Source: Actinomycetota bacterium (lineage in GTDB: Bacteria; Actinomycetota; Acidimicrobiia; Acidimicrobiales; Ilumatobacteraceae). Taken from it: a stretch of DNA of 60,118 bases. The position numbers and the translations under genes were made by a program. Numbering within the stretch: position 1 is the first letter of the stretch; each line of letters begins with the position of its first letter. The stretch lies in contig VGCD01000011.1 of NCBI GenBank assembly GCA_016870215.1, positions 1 to 60,118 of the forward strand. The letters are read 5' to 3'. Positions 1 to 60,118 of this stretch are shown here, one piece after another. Under the pieces are notes generated by a model, which worked only from the letters and a program-made list of their open reading frames with translations, searched no databases and was not told where the DNA came from.

Positions 1-268
1 GCCACTCGGGTAGCACGAATCTCGTCACGGGAATCTTGTTGTCCTTGATGAAGTCAGCCATCGAGTCGGTGACGCTTCGGCCATCGTCAATGGTGATGAA
101 CGCCACTCGGTCTTTGGTGTCGATACGAGAGATGAGACGGGCCTTGGGTGATCCGCCAGAAAGCGGAGGGGCGGCGTCGGAAGCGCGAGCTATCTGTCCG
201 ACCGACAGTGAAGCAATGCCACAGATGACGGCAACCGCAATAGAAGTGGTGGCTCGTCGTGTGGTCAT
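1..268 (-). CDS. Polysaccharide deacetylase (NodB-like), exported, N-terminal part only
   Basis: This is the first 89 codons of a gene that runs off the left edge of the window. The protein opens with a basic stretch (MTTRRATTS) and a hydrophobic segment to about residue 25, which looks like a signal peptide. From about residue 52 it reads VAFITIDDGRSVTDSMADF, the first conserved block of the NodB/polysaccharide deacetylase fold, whose second Asp normally binds the catalytic metal. The ATG at 268-266 is preceded on the minus strand by TAGGCT (281-276) and a 7-base gap, so the transcript is probably leaderless. It diverges from rho. The substrate (chitin-like, peptidoglycan or other glycan) cannot be told from this fragment. 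Confidence 0.75.
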   Translation of the reverse strand, partial: MTTRRATTSIAVAVICGIASLSVGQIARASDAAPPLSGGSPKARLISRIDTKDRVAFITIDDGRSVTDSMADFIKDNKIPVTRFVLPEW

Positions 269-313
269 TCGGGTGAGCCTAGAACTGTGGCACCGCAGCG
301 GACCCGATGATGG

Positions 314-342
314 TTGCGGGTGTAACCCTGACCCGCTATCTT
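314..342 (+). promoter_or_regulatory. Predicted promoter of rho
   Basis: TTGCGG (314-319) and TATCTT (337-342) are 17 bases apart, the spacing of a sigma-70-type promoter. Transcription would begin near 349 and leave a rho leader of about 95 bases. This is a pattern match only. Confidence 0.45.
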
Positions 343-445
343 CATAGGTGCTCGGGTTCCCGGGCTCTCCCCAGCAGTTGCAGGGTTGAGATTGTCGGTC
401 AGTGATCGCTTCGACGCTCGCGGCCAAATGAAAGCAGGCAACACG

Positions 446-2155
446 ATGGCCGCAGAAGCCCTCGAGAAATCAGCACTCGAAAACAAGGACAAGGATCAAC
501 TCCTTGCAATCGCACAGGCACTCGGAGTGGCCTCGGTGTCACGCGCGTCCAAAGCAACTCTCATTGAGAAAATTCTTGAAAAGACCGCACCGCCAGCAGC
601 CGCCCCATCGAAATCTGCTGGCCGAGATGCAAACGGGTCAGCAAAAGATGAGGGTCGGAAGCCTTCGGGCAGTTCCGACAAGGGTGGAACCGCAAAGTCC
701 GAGAAAGTCATGCTGGGACCAGATGGTGAACCCCTCGCCGAGTGGGAAATTGAATTGGCAGAACACGAGGGTCGTCTGAGCCCCGAAGATGCCGCCGAAG
801 CGCGCGAGGCTCGCAACGACGACCGCGGTGGTGACCGAAACAATGGTCAGCAGCGTGGTGATCGTGGTGATCGTGGTGATCGCGGTGACCGTCAAGGTGG
901 AAATTGGGACAGTCAAGATCGCAACGGACGTCGTCGCCGACGTCGTGGTCGCAATGGCCGCGATGAAGGGCCGCAGGGCTCTGATCGTTACGACGGACAG
1001 GACGATCAACCGTTTAGCAACGAGCCCGTCGAAGTGTCTGGGTATCTCGACTTGCGTGACGAGGGCTACGGCTTCTTGCGAGTCAATGGTTATCTCGCTT
1101 CGCGTGATGACTCGTATGTGCCAGTGAAACTCACTCGACAGTTCGGACTACGTAAAGGCGACTACGTCACAGGTATGTCGCGACCTGCCGGTCGTAATGA
1201 GAAGAACCCCGCAATGCTCGAGATTCACACAGTGAACGGAATGAATCCGGAGAAGGCTCGACAACGCCCACGCTTCGAAGATCTCACGCCGCTCTTTCCA
1301 GACGAAAAGCTGCGCCTTGAAGATCCGATGGATCCCACCAATATGACTGCGCGCATCATTGACCTCATCTCACCAATTGGTAAAGGTCAACGCGGACTCA
1401 TCGTGTCGCCACCGAAGGCAGGCAAAACGACGGTCATGAAGACCATCGCCACGAAAATCGAGAAGAACAACCCCGAGGTGAAACTGATCGTTCTTCTCAT
1501 TGACGAACGACCAGAAGAAGTCACCGACATGCGCCGCACGGTGCAAGGTGAAGTCATCGCATCAACTTTCGATCGCCCAAGTGATGAACACACGCACATC
1601 GCAGAGTTGGCCATCGAAAAAGCAAAGCGCATGGTTGAAATGGGCGAGGACGTTGTTGTCATTCTTGACGGCATCACGCGCCTCTCGCGCGCATATAACC
1701 TGGCCGCTCCTGCGAGTGGCCGTATCATGTCTGGTGGTATCGATGCCGGTGCGCTGTATCCGCCGAAGAAGTTCTTCGGTGCAGCACGAAATGTCGAAGA
1801 AGGTGGCTCTCTCACCATCCTTGCAACGGCTCTGGTGGAGACCAACAGCCGCATGGACGAGGCGATCTTCGAGGAGTTCAAGGGCACGGGCAACATGGAA
1901 TTGAAGCTCGACCGGCGAATTGCAGAGCGCCGAGTGTTTCCAGCAATCGATGTCGATGCATCGAGCACCCGCCATGAAGAGTTGCTCTTTGACCGCAAGC
2001 AGCTGCAATTGGTGTGGAAACTGCGTCGAGTGCTGTCTGGTCTGGCGGCTGACGGCAACCCGGCTCCGGGCCTCGAAATGCTGATGGACCGCCTCAAGAC
2101 CTTCCGCACCAACGACGAATTCCTCAACGAAATCGCCAAATCACCCACCGCCTAG
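446..2155 (+). CDS. rho: Transcription termination factor Rho
   Basis: Hexameric RNA-dependent ATPase that ends transcription at Rho-dependent sites. In order, the protein shows a SAP-like Rho N-domain (first 45 residues), a long hydrophilic insert rich in Arg, Gly, Asp and Asn to about residue 195, a cold-shock-type RNA-binding fold (EVSGYLDLRDEGYGFLRV), a Walker A loop (SPPKAGKTT) and a Walker B strand (VVVILDGITRL). Long basic inserts of this kind are known in actinobacterial Rho. I chose the ATG at 446; an ATG at 428 and a TTG at 386 are in frame and possible. Rho begins the actinobacterial cluster rho-rpmE-prfA-prmC. Confidence 0.97.
   Translation: MAAEALEKSALENKDKDQLLAIAQALGVASVSRASKATLIEKILEKTAPPAAAPSKSAGRDANGSAKDEGRKPSGSSDKGGTAKSEKVMLGPDGEPLAEWEIELAEHEGRLSPEDAAEAREARNDDRGGDRNNGQQRGDRGDRGDRGDRQGGNWDSQDRNGRRRRRRGRNGRDEGPQGSDRYDGQDDQPFSNEPVEVSGYLDLRDEGYGFLRVNGYLASRDDSYVPVKLTRQFGLRKGDYVTGMSRPAGRNEKNPAMLEIHTVNGMNPEKARQRPRFEDLTPLFPDEKLRLEDPMDPTNMTARIIDLISPIGKGQRGLIVSPPKAGKTTVMKTIATKIEKNNPEVKLIVLLIDERPEEVTDMRRTVQGEVIASTFDRPSDEHTHIAELAIEKAKRMVEMGEDVVVILDGITRLSRAYNLAAPASGRIMSGGIDAGALYPPKKFFGAARNVEEGGSLTILATALVETNSRMDEAIFEEFKGTGNMELKLDRRIAERRVFPAIDVDASSTRHEELLFDRKQLQLVWKLRRVLSGLAADGNPAPGLEMLMDRLKTFRTNDEFLNEIAKSPTA
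854..892 (+). repeat. Tandem 9-base repeat in the Rho insert
   Basis: Three exact copies of cgtggtgat followed by a degenerate fourth (cgcggtgac) encode an Arg-Gly-Asp repeat inside the disordered, basic part of Rho. Such a repeat can change copy number by slippage without a frameshift. Confidence 0.8.
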
Positions 2156-2228
2156 CCCGACCGGTCGCCGGTACACTTCTCAGCCGGCCCAAGTGCACCC
2201 GACGGGCAACCATCTCTAGGAGATCGCA

Positions 2229-2456
2229 ATGAAGACAGACATCCATCCGAAGTATGAAGAGACCACGGTCAAGTGTTCATGTGGCAATTCGTTCGTCACT
2301 CGAAGCACCAAGGGCGGCCTCATGCAGGTCGAGTTGTGCAACGAGTGCCACCCGTACTTCACGGGTAAGCAGAAGTTGGTCGACACCGGTGGACGCGTTG
2401 AGCGTTTCAACAAGCGTTATGGCGCTCGTAAGACCACCAAGAAAAAGGCCGACTAG
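2229..2456 (+). CDS. rpmE: 50S ribosomal protein L31, zinc-binding form
   Basis: Small protein of the large ribosomal subunit, 75 residues, a normal family length. Cys16, Cys18, Cys37 and Cys40 make the zinc-binding (C+) form rather than the Cys-less paralogue induced by zinc starvation. A good Shine-Dalgarno sequence (aggag at 2217) lies ahead of the ATG. The position directly after rho is conserved in actinobacteria. The basic tail ([10 protein letters not shown]) is typical. Confidence 0.97.
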
Positions 2457-2462
2457 AACCAC

Positions 2463-3491
2463 GTGACCTCTGTTCCCGCCGACACTGAGCGGCGCAGCAG
2501 ACTTCTCTCATTGAAATTGCGCGCACTTGTGCGCGATCACTTCAGTCATGCAGTCAACCCTGATGTCGCTGACAATCTTGAGGTAGCGCTATTTCCGTTT
2601 GGTGCGGCTCTGTTGTCGAACGACACCGTGTGGTTGCTCATTGACGGCGACGCGAGTGGAGCTCTGGGACCATCTGTTGCCTGGGTGCTCTCTCGTCGAC
2701 CCACTGCATTAGCGGTGCACATCCTTGCTGAAGTGGGCTCTGGAGTGCTCGCTCGACGCGCTCAACTTCTGAACAGCGACCTCACCGTTGACGTGTGGCA
2801 TGCAAAGGAACGTGATGTCCTGCCAGCACTTCCTGAGCCACCGCTGCCTTCGGTGCTCGCCGCCACGAGCCATCTCGATTTTGTTGGTGTCATTCAATCC
2901 GCGGGTGCAGAACCATTGGTGGAACACGGCATAGTCAGTGGTGAAGTACGCGGGCTGGAGATTTGTCGTGTGGTCGATGACGAACACACCGGCACGGTGC
3001 GCCTGGAAGTTGGAATGGGTGCTCACGATCGAGAGGCATTCGCGTTGGTGCACGGTGATGTACCGACGGCCGATGCTTTGGCAAACGTCGTTGCCTCGGT
3101 TCGTGCGCATCGCGCCGATGATGCACCACCACACCCACTCAACTCGTTTGGTGCGGAGCGCCTTATGCGCGCTCGAGCCATCGAGAATCCGTCGATAGTC
3201 AATTGTGTCCGTGTCATCGCGGCTGAGCCACCGGTTTTGCGAACAAATGTGAAAGATGCAGTTCCGTGTGTTGCGCTTGGTGAAGACGCTGATGGCACGC
3301 GACGAATACTTGTGTTTGTGAATGGTGTCGACCTCGATGTCGTCCCCTTCGCACTTGATGCTTGGCATCGCCTCGACCGCACGGCCCGCATCACAGTTGT
3401 GCTGCGTGACAAGGACAAAGTTGCCTCTATCGATCGACTCGCAATGCTGGGCATAACGCCTGTTGACGTGTTGACACTGAAGGGTTACTAG
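2463..3491 (+). CDS. Uncharacterised protein, 342 residues
   Basis: I do not recognise this protein. It begins with GTG six bases after rpmE and ends two bases before the next gene, so it is probably co-transcribed with both. It has no signal peptide or clear membrane segment. It alternates beta-rich stretches with acidic and His-rich ones, and looks like a soluble two-domain alpha/beta protein. Residues near 80-120 (ALGPSVAWVLSRRPTALAVH) and the C-terminal third (RILVFVNGVDLDVVPFALD) are the most structured parts. Position between ribosomal and release-factor genes gives no firm clue to function. Confidence 0.75.
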   Translation: MTSVPADTERRSRLLSLKLRALVRDHFSHAVNPDVADNLEVALFPFGAALLSNDTVWLLIDGDASGALGPSVAWVLSRRPTALAVHILAEVGSGVLARRAQLLNSDLTVDVWHAKERDVLPALPEPPLPSVLAATSHLDFVGVIQSAGAEPLVEHGIVSGEVRGLEICRVVDDEHTGTVRLEVGMGAHDREAFALVHGDVPTADALANVVASVRAHRADDAPPHPLNSFGAERLMRARAIENPSIVNCVRVIAAEPPVLRTNVKDAVPCVALGEDADGTRRILVFVNGVDLDVVPFALDAWHRLDRTARITVVLRDKDKVASIDRLAMLGITPVDVLTLKGY

Positions 3492-3493
3492 CT

Positions 3494-4261
3494 GTGCCTC
3501 ATTCACACAAACGACACAAAGTACGACATTTTCTCTCAGTAATTGTGTTGTCGGCCACCGCACTCGGCTGTGCTGGGTCGCCCAATGATGACGCTGTCAT
3601 CGAACGTCCAGATGTTGATGACTCGGCTGACACCACGGCACTTGTTCAAGACACCATCGTCGAGACGACAGCACCACGTTCGACAACGACCACTAGCACT
3701 GTTCCTCTCACGACCATCGTGGAGTCCGGCAAGGATGCGACGGCTGAGTTGCGTGCATTGGCGAAGTCGGTCGAAGCGCGAGACTTCTCTGAAATCTCCG
3801 ACAGCGCTTGTGGCAAGTTTGCAATGGTGTTGACCGACGTCATTATTGACGGGTTCGTCAAAGGTGGATTGTTCTGGTACTGGTGGGATGGTTCCCAGTG
3901 GGTTGACAAATCAGAGCAACTGAAGGGTGGCATCGGGGATTACCACTTGCGGGTGTATACGCGTGACTATACGAACGACGGCATCGAAGAGTTCTTTGTC
4001 GTGGCCAAGGACAGTGAACGGCGATCCGCCAAAGAGTTCGGCTCATTCTTCGGATTCGGATGGTCGCCACAGTCACAGTGTCGATGGGATTGGATGGTCA
4101 TCGACAATGGTCGTGAGACGGTGACGGCGATCAGTGAGCCAGAGCCGAGTCCGCGGTCAGCGAAAGTCTTCTGCATCGGGTATCGCAACAGTTCCACACG
4201 AATCCGTGGATGGGTGTGGTACGACTCATCAATCTCTGCTTTCCGCTTCGACTACAAGTAG
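3494..4261 (+). CDS. Putative lipoprotein, 255 residues
   Basis: A GTG start is followed by a basic n-region (HKRHKVRH), a hydrophobic core and the lipobox ALGC, so the protein is probably lipid-anchored at the outer face of the membrane. A Thr/Ser-rich linker (about residues 40-75, with the run TTTTST) precedes a globular part with many Trp and Tyr residues and a section containing DYTNDGIEEFFVVAKD. No family is recognised. It follows the previous gene by two bases and precedes prfA by 19 bases. Confidence 0.75.
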   Translation: MPHSHKRHKVRHFLSVIVLSATALGCAGSPNDDAVIERPDVDDSADTTALVQDTIVETTAPRSTTTTSTVPLTTIVESGKDATAELRALAKSVEARDFSEISDSACGKFAMVLTDVIIDGFVKGGLFWYWWDGSQWVDKSEQLKGGIGDYHLRVYTRDYTNDGIEEFFVVAKDSERRSAKEFGSFFGFGWSPQSQCRWDWMVIDNGRETVTAISEPEPSPRSAKVFCIGYRNSSTRIRGWVWYDSSISAFRFDYK

Positions 4262-4280
4262 TCGCCGTAGCCTTGAGGTC

Positions 4281-5345
4281 ATGGACGAGAGGCTCGACGC
4301 GATAGAGAAGGAATACGTCGAGCTTGAAGCGAGCCTCGGAACATCAGAAGTGTTGGCTGACCAGGCGAAATTACGGGACGCATCGCGGAAATACAAACAG
4401 CTCACCCCTCTGGTCGAATGCATCCGAGCACTTCGTGCGGTGAAGGGTGACGCACAAGCTGCGCGTGAACTTGCCGCTGAAACCACTGGCTCCGAGCGCG
4501 ATTCGTTCCGGGCCGAAGCGGTGTCAGCCGATGAGAAACAAGAGGCGCTCGAAGAACAATTGAAGTTGCTCATGTTGCCCACGGATCCAAACGATGGCAA
4601 GAACGTTCTCATGGAAATCCGCGGAGCCGAAGGTGGGGAAGAGGCCAATTTGTTCGCCGGCGATCTGATGGAGATGTATCAGGCGTATGCGATTCGTCGT
4701 GGCTGGGCCGTCGAGACGATTCAGCATGATGCATCCGACCTCGGCGGAATCAATCAGGTGACGCTCATGTTCAAGGGTGACGATGCGTGGAGTCATCTCA
4801 AGTTCGAAGGCGGCCCCCATCGCGTGCAGCGCGTTCCCGCCACCGAGAGCCAGGGACGTATCCACACTTCTTCAGCCACAGTCATGGTCATGCCGGAGGC
4901 AGACGAAGTCGATGTCGACATTGATGAAAAAGATCTGCAGGTTGACATTTATCGATCGTCGGGTGCCGGCGGCCAGCACGTGAACACGACGGATTCCGCA
5001 GTGCGCATCACGCACAGGCCCACCGGAATCGTGGTGGCGATGCAAGATGAGCGCAGTCAACTTCAAAATCGCGCACGAGCGATGCAGGTGTTGCGCTCAC
5101 GACTGTTGAAGCACTACCAAGACCAAGCAGAAGCAAAGGCTTCCGCCGAACGTCGCGCACAGGTCGGTGGCGGTGGACGCAGCGAAAAGATCCGCACGTA
5201 CAACTTCAAGGAAAATCGAATCACCGATCACCGAATTGGCTTCACGTTGTATCAGTTGCAAGCAGCTCTTGCTGGTGATCTCGACCCGGTCATCGAAGCA
5301 CTTCAGACAGATTTGCGCGCTCGACAACTCGCTGGCGATGCCTGA
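4281..5345 (+). CDS. prfA: Peptide chain release factor 1
   Basis: Releases the finished peptide at UAA and UAG codons. The GGQ catalytic motif (SSGAGGQHVNTTDSAVRITH, about residues 227-246) and the PAT-type codon-recognition block (HRVQRVPATESQGRIHTS) identify RF1 rather than RF2. Length is 354 residues, normal for the family. The reading frame is open further upstream, but the ATG at 4281 starts the conserved N-terminus. It follows TAGCCT (4268-4273) with a 7-base gap, the leaderless layout seen repeatedly in this window. The 3' end overlaps prmC, whose product modifies this protein. Confidence 0.97.
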   Translation: MDERLDAIEKEYVELEASLGTSEVLADQAKLRDASRKYKQLTPLVECIRALRAVKGDAQAARELAAETTGSERDSFRAEAVSADEKQEALEEQLKLLMLPTDPNDGKNVLMEIRGAEGGEEANLFAGDLMEMYQAYAIRRGWAVETIQHDASDLGGINQVTLMFKGDDAWSHLKFEGGPHRVQRVPATESQGRIHTSSATVMVMPEADEVDVDIDEKDLQVDIYRSSGAGGQHVNTTDSAVRITHRPTGIVVAMQDERSQLQNRARAMQVLRSRLLKHYQDQAEAKASAERRAQVGGGGRSEKIRTYNFKENRITDHRIGFTLYQLQAALAGDLDPVIEALQTDLRARQLAGDA

Positions 5346-6198
5346 CGACACCATCACATGGCGCGCGATGCTCGCCGAGACAGCGCAAGTCGTTGCAGAC
5401 AGAACCTCGGCACTCTGGTTGTGTCAACGCGCAAGCGGATACGACGCTGAAGAGTTCATGGGCGAATTGGACAATCCCGTCACATCGCGGTCTGCAACGC
5501 ATCTTCATGACATGGTTCGCCGTTTCATCGGGGGAGAGCCACTGCAGTACGTGCTTGGCCGGTGGGCTTTTCGACGTGTCGACATCATGGTGGACACTCG
5601 CGTGCTCATCCCTCGACCCGAGACTGAGATGCTCGTTGATCTGGTGCTGGAAGAAGTGAGACAAAAGCCCGGTTCCACGATTATCGACCTCGGCACAGGA
5701 TCTGGTGCCATCGGTCTCGCAGTGCTGGATGAGCTTCCACTTTCGCACTCGACAGTGTGGATGACCGATGTGTCACGCGATGCGCTCGATGTTGCTAGTG
5801 CCAATGTGGCCGGACTTGGTCGGCCAGGAATCAGTGCACGACTGGTTCACGGCTCGTGGTTCGACGCGCTACCAGTTGAATTGAAAGAGGCAGTTGATGT
5901 TGTCGTCGCAAACCCACCGTATGTGGAAGACGATGATCCAGATCTTGAAGAACGTGTGCGTGAGTGGGAACCATCGCTCGCATTGTTTGCTGGGCCCGAT
6001 GGCCTCCGCGACATTGCGACAATCGTGAGCGGATGCAACCAATGGCTGCGATCTGATGGACTCTTGTTGATTGAGTTTGGCTCTCGCCAAGGTGACGCGG
6101 TGCGAGCGCTTGCCATTGATGCTGGGTTATGCGATGTCGAGATACTTCAAGATCTCGCTGGCCTTGACCGGGTGCTGCGAGCTCGTACATCACACTGA
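5338..6198 (+). CDS. prmC: Release factor glutamine methyltransferase
   Basis: Methylates the Gln of the GGQ motif of release factors using S-adenosylmethionine. The protein of 286 residues has the SAM loop (TIIDLGTGSGAIGLAV) and the substrate-binding NPPY motif (VVANPPYVEDDD). The ATG at 5338 lies inside the last codons of prfA (8-base overlap), which suggests translational coupling to its own substrate. The pairing prfA-prmC is conserved in bacteria. Mycobacteria lack the next four genes at this spot, and a Sua5/YwlC gene that often follows prmC is absent here. Confidence 0.95.
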   Translation: MPDDTITWRAMLAETAQVVADRTSALWLCQRASGYDAEEFMGELDNPVTSRSATHLHDMVRRFIGGEPLQYVLGRWAFRRVDIMVDTRVLIPRPETEMLVDLVLEEVRQKPGSTIIDLGTGSGAIGLAVLDELPLSHSTVWMTDVSRDALDVASANVAGLGRPGISARLVHGSWFDALPVELKEAVDVVVANPPYVEDDDPDLEERVREWEPSLALFAGPDGLRDIATIVSGCNQWLRSDGLLLIEFGSRQGDAVRALAIDAGLCDVEILQDLAGLDRVLRARTSH

Positions 6199-6210
6199 CT
6201 GATGCCCTCA

Positions 6211-8292
6211 TCAGGTGTTGCGGATGCCGAGTGACCTACGAATGAAATCGAGTTGGTGAAGTAACAGGTTTTCAGCGACAACTTCCTGTGGAGTCATGTG
6301 CGTGACGCCGCTCAGCGGAAGTACTTCGTGCGGTTTGCCAGCGCTGAGCAGAGCAGAGGAGAGCTGCAGAGTGTGTGCGGCAACGACATTGTCGTCTGCA
6401 AGACCGTGAATGAGAAGGAGTGGTCGACGAAGCCGATGCGCATCTCTGATGAGATTCGTTCGGTCGAAGTTGTCGCTCTCTTTCTCAGGGTCGCCGAGGT
6501 ATCGCTCGGTGTAGTGGGTGTCGTACAGTCGCCAATCCGTGACCGGCGCGCCGGCCACCGCGCAGTGGAACACGTCGGGCTCACGCAACACCGCCAGCGC
6601 AGCGAGATAACCACCGAAGCTCCAGCCGCGAATTGCCACTCGGGACATGTCTGCTCGAGGTTCCAACTGCGAGAGCATCGACGCAACCTGGCATTGGTCT
6701 TTCAGCACTGGGTCCGCCAGATCGCCCGCAACCTCGCGCTCGTAGGAAGAACCCTTGCCGGGTGTACCCGCGCCGTCGACAACGACGACGACAAAACCCT
6801 GATCAGCAAACCATTGCGACACCGCCAGTGCCTGATGCGAGGCAACGACACGTTGCGCATGAGGGCCGCCATACGGATCAAACAACACGGGCAGGCGGTG
6901 CGTCAGCCCATCTTTCGGAGTGAGTATCGCAACCGGAACCTGTCGCGGACCCACGACATGGAACTGCACGTTCGGAGACACAAGCGGCGTCTCTGCATGA
7001 GAAGTGAGAACTGACCCATCTTTCACGTGGTGTGTCGCTAGAGGTGAGAGTGTCGATGTTGTGCGCAACACCACGTGAGAGTCGTTGCCGGTTCCTGTCG
7101 TCACAGATTCGTCAGGGCTGAGACGAGAGACCGCCTTGGTCTCAAGGTCATATTCACACAAATACAGGAACCAAGGCCGAGCGATGTCGTTGGCAGCGAA
7201 CAGCACTCGCCGACCAACGAATTGCACTGATCGCACCTGCGTTGTTGCGGGAGTAACGGGTTCACCGTTCACGAGAAGGCGACGAGCGCCATCTCGTTCA
7301 CCGCAGGTGATGAGGGCCCCGTCGCTTGCTAGTGCTGGAGTGCCTGGAACCAACTCCACCCACTGTTCATCGGATTCCTCATGAAGTAGCGAACTGTCAC
7401 CTGAGTGTTCATCGATACGCAACACACGAGTGGTGCGCTGGTTACGCGTCTGGGTCTGAACGATCAGACCATGAGCAGTCCATGAGACTGAATTGAGATA
7501 CTCGCAATCAGACGGGAGAGGCACATCGATTGTTTTTCCGTCGGACACAGCCACGATGTGAAGAGTGACTGTCGCATTCGTCGAACCTGCTTGTGGGTAT
7601 CTGTGCGTGGTTGGCTCTTTCTCTGGTTGTGAAGTATCCGCGATATGCCAGTGCAGCACAGGCTTCGAGTTGACTCTGCAGACAGCAATGTGTGTGCCAT
7701 CGGGTGAGAACCAGTAGCCGCGCTGACGGCCCATCTCTTCAGCCGCGATGAACTCCGCCATTCCCCAACTGACGTCCGGATCCGGATCAGAACACAAAAT
7801 CTGTTCCACGTTGTTGACAAGGACGCACAATGCGCCATTTCGGACGTATGCAACAACGTCGCCTGCGGGAGAGAGTCGCGCGTCAAATATGCCGACAGCA
7901 ACCGGGACTGCACGATGCTCGCCAGTCACGAGATCAATCTCGTACGTGTGGCCACCTAAAGTCGTTACCGCCTTGGTGACGGCAGCATCCGTGGAGAACG
8001 ACACCACGCCACCGGCGGCCTCACGCATGCGTTCACGACGACGGTGCTCTTCTGGAGATGTTTGCGAAACGTCGTAGTCGCCGCTCGGGTCGAACACGCA
8101 CTGCTCAATGCCTGTCTCAGTGGTCAAGACCCACAGTTTGTTGACAGCATCAGTTCCACTCGAAGAGCGAGCAAAGACAACTCGTTCACCGGACGGTGAC
8201 ACAACGATGTTGCGGGGCTCGCCGAGGGTGAGGCGTTGTGTGCGGGCATATTGCCGAGGAAAGGTGTCGCGAGGCGCAGCGGATGAGTTCAT
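6211..8292 (-). CDS. S9 family serine peptidase, dipeptidyl-peptidase IV-like
   Basis: Predicted to release dipeptides from peptides, probably those with Pro or Ala at position 2. An N-terminal beta-propeller-like part carries a WGMAEFIAAEEMGR segment, resembling the double-Glu motif that fixes the substrate N-terminus in DPP-IV. The C-terminal alpha/beta hydrolase part has the nucleophile in GWSFGGY (Ser558), then Asp in HGLADDNV and His in GVTHMTP. No signal peptide is seen, so it is probably cytoplasmic. The ATG at 8292 overlaps the stop of the upstream thiolase-like gene as ATGA, which decides this start over an in-frame ATG at 8328. Confidence 0.9.
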   Translation of the reverse strand: MNSSAAPRDTFPRQYARTQRLTLGEPRNIVVSPSGERVVFARSSSGTDAVNKLWVLTTETGIEQCVFDPSGDYDVSQTSPEEHRRRERMREAAGGVVSFSTDAAVTKAVTTLGGHTYEIDLVTGEHRAVPVAVGIFDARLSPAGDVVAYVRNGALCVLVNNVEQILCSDPDPDVSWGMAEFIAAEEMGRQRGYWFSPDGTHIAVCRVNSKPVLHWHIADTSQPEKEPTTHRYPQAGSTNATVTLHIVAVSDGKTIDVPLPSDCEYLNSVSWTAHGLIVQTQTRNQRTTRVLRIDEHSGDSSLLHEESDEQWVELVPGTPALASDGALITCGERDGARRLLVNGEPVTPATTQVRSVQFVGRRVLFAANDIARPWFLYLCEYDLETKAVSRLSPDESVTTGTGNDSHVVLRTTSTLSPLATHHVKDGSVLTSHAETPLVSPNVQFHVVGPRQVPVAILTPKDGLTHRLPVLFDPYGGPHAQRVVASHQALAVSQWFADQGFVVVVVDGAGTPGKGSSYEREVAGDLADPVLKDQCQVASMLSQLEPRADMSRVAIRGWSFGGYLAALAVLREPDVFHCAVAGAPVTDWRLYDTHYTERYLGDPEKESDNFDRTNLIRDAHRLRRPLLLIHGLADDNVVAAHTLQLSSALLSAGKPHEVLPLSGVTHMTPQEVVAENLLLHQLDFIRRSLGIRNT

Positions 8293-9767
8293 GCGAGTCG
8301 CAAGACCCCATCGTGATCGAGATTGCATGGAAGCCCAATGGGATCTTCGGTCATCAAGTGCGCAGCTAGCTGAGGGTCTCTGGAGATACCCCAGGCGCGA
8401 CGGTCATCGGCGAGGAGACACGAAGCGATGACTTGTTCGGGGTGTCCGTCACGATCGTGCATCACGGTGTACGCCTCAACAATCGCGGAACCCTCTGCTT
8501 CGCTGCGTGTCGCGGCTGTGCGCATCGGAAGTGCATCAATGTCGTCTTGCGGGTAGTCATATTTGAAACCATCTCGTGGGGGCTGCGTCGAATACACACC
8601 GAACGCGTGTTTCGTCGCAAACCCGCCATTTGCCCACACAAGTCCCGTCTCGCTTGGCGAGTTGCGCACATCGTTCATCACGGTTGCAATCGAGTGAGAG
8701 ACGTAGTTGTTCCAGGGTCCACCAGCGAATTGGAGTCCACCTGTACGGGTCAACTGTCGGTCGAGCGACAACCCAAGGGACTTTGCTCCGAGTTGCACGG
8801 CAGATGGAAAGCAGGAATAGAGGTCAATGATGGACACATCGTCGATGTCGGTGTCTGCCAATTGAAGAGCTCGCCGGCCGGCAATTCGCACTGCCGGCGT
8901 TTCATGAAAGTGAAGACGATTCGAAATGAAGAGATGCTCGTGCGCATCCGTTCCTGAATGAACGAACACCCAACGATCTCGAGGAACTCCAAGAGCGGTG
9001 GCCTGCTCTGCAGTGCACATGATGAAACCGGCAGCCATGTCGACGTCATTGTTCGAATTCATGAGCTTCGTGTATGGGAAGCCGATCATGCGGTTGTCCG
9101 CGCTCGGGGTGATGATGTCGTTGGCGGTGCGAGTCTGTCTTGACCAGGCAAACGGGTTGTCTGCGGCCACTTCGCTGAAGCGTGACCACAACTTGCCGAG
9201 ATGCTGCTGATGTTCGGCGATGCTGTGTCTGAGCGACGCTCTGATGGCTGACTCGAAAACGGGGTACACCTGAATCGGCATGTAGAGCTTTCGCTCAATT
9301 TCTTCGGGTGACACCATCACCAGTTCGTCAGTGACTTGCTCGAATGGTTCTTGTGATGTCGGCCAGTCCCACGTGACCCCAAGTTTCTTGGCGCGCCGTT
9401 TGCTGTGCGCTGTCTCACCACCAGCGATGTACACCATGTCAATGTCACCGCGCTGCATGAGAAGTGCAGCCTTGTTCACCAGCGATTGGGGAGTGTTGCC
9501 TCCCATACCGGACAAACCACATGTGCGAGGACGCACACCGGCGTGTCGCGCAACAACTGCGGCGGGGTTGCCATAGTTCCAAGACAGAAGCGCACAGACC
9601 CACAGCGCATCGGGGTCGGGTAGCGAGGTGAGGCCAGCATCGCGTGCCGCTAAGTGAAGTGCCTCAGCCATCAGAGTTGCTGGGTCACGAACCTTCGCGA
9701 GGTCGTCCTCACGTTGCAGAACCTGTCCGTTTCCGATGAGAACTGGCGTGCGGGGGTCGATTGTCAC
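8289..9767 (-). CDS. Thiolase-superfamily protein (acetyl-CoA acetyltransferase-like)
   Basis: Belongs to the SCP2-thiolase-like group, with an N-terminal thiolase half, a second half containing IDLYSCFPSAVQ and GGPWNNYVSHSIATV, and an extra C-terminal domain after about residue 400. Where classical thiolases have the nucleophilic Cys in a CASG-type motif, this protein reads GMGGNTPQSLVNKAA with Gly, so ordinary thiolytic chemistry is doubtful. Start: GTG at 9767, six bases after TAGGGT (9779-9774); a TTG at 9773 is also in frame. It is coupled to the peptidase downstream. A role in acyl-CoA or sterol side-chain metabolism is inference only. Confidence 0.85.
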   Translation of the reverse strand: MTIDPRTPVLIGNGQVLQREDDLAKVRDPATLMAEALHLAARDAGLTSLPDPDALWVCALLSWNYGNPAAVVARHAGVRPRTCGLSGMGGNTPQSLVNKAALLMQRGDIDMVYIAGGETAHSKRRAKKLGVTWDWPTSQEPFEQVTDELVMVSPEEIERKLYMPIQVYPVFESAIRASLRHSIAEHQQHLGKLWSRFSEVAADNPFAWSRQTRTANDIITPSADNRMIGFPYTKLMNSNNDVDMAAGFIMCTAEQATALGVPRDRWVFVHSGTDAHEHLFISNRLHFHETPAVRIAGRRALQLADTDIDDVSIIDLYSCFPSAVQLGAKSLGLSLDRQLTRTGGLQFAGGPWNNYVSHSIATVMNDVRNSPSETGLVWANGGFATKHAFGVYSTQPPRDGFKYDYPQDDIDALPMRTAATRSEAEGSAIVEAYTVMHDRDGHPEQVIASCLLADDRRAWGISRDPQLAAHLMTEDPIGLPCNLDHDGVLRLA

Positions 9768-9773
9768 ATGCAA

Positions 9774-9831
9774 ACCCTAGGTGAGTGGCCACTCTCAACT
9801 TCGACCGTGAATCGGGCCTACGCACTACGCT
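9774..9831. promoter_or_regulatory. Divergent leaderless promoters, thiolase-like gene and rpiB
   Basis: On the minus strand TAGGGT (9779-9774) stands six bases before GTG 9767. On the plus strand TACGCT (9826-9831) stands seven bases before ATG 9839. Both fit a -10 box placed so that transcription starts at or near the start codon. Confidence 0.45.
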
Positions 9832-9838
9832 CGTCTTG

Positions 9839-10294
9839 ATGTCACGGGTCGCAATCGGTTCAGATCATGCAGGGTTTCCGCTGAAGGAGCACCTCATTTC
9901 GTTTCTGCGTGCGGCGGGGCATGTGGTCGAAGATTTTGGAACCAACAGCACAGAGAGTTGCGACTACCCACCAATTTGTGCGGCCGTTGGCCGCGCTGTG
10001 CGCGACGGCAAGGCCGACGTCGGAATCGTCATGGGTGGCAGTGGTCAAGGCGAACAATTGGCTGCCAACAAGGTGCGCGGCGTTCGAGCTGGGCTTTGCA
10101 ACGACCTGTACACGGCGAGAATGGCGCGCGAGCACAACAACGCTAACGTGCTGAGCATCGGCGCACGTGTCGTGGGCACTGGGCTTGCCGAGGAAATCGT
10201 GACCATTTTCTTGTCAACTGCTTTCGAAGGCGGACGACATGAACGTCGTGTGGCGCAGTTGACTGACATCGAGAACGAGGAGGCTTCACGCTGA
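9839..10294 (+). CDS. rpiB: Ribose-5-phosphate isomerase B
   Basis: Interconverts ribose 5-phosphate and ribulose 5-phosphate in the pentose phosphate pathway. The 151-residue protein starts [19 protein letters not shown]. The active-site loop reads [20 protein letters not shown], where Glu replaces the catalytic Cys found in E. coli RpiB. This Glu variant is the one described for the Mycobacterium tuberculosis enzyme. The reading frame is open to 9785, but the ATG at 9839 fits both the family N-terminus and the TACGCT box seven bases upstream. It overlaps glyA by one base (TGATG). Confidence 0.95.
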
Positions 10295-11538
10295 TGCCAT
10301 TTCCATCTGACACCAATCCGGACGACCTTGTCTTTGACCTCATCGAGCGCGAAAAGCAACGACAGGTTTCTGGACTGCAGCTCATTGCCAGCGAGAACTT
10401 CACATCGCCTGCGGTCATGCGCGCCACCGGTTCAGTGCTCACCAACAAGTACTCCGAGGGATATCCCGGAAAGCGCTATTACGGCGGAAACGCGGTCGTC
10501 GACGAGATTGAACAGATCGCCATCGACCGAGTGAAAGAACTCTTCGGGGCAGACCACGCGAACGTGCAACCACACAGTGGAGCAAGCGCCAATATGGCGG
10601 TGTATCTCGGGCTGTTGAAGCCTGGTGACACATTGCTCGGGCTCAGTCTCGACCATGGCGGGCACCTCACACACGGCTCACCGGCGAACGCCAGCGGCAT
10701 TCTCTACAACTTCGTGCAGTACAAAGTCACTCCGGGTGACGAACGCATCGACTTCGACGAAATGCGGACAATGGCGCTCGAGCACCGCCCGAAGATGATC
10801 GTTGCGGGGACCACCAGCTACCCGCGTCGTTTGGATCCTGAACCGTTCCGTGCGATCGCCGACGAAGTCGGAGCATTATTGATGTTCGACATCGCACATC
10901 TTGCGGGTTTGGTAGCCGGAGGAGCTCATCCGAATCCGGTGCCCTTTGCTGACGTGGTCACGTTCACCACTCACAAGACTCTTCGCGGACCACGCGGCGG
11001 ATGCATTCTCGCCAAGAAAGAACATGCACAGGCCATCGACAAAGCAGTGTTCCCCGGCAGCCAAGGCGGACCGCTCGAACACGTTGTCGCTGCCAAGGCT
11101 GTGGCGTTTCATGAGGCACTTCAGCCGTCCTTCAAGGAGTACGCACACCAGATCGTGAAGAATGCATCTGCACTCGCATCTGCACTTGCGTCACACGGAT
11201 TTCGTCTGGTGAGCGGCGGCACAGACAACCACCTCATGGTTGTGGATCTTCGTCCGTTCGATGCGGACTGCACAGGTAAAGAGGCACAGCTTGTTCTTGA
11301 CGAAGCTGGCATCACATTGAACAAGAACACGGTTCCAAACGACCCGCGCAGTCCGTTCGTGACGTCTGGCGTGCGTATCGGAACGCCGAGCGTGACCACC
11401 CAAGGCATGAAAGAAGCCGAGATGTCCGCAGTTGCGGCCTTCATCGCTGAAGCACTCCGTGGTCGACAAGATGCGGACACACTCGCCGACGTGCGTAAGC
11501 GGGTCAGCGAGTTCTGCGCCAAGTATCCGGCCTACTAG
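10294..11538 (+). CDS. glyA: Serine hydroxymethyltransferase
   Basis: PLP enzyme converting serine and tetrahydrofolate to glycine and methylene-tetrahydrofolate, the main source of one-carbon units. The PLP lysine lies in [15 protein letters not shown], the N-terminal block [15 protein letters not shown] is typical, and the length of 414 residues is normal. The start codon shares one base with the rpiB stop, so the two are co-translated. Preserved order rpiB-glyA before a WecA-like gene and the atp operon is seen in related actinobacteria. Confidence 0.97.
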
Positions 11539-11559
11539 GACCCGTTTCGGGGGGCGTAT

Positions 11560-12714
11560 ATGGGCCTGTTCGGCGGTTACGTCATCATCTTCCTGTTCGC
11601 AGCAGGTACGACTACCGCAGTCATGCCCTTTGTGCTGAAGCTGTCGCGACGCCGACATTGGCTGGCATTACCCGGTGAGCGAACAGTCCACACTGTGCCG
11701 ACACCGAACATCGGCGGAGTCGCGATGCTGTGTGGACTTGCTGTTGCCTTGATTGTTGCTCGCCAGATGGACCGTTTTGATCGACTGTTCATTGGCAATA
11801 GCGAGCTCGTCGGGGTGTTTGTTGCGGCGCTCATCATCGCCCTCGTCGGATTACGTGATGATATTCGAGAGGTGAGTGCACCTGGTCGCGTGGCGGCCAC
11901 CATCGTGTCTGGCCTTGTTCTTGTGTGGTTCGGTGTGACGATGTTCTATTTCCGACTTCCATTTCTCGGGGTATTCCAGATTTCAGGTGACTGGGTACCG
12001 ATTGTCACTGTTCTCTGGTTGCTCGTGATGACGCAGGCCATCAACTTGATTGACGGACTCGATGGATTGGCGGCCGGCATCGTTGCCATCGGCTCGGGTG
12101 CGTTCTTCATCTACAGCTGGCACCTCAGTGATAATGGGCTTCTCGGTGAACCCAACATCGGCCCGCTCATCGCTGTCATCACCTGCGGTGTGTGTATTGG
12201 GTTCTTACCATTCAACTTCAACCCCGCACGCATCTTCATGGGGGACAGCGGTTCGTATCTACTGGGGTTGTTGATGTCGGTGTCTACTTCCGTAGTGGGT
12301 GGACGGGCTGACCCGTCAACACAAGGTTTCAGTGGTCAGACGTATTTCTTCCTTGCTCCACTATTCATTCCTCTCATCATCCTTGGCGTTCCCATTTTCG
12401 ACGTGTTGTTCGCCATCGTGAGGCGGGTGAGTCGTGGAACTGGTTTTGCCACCGCTGACAAGGGTCACCTCCATCATCGACTCATCAACCTCGGACACGG
12501 GCCACGACGTGCCGTGGTCATTCTGTGGGCATGGACGCTGTTGCTGTCCGGCTTTGTGTTGTACCCGGTGTTCAATCCGTCAGCAAACAGCATCGTGACA
12601 TTTGGACTGTTTGCCATCGTGCTGTTCTTGTACACGGTGCTTCATCCGGACCTACGCATTCGACGTGAGCGCATGCGGCGTGATTCCGAAGTGATCGAAT
12701 CAGAAACGAAATAA
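11560..12714 (+). CDS. wecA: WecA-like undecaprenyl-phosphate sugar-1-phosphate transferase
   Basis: Integral membrane enzyme of the MraY/WecA (glycosyltransferase 4) family that loads a UDP-amino sugar phosphate onto a polyprenyl phosphate to start cell-envelope glycan synthesis. The sequence has about ten hydrophobic segments and the conserved blocks QAINLIDGLDGLAAG (metal binding), NFNPARIFMGDSGSYLLG and the cytoplasmic motif KGHLHHRL, which points to WecA rather than MraY. It sits just before the atp operon, where M. tuberculosis has its homologue (rfe/wecA). Exact sugar specificity cannot be read from sequence. Confidence 0.88.
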   Translation: MGLFGGYVIIFLFAAGTTTAVMPFVLKLSRRRHWLALPGERTVHTVPTPNIGGVAMLCGLAVALIVARQMDRFDRLFIGNSELVGVFVAALIIALVGLRDDIREVSAPGRVAATIVSGLVLVWFGVTMFYFRLPFLGVFQISGDWVPIVTVLWLLVMTQAINLIDGLDGLAAGIVAIGSGAFFIYSWHLSDNGLLGEPNIGPLIAVITCGVCIGFLPFNFNPARIFMGDSGSYLLGLLMSVSTSVVGGRADPSTQGFSGQTYFFLAPLFIPLIILGVPIFDVLFAIVRRVSRGTGFATADKGHLHHRLINLGHGPRRAVVILWAWTLLLSGFVLYPVFNPSANSIVTFGLFAIVLFLYTVLHPDLRIRRERMRRDSEVIESETK

Positions 12715-12729
12715 TTGGTATATCTCGCC

Positions 12730-12754
12730 CTCACTGAACCATCACGGTAGTGAG
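12730..12754 (+). terminator. Hairpin after wecA-like gene, possible terminator
   Basis: CTCACT (12730-12735) pairs with AGTGAG (12749-12754) and an inner ACC/GGT extends the stem. It lies 16 bases after the stop codon. There is no T-run, so it may be a transcript-end stabiliser rather than an intrinsic terminator. Confidence 0.35.
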
Positions 12755-12802
12755 TGACGTTTCACACCTGACAACCAACACATCATCGCCTTGACTGGCG
12801 TG

Positions 12803-13351
12803 ATGCAAGAGCACAGAAACTCAACTGCTGCATTCGCAAGACGTACCTCGGCGCTTACGGCATGTGCAATTCTTGCGACGATTCTTGGGTTGCGGTCCGT
12901 GGTCGGTGCAACTTCGCTCGCTTTTGAATCGTCACTGCCAATTGTCGGAGGCCACAGACTGGCGATCGTGACTTCAGGATCCATGGAACCAGCGATACGG
13001 CGTGGTGACGTGGTGATTACTCGTGATGTCGGCGATTGTGATGGGACATCGTCTTGTGTCCAGGACATCAGGGTCGACGATGTCATTTCATACTCAGGTG
13101 AAGGTAACACCCATCTCTCCGTAACAAACCGAGTCGTTGCGCGAACGGTGACTGCCAATCAGGTGTTCTTTGCGACCAAAGGTGACGCAGTGGTTGGTGC
13201 TTTTCCATCAGAAGTATCGAGTTCACGTGTGAACGGCAGGGTGATTGCTGTCATCCCGCATCTCGGCATTGTGTTGATCGCGCTGGGATCGCGATTGTTC
13301 ATAGCTGGAACTGTCGTGTTGTTGCTGACGGTTTTGTTCGCTCGCGGATAG
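12803..13351 (+). CDS. SipW-like (S26B) signal peptidase with catalytic His replaced
   Basis: Membrane protein of the archaeal/ER-type signal peptidase family that in Bacillus (SipW) matures TasA-type fibre proteins. It has one N-terminal membrane segment, the nucleophile box IVTSGSMEPAIRRGD (Ser60), a TKGDAV block (Asp128) and two C-terminal hydrophobic segments. In the block that normally reads HRVV, this protein reads TNRVVART, so Asn109 stands where the catalytic His is expected. Its neighbour downstream is a SipW-dependent-type exported protein, which supports the pairing. Start: ATG 12803 chosen; TTG 12791 is an alternative. Activity is uncertain. Confidence 0.8.
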   Translation: MQEHRNSTAAFARRTSALTACAILATILGLRSVVGATSLAFESSLPIVGGHRLAIVTSGSMEPAIRRGDVVITRDVGDCDGTSSCVQDIRVDDVISYSGEGNTHLSVTNRVVARTVTANQVFFATKGDAVVGAFPSEVSSSRVNGRVIAVIPHLGIVLIALGSRLFIAGTVVLLLTVLFARG

Positions 13352-13382
13352 TCGACGCCCACGCGTCGGTCTCGCACCGAGA

Positions 13383-13406
13383 ATTCCTCACAAAGTGGTG
13401 AGGAAT
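13383..13406. promoter_or_regulatory. Perfect 9-bp inverted repeat ahead of the TasA-like gene
   Basis: ATTCCTCAC (13383-13391) and GTGAGGAAT (13398-13406) are exact reverse complements separated by six bases. The repeat lies between the signal-peptidase stop (13351) and the Shine-Dalgarno sequence (aaagga) of the next gene. It could be an operator, an attenuating hairpin or an mRNA-stability element. No T-run follows. Confidence 0.5.
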
Positions 13407-13428
13407 CACAATAGAAAGGAATCAACTC

Positions 13429-13893
13429 ATGATGAAGAAGCAAAGCTTCAAGAAATGGGTTCCATCTCTGGCGGGAGTTCTCGCACTTAATGCCATGGGC
13501 ATCAGCGTGACCAGTTCTCTCCTCAGCGACACGCAGACGGGTGTAGCCAACACTTCTGAAGGAGGCACAGTGAAGGTCGGCCTCGGGTCGACAACTCGCG
13601 TGTGCACAGTCAGTGACATGCTGCCTGGTGACTCGTCGTCGAACTATGGCTCTGGCTCGCAGAGTTTGTTGCCATGCATCTATGACGTCGTCTGCACCGG
13701 AACATCAACGGCATGGCTCGCAGTTGACATCGCTGTGACGGGTGGTCCGCCAGCGCTGTACACAGGTGACAGCAGCGGATTGCAGTTGAAGCTTGATGCG
13801 AACGGCTCGACGACTTTCGTCTCCGGAACGAGTTATACGGCTGTCAATGGCTCATCGACGAACATCGCGAGTGGATCAACCATTCGTACCTAG
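13429..13893 (+). CDS. TasA/camelysin-like SipW-dependent surface protein, N-terminal part up to an in-frame TAG
   Basis: The N-terminus has a basic start (MMKKQSFKKW), a hydrophobic core and a segment SSLLSDTQTGVANTSEGG that matches the SipW-type signal peptide pattern (a short Leu/Ser-Asp-Thr motif just after the core). The body is rich in Ser, Thr and Gly and has paired Cys residues, as expected for an exported beta-sandwich. A Shine-Dalgarno sequence (aaagga) precedes the ATG. The reading frame stops at TAG (13891-13893), but the same frame continues for 65 more codons with matching composition (next entry). Natural truncation, readthrough, a recent mutation or a sequencing error are all possible. 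Confidence 0.65.
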   Translation: MMKKQSFKKWVPSLAGVLALNAMGISVTSSLLSDTQTGVANTSEGGTVKVGLGSTTRVCTVSDMLPGDSSSNYGSGSQSLLPCIYDVVCTGTSTAWLAVDIAVTGGPPALYTGDSSGLQLKLDANGSTTFVSGTSYTAVNGSSTNIASGSTIRT

Positions 13894-14091
13894 CTTGTGT
13901 CGGCGACGCCTGCCACAAAAAACACGAGTGTTCTCTTCAACGTCAATTACCTGTTGCCGACACTTGCACCGAATGCGTTGCAGGGTGGAACTACATCAGT
14001 GGCTTTGACGTTCCATGCGGTTCAATCAGCCAATCAGCCGATTGGTTCATGCGTCGCGGGACGTCAGTGCAACTCCATCACTTGGAGTTGA
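13894..14091 (+). pseudogene. In-frame continuation of the TasA-like protein after TAG
   Basis: Directly after the TAG, in the same frame, the sequence reads LVSATPATKNTSVLFNVNYL and continues with LPTLAPNALQGGTTSVALTF to a TGA at 14089-14091. This looks like the C-terminal half of the same beta-sandwich, including the strand pattern and a closing Cys pair (SCVAGRQC). The whole frame 13429-14091 would make a 220-position protein. A GTG at 13897 could in principle start a separate 64-residue product, but it has no Shine-Dalgarno sequence or signal peptide. Confidence 0.55.
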
Positions 14092-14097
14092 TGAGGG

Positions 14098-14547
14098 GTG
14101 GGTCGCACTAGTCGCATGCCAATCTTGCTTGGTATTGCGGTTCGTGTGCTCCTCACTCATGTCGGCACGACGAGGGTTGCTTCACTCTTCGCTGCGACCG
14201 ATACGCCAACAGCGTCCTCATTCGTCGGTGCCACGTTCTCTCCGAATGTGGCACCGAGAGTGCAGGCTCTGAGACAGGGTGCAAATGTGGAGCTCAGTTG
14301 GTCTGCGGTGAAGCTGGGAACGCGAGCGCCTGACTATGTGGTGTGGCGAGTTGACGGGTCAACCTGGACTCACATCTGTATCGGAGCCGACATCCCAGTG
14401 ACGACTGGGGCAACGGTGACATGCCGAGACCGCCGAGCGGCCCAAGGCGGAATTCCTACCTCTCTTTCTGCGGTGCAGCCGGCGTACATCGTGGGGGCGG
14501 TGGTGACGTGGTCGCTCAGCCCCGGGGCGCCCCAGCCGGTGAGGTAG
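14098..14547 (+). CDS. Small exported protein with a fibronectin-III-like part
   Basis: A 149-residue product starting at GTG 14098, or at ATG 14116. A hydrophobic N-terminus leads to VASLFAATDTPTASSFVGAT, again like a SipW-dependent signal peptide (compare the preceding gene). The rest resembles a fibronectin type III or similar beta-sandwich: VELSWSAVK, then YVVWRVDGSTW, two Cys and a C-terminal hydrophobic strand. It follows the interrupted TasA-like gene by six bases, so the three genes 12803-14547 look like one secretion cassette. Function is not known. Confidence 0.6.
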   Translation: MGRTSRMPILLGIAVRVLLTHVGTTRVASLFAATDTPTASSFVGATFSPNVAPRVQALRQGANVELSWSAVKLGTRAPDYVVWRVDGSTWTHICIGADIPVTTGATVTCRDRRAAQGGIPTSLSAVQPAYIVGAVVTWSLSPGAPQPVR

Positions 14548-14571
14548 ATCTGTGCACCGCGGAACAGGATT

Positions 14572-14600
14572 TTGAGGCTCTTCACAGGCTGCGGTAGTTT
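14572..14600 (+). promoter_or_regulatory. Predicted promoter of the ATP synthase operon
   Basis: TTGAGG (14572-14577) and TAGTTT (14595-14600) are 17 bases apart. The start site would be near 14607, about 20 bases before the first gene of the operon. The site is in the 80-base gap after the accessory cassette. Confidence 0.45.
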
Positions 14601-14627
14601 GCTCGCGTTTTCACAAGCCCCACCACC

Positions 14628-14891
14628 GTGCGACTTCTTCCTGAACCCCCCTCGGCTCGGCCTCACAACGAGTCCATCTCTAGCGGCGCCGAACTAGTCG
14701 GCGCCGTCGTGGTGTTCTTCCTCTTCGGTCTTGGTCTCGACACCTGGCTCGGCACCAAGCCGATTTTCATGATTGTGCTCACGGTGTTCGCTGTCATCGC
14801 GCAGTTCGTTCGCATGTACGTGGTGTACACGGCGCGCATGACGTCGCTCGAAAAGAAGCGAGCTGATTCGGCGAGGGGAGCATTGCAATGA
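14628..14891 (+). CDS. AtpZ-type small membrane protein of the ATP synthase operon
   Basis: An 87-residue protein with two membrane helices (AELVGAVVVFFLFGLGLDTW and FMIVLTVFAVIAQFVRMYVV), the pattern of the AtpZ/F0F1-ATPase gene-1 family. In other bacteria this family works with AtpI in ion supply or assembly of the c-ring. It starts with GTG and its stop overlaps the next start as ATGA. The gene order Z-I-B-E is the usual one. Confidence 0.75.
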   Translation: MRLLPEPPSARPHNESISSGAELVGAVVVFFLFGLGLDTWLGTKPIFMIVLTVFAVIAQFVRMYVVYTARMTSLEKKRADSARGALQ

Positions 14892-15381
14892 GCGATGAGG
14901 TGCTCTCACCAATTGCAATGGCCCGGCAGGGTCTTGCGCCCGAGGTGTCCGTGTCTCGTGACATCGTGAAAAGGGGAGCCATTGTCGCCCCAGTCCTCAT
15001 TCTCATCAACGTCGTTTTCTGGGGCACCGATGGTGCTGCAGGTGGTGCTGTTGCAATCGCCCTTGTGTTAGCGAACTTTGCCCTTTCAGCATTCCTTATT
15101 TCAGCATCAGCACCAATTTCGCTTGGTCTCATGATGGCGGCGACGTTGTTCGGCTATCTGATTCGACTCGGAATCCTGTTCCTCGCTGTCTATCTCTTGA
15201 AAGATGTCGAGTGGCTGTCATTGCCAGCCCTGGGGATAACTCTCATCGTCACACATCTCGGTCTGCTCTTTTGGGAAATGAAATACGTCGCTGCGTCGCT
15301 TGCATTTCCTGGTTTACGACCAAATAGACAAGAATGGAACTCCGTTCCGGGTTCCCAGAGTCATCAAAGGACAGTGTCAAA

Positions 15382-15385
<4 letters not shown>
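14888..15385 (+). CDS. atpI: ATP synthase protein I-like membrane protein
   Basis: A 165-residue protein with four predicted membrane helices from about residue 30 to 140 and a hydrophilic tail. AtpI is a chaperone for c-ring assembly in other bacteria. Sequence conservation in this family is low, so the call rests on topology, on operon position between the Z-like gene and atpB, and on overlapping stops and starts (ATGA in front, GTGA behind). Confidence 0.75.
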
Positions 15386-16465
<1,080 letters not shown>

Positions 16466-16544
16466 TCTTCAGTCGAACCAGGAAAGTACGAAGTAACTAA
16501 CTAGTGGTAGTCGATCTCCGCGAGAGCGGAGTGCAGGAGTTGAC

Positions 16545-17153
16545 ATGCTGAGAGCAGTCGTCACCCAATCGGGTGGTCATGTGACGGGGGTACGCCTCGT
16601 CAGCGCCGACGTCTCGGTGGTACCCGCCGCTGAAGGCGAGGCCACCGAAGTTGAAGGCACGGGCCCGAACCCGATTGCGCCGGAAACGAAAGAGTTGGCG
16701 TGGGGAGCGGGATCGTTCCTCGTTCTGCTCATCGTCATGCGGGTCTTCCTCTTCCCGCGCCTCAAGAAAGGCATGGATCAGCGTTATGCGAATATTCGTG
16801 CCGACATTGAAGGTGCAGATGCAGTGAAGGCAGCCGCACGAAACGACGTCGCCGAGTATGAGAAGGCGCTTGCCGCCGTCCGTGTTGAGGCCGCAGCAAA
16901 GATCGACGCAGCGCGAGCAAAGCTCGACGCAGAGCGAGCAGAGAAGCTGCGTGAGGTCAATGCACGAATTGCTGCGCGTCGTAACGATGCCGAGGCTGAG
17001 GCTCAAGCTGCTCGTGCAGCAGCGCGTAGCCAAATCTCGGCCGCTGTCGGAACAGTCGCTACCAAAGCAACATCGATTGCCGTTGGCAAGTCGCCTGACG
17101 CATCAGTTGTGCAGCGGGCCGTTGACGCAGTGATGGAAGGAGCCTCGCGATGA
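16545..17153 (+). CDS. atpF: ATP synthase F0 subunit b
   Basis: Peripheral stalk subunit of 202 residues. An unusual hydrophilic N-terminal extension of about 45 residues precedes NPIAPETKELAWGAGSFLVL and one membrane helix, followed by a long charged coiled coil rich in Ala, Arg and Glu. It has a Shine-Dalgarno sequence (aggag) in front, and its last bases overlap the start of a second b-type gene as ATGA. The stalk is therefore probably a b/b' heterodimer. Confidence 0.93.
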   Translation: MLRAVVTQSGGHVTGVRLVSADVSVVPAAEGEATEVEGTGPNPIAPETKELAWGAGSFLVLLIVMRVFLFPRLKKGMDQRYANIRADIEGADAVKAAARNDVAEYEKALAAVRVEAAAKIDAARAKLDAERAEKLREVNARIAARRNDAEAEAQAARAAARSQISAAVGTVATKATSIAVGKSPDASVVQRAVDAVMEGASR

Positions 17154-17692
17154 AGAACCTCATCTCGTTGATTGCTGCTGAAGATCCCACTCAGACACAC
17201 CACTGGTTGTTGCCTGAGACTGCAGAAATCATTTACGGCGGACTTGCCACTGTCATTGTCGTGACTTTGTTGGTGAAGTTTGCTGGACCGATGGTGAAAA
17301 AGTCCATGGCCGCTCGCACGGCGAAGATTCAAGCCGAAATTGACAATGCTCGTGAGTCAAAGACCGTGGCCGATGCTGAAGCTTCGAAGATTCGAGCTGC
17401 ACTCGGAGACATCTCAGCAGAGCGCAGCCGCATCCTCGCCGATGCAGACAAGCAGGCGGAAGCTCTTCTTGTGGAAGGTCGTTCGCGACTCGAAGCTGAA
17501 GTACGTGACATGGAGGCTAAGGCAGAGGCAGATATCTCCGCTGCGGCTGCACGAAGTGGCGACGAATTACGTGCCGAAATTGCACGGTTGTCAGCGCAAG
17601 CAGCAGAGCGTGCAGTTGCATCAGCTCTCGATGACCGCGCACAGCAAGATCTCATCGAATCATTCATTTCATCCGTGGGGGCAGCACGATGA
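17150..17692 (+). CDS. ATP synthase F0 subunit b' (second b-type subunit)
   Basis: A 180-residue protein with an N-terminal HHWLLPETAEIIYGG segment, one membrane helix and a long coiled coil (KIQAEIDNARESKTVADAEA onwards). It is related to, but clearly different from, the product of the gene before it, as b and b' are in cyanobacteria and alphaproteobacteria. aaggag precedes the ATG. The stop overlaps the delta start as ATGA. In mycobacteria the equivalent protein is fused to delta in one polypeptide; here they are separate. Confidence 0.9.
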   Translation: MKNLISLIAAEDPTQTHHWLLPETAEIIYGGLATVIVVTLLVKFAGPMVKKSMAARTAKIQAEIDNARESKTVADAEASKIRAALGDISAERSRILADADKQAEALLVEGRSRLEAEVRDMEAKAEADISAAAARSGDELRAEIARLSAQAAERAVASALDDRAQQDLIESFISSVGAAR

Positions 17693-18216
17693 GCGACGCA
17701 CGTATTGATTCCTACGCACGAGCTCTGCTCGAGATCGCCAACGCTGAAGGTGTGCTCAGCGAAGTCGAAGACGAGTTGTTCCGTGTCGCACGCACCTACG
17801 AATCGAATGATCAGTTGCGTGGCACTCTCACCGACGAGACAATTCCTGTCGAGCGTCGTCAGGCGATCGTTGAGAAGTTGCTCGGTGGCCGTTCTACGAA
17901 TGTCACGGCACAGCTCGTGTCATTCATCATCGGCGCAGGTCGGGCACGCGATTTGCCAGCAATCGCCGACAAGTTGGTGCAAGCCGCATCGACACAGCAA
18001 GGCAGCGAAGTTGCCGAGGTGCGCAGTGCCGTTGCATTGTCAGCTGACCAGCAGCAACGCGTTGCCAGTGCTTTGGCAGCAAAGACAGGTCGAAAGATCA
18101 ATCTGAAGTTCGTCGTCGATCCGTCCGTCATGGGTGGTCTCGTCGCAACAGTCGGTGACACCGTCATCGATGGCAGCGTCCGTACTCGTCTCGATCAGTT
18201 GAAGAGCCGCCTCTAG
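17689..18216 (+). CDS. atpH: ATP synthase F1 subunit delta
   Basis: Joins the peripheral stalk to the top of the alpha/beta hexamer. The 175-residue protein has the N-terminal helical domain ([20 protein letters not shown]) and the C-terminal [20 protein letters not shown] signature. It is translationally coupled to b' through ATGA. The length matches stand-alone delta, not the long b-delta fusion of mycobacteria. Confidence 0.95.
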
Positions 18217-18248
18217 GCCGGCATTCGGAAAGAAGAACAGGAAGAAAC

Positions 18249-19841
18249 ATGGCAGAGCTCACACTTTCCGCCAGCGACATCGCATCTGCAATCTCCCGCA
18301 GTCTTGAGGGCTACACCCCATCACTCGAAGCTCGTACCGTCGGTCGCGTCGAAGAAGTCGGTGACGGCATCGCGCGCGTCTCTGGCTTGCCAGATTGCGC
18401 CGTCAACGAGTTGTTGGAATTCGAAGACGGCAGCGTTGGTCTTGCGTTGAACCTAGATGAGGCTCAGATTGGATCAGTCGTTCTCGGTGATGCCGATGGC
18501 ATCGAAGAAGGACAGACCGTCAAGGCAACTGGCCGAATTTTGTCGATTCCGGTCGGCGATTCGCTGCTCGGTCGCGTCATCAACGGTCTTGGTCAGCCAA
18601 TCGACGGCAAGGGTGACATCGTTGGCGCACCACTTCGCCGTATGGAAATTCAGGCACCAGGAATCATGGGCCGCAAGCCCGTGCACGAGCCGCTGCAGAC
18701 CGGCATCAAGGCAATCGATGCAATGACCCCGATTGGTCGTGGACAGCGCGAGCTCATCATTGGTGACCGTAAGACAGGAAAGACCGCCGTTGCGATCGAC
18801 ACGATCCTCAACCAGCGCGGACTTGGTGTGAAGTGCATTTATGTCGCTATCGGACAGAAGGGTTCGACCGTTGCACAGACAGTCGAAACCCTTCGTCTCG
18901 CAGGTGCACTTGAATACACCGTCGTCGTGGCTGCTCCGGCGTCCGACCCGGCGCCCTTCAAGTACCTCGCACCATATGCAGGTTGCGCACTCGGTCAGCA
19001 CTGGATGGAAAATGGCGAGCACGCACTTGTGGTGTATGACGACTTGTCGAAGCAGGCCGAGGCCTACCGTCAGTTGTCGCTGTTGCTGCGCCGCCCACCA
19101 GGTCGCGAGGCGTACCCAGGAGACGTTTTCTACTTGCACTCACGTCTTCTTGAGCGTGCTGCAAAGTTGAGCGATGAAAACGGCGCAGGTTCTTTGACCG
19201 CACTGCCGGTCATCGAGACCAAGGCCGGTGACGTGTCGGCGTACATTCCGACCAACGTGATCTCCATCACTGATGGTCAGGTGTACTTGCAGGACAACCT
19301 CTTCAAATCCGGCGTGCGTCCTGCCGTCGACGTGGGCATCTCGGTGTCGCGCGTGGGTGGTGCAGCGCAAACAAAGGCCATGAAGAGCGTGTCCGGAACT
19401 TTGAAGCTCGACCTTGCACAGTTCCGTGAGCTTGAAGCATTTGCCACATTCGGTTCGGAACTTGACGCGGTGTCCAAGGCACAGCTCGAGCGCGGGTATC
19501 GCTTGGTCGAACTGCTGAAGCAGCCGTTGAACAGCCCGATGCCTGTTGAAGAGCAGGTTGTGTCGATCTTCGCCGGAACCAAGGGTCACCTCGACGACAT
19601 TCCGGTCGCCGACGTTCGTCGCTTCGAAAGCGAACTTCTTGAGTACGTGCGCGCACGTCACGGTTCAATGCTCGCGACGTTGCGTAGCGACACCAAAGCC
19701 GACGTACCTGCCGACTTGGGTGACATCGTGAAGACGTTCAAAGCACAGTTCAAAGTTTCTGGTGCAACGACCGGCAAGTCCGACGTCGACGCAGCGGAAA
19801 TCGGCGACGCCAAGAGCAACAAGACACTGGCGACGGAGTGA
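18249..19841 (+). CDS. atpA: ATP synthase F1 subunit alpha
   Basis: Non-catalytic nucleotide-binding subunit of the F1 hexamer, 530 residues. The Walker A loop is [11 protein letters not shown], and the conserved [18 protein letters not shown] block opens the beta-barrel domain. The C-terminus extends a little beyond the core with an acidic tail ([19 protein letters not shown]). A purine-rich Shine-Dalgarno region (aacaggaagaaac) precedes the ATG. Confidence 0.98.
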
Positions 19842-19846
19842 TCTAA

Positions 19847-22252
<2,406 letters not shown>

Positions 22253-22253
<1 letters not shown>

Positions 22254-22672
22254 TGGCTGACGCGTCGGGTCACTTGCGCGTCGAAGTCGTCTCGCCAGAG
22301 AAGGTGTTGTTTTCGGGCGATGCTCGACAGGTCATCACCCGCACTCTCGGCGGTGGCGAAATTGCGTTCCTGCCAGGACACGCCCCATTTCTTGGAGCTG
22401 TCAGTGAGAACCACACGCGTGTGTATTTGACTGACGGAACTGTGCAAGACATTGCCGTACATCTTGGCTTTGTCGAAGTTGGTCCCGATCATGTGTCGAT
22501 TCTCAGCGACGCTGCAGAACTCGCACAGGACATCAATGTGGCGCGTGCTGAGGAAGCAAAGCGTCGTGCCGAAGAACAACTTCGCACCGAACACTCTGCA
22601 GAAGGTGAAGCAGCCTTACGTCGCGCTCATGCGCGCCTGTCCGCCACTGGCGGACTTGGCGCATCACACTGA
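22253..22672 (+). CDS. atpC: ATP synthase F1 subunit epsilon
   Basis: Rotor subunit that can inhibit ATP hydrolysis. The 139-residue protein has the N-terminal beta-sandwich (LRVEVVSPEKVLFSGDARQV) and a C-terminal helical hairpin rich in Ala and Arg. It is the last gene of the operon and is followed by the convergent glpX gene. Confidence 0.95.
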
Positions 22673-22687
22673 CGCGCACGTCAGGGA

Positions 22688-22707
22688 CGGTCAGTCGTAG
22701 CTGACCG
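22688..22707. terminator. Bidirectional hairpin between atpC and glpX
   Basis: CGGTCAG (22688-22694) and CTGACCG (22701-22707) are exact reverse complements with a 6-base loop. The repeat straddles the last codons of glpX and lies 15 bases after atpC, so it could end or protect both convergent transcripts. It lacks a T-run. Confidence 0.5.
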
Positions 22708-23680
22708 CGGAGAATTGGCCCAGCTTGTCCAACCTGTGATGAGCATCAATCAGACGCACCGTTCCACTTCGTGAACGCATCACCAAGCTTTGCGTGTGAA
22801 CCACGCCAGGAGTGAACCGGACGCCTTTGAGAAGTTCTCCATCGGTGACACCTGTGGCGGCAAAGAAACAGTTGTCGCCTTGCACCAAGTCATCGGTGGT
22901 GAGCACTTTCGAGAGGTCATATCCCATGTTGATGGCTTCGTTGCGTTCCTCTTCGCTACGTGGCCACAGGCGTCCCTGTATTTCTCCGCCCATGCACTTC
23001 AGTGCAGCGGCGGCGGTGACACCTTCGGGGGTTCCTCCGATCCCGAAGAGAATGTCGACACCGGCATCTGGCCATGCGGTTGCGATGGCAGCGAAGATGT
23101 CGCCGTCACTGATGAGTTTGATACGTGCACCAGTGCTGCGAACTTCCGCGATGAGATCTTTATGACGGTCGCGATCAAGAATCATGACGGTCAGATCGCG
23201 AACACTCTCGCCCTTGGCCTTTGCGACCCACTTCAAGTTCTGGGTAGGAGACGCAGTGACATCGACGTGGCCGACTGCGCCAGGTCCGACTGCAATTTTC
23301 TCCATGTACATGCATGGACCGGGGTTGAACATCGTGCCGCGCTCGCTGACAGCGATGACAGCGAGCGCGTTGCCGCGACCGAGTGACGTGAGTGTGGTGC
23401 CATCGATGGGGTCGACGGCCACGTCAGTGTCTGGCTTCGAACCATCGCCGACGATCTCGCCATTGAAGAGCATCGGTGCGTCGTCCTTTTCACCCTCACC
23501 GATGACGACAATGCCCGTCATCCGAACTGTCGACAGAACAGTGCGCATTGCATCGACAGCGGCACCATCACCACCGTTTTTGTCACCACGGCCAACCCAG
23601 CGTGACGCTGCCATCGCAGCAGACTCGGTGACACGGACTAGTTCAAGGGCAAGGTTGCGGTCGGGGCGCTCAGTCGTCAT
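22691..23680 (-). CDS. glpX: Fructose-1,6-bisphosphatase class II
   Basis: Gluconeogenic enzyme hydrolysing fructose 1,6-bisphosphate. The metal and phosphate motifs are present: [29 protein letters not shown] and [13 protein letters not shown]. The start is ATG 23680, which lies seven bases after TACGGT (23693-23688); an upstream in-frame start at 23755 would run into the divergent gene. The product is 329 residues, normal for actinobacterial GlpX, the main FBPase of these organisms. Confidence 0.95.
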
Positions 23681-23687
23681 GACTAGA

Positions 23688-23709
23688 ACCGTAGTGCCGC
23701 AACTAGCCT
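23688..23709. promoter_or_regulatory. Divergent leaderless promoters, glpX and S9 peptidase
   Basis: Only 35 bases separate two divergent starts. TACGGT (23693-23688, minus) lies seven bases before the glpX ATG, and TAGCCT (23704-23709, plus) lies six bases before GTG 23716. The two -10 boxes are 10 bases apart, so the polymerases should compete. Confidence 0.45.
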
Positions 23710-23715
23710 GCCCAT

Positions 23716-25590
23716 GTGTTGCCGGATCCGAGTGCCTTGCCGCTTCCTCGTTCACTCGTGCAAAAGGGTTCTCAGGTCACCGACTCGCAGATGCATCCGA
23801 GCGGGCGGTGGGCGAGTGCCATTCTCACCACCGTCGAGAACGGTGTTCGCCGACATTCTCTGTGGATGTGGGCGGTGGATGGTTCATCCGCCCATGAACT
23901 CCTTGTTGATCCAGAACCGGCCGCCGGGTATGAGTTGTCGGGTGGCGTGCACGAGTGGAACATCGCAGGTGATCGATGCGCGGTCGTCACGCGCGCAGGT
24001 GCTCCGATCATTGCAGCGGTGAACGACGATCTTGTGCTTACTGCGGTACTAGAGGTTCCGGTGCCGGAGGGTAAGTCATGGTCGACACCGGCATGGGCAC
24101 CAGATGGCCAGTCATTTGTCGTTATTGCTGACTGGCGAGAGGTGTGGCTGTGTGATTCGAATGGAATCGATGCGCGATGCATCTATGACCACAGCGACTT
24201 TGTGTTTGATCCGACCTGGTGGAACGGAGTACCCACATTTACGGCATGGGACCGACCGCAGATGCCGTGGACGGAGAGCGCAGTGGTCAACGCGCGTCGT
24301 GAGTCGGTTGTGTCATTGACCAACGTGAGTCATCAACAGGCTCGGTCGAGTGCCGACGGGCGCGTTCTTGGTGTCATCTCGGACCGCAGTGGCTACTCAA
24401 ACATGAGTGTCATCAATGCGGACGGCAGTGAATTGTTTGCACTCAAAGAAAGCTACGAGCATGCGCCGGCAACGTGGGGCCCTGGTGCTCGAACCTGGTG
24501 TTTCAATTCAGAGCACAGTCATATTGCATTCACTCGAAATGAAAACGGATTCGGCTCGCTCAATGTCGCTGACTTGTCGACTGGTGAGGTCACGCGACTT
24601 GGTAATGGAGTGCACGGCTGTGTGAGCTGGGTGGGTGACACGATTGTTGCCGTGCGCAGCGGAGCGCGCACACCGCAACAAATGGTGGCCTACGACGTCC
24701 GTCATTTGTCGCTGACACCCGAGGAGTGGAAGTCAAAGCGAACCATTCTGTGCGATCCTGATGGTGAACGGTGGCGTGCTACTGACATTGCACAATGGCT
24801 TGTTGAGCCAATAGTTGATCGATGCCACACAGCGCATGGTGACATTCCCTTTCGCCTGTATGAATCGCCCCGAACCTCCGGTGCTCTCATCTGCTGGATA
24901 CACGGCGGCCCGAATGATCAATGGCAAGTGACATTTCGACCGCGCTTGAACTTTTGGCTCTCGCGTGGATTTGACATTGCGGTCCTAGACCATCGCGGGT
25001 CCACCGGTCACGGTCGTGCCTTCCTCGATTCTTTGAATGGTGGTTGGGGAGACCGTGATGCGGTCGATGCGCTCGCGGTACTCGATCACTTGTGTTCCAC
25101 TGGTAACTACACAACTCGCCGAACAGTGTTGATGGGTGGAAGTGCAGGTGGCTTGACCGTGCTCGCAATGTTGGCGCAGAGACCGGCCGTGGCAGGGGCC
25201 GCAGTCGTCAGCTATCCGGTTGTCGACCTGTTGGCACTTGCCCATGGCGACGACCCTTTCGAAACTCATCACGTTCCACTGTTGGTGGGGGCGACATCAG
25301 TTGACGATGAAGTTCTCACTGAAAGATCGCCGCTACGGCATGCAACAAATGTCGCAAGTGTTTCTTTGCTTGTGTTTCACGGAACTGAGGACAAGGTGGT
25401 GCCGCTCGAGCAATCACTTGCATTGCTTGATGCCGTCGAGTCAGCTGGTGGCGTCATTCGACTTGAAGTGATGACAGGTGAAGGTCACGGCTTTTCGAAC
25501 CCAGATGCGATTGATCATGAGTATGCGGTGACGTGTGAATTTCTTGCCGAATATGGGCTCAATCTCTCGGCAGAACCGGGCGCTCGGTAG
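23716..25590 (+). CDS. S9 family serine peptidase, acylaminoacyl-peptidase-like
   Basis: Predicted cytoplasmic oligopeptidase, 624 residues. The first 370 residues look like a beta-propeller (repeats of the type [36 protein letters not shown]). The C-terminal hydrolase has [11 protein letters not shown] (oxyanion region), the nucleophile in [11 protein letters not shown] (Ser476), Asp in [10 protein letters not shown] and His in GEGHGFS. The GTG start at 23716 is supported by TAGCCT six bases upstream. It is the second S9 enzyme in the window and differs from the DPP-IV-like one. Confidence 0.92.
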
Positions 25591-25599
25591 TTTTTTCGT

Positions 25600-26298
25600 G
25601 TGATTTTGGCCGAGTTCGAAGTGTGGCATTCGCGGCCTATCGCTCCGACTCGGCGTCTCGCTCTCGGATTGATGCACTTACCCGTCGACCCCGTGCCTGG
25701 TTTCGGAGGTGTGCTTCTTGCGGCTGTTCTCAGTGTTCACGTGCGCGAGGTAGATGACGATGTCGTCGCTGATGTTCACCGACTCTTGAACGAAGTCGAA
25801 CGAGGTCAGCGAGTCGTGCAACCACGCTTACGTCATCGTTTTCAGGCAGACCGGCATGGCCTTGCGGTCAGTGTTCATCGACTCTCTGGTGAAGGCGACT
25901 CAATCACTTTTGCGTTCGGTAACGGGGGCACCGCATTGCAGCAAGTGCTTGGCTCGATTTATGTGCTGGAGCGACTGGAGGTGAACACCCGTCGAGAACT
26001 TGCTCGTCTCATGCGCAAAGCGATGTCGTGGCGAGGTCCACTTGGTTCGTCATTCGTCGCCTATCTCATGGGTGGTCACGCATCATCGATCAGTGCTGTT
26101 GCTGATCCACGGGCCTGGGCGCTGGAGACACTTGGTTTCCCGAGTGGCACTGTGAAGGTGACGAAGAAGGATGTGATGGCGAAGTATCGAGAGAGTCTTC
26201 GCATCGCGCACCCCGACCACGGCGGTAACGAGGACAATGCGAGCAACGCGATTCGTGATCTCACCGAGGCTCGACGAGTGTTGTTGGAGACCCTGTAG
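25600..26298 (+). CDS. Protein with C-terminal J-domain
   Basis: A 232-residue protein whose last 60 residues form a J-domain, the part of DnaJ-type co-chaperones that stimulates Hsp70: KKDVMAKYRESLRIAHPDHG with the HPD motif near residue 204. The first 170 residues are not recognised. Having the J-domain at the C-terminus, without Gly/Phe or zinc-finger regions, suggests a specialised partner. The GTG start lies six bases after TAGTTT (25588-25593), whose TAG is the stop codon of the preceding peptidase gene. It abuts the next gene. Confidence 0.75.
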   Translation: MILAEFEVWHSRPIAPTRRLALGLMHLPVDPVPGFGGVLLAAVLSVHVREVDDDVVADVHRLLNEVERGQRVVQPRLRHRFQADRHGLAVSVHRLSGEGDSITFAFGNGGTALQQVLGSIYVLERLEVNTRRELARLMRKAMSWRGPLGSSFVAYLMGGHASSISAVADPRAWALETLGFPSGTVKVTKKDVMAKYRESLRIAHPDHGGNEDNASNAIRDLTEARRVLLETL

Positions 26299-26898
26299 GT
26301 GGCATCGAAGCGCGGTCGCATCGGCGGCATGGTGCTGTTCCCAAGTGCTGGTGCTGATCGCAATCACTCTTCGCTCGTGTTGCTCGAGAACAGGTTGAAG
26401 CCACTGCGCGTCGCGCGGGTGGATTTCCCATATCGACGCGCCGGTCGCCGAGCCCCAGATCGAGCACCTGTGTTGATGGACTGTGTTCGAGAGGAAGTGG
26501 AACGTGCAGCCAAGCGGTGGAAACTGCCAACATCATCGATAGTCATCGGAGGACGCTCGATGGGCGGCCGAATGTGCTCGATGGTCGTTGCTGATGAGGA
26601 AGATCCACTTGACGTCGGTGGGCTGATTCTGATCTCGTATCCGTTGAACCCCCCAGGAAAAGTCGATGCCGGTCGCGCTGCCCATCTTGGTCGCATACGC
26701 GTTCCGACACTTTTTGTGAGTGGTACGCGCGATCAGTTCTTCACCCCAGCTCAATTACGTGCGGCCGCGCGTCGAGTGAAGGGAGCGCGCACCATGACGT
26801 GGATTGACAACAAGCGCCATGACTTGAAAGGTGCCGATGAAGTCATCGCCGATCACGTGGAAAGTTGGCTGTCCGACCTTGGGTCTCGGCGAACCTGA
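26299..26898 (+). CDS. Alpha/beta hydrolase (KANL3/Tex30-like)
   Basis: A 199-residue small hydrolase. Its nucleophile elbow is IGGRSMGGRM (Ser87), the acid is probably Asp in VSGTRDQFFTP and the His in NKRHDLKG, giving a full triad. It resembles dienelactone-hydrolase-like proteins of the KANL3/Tex30 group; the substrate is unknown. The GTG start immediately follows the TAG of the J-domain gene with no gap, so the two are co-translated. Its 3' end overlaps the convergent MFS gene by 46 bases. Confidence 0.85.
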   Translation: MASKRGRIGGMVLFPSAGADRNHSSLVLLENRLKPLRVARVDFPYRRAGRRAPDRAPVLMDCVREEVERAAKRWKLPTSSIVIGGRSMGGRMCSMVVADEEDPLDVGGLILISYPLNPPGKVDAGRAAHLGRIRVPTLFVSGTRDQFFTPAQLRAAARRVKGARTMTWIDNKRHDLKGADEVIADHVESWLSDLGSRRT

Positions 26899-28115
26899 TC
26901 ACCGGGGTTGATATCCTCCAACTCGAGATGTGCAGTCTCGGGATATCGCTTCCACACGATGACTGAGCTGAGGACCGGTCCGAGAGCCATGAGAAACATC
27001 GTGGGGGCGTACGAGTCATTCGCTTCGATGATGAAACCACCAGCAACCAATCCGATACTGCCGCCGATGAGGGCAGAAGTCATGATGACCCCTCCTGCCA
27101 AACTTCTTTTAGCAGTTGGAAACAACTCGCCGCGATACACAGCCATGGCGGGGTAGGCGGTGCCAAACACCAATCCAGCCACGACAGCAGTGGTCCACAT
27201 CAGTGCCCCTGACACTGCAAACGAGGTGGCAAGCAGCAACGCGCCGATAGGCACGAGTGATGTGGCAACGATGCGTCTTCCTCGAACATCAGCAATTCGT
27301 CCACCGATGACGAGTCCGATTGACGCTGGGGCAGAGGTTGCAATAGTGAACACTGCGACAAGAAGGGCGCTGAAATCACGTTCATCCTTCAGATATCGAT
27401 TCTGAAATATCGATGCAGTTGCGATGAACAGATTGCTCAAGAACACCACTGAGGAGATAGTGGCGAGACGACCTATGTCGAGATGCCCATCGACGACGTC
27501 ACGATGAGAACGTTCCTCAAAACGGTGCGTCTCAGGGAGGTGCTTGACGAGTGTCACTGCAACAACCAGCCAGATGAGTGTCAATACATAGATGTAGCGC
27601 CATGACGTGGGACCGACATCGGCGATGGGCAATGCGGCAACGGCGACACCGGCGCCACCTCCGCTAGCCACCGCGAGCAGTCCGGTTGCATACGCACGGG
27701 AGTTGCGTGGCATCTCTTCGATGGTCACCACCATGATGAGAACCTCGAGCGTCAACCCCAGTGGGCGACCGACTGCTTGAGTCGCGACGAGCACCGCGAA
27801 ATTCGGCGCGATGGCACCGAGTGCACAGATGATTGGTGCTATCCAGGCCATCGTCACGAGCACTCGTCGCCGACCTGTGCGATCTGCGAGAGCTACTAGT
27901 GGCAAAGAGATGATGATGCCCCAACGAACAATTGCAGCTGCGATGCCTTGAGCAGATTCTGAGACTCCGAACTCGTCGGCCGCGAACGCCACAGTCTGAG
28001 TGAAAAGAGTGTTTACGTACGCCGATGTCAGTGATGCCAAGGCGAGCAAGAGGAGAATCTTCTTCTGTCGGCCACTCATGGCATCGGGGACTCGCAAGAA
28101 CTCGGTCACGGCCAT
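26853..28115 (-). CDS. MFS transporter, 12-helix type
   Basis: Major facilitator with about 12 hydrophobic segments. The loop motif between helices 2 and 3 is LADRTGRRRVL, and it recurs in the second half as IADVRGRRIV, which is the duplicated MFS signature. The start chosen is ATG 28115, eight bases after TATGCT (28129-28124); another in-frame start at 28145 would overlap murA. Substrate unknown. Divergent from murA. Confidence 0.88.
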   Translation of the reverse strand: MAVTEFLRVPDAMSGRQKKILLLLALASLTSAYVNTLFTQTVAFAADEFGVSESAQGIAAAIVRWGIIISLPLVALADRTGRRRVLVTMAWIAPIICALGAIAPNFAVLVATQAVGRPLGLTLEVLIMVVTIEEMPRNSRAYATGLLAVASGGGAGVAVAALPIADVGPTSWRYIYVLTLIWLVVAVTLVKHLPETHRFEERSHRDVVDGHLDIGRLATISSVVFLSNLFIATASIFQNRYLKDERDFSALLVAVFTIATSAPASIGLVIGGRIADVRGRRIVATSLVPIGALLLATSFAVSGALMWTTAVVAGLVFGTAYPAMAVYRGELFPTAKRSLAGGVIMTSALIGGSIGLVAGGFIIEANDSYAPTMFLMALGPVLSSVIVWKRYPETAHLELEDINPGDQVRRDPRSDSQLST

Positions 28116-28123
28116 TGCGCGCG

Positions 28124-28131
28124 AGCATACT
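28124..28131. promoter_or_regulatory. Overlapping divergent -10 boxes, MFS gene and murA
   Basis: CATACT (28126-28131, plus) lies seven bases before the murA ATG, and TATGCT (28129-28124, minus) lies eight bases before the MFS ATG. The two hexamers share four base pairs, and the start codons are only 23 bases apart. Confidence 0.45.
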
Positions 28132-28138
28132 GATAGGC

Positions 28139-29419
28139 ATGTCAAGCCCGACCTCCGAAAGCGTGATTGTGTGCTCTCAGAGCGGTCCGCTGTCCGGAAA
28201 AGTGACTGTGCCAGGCGCCAAGAATTCGGTTCTGAAACTGATGGCCGCGACTTTGCTCGCCGACGGGGTGTACGAGTTGAGGAATGTCCCTGACATCACC
28301 GATGTCGACTACATGACCGATCTACTCGTGGCACTCGGCCTCGACATCGAACGCATCGATCGATATTGCCTGCGCATCGTGAACTCAGGACGCATTTCTC
28401 CTGTGGCCCCGTTTGCTTTGGCAGATCGAATCCGAGCCTCGGTCAATGTTCTGGGTCCTCTCATCGGTCGATTCGGAGACGTGCAACTGGCACTTCCAGG
28501 TGGCGATGACTTCGGTGGTCGTCCGATTGACATGCACTTGTCTGGGCTAGAAGCCATGGGTGCACAATTCGACATCACTGAAGATGGTGTCGTCGGTCGT
28601 GCAACCGGACGGCTGAAGGGTGCCGACATCACATTTGCGTTTCCAAGCGTGGGTGCAACTGAGAACATTCTGATGGCTGCTGTCGTTGCTGATGGAGTGA
28701 CCACCATCAGCAATGCCGCGCGTGAACCAGAGATTGGTGACCTGTGTGCGATGTTGCGGTCAATGGGTGCGCACATTGACGGCGTCGGTACGTCGACATT
28801 GGTGATTCGAGGAGTGAGCCCGGCATCGATGCAGTCGTGTGTGCATGAAGTGGTGAGTGACCGTGTGCAAGCAGCCACATACATCGCCGCAGTGGCGATG
28901 TGTGGCGGAGACATAGACGTTCTGCGCGCTGTGCCTGGACACATGGAGATGTTGCTCACGCGTTACGCCGACATGGGAATGTCCATACTGCCTATCGACG
29001 ATGGCCTCCGTGTGTCCTGTCACCAACGACTCTCATCAGTAGATGTCGCAACGCTTCCGTACCCCGGCATTGCTACCGACTACAAGCCACTTCTCGTTGC
29101 AATGCTTGCAACTGCCGACGGAACTGGAATCGTCACCGAGAACTTGTACCCAGGTCGCTTCCGGTATATCGAGGAGCTACAAAAACTCGGCGCTGATATT
29201 TCAGTGGACGGACACCATGCGGTCGTGCGCGGCCGTGAGCATTTGGTTGGTGCGACAGTCGTGGCTCCAGATATTCGGGCAGGTGCAGCACTTGTGGTGG
29301 CGGGGCTCGCAGCGCAAGGAATGACGGAAATTCACGACGTCCATCACATCGATCGTGGTTACGACAATTTGGTCGGTCGCCTGGCAAGTTTGGGCGGCAG
29401 TATCAATCGGATTGGTTGA
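28139..29419 (+). CDS. murA: UDP-N-acetylglucosamine 1-carboxyvinyltransferase
   Basis: First committed step of peptidoglycan synthesis, transfer of enolpyruvate to UDP-GlcNAc. The KN substrate motif is in VPGAKNSVLKLMAA. The active-site loop reads LPGGDDFGGRPID, so Asp123 stands where E. coli has Cys115, the target of fosfomycin. In M. tuberculosis MurA the same Cys-to-Asp change makes the enzyme insensitive, so intrinsic resistance is likely. The ATG at 28139 starts the conserved N-terminus; 426 residues. Confidence 0.96.
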   Translation: MSSPTSESVIVCSQSGPLSGKVTVPGAKNSVLKLMAATLLADGVYELRNVPDITDVDYMTDLLVALGLDIERIDRYCLRIVNSGRISPVAPFALADRIRASVNVLGPLIGRFGDVQLALPGGDDFGGRPIDMHLSGLEAMGAQFDITEDGVVGRATGRLKGADITFAFPSVGATENILMAAVVADGVTTISNAAREPEIGDLCAMLRSMGAHIDGVGTSTLVIRGVSPASMQSCVHEVVSDRVQAATYIAAVAMCGGDIDVLRAVPGHMEMLLTRYADMGMSILPIDDGLRVSCHQRLSSVDVATLPYPGIATDYKPLLVAMLATADGTGIVTENLYPGRFRYIEELQKLGADISVDGHHAVVRGREHLVGATVVAPDIRAGAALVVAGLAAQGMTEIHDVHHIDRGYDNLVGRLASLGGSINRIG

Positions 29420-29576
29420 CGGAATCACTGTCAGCGACTGTGGAAGTAGCACTGGCCTCTCGATTGCGCTGAACTGCTTTAGCCCGCTTGTTCGCAATCG
29501 CGAGAAGACCAATAATCAACAGAGTCGGCCCTGCCACGAACAGCAACTCGTCCCAACCGCCTTGGTGTGCCAACAC
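29403..29576 (-). CDS. Single-pass membrane microprotein, 57 residues
   Basis: The frame reads LAHQGGWDELLFVAGPTLLI and then a basic patch (NKRAKAVQRNRE) and an acidic tail, i.e. one membrane helix with a positive cytoplasmic side. GTG 29576 is chosen because TACGCT (29589-29584) lies seven bases upstream; ATG 29582 is an alternative. It overlaps the murA 3' end by 17 bases and diverges from the NfuA-like gene. I have not identified a family. Confidence 0.55.
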   Translation of the reverse strand: MLAHQGGWDELLFVAGPTLLIIGLLAIANKRAKAVQRNREASATSTVADSDSVNQSD

Positions 29577-29640
29577 ACTCATCAGCGTAAAGGTCGACAC
29601 AGTTCGAAAGAGTAGTCCCGTGCCGGTACATTTGAGCATT

Positions 29641-29874
29641 GTGTCAATGCGTACGCAGGTGGAAGAAACAATCGAGGTCATTCGCCCGGCTTTGCAGGCC
29701 GATGGTGGCGACATCATTTTGCGAGATGTCGACGAAACGTCTGGCGTCGTGTCCGTTGAGTTAGTGGGTGCTTGCACTACTTGTCCGGCATCTGACCAAA
29801 CCATGAAGGCCGGTATCGAGCGCATCATGAAAGACCGCATCGACGGCGTCACTGCAGTGGTGCAGGTCTCATAA
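29641..29874 (+). CDS. NfuA/NifU C-terminal-type iron-sulfur scaffold
   Basis: A 77-residue NifU C-terminal domain (RPALQADGGDIILRDV, then GACTTCPAS with the CxxC that holds a [4Fe-4S] cluster between two subunits). It has no A-type domain, so it is a minimal carrier. GTG 29641 is preceded by TACATT (29627-29632) with an 8-base gap; ATG 29647 is two codons later and also possible. The GTG of meaB follows its stop directly. Confidence 0.9.
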   Translation: MSMRTQVEETIEVIRPALQADGGDIILRDVDETSGVVSVELVGACTTCPASDQTMKAGIERIMKDRIDGVTAVVQVS

Positions 29875-30837
29875 GTGTCGCTCCGCTCCACATCGCCGCA
29901 CGAACTATTCGACGCCGCATCAAAGGGTGACCGAGGTGCGTTGGCGCGAACATTGTCTTTGCTCGAACGTGGTGGCGACGCAGCCCGCGAGCTTGGTCGG
30001 CTTGCGTATCCGAAAAGTGGAAGTGCTTACACCGTAGGTATTACTGGTGCTCCTGGCGCCGGCAAGAGCACGCTCACGAGCGCCACCATCAAGCACATCA
30101 GATCGCAATCCATCGAAGTGGCAGTGCTCGCCATCGATCCGTCGTCACCGTTCACAGGTGGCGCCATTCTTGGTGATCGTGTGCGCATGCAAGATCACGC
30201 CCTCGACACCGGAGTCTTCATTCGGTCGATGGCAACTCGCGGACATTTGGGTGGCCTGTCGTTGGCCACGCCCGAGGCCATCCGTTTGCTCGATGCGGTG
30301 GGGAAGAAGTGGATCCTCGTCGAGACCGTCGGAGTGGGTCAGGTCGAAGTGGAGATCGCAGGCAAGGCAGACACGACTGTTGTCGTGGTGAACCCGGGGT
30401 GGGGTGATTCGGTCCAGGCGAACAAAGCCGGTCTCATGGAAATCGCCGACATCTTTGTCATCAACAAATCAGACCGCAAGGGTGCGGATGAGACCAGACG
30501 TGACCTTGAGCAGATGCTCGACTTGTCAGATTTGTCAACTGATGATTGGCGACCACCGGTGCTGGCGACTGTCGGTACAAGTGGCGAGGGCGTGCCAGCA
30601 CTGTGGGATGAAGTCATTCGCCATCGACAGTACATCGACGCCAGTGGCGAGCTTGCCCGGCGACGCGAGTTTCGTTTACGAGAAGAGTTACGTGAGATCG
30701 TGGCCAGACGACTCGAAGACCGCGCCCGCGACATCCTCACTGGTGAGCGATGGGATGCAATTCAGATGAGTGTTATCGAGCGTCACACAGACCCTTGGTC
30801 GGCCGCAGATGAAATGTTGCGAGGTGTCGGCGCATGA
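29875..30837 (+). CDS. meaB: MeaB/ArgK-type GTPase, chaperone of a B12-dependent mutase
   Basis: G3E-type GTPase that protects and loads adenosylcobalamin-dependent acyl-CoA mutases such as methylmalonyl-CoA mutase. Walker A is GITGAPGAGKSTL, VLAIDPSSPFTGGAILGDR is the family signature, NKSD is the guanine-recognition motif, and ETVGVGQVE is switch-like. Starts with GTG with no gap after the preceding stop and overlaps the next gene by ATGA. No mutase gene lies in the window, so the partner is elsewhere. Confidence 0.92.
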   Translation: MSLRSTSPHELFDAASKGDRGALARTLSLLERGGDAARELGRLAYPKSGSAYTVGITGAPGAGKSTLTSATIKHIRSQSIEVAVLAIDPSSPFTGGAILGDRVRMQDHALDTGVFIRSMATRGHLGGLSLATPEAIRLLDAVGKKWILVETVGVGQVEVEIAGKADTTVVVVNPGWGDSVQANKAGLMEIADIFVINKSDRKGADETRRDLEQMLDLSDLSTDDWRPPVLATVGTSGEGVPALWDEVIRHRQYIDASGELARRREFRLREELREIVARRLEDRARDILTGERWDAIQMSVIERHTDPWSAADEMLRGVGA

Positions 30838-31616
30838 GCGACAACTTGGCCAAAGTGTTGATTGAAACGCCTGAATTCGGCGTTGCCCGCATCACGTTGA
30901 ACAACCCCAAGATGAATGCCTTGTCTGCAGAAGTTCTTGCTGCACTCTTCGATGCCACACAAGACTCGCGCGTCTCCACTGCCGCAGCAGTCATCATCAG
31001 TGGAGGTCCTCGGCTATTTGCGGCGGGTGCCGATGTCACCGAATTCGGTGGCCAACGCGAAGCACGTCAGGTCACCGACAACTTTCATCGCACCGCCGAT
31101 GCCATTGCTGCATTGCAAGGGTTCGTGATCGCATCAATCAGTGGTTATGCCCTCGGCGGCGGATGTGAGATTGCACTTGCATGCGACTATCGCATCGCGT
31201 CCACGAAAGCGGTGTTCGGGCAACCGGAGGTGTTACTCGGCATCATTCCTGGTGGTGGCGGAACGCAACGTCTGCCGCGAGTGGTTGGTCGCTCGCGCGC
31301 TCTCGAGATGATGGTGACTGGTCGGCAGGTGCCAAGTGACGAAGCACTTCGTATCGGGTTGGCCGACGAGGTGACCGACCCCGATCGCCTCGACGAGCGC
31401 TCGCTCGAGTTGGCTTGCGCAGTGGCCTCCGGAGCGACTGTCGCACAGCGACTTATCAAACGCGCCGTCGATGATGGCATCGATCGCCCGCTTGTGGATG
31501 GGCTTGCGCATGAGCGTGATCTCTTTGTCGAAGTGTTCGCATCAGAAGACAGCCGCATAGGTGTGACGAGTTTCCTGCAGAACGGTCCTGGCAAAGCCAC
31601 TTTTACTGGACGTTGA
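30834..31616 (+). CDS. Enoyl-CoA hydratase/isomerase
   Basis: Crotonase-fold enzyme of 260 residues that hydrates enoyl-CoA thioesters. The oxyanion-hole segments are FAAGADVTEF and SGYALGGGCEIALACDYRIA, and both catalytic Glu positions of hydratases are present (GGGCE and FGQPEVLLGI), which favours a true hydratase. It overlaps meaB by ATGA, a link to propionate or branched-chain acyl-CoA breakdown. Precise substrate unknown. Confidence 0.92.
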   Translation: MSDNLAKVLIETPEFGVARITLNNPKMNALSAEVLAALFDATQDSRVSTAAAVIISGGPRLFAAGADVTEFGGQREARQVTDNFHRTADAIAALQGFVIASISGYALGGGCEIALACDYRIASTKAVFGQPEVLLGIIPGGGGTQRLPRVVGRSRALEMMVTGRQVPSDEALRIGLADEVTDPDRLDERSLELACAVASGATVAQRLIKRAVDDGIDRPLVDGLAHERDLFVEVFASEDSRIGVTSFLQNGPGKATFTGR

Positions 31617-31619
31617 CCG

Positions 31620-32327
31620 GTGTCACGCCAACTCGTGCCACAAGACATGCGCGATGTCGTACGCGCATCCGTTGTCATCGGAATTGCAAGTGGCATTTAC
31701 GCCATCTCGTTCGGTGTGTTGTCCGTGAGCGCAGGTGCGTCGGTGCTGCAGACGTGTCTGTTCTCATTGTTGGTCTTCACCGGTGCCTCACAATTCTCAG
31801 CAGTCAGTGTGATCTCGGCTGGTGGTTCTGTGGCGAGCGCTGTGAGCGGCGGACTACTGCTCGCAGCGCGCAATGGTGTGTACGGGCTTGCGCTGTCGCC
31901 ATCGATCAAAGGTTCACTTGCAAAGCGAATGTTTGCAGCACAGTTCGTGATCGACGAGACAACAGCCATGACATCTGCTGCACCTGATCAGCGTTCGAAA
32001 GATTGGGCATTCTGGTCGTGTGCAGTCATGTTGTTCACCTGTTGGAATATCGGAACGCTCATCGGCGCACTTGCTGGTTCGTCGATTGATCCCAAGAGCT
32101 TTGGTCTCGACGCCGCTTTTCCCGTGGTGTTCGTCGCGATGGTTGCTCCGCATCTCACTACGCGCAGTGGTCGGCGAGCAGCTGCAATCGGGGCGACTGT
32201 CACCATTGCATTGACCCCTTTTCTGCCGATCGGTCTGCCGATTCTGCTGTCGGCTGTTGGGGTCTTCGTCGGGCTGTTGCCGCACGAAGATGCACCCGTC
32301 TCGGCAACATCTGAGGCATCGCCATGA
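31620..32327 (+). CDS. azlC: AzlC-family branched-chain amino acid exporter subunit
   Basis: Large subunit of a two-component exporter of branched-chain amino acids and analogues. About seven membrane helices with the family block LVFTGASQFSAVSVISAGGS and AARNGVYGLALSP. The GTG start lies three bases after the hydratase stop, and the stop overlaps azlD (ATGA). Confidence 0.88.
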   Translation: MSRQLVPQDMRDVVRASVVIGIASGIYAISFGVLSVSAGASVLQTCLFSLLVFTGASQFSAVSVISAGGSVASAVSGGLLLAARNGVYGLALSPSIKGSLAKRMFAAQFVIDETTAMTSAAPDQRSKDWAFWSCAVMLFTCWNIGTLIGALAGSSIDPKSFGLDAAFPVVFVAMVAPHLTTRSGRRAAAIGATVTIALTPFLPIGLPILLSAVGVFVGLLPHEDAPVSATSEASP

Positions 32328-32635
32328 GTTGGTGGTTGGTCATCTGGTTGTCGGTAGGTGCGTACTTATTGAAGGTTGTCGGTGTTGTCGTGCTCGGCGG
32401 TCGCACATTGCCAGTGGTCATCAATCGATGCTTGGCACTCATTCCTGCCGCGCTGCTCGCAGCACTCATCATGAAAGACACGCTCACGTCCGGACAAGAC
32501 CTGGTGATTGATGCTCGCGTCGTGGGGGTTGCTGTCGCGACTTTCGCCACCATGCGACGTCTGCCATTAACTGCAGTGCTGATTCTCGGAGTTGGCTCTA
32601 CCGCCCTGGTGCGGGCAGTGGCAGGTGTGATTTAG
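32324..32635 (+). CDS. azlD: AzlD-family exporter subunit
   Basis: Small partner of AzlC, 103 residues, with four hydrophobic segments (WWLVIWLSVGAYLLKVVGVV, then LPVVINRCLALIPAALLAAL). It starts by overlap with azlC, and its stop overlaps the convergent SRPBCC gene by four bases. Together the pair should export leucine, isoleucine, valine or analogues. Confidence 0.85.
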   Translation: MSWWLVIWLSVGAYLLKVVGVVVLGGRTLPVVINRCLALIPAALLAALIMKDTLTSGQDLVIDARVVGVAVATFATMRRLPLTAVLILGVGSTALVRAVAGVI

Positions 32636-33075
32636 TTCGACTCGACGAGTTTCTTTAGCGCAACCAGATTGCGGCGCCAGATGAATTTCATGACAACTTT
32701 GCCGCCGATGATTTCGCCCAGCTTTCCGCCGAGCCACCACGGAAATGACAAGTCTTCAGTCCAGGTGAAGGCAGTTTTTCCGGGTGCTTCCTCATCAAGT
32801 GTGAAGCGACCAGTGCCGGTGACCACTCCGGTGTGGCGAACACCCATGGCCTTACCTGGTGTCCACTCTGTGATGGTCATTTCGTCAACCAAGGTGATGG
32901 GTCCGACTTTGGTGTCACAGAGAAACGTGGTGCCCACTCCGCGCGTCTGCTCGGTGGTGAATCGAATTGCGACGGCATCAGCCATCCAATCGACATGCCG
33001 TTCGACTGGTTCGACTATTTCCCAGACGCGCGCAACCGGTGCGTCGATGGTGACTGAAACCTGAATACGTCCCAT
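32632..33075 (-). CDS. SRPBCC (START-like) protein
   Basis: A 147-residue protein of the polyketide cyclase/START-like fold: IQVSVTIDAPVARVWEIVEP at the N-terminus and a helix with WWLGGKLGEIIGGKVVMKF at the C-terminus. Such proteins bind hydrophobic ligands. ATG 33075 starts the conserved first strand; the open frame upstream runs into galT. It follows galT with a 10-base gap, so it is probably in the same transcript. Confidence 0.8.
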   Translation of the reverse strand: MGRIQVSVTIDAPVARVWEIVEPVERHVDWMADAVAIRFTTEQTRGVGTTFLCDTKVGPITLVDEMTITEWTPGKAMGVRHTGVVTGTGRFTLDEEAPGKTAFTWTEDLSFPWWLGGKLGEIIGGKVVMKFIWRRNLVALKKLVESN

Positions 33076-33085
33076 GGCGCGTTCG

Positions 33086-34069
33086 TCAGACCGCAGCCGA
33101 CGTTTTGCGCAGTTCTGCAGCAGCGTCTTCTGGTGGCGCAACATTGATCATGACGCCGGTTCCGCGTTCGAAACCTGCGGTTGTGCTGAGTTTTGGCCAG
33201 AGGTGCACATGCCAGTGGTACTGACCAGAGTGGTGTGAAGGAGCGGTGTGGAACGCGACGTTGAAGGCAATGTCGCCGAGGGTGCGCACCAACTGATCAA
33301 GAGCATCGCGAATGGCACGACCGACACCAGCGAGAGTGGTGTTGGTTGAGTCAGTGATGTGAGCATCGTGTGAGCGCGGCATGATGAGCAACTCGTACGG
33401 TCCGGCACTCCAGAAGGGGCACACGACAACCGCGTCATCAGTTTCGACGATTACGCGTTCGCGCTCGGCACATTCAGCTTCGATGGTGGTGCAGATGATG
33501 CACCCGCCCTTGAAACGCTCAAAGGCGCGCTCTTCTTCGAGAATTTCACCTGGAACGAAGGGGAGACCCAGCAATTGACCGTGAGGGTGCGACAACGATG
33601 CTCCGGCTTCGCGACCATGGTTGATGAATGCTTGTGTGTACCGCACGTTCGGCAATTTGCCGTGTGCCATGAATCGGTCGCGCAATGTCATCATCATGTC
33701 GGCGATGATTTCGTCGTCGAATTCGTTGACGCGTCCGTCGTGCGAGCGTCCCAATACGAACACTTCGTGTGTGCCACTGGCTTCGGCCATGACGTGGACA
33801 GGTCCGAGGTTGCGCACGGCAAGTGATTCATCGCCTTCGAATGCAGGGAACTTGTTGGCGACAACGCGCAGTGTCCATTCACCGTTTCTGTCGCGCTGTT
33901 CGAGCAGCATTTCGCGCTCGCTCTCTTGCCCGGGGCAGAACGGACATGGCCGGCTCGGGTCGGCTTCGACTTGTGTGCTGCGTGGCGCGAAGTCAGAGGG
34001 GCGCTTGGCCCTGTTTGACACCACCGTGACCCATCGGCCGGTGAGGATATTCAAGCGAAGTTGACTCAC
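33086..34069 (-). CDS. galT: Galactose-1-phosphate uridylyltransferase
   Basis: HIT-superfamily enzyme of the Leloir pathway, 327 residues. CPFCPG gives two zinc ligands, ASLSHPHGQLLGLPF holds the catalytic HPH, and HWHVHLWPK near the end is the second His block. Other nucleotidyltransferases of this family are possible because no galK or galE gene is nearby. The GTG start is preceded by TATCCT (34084-34079) and nine bases, within the gap after the methyltransferase. Confidence 0.85.
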   Translation of the reverse strand: MSQLRLNILTGRWVTVVSNRAKRPSDFAPRSTQVEADPSRPCPFCPGQESEREMLLEQRDRNGEWTLRVVANKFPAFEGDESLAVRNLGPVHVMAEASGTHEVFVLGRSHDGRVNEFDDEIIADMMMTLRDRFMAHGKLPNVRYTQAFINHGREAGASLSHPHGQLLGLPFVPGEILEEERAFERFKGGCIICTTIEAECAERERVIVETDDAVVVCPFWSAGPYELLIMPRSHDAHITDSTNTTLAGVGRAIRDALDQLVRTLGDIAFNVAFHTAPSHHSGQYHWHVHLWPKLSTTAGFERGTGVMINVAPPEDAAAELRKTSAAV

Positions 34070-34098
34070 TGCTCTCTAAGGATACGGCCGCAGCCTCG

Positions 34099-34851
34099 CT
34101 AAGTGGCGACATGGAACCTACTTATGTGTCGTGAAATATGTGGTGCCCAGGGTGCGCCACTGCCGTCGGCGACGCGTTCAACACAGTGCAGACCACTTTG
34201 TCGTGCAAGTGCATCGAACTGTGCCGGTGTCCAGTACCTGATCGACCATGGGTATCTCCGAACATCACGCGGCGAGGCGAAATGAACGAATTCTCCGGTC
34301 ACGGTTTGGGTGCGCACGTCGTGGGTGCTCGTACTGAGCATGTTGTGCCCGCCACGGGACACAGCAACTGGTCCGCGAGAGGTCATGTCGTCGCCATTGA
34401 GGGGGGTGGCCATATCGACGAAAAAGTCCCCGTCGTGTCGGAGGACGCGTGCAACCTCTTGCAGGCAACTCACAAGAGCATCATCATCCGAAAGATTGAA
34501 GATCGTGTTGTAGCCACAGAACACCACATCAAAGGGACCCTGTGGGAGGGAAGATGCCATGTCACCGTGGACAGCTGTCACGGGAAGGCTGCCGTGCCGA
34601 GTTCTCAGTCGCTCGAGCATGGAGGTCGATGAGTCGATACCGACGAACTCATCATGCGAATGGCCCCTCGCAGCCATGAAGGACTCGACAAGCCGTCCGG
34701 TGCCGACTCCCAACTCAAGCACTCGAAGATGGTCGTGTTCGCTTCGACAACGGGTGATGTAGGAGATGAAGTCTGCATCGTCAAGGTCGGAGTACCACTC
34801 GTCGTATACCGGCGCGAATACTTCTCCGTAGCGCGCAGCATCGGTGCCCAT
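34099..34851 (-). CDS. SAM-dependent methyltransferase, class I
   Basis: A 250-residue Rossmann methyltransferase. The SAM-binding loop is LRVLELGVGTGRLVESF, followed by FVGIDSSTSML and VHGDMASSLP. The second half (YPWSIRYWTPAQFDALARQSG) has the usual C-terminal strand-helix order of small-molecule methyltransferases. Substrate unknown. It diverges from the cysteine desulfurase gene. Confidence 0.85.
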   Translation of the reverse strand: MGTDAARYGEVFAPVYDEWYSDLDDADFISYITRCRSEHDHLRVLELGVGTGRLVESFMAARGHSHDEFVGIDSSTSMLERLRTRHGSLPVTAVHGDMASSLPQGPFDVVFCGYNTIFNLSDDDALVSCLQEVARVLRHDGDFFVDMATPLNGDDMTSRGPVAVSRGGHNMLSTSTHDVRTQTVTGEFVHFASPRDVRRYPWSIRYWTPAQFDALARQSGLHCVERVADGSGAPWAPHISRHISRFHVAT

Positions 34852-34905
34852 GGGGACAGTTCAGCACGAGACCTACCCGTGATGGGTATCGGTAGCCTTG
34901 ACAAT

Positions 34906-36087
34906 GTGAGCGACACACGTGCAAAGGCTGCTGGAGAGGGTTACATCTACCTCGACCACGCTGCGACGTCGCCGTTGCGCCCTGAAGCGCGCGAGGCAAT
35001 GGATCCGTTTCACGATGTCGTGTTTGCCAACCCGTCTGGCTCTCACCGTTTCTCGCGAGTTGCGCGTCGCGCCATCGATGAAGCTCGTGATGTTGTAGCC
35101 GAGGTGATTGGTTGCCGGCCCGGGGAAGTGGTCTTCACAAGTGGTGGAACCGAGGGAGCAAACTCTGCGGTCTTTGGTGCAGTGCGACGCCACGGAGGTG
35201 TAGCGGTGTGCTCTGCAGCCGAGCATCATGCGGTGTTGCACTGTGTCGAGCATGTCGGTGGGCGAGTACTTCCGGTGTCGAGCACAGGTGCCCTTGATGC
35301 AACTGTCGTACGTGAGACCTTGCACAGTGATGACGGCACCTCTGTGGTGTCGGTGATGGCGGTGAACAACGAAGTTGGTGTCGTCAGCGACATGGTTGAA
35401 ATCTCTCGAGCAGTTCGTCGACGAGCACCGCAAGCAATTCTGCACACCGATGCCGTGCAGGCCGCATGTTGGCTCGACTTGTGCGAGATCTGGCCTCATG
35501 TCGATGTCATGACACTGTCGGCGCACAAGTTTGGTGGACCCAAGGGAATCGGAATCATGGCCGTTCGAGAAGGGGTGAGTCTTGAACCACTCATTCACGG
35601 CGGCGGACAAGAGCGCGACCGACGAAGCGGCACGCATAACGTCGCTGGCATCGTGGGTGCCACAGCGGCTCTCGCCGTGACGCATGTTCAACGACCAGAA
35701 GAAATGGTTCGCATCGGAAAACTGCGTGAGGCGCTAATCACCGGACTTCTTGGTGCAGTCGACGGGTGCTCGCTTACGGTTGACGCTCAGATTGTGGTGC
35801 CCGGAATAGTTCATGTGTGTATCGAAGGCATCGAAAACGAGGCACTCCTGTTCTTGCTAGATGAACAGGGTCTGTGCGCATCAGCCGCATCTGCGTGCGC
35901 AAGCGGGGCCATGGAGCCTTCTCATGTTCTGGCGGCGATGAATGTGTCGAAGTCTCGGTCGATGGGCGCGTTGCGATTGAGTCTTGGTCACACCACAACT
36001 CAGCAAGATGTTGACGATGCAGTGCGCATCGTGACTGACGCGGCTTCGACATTGCGGTCACGGTCGAGCACGGCAGGTGTGCGATGA
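34906..36087 (+). CDS. Cysteine desulfurase (IscS/NifS class)
   Basis: PLP enzyme that strips sulfur from cysteine to a protein persulfide. Key parts are YLDHAATSPLRPEAREAM, the PLP-lysine block TLSAHKFGGPKG and the catalytic-Cys loop SAACASGAMEPSHVL-like (ASACASGAMEPSHVL). The open frame extends to 34654, but GTG 34906 is favoured by TAGCCT (34893-34898) with a 7-base gap; ATG 34882 is possible. The stop overlaps mnmA as ATGA, so this desulfurase probably feeds tRNA thiolation. Confidence 0.93.
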   Translation: MSDTRAKAAGEGYIYLDHAATSPLRPEAREAMDPFHDVVFANPSGSHRFSRVARRAIDEARDVVAEVIGCRPGEVVFTSGGTEGANSAVFGAVRRHGGVAVCSAAEHHAVLHCVEHVGGRVLPVSSTGALDATVVRETLHSDDGTSVVSVMAVNNEVGVVSDMVEISRAVRRRAPQAILHTDAVQAACWLDLCEIWPHVDVMTLSAHKFGGPKGIGIMAVREGVSLEPLIHGGGQERDRRSGTHNVAGIVGATAALAVTHVQRPEEMVRIGKLREALITGLLGAVDGCSLTVDAQIVVPGIVHVCIEGIENEALLFLLDEQGLCASAASACASGAMEPSHVLAAMNVSKSRSMGALRLSLGHTTTQQDVDDAVRIVTDAASTLRSRSSTAGVR

Positions 36088-37142
36088 AAGTCTTGGTGGC
36101 GATGTCGGGTGGGGTCGACTCGTCGGTGGCTGCGCTCTTGTTGCGTGAACAAGGTCATGACATCGTCGGCGTCACCATGCGACTGTGGGGAGGCGAGAGT
36201 GACACGGGTTGTTGTTCAGTGAGCGATGTCGATGACGCACGCCGAGTTGCCCAGCAACTTGATGTTGATCACTTGGTGTTCAATTTCGCCGAAGACTTCG
36301 ATGCCCACGTGGTTGATCCGTACGTTCGAGCTCACGAAACCGGGGTCACACCGAACCCTTGCGTGGAGTGCAACAGACATCTCAAATTCGACAGATTGCT
36401 CGAGCGCGCTGACGCTCTCGGATTCGACGCCGTGGCGACTGGTCATCACGCTCGAATCACCACCGATGAGCGAGGAGCTCTACGAGTCACGCGCGGTGCC
36501 GATATGCAGAAGGATCAAAGCTACGTCGTGCATATGTTGCATGAACGTGCGCTCGACCGCACCCTCTTCCCAGTGGGCGGCCTCACAAAGGCTGATGTTC
36601 GGTCACTCGCGTCACAACACGGCCTTCGAACTGCCAGCAAGCCCGACAGCCAAGATGTCTGTTTCATTCAATCGACGACAGGTCGCGAAGGATTTCTCGA
36701 ACGACGAATGACATTCAACCCTGCAGAAGTGGTGGACACCGACGGGCGCCCTGCGGGACATGTTGCAGCTGTCGAGTTGGTGACTGTCGGGCAGCGTCGC
36801 GGTCTCAACCTCGGTGGTGGGGACAAGCGTTACGTGGTCGATGTTGATGTGGTAACGCGTCGAGTAGTTGTTGGTGGCGAAGAAGATCTCCTCACCAACA
36901 TCACGCTGGTAAATCAATTGAGTTGGCCACATACAACGGACAAGCCGGTTGCTGCGCGACAGGTGCTGGTGCAGGGCAGCGCCCACGGTGCGCGTCACGA
37001 AGCCACCATCGCGTCAGCAGGTGACGATGTGGTCAGCATTGAGTGGAAACGTCCGCAACGACGAATCGCGCCTGGTCAGACTGTCGTCTTTTACGACCTT
37101 GCTGACACGCATGTCGTGGGTGGTGGAATCGTCACTTCGTAA
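36084..37142 (+). CDS. mnmA: tRNA-uridine 2-sulfurtransferase
   Basis: Makes 2-thiouridine at the wobble base of Lys, Glu and Gln tRNAs. PP-loop MSGGVDSSVAALLL, first catalytic Cys in NPCVECNRHLKF (Cys93), second in DSQDVCFIQ (Cys193), and a beta-barrel C-terminal domain. Its 352 residues are normal. It is co-translated with the cysteine desulfurase that supplies sulfur, and no tusA-like carrier gene is seen next to them. Its end overlaps the convergent membrane-protein gene by 11 bases. Confidence 0.96.
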   Translation: MKVLVAMSGGVDSSVAALLLREQGHDIVGVTMRLWGGESDTGCCSVSDVDDARRVAQQLDVDHLVFNFAEDFDAHVVDPYVRAHETGVTPNPCVECNRHLKFDRLLERADALGFDAVATGHHARITTDERGALRVTRGADMQKDQSYVVHMLHERALDRTLFPVGGLTKADVRSLASQHGLRTASKPDSQDVCFIQSTTGREGFLERRMTFNPAEVVDTDGRPAGHVAAVELVTVGQRRGLNLGGGDKRYVVDVDVVTRRVVVGGEEDLLTNITLVNQLSWPHTTDKPVAARQVLVQGSAHGARHEATIASAGDDVVSIEWKRPQRRIAPGQTVVFYDLADTHVVGGGIVTS

Positions 37143-38007
37143 GTGCTGCGATTGCGGCGGAAAGGTGACGCGGCGCAACAGCAAAAGACGACACGTGTAG
37201 TGCTTCCGTAGTTCCGAACATTCGCATGGTGATTGGAGCAAGCACCACTTTGTCTGGTGTGTTCAGAGACATGACAAGTCGTCGACCGATGACGCCGCCG
37301 GTGAGGTCAGCCTCTTCACTAGGTGAGTCAGATGGTGTTGCGGCAAGGAGATTCGATCGGCGCACCATGAACGTTTCGGCCAATACCAAATGGTCGTGGA
37401 TGACGACACCCGCGGGAACAATCACCAGCCATCGCCGGGCGAGTTGATGCAGGCGCCGTGGCACTTTGAACGAGGCTGCGACAGCAAGAGTCGTCACGAT
37501 GGCTCCGAATACGTACGAGTGTGCGGCAATGAGCAAAGGTCCAACAACAATCGCCGCCGTGTATGCAAGTTGCACCACAATCGCAGGCGCTATGTAAGGA
37601 AGTGGTGTGCGAAGTGGGAACCGTGTTTCGTCGCCATACGCGGATGCCTGCACCATTGTTTGAGAGATGTGTGAACTGGAGGTCAGTGCAGTGACACCGG
37701 CGACCGCGATGATGGCAACTGTGATTGCGAAAGTGTCTCGCCCGTCACCGTAAGCATGACGAACTTGGCTGGCCACGAGCACAATCAGCGGAACCGTCAC
37801 CAACCGCGTAGCTGTGAGCCCGATGGGTGTAAGCGCTATCGACGACAACAATCCGATTGCCCCGAGTGTCCAGCCACCGATGATGAGCACCACATTGACT
37901 GGGGTCGAATGGTGAGCGGCGACATGCCACGGCGAGGCGAGCAGGAGAGCGACCCATGACAATCGCAGAATCCACACGAGGCGAGTCGATGTCGGGTTCA
38001 CCCCCAT
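37132..38007 (-). CDS. Uncharacterised membrane protein, 291 residues
   Basis: Not recognised. It has six or seven hydrophobic segments in the first 190 residues (for example VWILRLSWVALLLASPWHVA, WTLGAIGLLSSIALTPIGL), and a cytoplasmic C-terminal part that reads like a PH-type or similar domain (WLVIVPAGVVIHDHLVLAET). ggag lies six bases before the ATG. Its 3' end overlaps mnmA in convergent orientation. Confidence 0.75.
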   Translation of the reverse strand: MGVNPTSTRLVWILRLSWVALLLASPWHVAAHHSTPVNVVLIIGGWTLGAIGLLSSIALTPIGLTATRLVTVPLIVLVASQVRHAYGDGRDTFAITVAIIAVAGVTALTSSSHISQTMVQASAYGDETRFPLRTPLPYIAPAIVVQLAYTAAIVVGPLLIAAHSYVFGAIVTTLAVAASFKVPRRLHQLARRWLVIVPAGVVIHDHLVLAETFMVRRSNLLAATPSDSPSEEADLTGGVIGRRLVMSLNTPDKVVLAPITMRMFGTTEALHVSSFAVAPRHLSAAIAALTK

Positions 38008-38167
38008 AGTGTGCTCCGCATAGGCGCCGGAACTCCATTCTCAATAAAGTCGCAATCAGCGTTCGAAGTCAGCAGCTAATGGGTTTGACCACGAGAGGGA
38101 AAGGGGGTTGGTCTTGGCGCCGCAGCACCGCACCGTCTCGTCTCGCGTCGAAGCCGGTGGCCATGCC

Positions 38168-39202
38168 ATGTCGGCAATCGATGTCATTGAAGCGTTCGCG
38201 ACAATGGGAGTCGGCAGCCTTCCCCATCGCGATGCCGAAGCGGCTGCGGCGTTCGCGTGGGACTTAACCACCATTCCCACCTTGCCCACTCTTCCCCGTC
38301 GATCACCCGCGGAAGGAATGGTTGCGCAAGCTCTCGTTGGCATTGAAGGTGTGACAGTCGGGCAGTACGGCGGCATCGGTGTCGACCCCCAGGTTCTCGA
38401 ACGTGACGTTCCGACCACAGTTGACCTCGGCGCTGATGCCTTCGTCGGTTATCGCGCTTTCTTCGAAGCCGCGCGGCAAGAACCCGTGCGGGTGGCCACT
38501 CCGTTGTTGAAGTGGCAGTGCATTGGGCCATTGACGCTCGCGCTTGCACTTCGCAGAAGTGGGCTTTCGCCCACCGCTGCATCTTCCTTGGCGTTGCGCG
38601 CTGTTCGCGCACACGTGCGTGCAGTGCAACATCACTTGGAAGAGGTTTTCCCCATCGCACGTCAACTTGTGGTGCTCGATGAACCGTCGCTTAACTCACT
38701 CATGTTCGACGAGCCAGAGATGTCATCTGACCTGGTTGTTGATCTCGTGAGTGGGGCTTTGGCGGCAATCGGTAACGACCACCTCTCGGGAGTTCATTGT
38801 TGTGGTGATGTTGATTGGCCAGTGCTGTTGTCAATCGGATCATCTGTCATCTCCGTGCCTGTGCCATCAGGAAGAAACCTCGATGATGCGTCCATGTATG
38901 CGAGTCGTCTCTCGGACATGTTGCAGCGCGGTGGCATGATTGCTTGGGGTGTCATTCGCACTGACGGTCCGATTGCGCAAACTCCTGAAGGTGCATGGCG
39001 ACGACTGTCTGAGGCGTGGTCACATCTTTGCGCTAGTGGGGTCGACAGAAACTTATTGACGACTCACAGTTTTTTCAGCCCCGCCTGCGGACTCGGAACT
39101 CATACAGACGGTGTCGCTCGACATGTGATGGGACTTCTCGCCGACGTGGCAACACGTGCGTCGCAACAGGTGTCCAGCTCGTCTGCCACACCTGGCTTCT
39201 AG
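38168..39202 (+). CDS. MetE/UROD-superfamily protein with a zinc site
   Basis: A 344-residue protein like the C-terminal barrel of cobalamin-independent methionine synthase. Early block MGVGSLPHRDAEAA, a conserved VVLDEPSLNSLMF strand, and likely zinc ligands in GVHCCGDVDW (His and Cys spaced HxC) and FSPACGLGT (Cys). The N-terminal half of true MetE is missing, so it probably transfers methyl or another one-carbon group on a different substrate. The start is uncertain: ATG 38168 chosen, TTG 38108 with a purine-rich upstream tract is an alternative. Confidence 0.75.
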   Translation: MSAIDVIEAFATMGVGSLPHRDAEAAAAFAWDLTTIPTLPTLPRRSPAEGMVAQALVGIEGVTVGQYGGIGVDPQVLERDVPTTVDLGADAFVGYRAFFEAARQEPVRVATPLLKWQCIGPLTLALALRRSGLSPTAASSLALRAVRAHVRAVQHHLEEVFPIARQLVVLDEPSLNSLMFDEPEMSSDLVVDLVSGALAAIGNDHLSGVHCCGDVDWPVLLSIGSSVISVPVPSGRNLDDASMYASRLSDMLQRGGMIAWGVIRTDGPIAQTPEGAWRRLSEAWSHLCASGVDRNLLTTHSFFSPACGLGTHTDGVARHVMGLLADVATRASQQVSSSSATPGF

Positions 39203-41323
<2,121 letters not shown>

Positions 41324-41332
41324 TTGGTGTGC

Positions 41333-41812
41333 TTAGTTCGAGGTGAACTCCCACGAGAAAAACTTCGACTCATTGCGTGACTCGTCAATTTTCCAATAGA
41401 TGACGGTTGCCTTATGAAGGCCCTGTTTCAATTCCTCGACCGCCGCACCTTCTTGAGGCGTGAATGAGATTGTGAAGTTGCCTGCGTCGTAGATGGCAGT
41501 TGGAGGTAAGTCGATTTGCGATCCGGGCTTCGGTACGCCGGGGCCGGCTGTGATGTCATCGAGTCGAGTGACGGGAAGCTCGAAGCCATCCACGATCAGC
41601 ACCGCCTCGTACGGATCGAAAAAGTCGACACTGATCTGGCTCTGACGCAGCACCGTGTCGCCTGGGCCAGGGGTGATGGTTGCGATTTCATCGGGAAGTC
41701 GCTGCGCGTCGCGGCCGGTAACCGCCTGGCTGAGGCCCACCACAATCAGGGCCAAGCCCAGCCCGATGGCGGTGCTGATGGCCAATCGACGGGCATTTCG
41801 GGGGGTTTTCAC
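41333..41812 (-). CDS. Membrane-anchored protein with Ig-like domain
   Basis: A 159-residue protein with one N-terminal membrane segment (AISTAIGLGLALIVVGLSQA) and an extracytoplasmic part with the pattern of a beta-sandwich (ITPGPGDTVLRQSQISVDFF, then IYDAGNFTISFTPQEGA). It resembles copper-resistance-like or bacterial Ig-like folds, but no family is certain. GTG 41812 is preceded by GAGAAT with six bases between. It diverges from the PASTA pseudokinase gene. Confidence 0.65.
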   Translation of the reverse strand: MKTPRNARRLAISTAIGLGLALIVVGLSQAVTGRDAQRLPDEIATITPGPGDTVLRQSQISVDFFDPYEAVLIVDGFELPVTRLDDITAGPGVPKPGSQIDLPPTAIYDAGNFTISFTPQEGAAVEELKQGLHKATVIYWKIDESRNESKFFSWEFTSN

Positions 41813-41883
41813 GGATCCATTCTCGCCTGCAGCGGGCCATGAACCCCCACTTAGGGGCACTAAACGGTAGCGTCGAACGGGTC

Positions 41884-44001
41884 ATGAACGACGAGCACGT
41901 GCTGCTGGACACCGTTCTCGGTGGTCGGTATCGAATAGAGACGGTCCGCAGCGAGGCCACGACGGCCGCCTCGGCAGCCGGCACCATCTTCTGCGAAGGC
42001 ACCGATATTTCCACTGGCAACCCCGTTGGAATGCGCCTCACTGAGGTCGCGCGCCTCATTGACCCTGCATTGGGTTCGACGACTGCCGCAGATGCGGTCG
42101 AAGGCTTCGAGCGCCAGTTCAACGTTGCGGCGTCACTTCGTCACCCCACAGTTGAAGCTGTTCTCGACCACGGTGAGGCGGTCATTGGCGGCGAACGTCA
42201 CGTGTATGTGGTGTCTGAACCACTGCTTGGCGGGTCACTGCGCGACATGCTCGACCGGGGGCGCCTCCTCACACCGTCGCAGGCCCTCATCGTTGGCATC
42301 GACGTTTGCCGGGCGCTCGACATTGCCGCCAAACAGGGCGTGGTGCATGGCGACCTGCGTCCGGCGCGACTGGTTTTCGGACTCGACCGTCGCGTACGGG
42401 TGGTGGGCTTTGGTGCGCCGCTTCGACCTGCCAGCAACATGACTGTCGACCAAGCCAACTACGCCGCGCCAGAGTTAGAGCAGGGCATTGAACGATCAGC
42501 AGCGTCTGATGTGTACTCACTTGCTCTCACACTTGTCGAAGCGATGACCGGTGAGGTTCCGTTCTCTTCCGACAGCGTCGCTGGTGCATTCTCCAATCGA
42601 AATGGAAAGTTGCTTCCGGTGAACGCCGACTTCGGTGCACTCGCAGCAGTGTTAGAGCGCGCGGGTCGACCCAGTCCTGATGAACGTTTCAGTCCGCGTG
42701 AGTTTGGGCAAGCATTGGTGCAAGCGGCTGAGAATCTGGCTCGACCAACTCCGATTGACATTGTAGGCAGTGGTTTGTTCGATGTTGCGGTCGCCGCAAC
42801 TGATCCTTCTCAACCAACAGTTCGTCCAACGTTCACTGCGCCGCCCGTGTCATTCGCTCCACCAACAGCGCAGCCGGGCTCGCCAATTCTCATTCGCACC
42901 ACACCGAATATTCCGCAGGCCGAACTTCCCGATGGTGTGGTCATCGGTGGTTCACAAACTGCTGACGGTTCACCATCTGGCCCCATCGTTATCGGTGCAG
43001 AAGGAACGGGTCCGACAGTTGTCGATGCCGACATGTTGCTTGCATTGAATGCAGAAGATCCGACCGAACAAGCACCGCGTCCGAAGAAACGTCGATGGGG
43101 TCTGCGCATCGTTGCAGCAGTAGGCGCACTTGCATTGTTGGCTGGCGGTGGAGTTGTTGCATGGAACACGGTGTTGAATCCGTCGAACCCCGTGCCAGAA
43201 CTTGTGGGACTCACAGAGGGCGAAGCACGTAATCAAGTGTCTCGCTATGGCTGGAAAGTCGTCATTCGTAAAGATCGAAGCGACGAAGTTCAGACTGGCC
43301 AAGTCATTCGCACCGATCCTGTGCTTGGAAGTGCGATACGTAAGCGTGATTCCATCATCATGTACGTGTCTGAAGGTCCGACACTGTCGGTGCTGGAAGA
43401 TGTCTCTGGTCTCACCGCTGACGCTGCAAAGCAGAAACTCACCGATATCGGGCTGGTTCCTGAAGTTGCTGAAGCAGCAGACGAAACAGTCGCAGCCGGC
43501 ACCGTCATCTCGTGGACCGTGCCTGATCAGCCCAATCTGAAGGTGGGTGAGCAATTAGTGAAGGGCGCCACGGTGAAGATCGTGGTGTCGACGGGCCCTG
43601 CACCGCGCGATGTGCCAGTGCTTATTGGCCTGTCACTCGAGGAAGCCACCGCAAAGCTCGCTGAGATAGGACTTGTCATTGCAGAGGGACCATCGGCGCC
43701 ATCGGTGGACATTCCCGAGGGCAAGATCATGGCGCAATTGCCACTTGCCACCACGAAGTTGGCGCGCGGAGCATCTGTGTTGGTGAGCATCTCGCAGGGC
43801 CAGAAGACGACTCTCATTCCCACCATCTACGGACGGACCTATGAAGTGGTGAAAGAGCGCCTTGAGAAAGAAGGACTTCTCATTGGCAGCGTCACCGGCA
43901 ACAAGTCGCGTGGCCTCAAAGAAGCTCGTGTCAAGGACAAGAAGGTGAAGGACTTCGAGCGAGTTCTCGTTGGCGAGACTTTCGATCTCATCTTCCCGTG
44001 A
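41884..44001 (+). CDS. PASTA-domain membrane pseudokinase (PknB-like)
   Basis: Organised like the cell-wall-sensing Ser/Thr kinases: kinase-like domain (about 25-285), Pro-rich linker, one membrane helix (about 405-430) and four extracytoplasmic PASTA repeats. Catalytic residues are missing: the VAIK Lys is Arg51, HRDLKPEN reads HGDLRPAR (Asn is Arg162) and DFG is GFG (Gly175 for the Mg-binding Asp). The APE-like motif and the DVYSLALTLVEAMTGEVPF helix are kept, so the fold should persist. It may sense muropeptides or lipid II and act as a scaffold, as the mycobacterial MviN pseudokinase domain does. ATG 41884 lies 10 bases after TAGCGT. Confidence 0.9.
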   Translation: MNDEHVLLDTVLGGRYRIETVRSEATTAASAAGTIFCEGTDISTGNPVGMRLTEVARLIDPALGSTTAADAVEGFERQFNVAASLRHPTVEAVLDHGEAVIGGERHVYVVSEPLLGGSLRDMLDRGRLLTPSQALIVGIDVCRALDIAAKQGVVHGDLRPARLVFGLDRRVRVVGFGAPLRPASNMTVDQANYAAPELEQGIERSAASDVYSLALTLVEAMTGEVPFSSDSVAGAFSNRNGKLLPVNADFGALAAVLERAGRPSPDERFSPREFGQALVQAAENLARPTPIDIVGSGLFDVAVAATDPSQPTVRPTFTAPPVSFAPPTAQPGSPILIRTTPNIPQAELPDGVVIGGSQTADGSPSGPIVIGAEGTGPTVVDADMLLALNAEDPTEQAPRPKKRRWGLRIVAAVGALALLAGGGVVAWNTVLNPSNPVPELVGLTEGEARNQVSRYGWKVVIRKDRSDEVQTGQVIRTDPVLGSAIRKRDSIIMYVSEGPTLSVLEDVSGLTADAAKQKLTDIGLVPEVAEAADETVAAGTVISWTVPDQPNLKVGEQLVKGATVKIVVSTGPAPRDVPVLIGLSLEEATAKLAEIGLVIAEGPSAPSVDIPEGKIMAQLPLATTKLARGASVLVSISQGQKTTLIPTIYGRTYEVVKERLEKEGLLIGSVTGNKSRGLKEARVKDKKVKDFERVLVGETFDLIFP

Positions 44002-45500
44002 ACATGTACTCGCTCCAAGATCAGAGGCATGATCGGAGTCGAGACACGCTGACACTCGAGCAGGTTGGTGTCGAAGAAGTCTCAGTGGTCCCTTGGACCA
44101 TGATGTTGCCGCGAAAGATGGCCCGCAAGGTTGGCCTGAACAGACAGTGGGCGATGTTGATCGTCGTGCTGAGCGGACTCTTTGCCACCAGCTTCACCAT
44201 CACCGTCATCGTCGTATCACTCGATGCGATTGCAACTGATTTGAATTCGTCGGTGAGTGCACTCAATTGGTCACTTACTGGTCCGATGCTTGCGTTCGGA
44301 GTTGTAGGTCCGGCATTTGGCAAAGCGGGTGACTTGTGGGGGCACAAGCGGGTGTATGTGCTTGGACTTGCTGTGGCAGGTGTGTTTGCAGGTTTGACCG
44401 CGCTTGCGTGGAACGCAGCATCAATGATTGCGTTTCGCATTTTGTCGGCGAGCGCAGGTGCGGCAACAGGTCCGGCGGCAATGGCTTACATCAATCGACT
44501 GTTCCTACCACATGAACGCGTGCGTCCGCTCAGTATGTGGAGCTTCACTACTGCAGGTGCGCCGGTGCTGGGTGTGGTTCTTGGCGCGCCGTTAGTTGAG
44601 GCAATCGGCTGGCGCATGATTTTTATCGTGCAAGCGCCATTGTGTGTGATCGGTGTTGTGCTTGCCGCGCGCATGTTGCCAGAGACCGATCGCATGAAAG
44701 ACGTGAAGTTCGATATCGTCGGGTCCTTCACTTTGGGGTTGGCCGCCACTTCGCTGTTGCTGGCGGTCAATCGTGGACATGCGTGGGGGTGGGGAAGCGC
44801 ACCCATCATCGGACTTTTCGTGCTCAGCGTCGTTGCACTCATTGCATTTGTCAATGTCGAGCAAAGAGTCGACGAACCACTGATGCCCATGCGATGGCTA
44901 CGAACGCGCAACGTCGTTCTACCAATCACAAGCACTGGTCTCACAAACTTCGCCTACATGGGTGGATTTCTCATCGTGCCGCAACTACTCGACAAAGGTC
45001 TCGGATTGTCTGCTGCTCATATCGGATGGCTCGTCATCGCTCGGCCATTGACGTTCTCAGTTGTGGCACCACTTGGTAGTTCGTTCACCATGAAAGTGGG
45101 TGAGCGCGTGTCTGCCGTTCTCGGAGCCGCGTTCGTGGTTGCCTCAATGATCATGCTTGCCAACGTGCGCATGGGCAGCTCTGACTTCTACGTTGCAATT
45201 GGTCTCGCCTTGTCAGGTGTAGGTTTAGGTTTTGCATCGCCCGCACTTACCGCATTGGTCGCAAACAGTGTTGATGAAGCCAACCTCGGTGTTGCAGGTG
45301 CCATGCAACAATTAATGAGTCAACTTGGCGCTGCGACAGGGTCGACTATCATGGTGTCAATTCATGAATCCACATTGGGTAGTGGAGTGGCGGAAAGCTA
45401 CGGCTTTGCCCTGTATGCCGGTGCAGCGATGGCCGCACTTGGTCTGGCAGTGTCGTGGTTCGTGAGCTCGACGGAGCATCGCGACATCGACACCGACTAG
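43998..45500 (+). CDS. MFS transporter, DHA2 (14-helix) type
   Basis: Drug:proton antiporter-like protein of 500 residues with about 14 hydrophobic segments. The motif A-like loop is GKAGDLWGHKRVYVLG, and motif C-like residues are in TTAGAPVLGVVLGAPLVEA. GTG 43998 overlaps the preceding stop (GTGA); ATG 44004 is a likely alternative. Coupling with the PASTA pseudokinase gene hints that the exporter handles a cell-envelope-related compound, but that is inference. Confidence 0.88.
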   Translation: MNMYSLQDQRHDRSRDTLTLEQVGVEEVSVVPWTMMLPRKMARKVGLNRQWAMLIVVLSGLFATSFTITVIVVSLDAIATDLNSSVSALNWSLTGPMLAFGVVGPAFGKAGDLWGHKRVYVLGLAVAGVFAGLTALAWNAASMIAFRILSASAGAATGPAAMAYINRLFLPHERVRPLSMWSFTTAGAPVLGVVLGAPLVEAIGWRMIFIVQAPLCVIGVVLAARMLPETDRMKDVKFDIVGSFTLGLAATSLLLAVNRGHAWGWGSAPIIGLFVLSVVALIAFVNVEQRVDEPLMPMRWLRTRNVVLPITSTGLTNFAYMGGFLIVPQLLDKGLGLSAAHIGWLVIARPLTFSVVAPLGSSFTMKVGERVSAVLGAAFVVASMIMLANVRMGSSDFYVAIGLALSGVGLGFASPALTALVANSVDEANLGVAGAMQQLMSQLGAATGSTIMVSIHESTLGSGVAESYGFALYAGAAMAALGLAVSWFVSSTEHRDIDTD

Positions 45501-45511
45501 TTGGCGGCTAC

Positions 45512-45919
45512 CTACGCGGTGATCTCTTTGACTTCCGCTGCAATCTTGAGCGCGGTGTCATCTTGGGGAAGCGAAGTCTGCATGGCCATGATCTTCATCA
45601 TGTCGCCTTCAACTTTGATCTTGCCGCTCATGAACGCCTGCATGCTCGCCGTTTGATCTTGCTCGACGAATATCTTCCGAGCCGTCTCGTAGTCCGTGGT
45701 CACAGTTGCGTCGGGGTTCTCGAGGGCACCGAGTTCCATGTCGACATCACCAGACGTGGTGTCCATGTAGGCCCGCACAGTGCCTTCCCCGAATGGCACA
45801 TGTGTGATGACCTGGTTGATACGCAAGGAAACCTCGACTCGAGTGGCGAGGTGTGCATACTTGGTACGAATCGCGCGCGCCGCGTTCATCCATTCTTCTG
45901 AAAGGAAGGGGTGGCTCAT
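45512..45919 (-). CDS. SCP2 sterol-carrier-like protein
   Basis: A 135-residue protein with the SCP2 lipid-binding fold: TSGDVDMELGALENPDATVT then YETARKIFVEQD and AFMSGKIKVEGDMMKIMAM, the last being the most typical block. Binds hydrophobic ligands such as fatty acyl-CoA or sterols. ATG 45919 lies eight bases after TAGCGT (45933-45928), so the transcript is probably leaderless; the frame is open upstream but unsupported. Confidence 0.85.
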   Translation of the reverse strand: MSHPFLSEEWMNAARAIRTKYAHLATRVEVSLRINQVITHVPFGEGTVRAYMDTTSGDVDMELGALENPDATVTTDYETARKIFVEQDQTASMQAFMSGKIKVEGDMMKIMAMQTSLPQDDTALKIAAEVKEITA

Positions 45920-46019
45920 GGGGAGCGACGCTAGTGGCGTTCGCCAGAAAGTGCTCATTGAGGTGAACGATTTGTCAAACGACGGTGGCGAAGCACCTGT
46001 CACCGGCGAGAATAGATGT

Positions 46020-47591
46020 ATGGCCCGCGTACTGGTGTCTGAGGAATTAGCCGAGCGTGGTCTCGATAGCCTGCGCGCAGCGGGCCACGATGTCGACGTT
46101 CAAGTGGGACTGAGCCCAGAAAAACTTCGTGAAGTCATTAGGGGCGCAAGTGCGCTCATCGTGCGTTCAGCCACTCAGGTGGACGATGCGCTGCTCGAAG
46201 CAGGGTCAGATCTTGTCGTTGTTGGTCGTGCTGGCGTTGGTCTCGACAATGTCGATGTCGAAGCTGCAACGAAACGTGGCGTCATGGTGGCCAATGCTCC
46301 TGAGTCGAACATCGTGTCGGCAGCAGAGCACACCTTGGCGATGTTGTTGGCTGTCGCGCGAAATGTGCCTCAAGCACATGCAGCACTGGTTCAGGGTCGA
46401 TGGGAACGCAGCAGATGGGAAGGCGTCGAGCTTCTCGACAAGACCCTTGGCATCGCAGGATTGGGGCGAATCGGCAAGTTGGTCGCACAACGCGCTGCTG
46501 CATTCGGTATGCGCATCATCGCATTCGATCCGTTCGTATCAGTCGAGCGCGCTCGCGCCATGAACATCGAGCTCGTCGACATCGACCGCTTGATCCAAGA
46601 GTCAGACTTTCTCACTATTCACCTGCCGAAAACCAAAGAGACAATCGGTCTCATCGGTCACGACATGCTTCTGAAGGCGAAACCCAATTTGAGAATTGTC
46701 AACGTGGCTCGCGGTGGCATCGTCGATGAGGAAGCGCTCGCTGAAGCAGTCAGTGGCGGGGTCATTGCAGGAGCGGCACTCGACGTTTTTGCCAAAGAGC
46801 CCACCACGCAATCTCCGCTCTTCTCGGTACCAGGAATTGTAGTGACGCCGCATCTTGGGGCGAGTACCACCGAGGCCCAAGACAAAGCTGGCGACGACAT
46901 TGCCGACATGATCAATCTTGCTCTTGCGGGCGACTTTGTTCCTTATGCCGTCAACATCTCAGCAGCCGATGCAAACGAAACAATGAAGCCATTCCTTCCG
47001 CTTGCAGAACGTCTTGGTCGTCTCTTGGCGTCAATGTTCGATGCAACGCCAACTTCTCTCGAAGTAGTCGCCACCGGAGAAATCGGAAGCTACGACACAC
47101 GTATTCTCACCTTGGCTGCAGAGAAGGGGTTCTTCTCCGCCATCCAGGATGAACCAGTCACGTTTGTGAATGCACCTCAGGTTGCCAAGGCTCTCGGCGT
47201 CGAGGTCAAAGAGTCAAAAGTGTCAACCGGAAGCACGAGTGACTACGTGAACTTGGTGACACTTCGCGCAGGTACGCACAGCATTGCAGCAACTCTCGTG
47301 GGCCCGCGACGACAGGCGCGCATCGTCATGGTCGACGACCACGTCACAGACGTGCCGCCCGCCGACAACATGTTGGTTGTGCGCAACGATGACCGACCTG
47401 GTGTCATTGGTCTTGTCGGAACGCTGCTGGGAAATGCCGGAGTGAACATCGCCGACATGGATGTGGGTCGTGCACTCACCCCTGGTACTGCACTGATGGT
47501 GATTGCACCAACCGCAGAAGTCACTGCTGACGTGCTTGCTCAGCTGCGTGCGGCTCCGGGCATCATCGAAGTCACCACACTGCGCGCCTAA
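46020..47591 (+). CDS. serA: D-3-phosphoglycerate dehydrogenase
   Basis: First step of serine synthesis. The long actinobacterial form of 523 residues: substrate domain, NAD domain ([20 protein letters not shown]), catalytic His near [16 protein letters not shown], then the intervening ASB domain and a C-terminal ACT domain ([20 protein letters not shown]) that senses serine. ATG 46020 starts the family N-terminus; the open frame to 45780 is unsupported because it crosses a divergent gene. Serine feeds glyA. Confidence 0.96.
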
Positions 47592-47635
47592 CCTCTGCAC
47601 CTCATCGTCTGGAGGTCCGTGCTATTTTGCCGCAG

Positions 47636-48193
47636 ATGTCGTATTCGTTGACCCTCACACAAAAGCTCACCATGATGCAGAACCGCTGGACGGTGACACG
47701 AACAGATACGGCTCCTGTTGACCTGGGCTTCATCACGCAGAAACGAATGGCACTCAAGGAAAGTGTCACGTGTACATCTCCAGATGGTGCAAGCGTTGTT
47801 TTTCGTATTCAGGGCCGCAAAGTCATGGAGATTGGCGGCGTGTACGACGTCGTTGACGGCGATGGCTCATCAATCGGCACCCTGGCAAAGAACTTCAAGG
47901 CGTCGCTCGGACGCTCAACATACGTCATCGAGACTTTTCAGGGCCGTTGGACGCTCACTGAAACGAGCCAGCTACAGGCAATCTTGCGTCGTGTGATGAA
48001 TCTAGTGGACATTCCATGGTTCATGCGAGTGCAATTCTCACTCTTGAACGAGTCAGGTGCACAGGTTGGTCATGTCAACCGCGCCAACATGAAGATCAAA
48101 GACATCTATGACATCAAAGTGGACGATGACAGGCTCGATATGCGTATGGCAGCCGCCATGGGTGTGGCTGTCGACGCGTTCATGAATCGCTAA
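47636..48193 (+). CDS. LURP-one-related (LOR) family protein
   Basis: A 185-residue protein resembling the LOR/tubby-like fold: KVMEIGGVYDVVDGDGSSIG, then FKASLGRSTYVIE and a closing segment IKDIYDIKVDDDRLDMRMAA. Function in bacteria is unknown; related folds bind lipids at membranes. ATG 47636 lies seven bases after TATTTT (47623-47628), favoured over TTG 47627. It converges with pyrF with a 4-base overlap. Confidence 0.75.
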   Translation: MSYSLTLTQKLTMMQNRWTVTRTDTAPVDLGFITQKRMALKESVTCTSPDGASVVFRIQGRKVMEIGGVYDVVDGDGSSIGTLAKNFKASLGRSTYVIETFQGRWTLTETSQLQAILRRVMNLVDIPWFMRVQFSLLNESGAQVGHVNRANMKIKDIYDIKVDDDRLDMRMAAAMGVAVDAFMNR

Positions 48194-49002
48194 CGCGCAG
48201 CGTTCAATGCGTCGCGGGTAGCAATCGCTGCTTCGCGAGCAGCTTTCACGTGGTCGTCGCCACTCGCGTACAAAATGGCTCGAGATGAGTTGACCACGAG
48301 CCCGGCACCGTCCGCACGTGCGCCGTTTCGTACGACTGTTTCCGGGTCGCCACCTTGCGCTCCGACTCCCGGAACAAGAAGTGGCATGTCGCCCACAAGC
48401 GACCGGACTTCACGCAACTCCTCGGGGTAAGTGGCACCGACCACAAGTGCGACATCACCCATTGCTGACCATTTGTCTGCAGCGGTGCGAGCGACATGTT
48501 GATACAGGGGAACACCGTCAATCAGTTGTGACTGGAATTCACCGCTGCCGGCATTTGAAGTACGACACAGCACCACCACGCCGCCATGCGCAAGGAAAGG
48601 CTCGATGCTGTCGGTGCCCAGGTACGGGTTGACAGTCACGGCATGTGCGCCGTATCGGTCGAATGCTTCTCGTGCGTACAGGGCGGCAGTGTCTCCGATA
48701 TCACCTCGCTTCGCATCAAGGATGATGGGAATGCCGGAGTGATTTGATCGAATGTGCTCACACACTTGTTCGAGTTGAGATTCGGCACCGACCGCAGCGA
48801 AGTAAGCAATCTGTGGTTTGAACGCACACACCACGTCTGCGGTGGCATCAATGATGTCAATGCAGAATCGCGCGATTGCCGACGTGTCGTTCTTCAGCGC
48901 TCCGGGGAACCGTGCCGGGTCGGGATCAAGGCCAACGCACAACAGCGACTTCGCTGAGGCCCACCGACTAGCGAGCAGTTGCGAGAAAGCGATTTTTGAC
49001 AA
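48190..49002 (-). CDS. pyrF: Orotidine 5'-phosphate decarboxylase, type 2
   Basis: Last step of UMP synthesis. The catalytic Lys-Asp block is ILDAKRGDIGDTA, SLLCVGLDPDPARFP begins the family signature, and VVGATYPEELREVRSLVGD is typical of the longer type 2 form (270 residues). The TTG start follows directly after the ferredoxin stop codon, so pyrF is the last gene of leuA-fdx-pyrF. Confidence 0.95.
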   Translation of the reverse strand: MSKIAFSQLLASRWASAKSLLCVGLDPDPARFPGALKNDTSAIARFCIDIIDATADVVCAFKPQIAYFAAVGAESQLEQVCEHIRSNHSGIPIILDAKRGDIGDTAALYAREAFDRYGAHAVTVNPYLGTDSIEPFLAHGGVVVLCRTSNAGSGEFQSQLIDGVPLYQHVARTAADKWSAMGDVALVVGATYPEELREVRSLVGDMPLLVPGVGAQGGDPETVVRNGARADGAGLVVNSSRAILYASGDDHVKAAREAAIATRDALNAAR

Positions 49003-49194
49003 TCAGTCCTCGACTGTGATGGCAGCAGTGGGGCACAAGTCAGCGGCGAGCATCACCTTGTCGCGCAATTCCTCGCCGGGGTTCTCTTGCAAGATGTAGA
49101 GGTATCCGTCCTTGCGTACCTCGAACACTTCCGGGGCGACCTGTGTGCACGCACCAGTTGATGCGCACACGTCGAAATTCACACTTACCTTCAT
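49003..49194 (-). CDS. [3Fe-4S] ferredoxin
   Basis: A 63-residue ferredoxin with Cys10, Cys16 and Cys54-Pro. The second Cys of a four-Cys motif is replaced by Thr13, so the cluster should be [3Fe-4S], as in actinobacterial ferredoxins that serve cytochromes P450. There is no P450 gene nearby. aaagga precedes the ATG. It lies between leuA (27-base gap) and pyrF (no gap). Confidence 0.92.
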   Translation of the reverse strand: MKVSVNFDVCASTGACTQVAPEVFEVRKDGYLYILQENPGEELRDKVMLAADLCPTAAITVED

Positions 49195-49221
49195 GTCATC
49201 GTCCTTTCAGCCACCGCAAAA

Positions 49222-50952
<1,731 letters not shown>

Positions 50953-50973
50953 TCAGTCTCTTCTTGGAGCAAC

Positions 50974-51005
50974 AAAAAACCCCCTGGCACTTGGCGCAGG
51001 AGGTT
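50974..51005 (-). terminator. leuA attenuator (intrinsic terminator in the leader)
   Basis: On the minus strand AACCTCCTG (51005-50997) can pair with CAGGGGGTT (50986-50978), nine pairs including one G-U, followed at once by a run of six T (50979-50974). It lies 29 bases after the leader-peptide stop. A second possible stem, CAGCAGC with GCTGCTG, lies between the peptide and the terminator and could serve as the competing hairpin. Confidence 0.8.
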
Positions 51006-51033
51006 CGACAGCAGCGATATGCGGCTGCTGCCG

Positions 51034-51069
51034 TTACATAAGAAGAAGGAGGCTGGAAGCAAACGTCAT
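51034..51069 (-). CDS. leuL: leuA leader peptide
   Basis: An 11-residue ORF, MTFASSLLLLM, with codons CTC CTT CTT CTT in a row just before the attenuator. Ribosome stalling at the Leu codons when leucyl-tRNA is scarce should favour read-through into leuA. The ATG at 51069-51067 lies eight bases after TAGTGT (51083-51078), so the peptide is probably translated from a leaderless mRNA. Confidence 0.8.
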   Translation of the reverse strand: MTFASSLLLLM

Positions 51070-51077
51070 CGCCTTGA

Positions 51078-51106
51078 ACACTACAGGCGTCGTTGCGCTC
51101 TGACCA
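51078..51106 (-). promoter_or_regulatory. Predicted leuA promoter
   Basis: TGGTCA (51106-51101) and TAGTGT (51083-51078) are separated by 17 bases on the minus strand. Transcription would start at or very near the leader-peptide ATG. Confidence 0.5.
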
Positions 51107-51133
51107 CCCATGTGGGACGTGCTCTCACGCGTC

Positions 51134-51162
51134 GCCGGGCACGTACCCGGCCGCCACGTGGC
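51134..51162. repeat. Two adjacent inverted repeats after the homospermidine synthase gene
   Basis: GCCGGG (51134-51139) pairs with CCCGGC (51146-51151), and two bases on GCCACGTGGC (51153-51162) is a perfect 10-base palindrome. They lie 12 to 40 bases past the synthase stop and upstream of the leuA promoter, so they could end the synthase transcript or bind a regulator of leuA. No T-run is present. Confidence 0.45.
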
Positions 51163-51173
51163 AGCACCGTGAT

Positions 51174-52604
51174 TTATGGGCAGAGGAAGTTGCCGAACTG
51201 CCACGGGTCGGAACGGTCGAGCGTTGCCGCAAGATCACTCCATTGGTCGAACACGTCGCGACGCGTCCGTAACGGGTCCCAGTCGACCGCATCAGACCAG
51301 ATGGTGCCGAGATACGGACTAGCTGCATCGAGGATGAAGTCATGCGGCAGTTCGTCGGGGACTTTGAGGCCTTGCATTGGCTCGGCGATCATCCACTTCA
51401 CTGCTGCGAGAACCGATGCAGCCACTTGAAGTGTCGTTGCACTTTGGTGTGGCACCTTGCTGCGGGCTTCGTTGATGTCGAGGATTGAACCAGTCCACCA
51501 CGCGTTGTAGTCGTGACCCATGAGCAACACGCCGAGCTGGTCTTCGCCTTGAACAATCTCGTCGTTCAGAATGCGTTGCTCAGGTTGCATCTCATAGTTC
51601 CGCATAAGCAATTCATGGATGCTCATGATCGCGACATCGCTCGGACAGTAGGCGTAGTGCACCGTCGGTCGATACGTCGCTCGGCCGTCTTTCCACACGG
51701 TCAGGTGATCGCTCATCGTGTAGGACTCGCCGTGCCTGATGACGAGTCCCCGGATTTCACCAGCAGGAACCCAGCTGCGAACCCATGTCTCCATGCCGGG
51801 CTGAGCAATACAAATTTGATTGCGTGGTCCATCGTCTTCGTGTTGCCACGCGTTCTTCGGAAGTGTCTTTTCGTGAGTGCCCCAACCAAGTTCAGCTGGT
51901 GCAATCCCTTCCTCATAGAGGCCATCAACCGACCAGGTGTTGACAAATTCGTTGACACGCTTTGGCTCAACCGCAAGTTGAGTGTCGCGTTCAGAGATGT
52001 GAATCACCTTTGTGCCGGTGAGCATTGCAAGGTGGTTGAACGCCTGCGATGCGAGCGCGGACTCAAGTGCCACGGCACGATCTCCGGTTGCGGTGCCATC
52101 TGTCAGCATCCGCTTGCTCATCTGCGTCAGAGCACGCTTTACGAAGTGGCTCACGAGGCCTGGATTTGCGCCATGTTCCACGACGGCAGAGGCGCCAGGC
52201 TTACCCCACTTCGCCTTCAAGCGGCGAAGATCTTGATGACGCACGTACAACGTGCGATCACGTGGGTCTGTGGATGCGAGATCTTCATACGGATCCCACA
52301 CTTCGACTGACGTGTTGAGATAGCGCACGTTGTGGTCGTGGCACCACTGCAAAATGGTCGGACAGTCGATGTTCCACGCGAGGTCGAGCAAGATGTCGCC
52401 ATCTTTGCAACGAGATGACAAGAACTCATCGAGGTTCTCGCGAGTCAGTCGACCCGACTCGTACGTGACACCTTTGGCGAGTGCATCAGCAACACGGTGG
52501 CGATTGTCGACGAAATCGACGATGTGAATGGATGACGGGGCTATGCCGAGGTCATCAATGAGAAGTGGAACTGTGCATTGAGCAACGCTTCCACACCCCA
52601 GCAC
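51174..52604 (-). CDS. hss: Homospermidine synthase (saccharopine-dehydrogenase superfamily)
   Basis: Predicted to make sym-homospermidine from putrescine (and spermidine) with NAD. The Rossmann start LGCGSVAQCTVPLLIDDLG is followed by VVEHGANPGLVSHFVKRALT, a segment typical of bacterial homospermidine synthases, and HDYNAWWTGSILDINEARSK. GTG 52604 is the first ordinary start codon, but it cuts the first beta strand. In-frame codons upstream encode SALLPARIL and run back to a TAG at 52658-52656 with no ATG, GTG or TTG between. Initiation from a rare codon (ATA or ATC) or readthrough of that TAG is therefore possible. 476 residues from GTG. Confidence 0.85.
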   Translation of the reverse strand: MLGCGSVAQCTVPLLIDDLGIAPSSIHIVDFVDNRHRVADALAKGVTYESGRLTRENLDEFLSSRCKDGDILLDLAWNIDCPTILQWCHDHNVRYLNTSVEVWDPYEDLASTDPRDRTLYVRHQDLRRLKAKWGKPGASAVVEHGANPGLVSHFVKRALTQMSKRMLTDGTATGDRAVALESALASQAFNHLAMLTGTKVIHISERDTQLAVEPKRVNEFVNTWSVDGLYEEGIAPAELGWGTHEKTLPKNAWQHEDDGPRNQICIAQPGMETWVRSWVPAGEIRGLVIRHGESYTMSDHLTVWKDGRATYRPTVHYAYCPSDVAIMSIHELLMRNYEMQPEQRILNDEIVQGEDQLGVLLMGHDYNAWWTGSILDINEARSKVPHQSATTLQVAASVLAAVKWMIAEPMQGLKVPDELPHDFILDAASPYLGTIWSDAVDWDPLRTRRDVFDQWSDLAATLDRSDPWQFGNFLCP

Positions 52605-52655
52605 GAGGATTCGAGCGGGGAGGAGAGCAGACGAATTGGCGTTGATGGGTATCGG

Positions 52656-52802
52656 CTACTTCGACTCGCTGACGAATTCGCCGTCAATCAACTCACTGAG
52701 TTCCCGTGAAAAAGTCGGTTCGTCCGGAACCAGCAAATGTTGCCAGTCGTACGGCTGACCTTTCAGACCTCGAGTCTGTGTGCCATCCAATGTGTCGTCC
52801 AT
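52656..52802 (-). CDS. Short ORF upstream of and in frame with hss, 48 residues
   Basis: ATG 52802-52800 has the strongest Shine-Dalgarno sequence I saw here, GGGAGGAG (52816-52809), at good spacing. The peptide begins MDDTLDGTQTRGLKGQPYDW, is acidic, and ends in ESK before TAG. It is in the same frame as hss, 17 codons further on. It could be a regulatory upstream ORF, a small independent protein, or the first part of a readthrough fusion of about 540 residues. I recognise no family. Confidence 0.65.
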   Translation of the reverse strand: MDDTLDGTQTRGLKGQPYDWQHLLVPDEPTFSRELSELIDGEFVSESK

Positions 52803-52808
52803 AGTGAA

Positions 52809-52953
52809 CTCCTCCCGAAGGTGATAGAGGGTTCGCCCGTGGCGGGTGGCGCACGACGTTGCCAGTTGTAACTGGCCCGTGTCGTACGGGTGCGCTCGGT
52901 GCTAATCCGTAAGTGTGTGCTTCCTTTCTGCACGGAACCATTCCGTAACAGGC
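52809..52953 (-). ncRNA. Structured 5' leader of the hss transcript, candidate cis-regulatory RNA
   Basis: The leader can form hairpin ACGGAA/TTCCGT (loop of three, 52932-52946). It can also form a three-helix junction: outer stem GCGCAC/GTGCGC (52895-52890 with 52854-52849), hairpin CCCGT/ACGGG (52890-52876) and hairpin GCCAGTT/AACTGGC (52876-52861). A last helix, CCTCT (52830-52826) with GGAGG (52815-52811), covers the Shine-Dalgarno sequence. An alternative pairing, ACGAC with GTCGT, competes with the outer stem. This is what a translational riboswitch looks like; I could not match it to a known class. Confidence 0.5.
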
Positions 52954-52959
52954 TCGTGA

Positions 52960-52988
52960 ACATTAACGACTGTGAGCCCGCACGACAA
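52960..52988 (-). promoter_or_regulatory. Predicted promoter of the hss leader
   Basis: TTGTCG (52988-52983) and TAATGT (52965-52960) are 17 bases apart on the minus strand. Transcription would start near 52953, giving a leader of about 150 bases, in contrast to the mostly leaderless genes around it. Confidence 0.55.
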
Positions 52989-53016
52989 TTATTTCGAGCG
53001 GTACCCTTGGTCACAC

Positions 53017-54225
53017 ATGTCGTCTCGACACCCCCAACCCTCTGACTCTTCCTCGCCTGCTGTGTCGTTACCCACCGGTTTCGCCGAACTTGGCGTGCCC
53101 GAAGAAGTCGATCGTGGCCTCGCCGCTGCCGGATTCTCCGCTCCGTTTGCCATCCAAACCGAGGCCATTCCGGTCGCTCTCAGTGGGGAAGACGTGTGTG
53201 GCCGTGCGCGCACAGGTAGCGGCAAAACACTCGCATTTGGTGTGCCGATGATCGCTCGCATCGACAAGGCAGCGCGCAAGCGAGCTCCTCGTGGCTTGGT
53301 GCTCGTGCCGACTCGTGAGCTTGCCCTTCAGGTGTCAGAAGTTCTGGGGCCTATTGCCACCGAATGCTCCGTCAAGGTGCTTGCCGTTTACGGCGGTGCT
53401 TCGCGCGATGACCAGATCGTGGCTCTCGACAAAGGCATTGACATCGTCGTTGCCACACCGTTGCGGTTGATTGACCTCATCAAAGCGAAAGAGGTCGACC
53501 TCGAGGACATTCAGTGTGTGGTGCTTGACGAAGCCGACCGAATGGCTGATGAAGGTTTCACTCCACAGGTCGAATGGATTTTGCGTCACGTCACTGGTGA
53601 ACACCAGACCATGTTGTTCAGCGCCACGCTCGACGGACAGGTCGGCAACTTGGTTCGTCGTTACATGAAGAATCCGCGCGAAGTGTCAATCGACGCGCCG
53701 ACCGACACCGTCGGCACGATGCATCACCTGTTTCTCGCGGTGCACAAGATGGACAAAGACAAAGTCATTGCCGCAGTTGCAACTGCTGGCGGAAAGACAG
53801 TGGTGTTCTGTGACACCAAGCGCCTCTGTGATCGCGTGACAGACAATCTTCGTGATCTCAACGTGAAGGCCTCGGCAATTCACGGTGACCTCACGCAGGC
53901 AGCGCGTGAGAAAGCTCTGACACGTTTCACCAAGGGTGAAATCACCGTCCTAGTCGCCACCGACGTTGCAGCTCGCGGAATCGACATCGATGATGTTGCA
54001 GTTGTTGTGCATTACGAACCACCAATCGATCACAAGACATACCTGCACCGCTCGGGTCGTACAGCACGCGCAGGACGCGATGGTTGGGCCGTGACATTGG
54101 CTGAATACAACCAGCACACGACGTGTCGCATCATTCAGCGCGCACTGCGTCTTCCTACGCAACCTCCCTTTGAGGTGTTCAGCAACGACCCACGGTTAGT
54201 GGATCTGCGCAAGTTTCTTGACTGA
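53017..54225 (+). CDS. DEAD-box RNA helicase
   Basis: ATP-dependent RNA remodelling enzyme of 402 residues with all main motifs: Q-motif region (PFAIQTEAIPVALSGED), Walker A ARTGSGKT, PTREL, VVLDEADRMADEG, SAT in LFSATLDGQ, and HRSGRTARAGRDGW. It lacks a long basic C-terminal tail, so it is a minimal helicase. ATG 53017 lies nine bases after TACCCT (53002-53007). It diverges from the hss leader. Confidence 0.94.
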   Translation: MSSRHPQPSDSSSPAVSLPTGFAELGVPEEVDRGLAAAGFSAPFAIQTEAIPVALSGEDVCGRARTGSGKTLAFGVPMIARIDKAARKRAPRGLVLVPTRELALQVSEVLGPIATECSVKVLAVYGGASRDDQIVALDKGIDIVVATPLRLIDLIKAKEVDLEDIQCVVLDEADRMADEGFTPQVEWILRHVTGEHQTMLFSATLDGQVGNLVRRYMKNPREVSIDAPTDTVGTMHHLFLAVHKMDKDKVIAAVATAGGKTVVFCDTKRLCDRVTDNLRDLNVKASAIHGDLTQAAREKALTRFTKGEITVLVATDVAARGIDIDDVAVVVHYEPPIDHKTYLHRSGRTARAGRDGWAVTLAEYNQHTTCRIIQRALRLPTQPPFEVFSNDPRLVDLRKFLD

Positions 54226-54273
54226 TGACACCTGTGTCTGTCGTCTGAGACAGGCCGTTGCTACTTTGCAGAC

Positions 54274-54453
54274 ATGAGCGCAGTTGAAGGTTTCGACGAT
54301 GACCTGACGGTCGAATACGAAGTCACTGACGACAATCGTTGCCCAATGTGTGGTGAGTTCGTTGACGACTTCGAAGGCATTGATTCAGCCGATTGCCCAG
54401 GCTGTGGAACCCATCTGTTGTTGTTCCCCTCGGAAGACGAGGATCGTCGCTAG
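54274..54453 (+). CDS. Zinc-ribbon microprotein, 59 residues
   Basis: The ORF starts MSAVEGFDDDLTVEYEVTDD and contains CPMC and, 18 residues on, CPGC, a four-Cys zinc ribbon flanked by acidic sequence and an acidic tail ending EDEDRR. ATG 54274 is six bases after TACTTT (54262-54267), the leaderless layout. It follows the helicase by 48 bases and ends eight bases before convergent leuD. It may be a nucleic-acid or protein adaptor; family unknown. Confidence 0.65.
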   Translation: MSAVEGFDDDLTVEYEVTDDNRCPMCGEFVDDFEGIDSADCPGCGTHLLLFPSEDEDRR

Positions 54454-54461
54454 CGACTGGA

Positions 54462-55052
54462 TCAGTTTGCGCGAAGGTATGCGGGGCGCGAATTCTCGAA
54501 CTGTGAGATCGCGTCAGCGTGCGAGAGTGTGATGCCGATGTCGTCCAAGCCGTTCAAGAAACGGTGCTGGGTCGGTGCGTCCATGGGGAATGACTCAGTG
54601 AGTCCGGCACTTGGCACTTCCACAGTGAGCGACTTCATGTCGACCGTGATCTCAGTTGAGGAATCAGCTTCGATGAGTTCCCACAATGTGTTCACGATGG
54701 CTTCTGAGAGCACCACAGGCACAAGCCCGTTCTTGGAGCAGTTGTTGCGGAAGATGTCGCTGAAGCTCGGTGCAATGACCGCATCAAATCCGTATTGCTG
54801 AATAGCCCACACCGCGTGCTCACGGGAGGAGCCGACGCCGAAAGATGGACCGGCCACGAGAATGCTCGCACCTGCGTACTTCTGGTCGTTCAACACGAAG
54901 TTGCGATCATCGCGCCAAGTGGAGAACAAACCGGCTTCGAACCCCGTGCGCTCAACTCGCTTCAACCAGTCGGCAGGAATGATCTGGTCAGTGTCGACAT
55001 CGCTGCGACGAAGCGGCACTCCACGACCGGTGATGATGTGCACTGCTTTCAT
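54462..55052 (-). CDS. leuD: 3-isopropylmalate dehydratase small subunit
   Basis: Swivel subunit that, with LeuC, isomerises isopropylmalate in leucine synthesis. [20 protein letters not shown] and [15 protein letters not shown] are diagnostic. 196 residues. The ATG overlaps the leuC stop as ATGA, so the subunits are made in step. Confidence 0.96.
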
Positions 55053-56452
55053 GACAAGTCCTTTGGTGTCGCGAAATGTCCGGCAATGGCTGTGGCTGCT
55101 GCGACCGCAGGAGAGACCAAGTGTGTGCGTCCGCCGCGACCTTGACGACCCTCAAAGTTGCGGTTACTGGTGCTTGCAGCACGTTCCCCCGGAGCGAGCT
55201 TGTCAGGGTTCATCGCAAGGCACATTGAGCAACCCGGCTCGCGCCAATCTGCACCCGCCGCACGAAACACGTCGTGCAGTCCTTCGGCCTCTGCCTGTTT
55301 TTTGACGGCATGACTACCTGGCACAACCATCACTCGCTTTGCTGTGACAGTGCGACCGTTCATAACCGCGGCTGCGGCACGAAGATCTTCGATACGACTA
55401 TTCGTGCACGAACCGATGAAAACGGTGTCGACGGGAACATCACTCATTTTTGTTCCCGGAGCGAGGCCCATGTACTCGAGTGCACGAGAGATGGTGTCAG
55501 CTACTTGCGGATCACTTGCATCTTTCGGCGAAGGAATAACACCGTCGATGGGAATCACTTGGGCCGGGTTTGTTCCCCAGCTGACATGCGGGCGCAGAGT
55601 GCGCGCATCGATGGTGACTTCCTTGTCGAATGTGGCACCGTCATCGGTGTGCAGTTGACGCCACGCTGCGACTGCTTCGTCCCATGCGGCACCAGTTGGA
55701 GCGTGCGGGCGACCTTTGAGGTACTCGAATGTGACGTCGTCTGGTGCGATCAGGCCAGCTTTTGCTCCGGCCTCGATTGACATGTTGCACACCGTCATGC
55801 GCCCTTCCATGGAGAGAGCACGAATGGCAGAGCCGCGATATTCGATGACATGTCCGATGCCACCGCCGGTGCCGATGGCCCCAATAATCGCGAGGATGAT
55901 GTCCTTGGCTGTGACATCCGCGGGAGCATCACCTTCGACGTTCACCGCCATCCATTTCGGACGAGATTGGGGAAGAGTCTGAGTGGCGAGGACGTGTTCA
56001 ACTTCGCTGGTACCAATTCCGAATGCGAGCGCACCGAAAGCACCATGTGTGGCGGTGTGACTGTCACCGCAAACAATTGTCATGCCGGGAAGTGTGCGAC
56101 CTTGTTCTGGACCGATGACGTGAACAATGCCTTGATTCGCATTTCCCATCGGGAAGTGTGTGATTCCGAACTCTTTCGCATTGTCACGTAACACCTGGAC
56201 TTGTTTTGCTGAAATCGGATCAGCAATCGGTTTGTCGATGTCGGCGGTGGGCACGTTGTGGTCTTCAGTGGCAACCGTGAGCTCTGGGCGTCGAACAGCG
56301 CGTCCTGACAAACGAAGTCCGTCGAAGGCTTGCGGGCTGGTGACCTCGTGAACCAGATGGAGGTCGACGTACATGAGGTCTGCTTCACCAGGTGCGCTGT
56401 GCACCACGTGTGAGTCCCAGACTTTCTGAGCAAGTGTGCGGGGTTGTGGCAT
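55049..56452 (-). CDS. leuC: 3-isopropylmalate dehydratase large subunit
   Basis: Aconitase-family [4Fe-4S] enzyme of leucine synthesis, 467 residues. Cluster Cys residues are in [13 protein letters not shown] and [31 protein letters not shown] is the family block. Coupled to leuD. It is separated by about 5 kb from leuA, which has its own attenuator, so the two leu loci are controlled differently. Confidence 0.97.
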
Positions 56453-56490
56453 GTCGAAATCTCAGTCGGTGAGGGGTTGGGGCACTTGAA

Positions 56491-56520
56491 ACGATAGCGA
56501 TGACGAACTGAGTTCGTGAA
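56491..56520 (-). promoter_or_regulatory. Possible leuCD promoter with a palindrome in the spacer
   Basis: TTCACG (56520-56515) and TATCGT (56496-56491) are 18 bases apart on the minus strand. The inverted repeat ACGAAC/GTTCGT (56503-56508 and 56512-56517, loop of three) sits at the -35 and spacer, where a repressor could block polymerase. It could instead be the terminator stem of the upstream CoA-transferase gene. Confidence 0.4.
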
Positions 56521-56534
56521 GGTCGCCTTAGCCA

Positions 56535-57707
56535 TTAGGTGAGTTCTTCGGTGCTCCATCCGAGGGGTTCAGCGGGGCCGGCCGACAAACTTTGCCCGTC
56601 GATGAGAAATGGCAAGCGTGTGCCAAAGAGTCCGCTTTCAATGCCGCTGATTGGCGCGCTCAGTGGTTCGAAGAAATCACGGTGGCGCAACTGGGGATGA
56701 TTCAGCGTGTCGTATCCGGTGCGCACAACACCGACCGGGATACCAAGTGCACCGAGCTTGTCGGCAACCTGTTCTGACGTGTGTCGCGACGTCCACTTGC
56801 CAAGTTGGTCGTCGATGGTGTCGCGTGCAGAGATGCGATTGCGCATGTGCGGGAAATCGCGGAGGAGATGCGGTGCATTCATGATGTGCGTGAGCTCAGA
56901 CCATGACTCATCACTGGTGACGACAATTGCCACCGAACCATCAGAGGTGGGATACACACCGTGTGGCGTGCCTCGTCGGTCTCCGTTGCCTTGGCGTTCG
57001 CTGTAGCCAATCGGGTCGATATCAAGCGCTTCGTCCCACAACATCATCGAGACTGCATCGAGCATGGAGACATCGAGATGTGAACCGACGCCCGTGAGGT
57101 CGCGTTGGCGAAGCGCTGACAACACCGCGATGACTGCGTTGTAGGCGCCGAAGTGATCTGCAACGGTCGCACCTGCACGGACCGGGGGAGTGTCGGGCCA
57201 ACCCGTTCGATACAGAAGACCAGATTCGGCTTGCACGCAGATGTCGATTGCGGCGCGATGTGCATACGGCCCTGTCTGTCCGTAACCACTGATGCTGCAC
57301 CACACCAAGCGAGGGTTTCTGTTGCGCACGTCGTCGACACCACACCCGTGTTTGGCAAGAGCACCCGGTCTCAGATTCTCGATGACGACATCGGCGGAGT
57401 CAGCAAGTGTGAGGAAAGCGTCTCGACCTTCGTCAGTGGTGACATCAAGGACAACGCTGCGCTTGCCTCGCGCACGACGTAGGTGTCCGACGGACACGTC
57501 GTCGCTACGTCGTTCTTGTGATCTACTTGCATCGGGTCCGATGAATGGCGGTACTCGCCAACTGACGTCGCCACCAGGGCCATCGACTCGAATGACATCG
57601 GCTCCGAGTGCTGCTAGGTAGAACGCGGTCACGGGCCCTGCCACGACTCGGCCGACATCGAGCACGGTGATGCCATGTAGTGGTGCGACTGCAGTTGACG
57701 ATTCCAT
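56535..57707 (-). CDS. Class III (CaiB/BaiF) CoA-transferase
   Basis: Transfers CoA between carboxylic acids, 390 residues. The N-terminal block ITVLDVGRVVAGPVTAFYLA and GKRSVVLDVTTDEGRDAFL are typical, and the catalytic Asp is expected in AAIDICVQAESGL. Compared with racemase members it could equally be an alpha-methylacyl-CoA racemase, which shares the fold. ATG 57707 lies nine bases after TAGTGT (57722-57717). Confidence 0.88.
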   Translation of the reverse strand: MESSTAVAPLHGITVLDVGRVVAGPVTAFYLAALGADVIRVDGPGGDVSWRVPPFIGPDASRSQERRSDDVSVGHLRRARGKRSVVLDVTTDEGRDAFLTLADSADVVIENLRPGALAKHGCGVDDVRNRNPRLVWCSISGYGQTGPYAHRAAIDICVQAESGLLYRTGWPDTPPVRAGATVADHFGAYNAVIAVLSALRQRDLTGVGSHLDVSMLDAVSMMLWDEALDIDPIGYSERQGNGDRRGTPHGVYPTSDGSVAIVVTSDESWSELTHIMNAPHLLRDFPHMRNRISARDTIDDQLGKWTSRHTSEQVADKLGALGIPVGVVRTGYDTLNHPQLRHRDFFEPLSAPISGIESGLFGTRLPFLIDGQSLSAGPAEPLGWSTEELT

Positions 57708-57791
57708 TTCACAGTCACACTACGACACGGTCTGTCGTTGTAGTGCTGGGTCGTATTGCCGACAACACTGCACTGCGCACACACCTCGGAC

Positions 57792-58328
57792 ATGAATCCT
57801 GACTTGCCAGAACGTGACCACCTCGACATTCCCGTCACTGAGCTTGCGGAGATGGTTGAGAGAACCATCCACTCCACCGTGAACTCTTTTGATATGGGCG
57901 CCGCGCGATTGTACGGAGTGCAATTCGTTTCTGGTCCCTCAACACTTGAAGGCGATGCGCGTGCATCGGTGTGTCGAGTAGCAGAGCACCCCGACGTGTA
58001 TCGATTGTTGTCATTGCCATCGAGCGCACTCGCGCGGATGTTTCAGGCAGCGGCACTCGTCACCACCGGTTGGGCCGCACCACTCTCCACCGACGGCGAC
58101 GTCGATGGTCCTCCGAGCGAACATGCGCTTCGTCGGCGAGTGCGGCTTGTGGTCATCGTGTGCGACGAGGGTGTTGCCTCGGTCGTTCGATTCGCCGACG
58201 ACCCCGATGACACCATCACTGATCCGGGATCCGCGACCGGAGCACTGGCAGAGGCGATCTCCCAGTTTTGGTACGAGCGTCCCCGCCACTTCGACGCCCC
58301 TGTGGCAGATCTGCCGAACGGCTCATAA
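57792..58328 (+). CDS. Uncharacterised protein, 178 residues
   Basis: Not recognised. A soluble protein with helix ELAEMVERTIHSTVNSFDMG near the start, a SALARMFQAAALVTTGWAAP segment, and a strand pair RLVVIVCDEGVASVVRFAD. It starts at ATG 57792 (the frame is open to 57756) and ends 11 bases before nadA, but nadA has its own -10-like box. Function unknown. Confidence 0.7.
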   Translation: MNPDLPERDHLDIPVTELAEMVERTIHSTVNSFDMGAARLYGVQFVSGPSTLEGDARASVCRVAEHPDVYRLLSLPSSALARMFQAAALVTTGWAAPLSTDGDVDGPPSEHALRRRVRLVVIVCDEGVASVVRFADDPDDTITDPGSATGALAEAISQFWYERPRHFDAPVADLPNGS

Positions 58329-58339
58329 CCTGACACCTT

Positions 58340-59314
58340 GTGAAGGTGTCTGATGGCGACTGGGCGCAGCGCATTCGTCGTCTCGCCGCTGAACGTGACG
58401 CGGTGATTCTGGCCCATAACTATCAAGTTCCCGAGATCCAAGATGTCGCACACCATGTGGGTGACTCTTTGGCTCTGTCTCGTATTGCGGCCCAGGTTGA
58501 GAATTCCACCATCGTGTTCTGTGGCGTGCACTTCATGGCAGAAACTGCCAAGTTGCTGTCACCGAGTAAGACCGTGCTCATCCCCGACGAGCGCGCCGGA
58601 TGCTCCTTGGCCGATTCCATCACGGCAGATCAGTTGCGCGCATGGAAGGCCGAACACCCTGGCGCTGTCGTTGTCAGCTACGTCAACACCACTGCAGCGG
58701 TGAAAGCAGAGACAGATATCTGTTGCACAAGCAGCAACGCAGTCGACGTGGTTGCTTCCATTCCCACCGACAAAGACATTCTCTTTTGCCCCGATCAATT
58801 CCTTGGCGCGCACGTGCAACGATTGACCAAACGCACCAACATGCATATCTGGATGGGCGAATGTCATGTGCACGCGGGCATCAACGGATCAGAGTTGAAG
58901 CAGTTGGTCGCATCTGAACCCGATGCTGAATTGTTCATTCACCCCGAATGCGGTTGTGCCACCTCAGCCATGTACTTGGCATCAGAGGGTGTTGTGCCGG
59001 CGGAGCGCACAAAGATCTTGTCGACAGCTGGCATGGTGACTGCGGCGCGAGACACCAAAGCTCGCAAAGTTCTCGTCGCCACAGAAACGGGCATGTTGCA
59101 TCAACTACAGAAGGTCAACTCGAACACACAATTTCAGCCCGTCAATCGCGCGGCTGTGTGCAAGTACATGAAGATGATCACGCCAGAGAAGCTCGAGCGT
59201 TGCCTTGTCGAAGGAACCGACGTTGTCGACGTACCAACCGACATCGCCGAGCGTGCACGGCAGTCAGTGGAGCGAATGATTGCCATCGGCACCCCCTCTC
59301 GGACTGGCGAGTAG
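58340..59314 (+). CDS. nadA: Quinolinate synthase
   Basis: [4Fe-4S] enzyme joining iminoaspartate and dihydroxyacetone phosphate in NAD synthesis, 324 residues. Key parts are [34 protein letters not shown] (cluster Cys), [20 protein letters not shown] and [15 protein letters not shown] 58340 follows TAACCT (58326-58331) with an 8-base gap. nadB follows after three bases. Confidence 0.96.
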
Positions 59315-59317
59315 GCC

Positions 59318-60118
59318 ATGCCGGCTCGCTTAGCCGCGCCCGAGCCGACGTGGGCAGTTGACATCGACGTTGTTGTTCTGGGGTCTGGTGCGGCAGGGTT
59401 GTCTGCAGCTCTCGCAGCGCGGCCCGTGCGTGATGTCTTGCTCGTCACCAAAGACACGCTCGATGCCGGCAGTACCAATTGGGCCCAAGGTGGACTTGCC
59501 GCGGTGCTTGATCCTGGTGATTCGCTCGAAAGCCATGTTCGCGACACGCTCGCCGCGGGAGCGGGACTGTGTGATGAGGCCGCTGTACGCACTCTCGTTG
59601 CGGAAGCGCCAACGGCCATTCGTTATCTCACTCGCCTCGGTGCCGCGTTCGATGAGTCATCGCATGATCACTTAGCGCTGACACGTGAAGGCGGTCATTC
59701 ACATCGCCGCATCGTTCATGCAGGTGGAGACCAAAGTGGTGCCGAAGTGCAGCGCACCCTTGACGAGAGTGTTCGTTTGGCCGGAGTTCGTGTTGTTGAA
59801 CGAGCCTTCGCGCTCGACCTACTCATCGGCACACTTTCAGACGGACGACGCGCAGTAGCAGGCGTTCGTGTGGCATTGCTCGACGAAACTGGTGCTGTCG
59901 AAAGTGTCGGAGATGTCACGGCGCGAGCGGTTGTCATCGCAACGGGTGGCTTTGGTCAGGTGTTTGCCTCCACGTCGAACCCCCCAGCAGTCACCGGTGA
60001 CGGCGTAGCGATGGCATTACGTGCTGGTGTGCCCGTCGTCGATATTGAGTTCATTCAGTTTCATCCAACTGTGTTGTGGACAGGACCAGATGCAACTGGT
60101 CAACAAGCTCTCATCAGC
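59318..60118 (+). CDS. nadB: L-aspartate oxidase, N-terminal part
   Basis: Flavoenzyme making iminoaspartate for NadA. The gene runs off the right edge; 267 codons are visible. The FAD loop is VVLGSGAAGLSAALAA, followed by TNWAQGGLAAVLDPGDS, TREGGHSHRRIVHAGGD and IATGGFGQVFASTSNP with DIEFIQFHPT. The ATG at 59318 lies three bases after the nadA stop, so nadA and nadB are one operon. Confidence 0.95.
   Translation, partial: MPARLAAPEPTWAVDIDVVVLGSGAAGLSAALAARPVRDVLLVTKDTLDAGSTNWAQGGLAAVLDPGDSLESHVRDTLAAGAGLCDEAAVRTLVAEAPTAIRYLTRLGAAFDESSHDHLALTREGGHSHRRIVHAGGDQSGAEVQRTLDESVRLAGVRVVERAFALDLLIGTLSDGRRAVAGVRVALLDETGAVESVGDVTARAVVIATGGFGQVFASTSNPPAVTGDGVAMALRAGVPVVDIEFIQFHPTVLWTGPDATGQQALIS

Follow-up and report, generated by a model that had tools for sequence, protein, structure and literature searches.

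The window, that is, the whole 60,118-nt stretch of DNA analysed here, carries on its minus strand a structured leader which, judged by sequence comparison, is a conserved cis-acting RNA for a small gene, with the predicted homospermidine synthase gene hss as the second gene where it is present. This leader is probably a new orphan RNA that controls translation of the microprotein–hss unit, and possibly a riboswitch. It occupies positions 52803–52952 (minus strand), as delimited by a covariance-model match (52827–52952) and by alignment, and is presumed to form the 5′ untranslated region of the small gene. The sequence-only reading had placed a leader of about 150 nt ahead of hss. The length is borne out by the stretch from about 52952 to an ATG at 52802; the first gene behind it, however, is not hss but an unannotated open reading frame of 48 codons plus TAG (MDDTLDGTQTRGLKGQPYDWQHLLVPDEPTFSRELSELIDGEFVSESK; 52656–52802, minus strand, with the ATG at 52802 and the TAG at 52656), recognized by its frame, its family matches and its pN/pS ratio. 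The hss gene follows in frame after the TAG.

The leader is predicted to begin with helix 1 (52928–52951, minus strand), a 5′ hairpin of the form CUG...CAG that is followed by an invariant AAAGG. Next come a long arm (52835–52902, minus strand), composed of helix 2 (52894–52902 with 52835–52843) and helix 3 (52875–52888 with 52850–52862), and helices 5/6 (52806–52834, minus strand), which lie over the Shine-Dalgarno (SD) sequence GGGAGGAG (52809–52816). All 15 leaders have the same GAAC/GUUC base in the SD helix, in agreement with the earlier proposal of a covered SD, and this conserved helix is a candidate expression platform. Its inner pairing varies between single-sequence folds. No terminator-like site was reported in the leader by a scan of 50900–53100. 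Of the fold first proposed, the 5′ hairpin and the SD helix are retained, but conservation supports one long arm in place of a three-helix junction. The suggested competing pairing ACGAC/GTCGT does occur in the proposed order in the arm of the window and of L210, but only in these two of 15 leaders, and L036 has the opposite order. An alternative fold, CGG45–47:CCG55–57 with CCCG:CGGG, is as invariant as the chosen one; a competing local pairing of this kind, which uses the same bases, is what a two-state RNA might show, but it proves nothing.

The comparative evidence comes from 15 distinct full-length leaders, the window's included, from two genera. Their alignment has 84 invariant columns out of 158, and 98.9% of the cells in the RNAalifold-based consensus structure used for the pairing test are paired. 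Six pairs are changed on both sides (four of the nine in helix 1 and two of the 11 in helix 3), as compared with 2.7 ± 1.0 in shuffled alignments, of which one in 500 scored as high. The double-changed cells number 18, a value reached by none of 500 shuffles, and controls slid by one to three columns gave zero or one double-changed pair. The covariation of stems among relatives that had been proposed as a check is thus found in helices 1 and 3. Further pair types were not unusual (14 versus 12.6 in shuffles; 98 of 500 as high). Helix 2 (seven pairs) shows zero variation, and since it and most of helix 5 and the SD helix base never vary, covariation is no test of them. The stem at the arm tip differs in sequence between the window and L210 and retains its pairing. 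Folding z-scores were −2.58 (181 nt) and −1.59 (154 nt) for the window and ranged from −0.60 to −2.38 in 14 relatives; folding energy alone modestly beats shuffles, and the strong evidence is comparative. A coding role for the invariant part of the leader was dropped because one-base indels among relatives shift the frame.

Leader identity was set against identity at four-fold degenerate sites of hss in the same pairs of loci. The values were 0.98 and 0.48 for window–L210, 0.89 and 0.28 for L007–L003, 0.71 and 0.44 for window–L003, 0.72 and 0.29 for L007–g3, and 0.63 and 0.41 for window–g3. When the window was compared with L003, L006, L007, L012 and L017, the whole leader was 0.63–0.72 identical, hss DNA 0.65–0.78 and four-fold sites 0.30–0.44. 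The whole leader is therefore conserved about as well as hss DNA between the window and its distant relatives, and the case rests on the four-fold sites and the close pairs. The comparison of the window with L215 (UBA2093) gave identities of 0.980 for the leader and 0.979 for the promoter, versus 0.816–0.832 for four larger genes and 0.165 for the helicase–leuD intergenic gap. The small gene is 0.932 identical in this pair and agrees at 45 of its 49 third positions, and the high identity reaches the start of the helicase gene; local recombination may thus contribute. It would not explain the conservation in the older leader pairs. In L003 (genome G181) hss is 88% identical to that of the window, while the leader is 0.89 identical to that of L007 and 0.71 to that of the window; between L007 and the window, hss identity is 68%. 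This pattern could reflect an exchange of hss from one lineage to another.

A covariance model built from 11 leaders was used for distribution searches, in which a strong full-length match was one with E < 1e-20. Such matches were found in 15 of the 32 genomes of g1, the window's genus, in two g3 genomes and in one g6 bin; the window's own genome has one. The leader on the g6-bin contig (G162 C300) is identical to that of G197, and this contig is perhaps mis-binned or chimeric. All 18 full-length matches adjoin and precede the microprotein gene, a single gene context. The order-wide search of 298 genomes returned two leader matches at E ≤ 0.01, both in g1/g3 and none outside. Weak matches from the family search in g4, g11, g13 and g14 (E 0.04–0.84) were taken as chance. 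A pattern scan of named genomes yielded 20 stretches, from which L214, L224 and L226 were dropped as unlike the leader, and the sole exact-pattern hit in viral contigs was a different sequence. Of 85 distinct upstream regions, 24 have the motif GAAAGGA no more than 160 nt from the small gene. Beyond g1 and g3 it was seen in six loci of g22 and in three of g11, in one of which it lies just at the SD, and some of these loci have a similar preceding hairpin. Because only two genera have the full leader, leader sequences are few and related.

That the element could not be matched to a known riboswitch class is borne out by the Rfam search: no Rfam 15 family matched the leader at gathering or relaxed thresholds (window positions 52750–53050, even at E ≤ 10), and a SAM-I-like aptamer was likewise without a match over these positions and at this threshold. 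The lone weak hit, Erse in L036, lies outside the leader and, with 16.6 bits, falls short of the cut-off of 138. None of the papers retrieved on homospermidine synthase or polyamine riboswitches and on riboswitches of Acidimicrobiia describes the leader, as far as their available portions go, and literature searches on Ilumatobacteraceae small proteins and on actinobacterial homospermidine synthase operons found nothing.

The promoter-like pair TTGTCG-17-TAATGT is present exactly where it had been reported (52960–52988, minus strand). The window contains it a single time, and 100 shuffles did not produce it; a generic sigma-70 scan of 50900–53100 reported no site. By pattern match, the −35-like hexamer TTGTCG lies at 52983–52988 and the −10-like hexamer TAATGT, inside CGTTAATGTTC, at 52960–52965, both on the minus strand. 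The TTG of the −35-like hexamer is not kept among the g1 relatives compared; in other genera, many loci show GTAGAC/GTAGC at roughly this place. As to the −10-like hexamer, relatives have similar motifs (CGTTAGTTT, GTTATGTT or TTATGGT) at about the corresponding position. The presumed 5′ untranslated region keeps a constant position between a promoter-like site and the small gene, as judged from sequence. Palindromes resembling operators (TGACTCGTGAGTCAG, CTGATGAATCAGTGAGTAGC) precede the promoter in several genera (e.g. L013, L014, L026, L027 and L081); none was seen in the window. The neighbouring genes are leuA and pyrF downstream of hss and a divergent DEAD-box helicase gene upstream, with leuC and leuD beyond.

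Within the family, sampled as 200 genomes, a joined query of small protein and hss matched in 112 genomes and a profile of the small protein in 111. Nothing convincing was found outside the family. The order search (298 genomes) gave seven microprotein matches, all in the family, and the phylum search (396 genomes) gave six in the family plus nine weak others (E 0.01–0.09), which were short, lay inside long open frames and were taken as chance. In viral contigs, 17 peptide-pattern matches included no microprotein relative. No meaningful match or recognized domain was found in Pfam, NCBIfam or PDB. Representatives from the loci read were aligned in sets of 25 and 30. In both, K, G, Y, D and W of the core KG-xx-YDW are invariant, and the G that precedes x-KG is shared by all members of the set of 30 and by at least 90% of the set of 25. 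For g1 with hss (21 pairs) the pN/pS ratio of the small-gene core came to 0.29; it was 0.26 in a g11 set, 0.19 (three pairs) and 0.27 (15 pairs) in g1 clades without hss, and 0.27 (45 pairs) in g23, whose loci lack an adjoining hss and two of whose 10 genomes have hss elsewhere. The small gene is coding and under purifying selection, also in lineages without hss, and from its sequence its product appears to form an undescribed small-protein family (x-KG-xx-YDW).

At all 10 g23 loci fetched hss is absent and leuA lies downstream of the small gene, at a distance of up to about 0.45 kb in nine and of about 1.1 kb in L191. The microprotein was considered as a leuA leader since leuA follows the small gene in many loci. 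This was rejected as a general explanation because the fetched stretches of G002 (g3; L037, L203) and of G098 and G120 (L186, L187) hold no leuA. In the window, leuA is preceded by a predicted leader peptide of its own at 51034–51069 (minus strand), MTFASSLLLLM*, with four Leu codons and a hairpin behind it, which is probably a Leu attenuator. A comparable peptide end is seen before leuA in g23 loci, together with a terminator that includes a T run. Leu attenuators are described for Actinobacteria in the available part of one report (PMC1262725).

The hss frame (51174–52655, minus strand) encodes a product with two saccharopine-dehydrogenase Pfam domains that resembles solved homospermidine synthases (best chain 2ph5, 342 bits), from which the enzyme activity is predicted; NCBIfam gave no match at E ≤ 1. 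Its first canonical start in the window is a GTG at 52602–52604. Overlap of the small gene with the hss start is the rule, being found at 67 of 75 distinct junctions (47 GTGA, 19 ATGA and one TTGA). Of the remaining eight, one reads TAATG, another has a spacer and an ATG, and six, all in g1 and including the window, are in the same frame with an intervening stop. In a comparison of seven g1 loci, four (L004, L005, L006 and L007) lack any ATG, GTG or TTG ahead of the first conserved strand of the enzyme, and the window, L210 and L003 have such codons only within that strand. The g1 loci L009–L011, which lack leader and small gene, have a TTG right after an in-frame TGA. Thus hss may be re-initiated at a near-cognate codon, perhaps the ATA at 52650–52652 in the window. 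Read-through into hss seems less likely because three different stops (TAG, TAA or TGA) end the small gene. With the overlap at most junctions and the missing canonical start in part of g1, hss looks co-controlled with the small gene.

The genes do not always travel together. The microprotein and hss are both present in 86 of the 200 family genomes, the small gene only in 25, hss only in 17 (five of these being distant homologues of 37–40% identity) and neither in 72. The 25 among the 111 microprotein genomes include G029, where the contig runs out just within hss. Ten of the 18 full-length leaders are followed by the small gene and hss (window, L003, L005, L006, L007, L036, L037, L206, L210 and L218). 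Five others are followed by the small gene directly before leuA, without hss (L039, L042, L043, L208 and L209, in genomes G093, G136, G185, G856 and G860), and L040, on the doubtful G162 C300 contig, is a sixth such locus. The leader loci of G029 and of G197 C75 are cut by contig ends, and in L038 and L041 (g1) the leader itself is cut. Whole-genome searches of G093, G136 and G185 found no hss; in G856 and G860 none was found at the locus, the only place checked. Where a genome is incomplete, a copy elsewhere could have been missed. Conversely, three genomes (G160, G082 and G152) have hss without leader and microprotein. In L186 and L187 (G098 and G120, g11) about the first nine codons of hss are left beside an intact small gene. 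In G022 (g23; L202, L196) the small gene stays with leuA, and an hss of 60–61% identity lies elsewhere without a small gene; G143 is the other g23 genome with hss elsewhere. As sole target of the leader, hss is ruled out by the full leaders without hss at the locus. Since leader and small gene outlast hss, and the first gene encodes a small protein, the leader should not be taken simply for a homospermidine sensor.

In the preferred explanation, transcription would begin from the promoter at 52960–52988, and the first ~150 nt of the RNA would form the 5′ hairpin, the long arm and the SD helix. The conserved arm might read a signal, which could be a small molecule, a protein or the microprotein itself, and the signal would shift the balance between hidden and open SD and so set microprotein translation. 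Translation of hss would depend on coupling or re-initiation at the microprotein stop, so that the leader would also set hss output where hss is present. A ligand, if there is one, should relate to the role of the microprotein. A lysine of eIF5A is the aminobutyl acceptor for deoxyhypusine synthase. In a decidedly speculative elaboration, the leader could be a new metabolite-riboswitch class acting by SD sequestration, the microprotein could serve in homospermidine synthase physiology (e.g. as a partner of the enzyme or, by analogy with eIF5A, with the invariant Lys of GRKG/PGKG as aminobutyl acceptor), and hss in g1 could be made only via re-initiation at a non-canonical codon.

Several alternatives have to be weighed, with probabilities that overlap with that of the preferred explanation and are not meant to total one. 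The one given most credence, while still a minority view, is that the leader is a protein-bound autoregulatory site for the microprotein or another RNA-binding protein, and not a small-molecule aptamer. The adjacency of all 18 full leaders to the microprotein gene and the single strong site in the window's own genome are what autogenous control expects; the presence of the microprotein gene in many genera without the full leader and the lack of a known domain in its product speak against it. That the microprotein is merely a regulatory leader peptide for hss, acting by arrest or coupling as SpeFL or TnaC do, is improbable. Its place directly before hss, whose start it overlaps at most junctions, and the five residues invariant in 25 aligned members, would suit such a peptide, but the low pN/pS in g1 clades without hss and in g23, the intact small gene beside a nine-codon remnant of hss in g11, and the 25 microprotein genomes without an hss match show that its conservation is not confined to the company of hss.

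The sequence-only reading had suggested a polyamine sensor. What stands of this is a structured, conserved leader and an hss that looks co-controlled; it is weakened by the loci with leader and small gene without hss and by the microprotein's first place. A polyamine (putrescine, homospermidine or spermidine) riboswitch with hss as main target, which is a narrower case of the preferred explanation, is accordingly a slim prospect. The 86 of 111 microprotein genomes with hss, and the overlap or shared frame that ties hss to the leader's gene, point towards it, as does the existence of such a bacterial class in the available part of one report (PMC10853860). The five full-leader loci without hss before leuA, the three genomes without an hss match genome-wide, the three with hss alone and the absence of a SAM-I-like match point away from it. 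The polyamine idea is possible and no longer the default, and a homospermidine-specific sensor is not favoured. Equally doubtful is a passive, stable 5′ untranslated region or RNA-stability element that does not switch. It would account for a 5′ hairpin beside the presumed start site and for the modest folding energy, but 84 invariant columns, against identities of 0.28–0.48 at four-fold hss sites, would seem to exceed the need of a stability hairpin.

The leader adds an RNA family that Rfam 15 lacks, represented by 15 sequences with stems open to testing, and the small gene a protein family that neither Pfam nor NCBIfam matches, with an invariant KG-xx-YDW core. Lineages that have leader and microprotein but not the enzyme set the function of these two apart from that of hss and reduce the range of candidate ligands; a ligand, if found, would make the leader a riboswitch class of its own. 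Several relatives lack an hss start codon, and in them stop-dependent re-initiation could be tested cleanly.

Among the closest known systems is the spermidine riboswitch, which according to the available part of its description is a variant SAM-I class with a four-stem fold, reported from Gram-positive species, acting by transcription termination and rare, with 13 examples (PMC10853860). The present leader is similar in being a leader RNA at polyamine genes with a rare, narrow distribution, but has neither an Rfam match nor a terminator-like site, and its likely platform is the SD. With the orphan riboswitch candidates of Rfam it shares conserved unpaired bases, covarying stems and a 3′ SD helix; unlike them, it matches no Rfam 15 family, has one gene context and is followed first by a microprotein gene. 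SpeFL and TnaC are leader peptides that respond to ornithine and tryptophan respectively. The microprotein gene resembles them as a small conserved open reading frame just ahead of a metabolic gene, but in several lineages it has outlasted that gene, and in g1 and g3 a conserved leader of its own precedes it. Finally, the hss product of the window is similar by sequence to the solved homospermidine synthases (PDB 2ph5, 4plp and others), whereas the start codon of its gene is non-canonical in part of g1.
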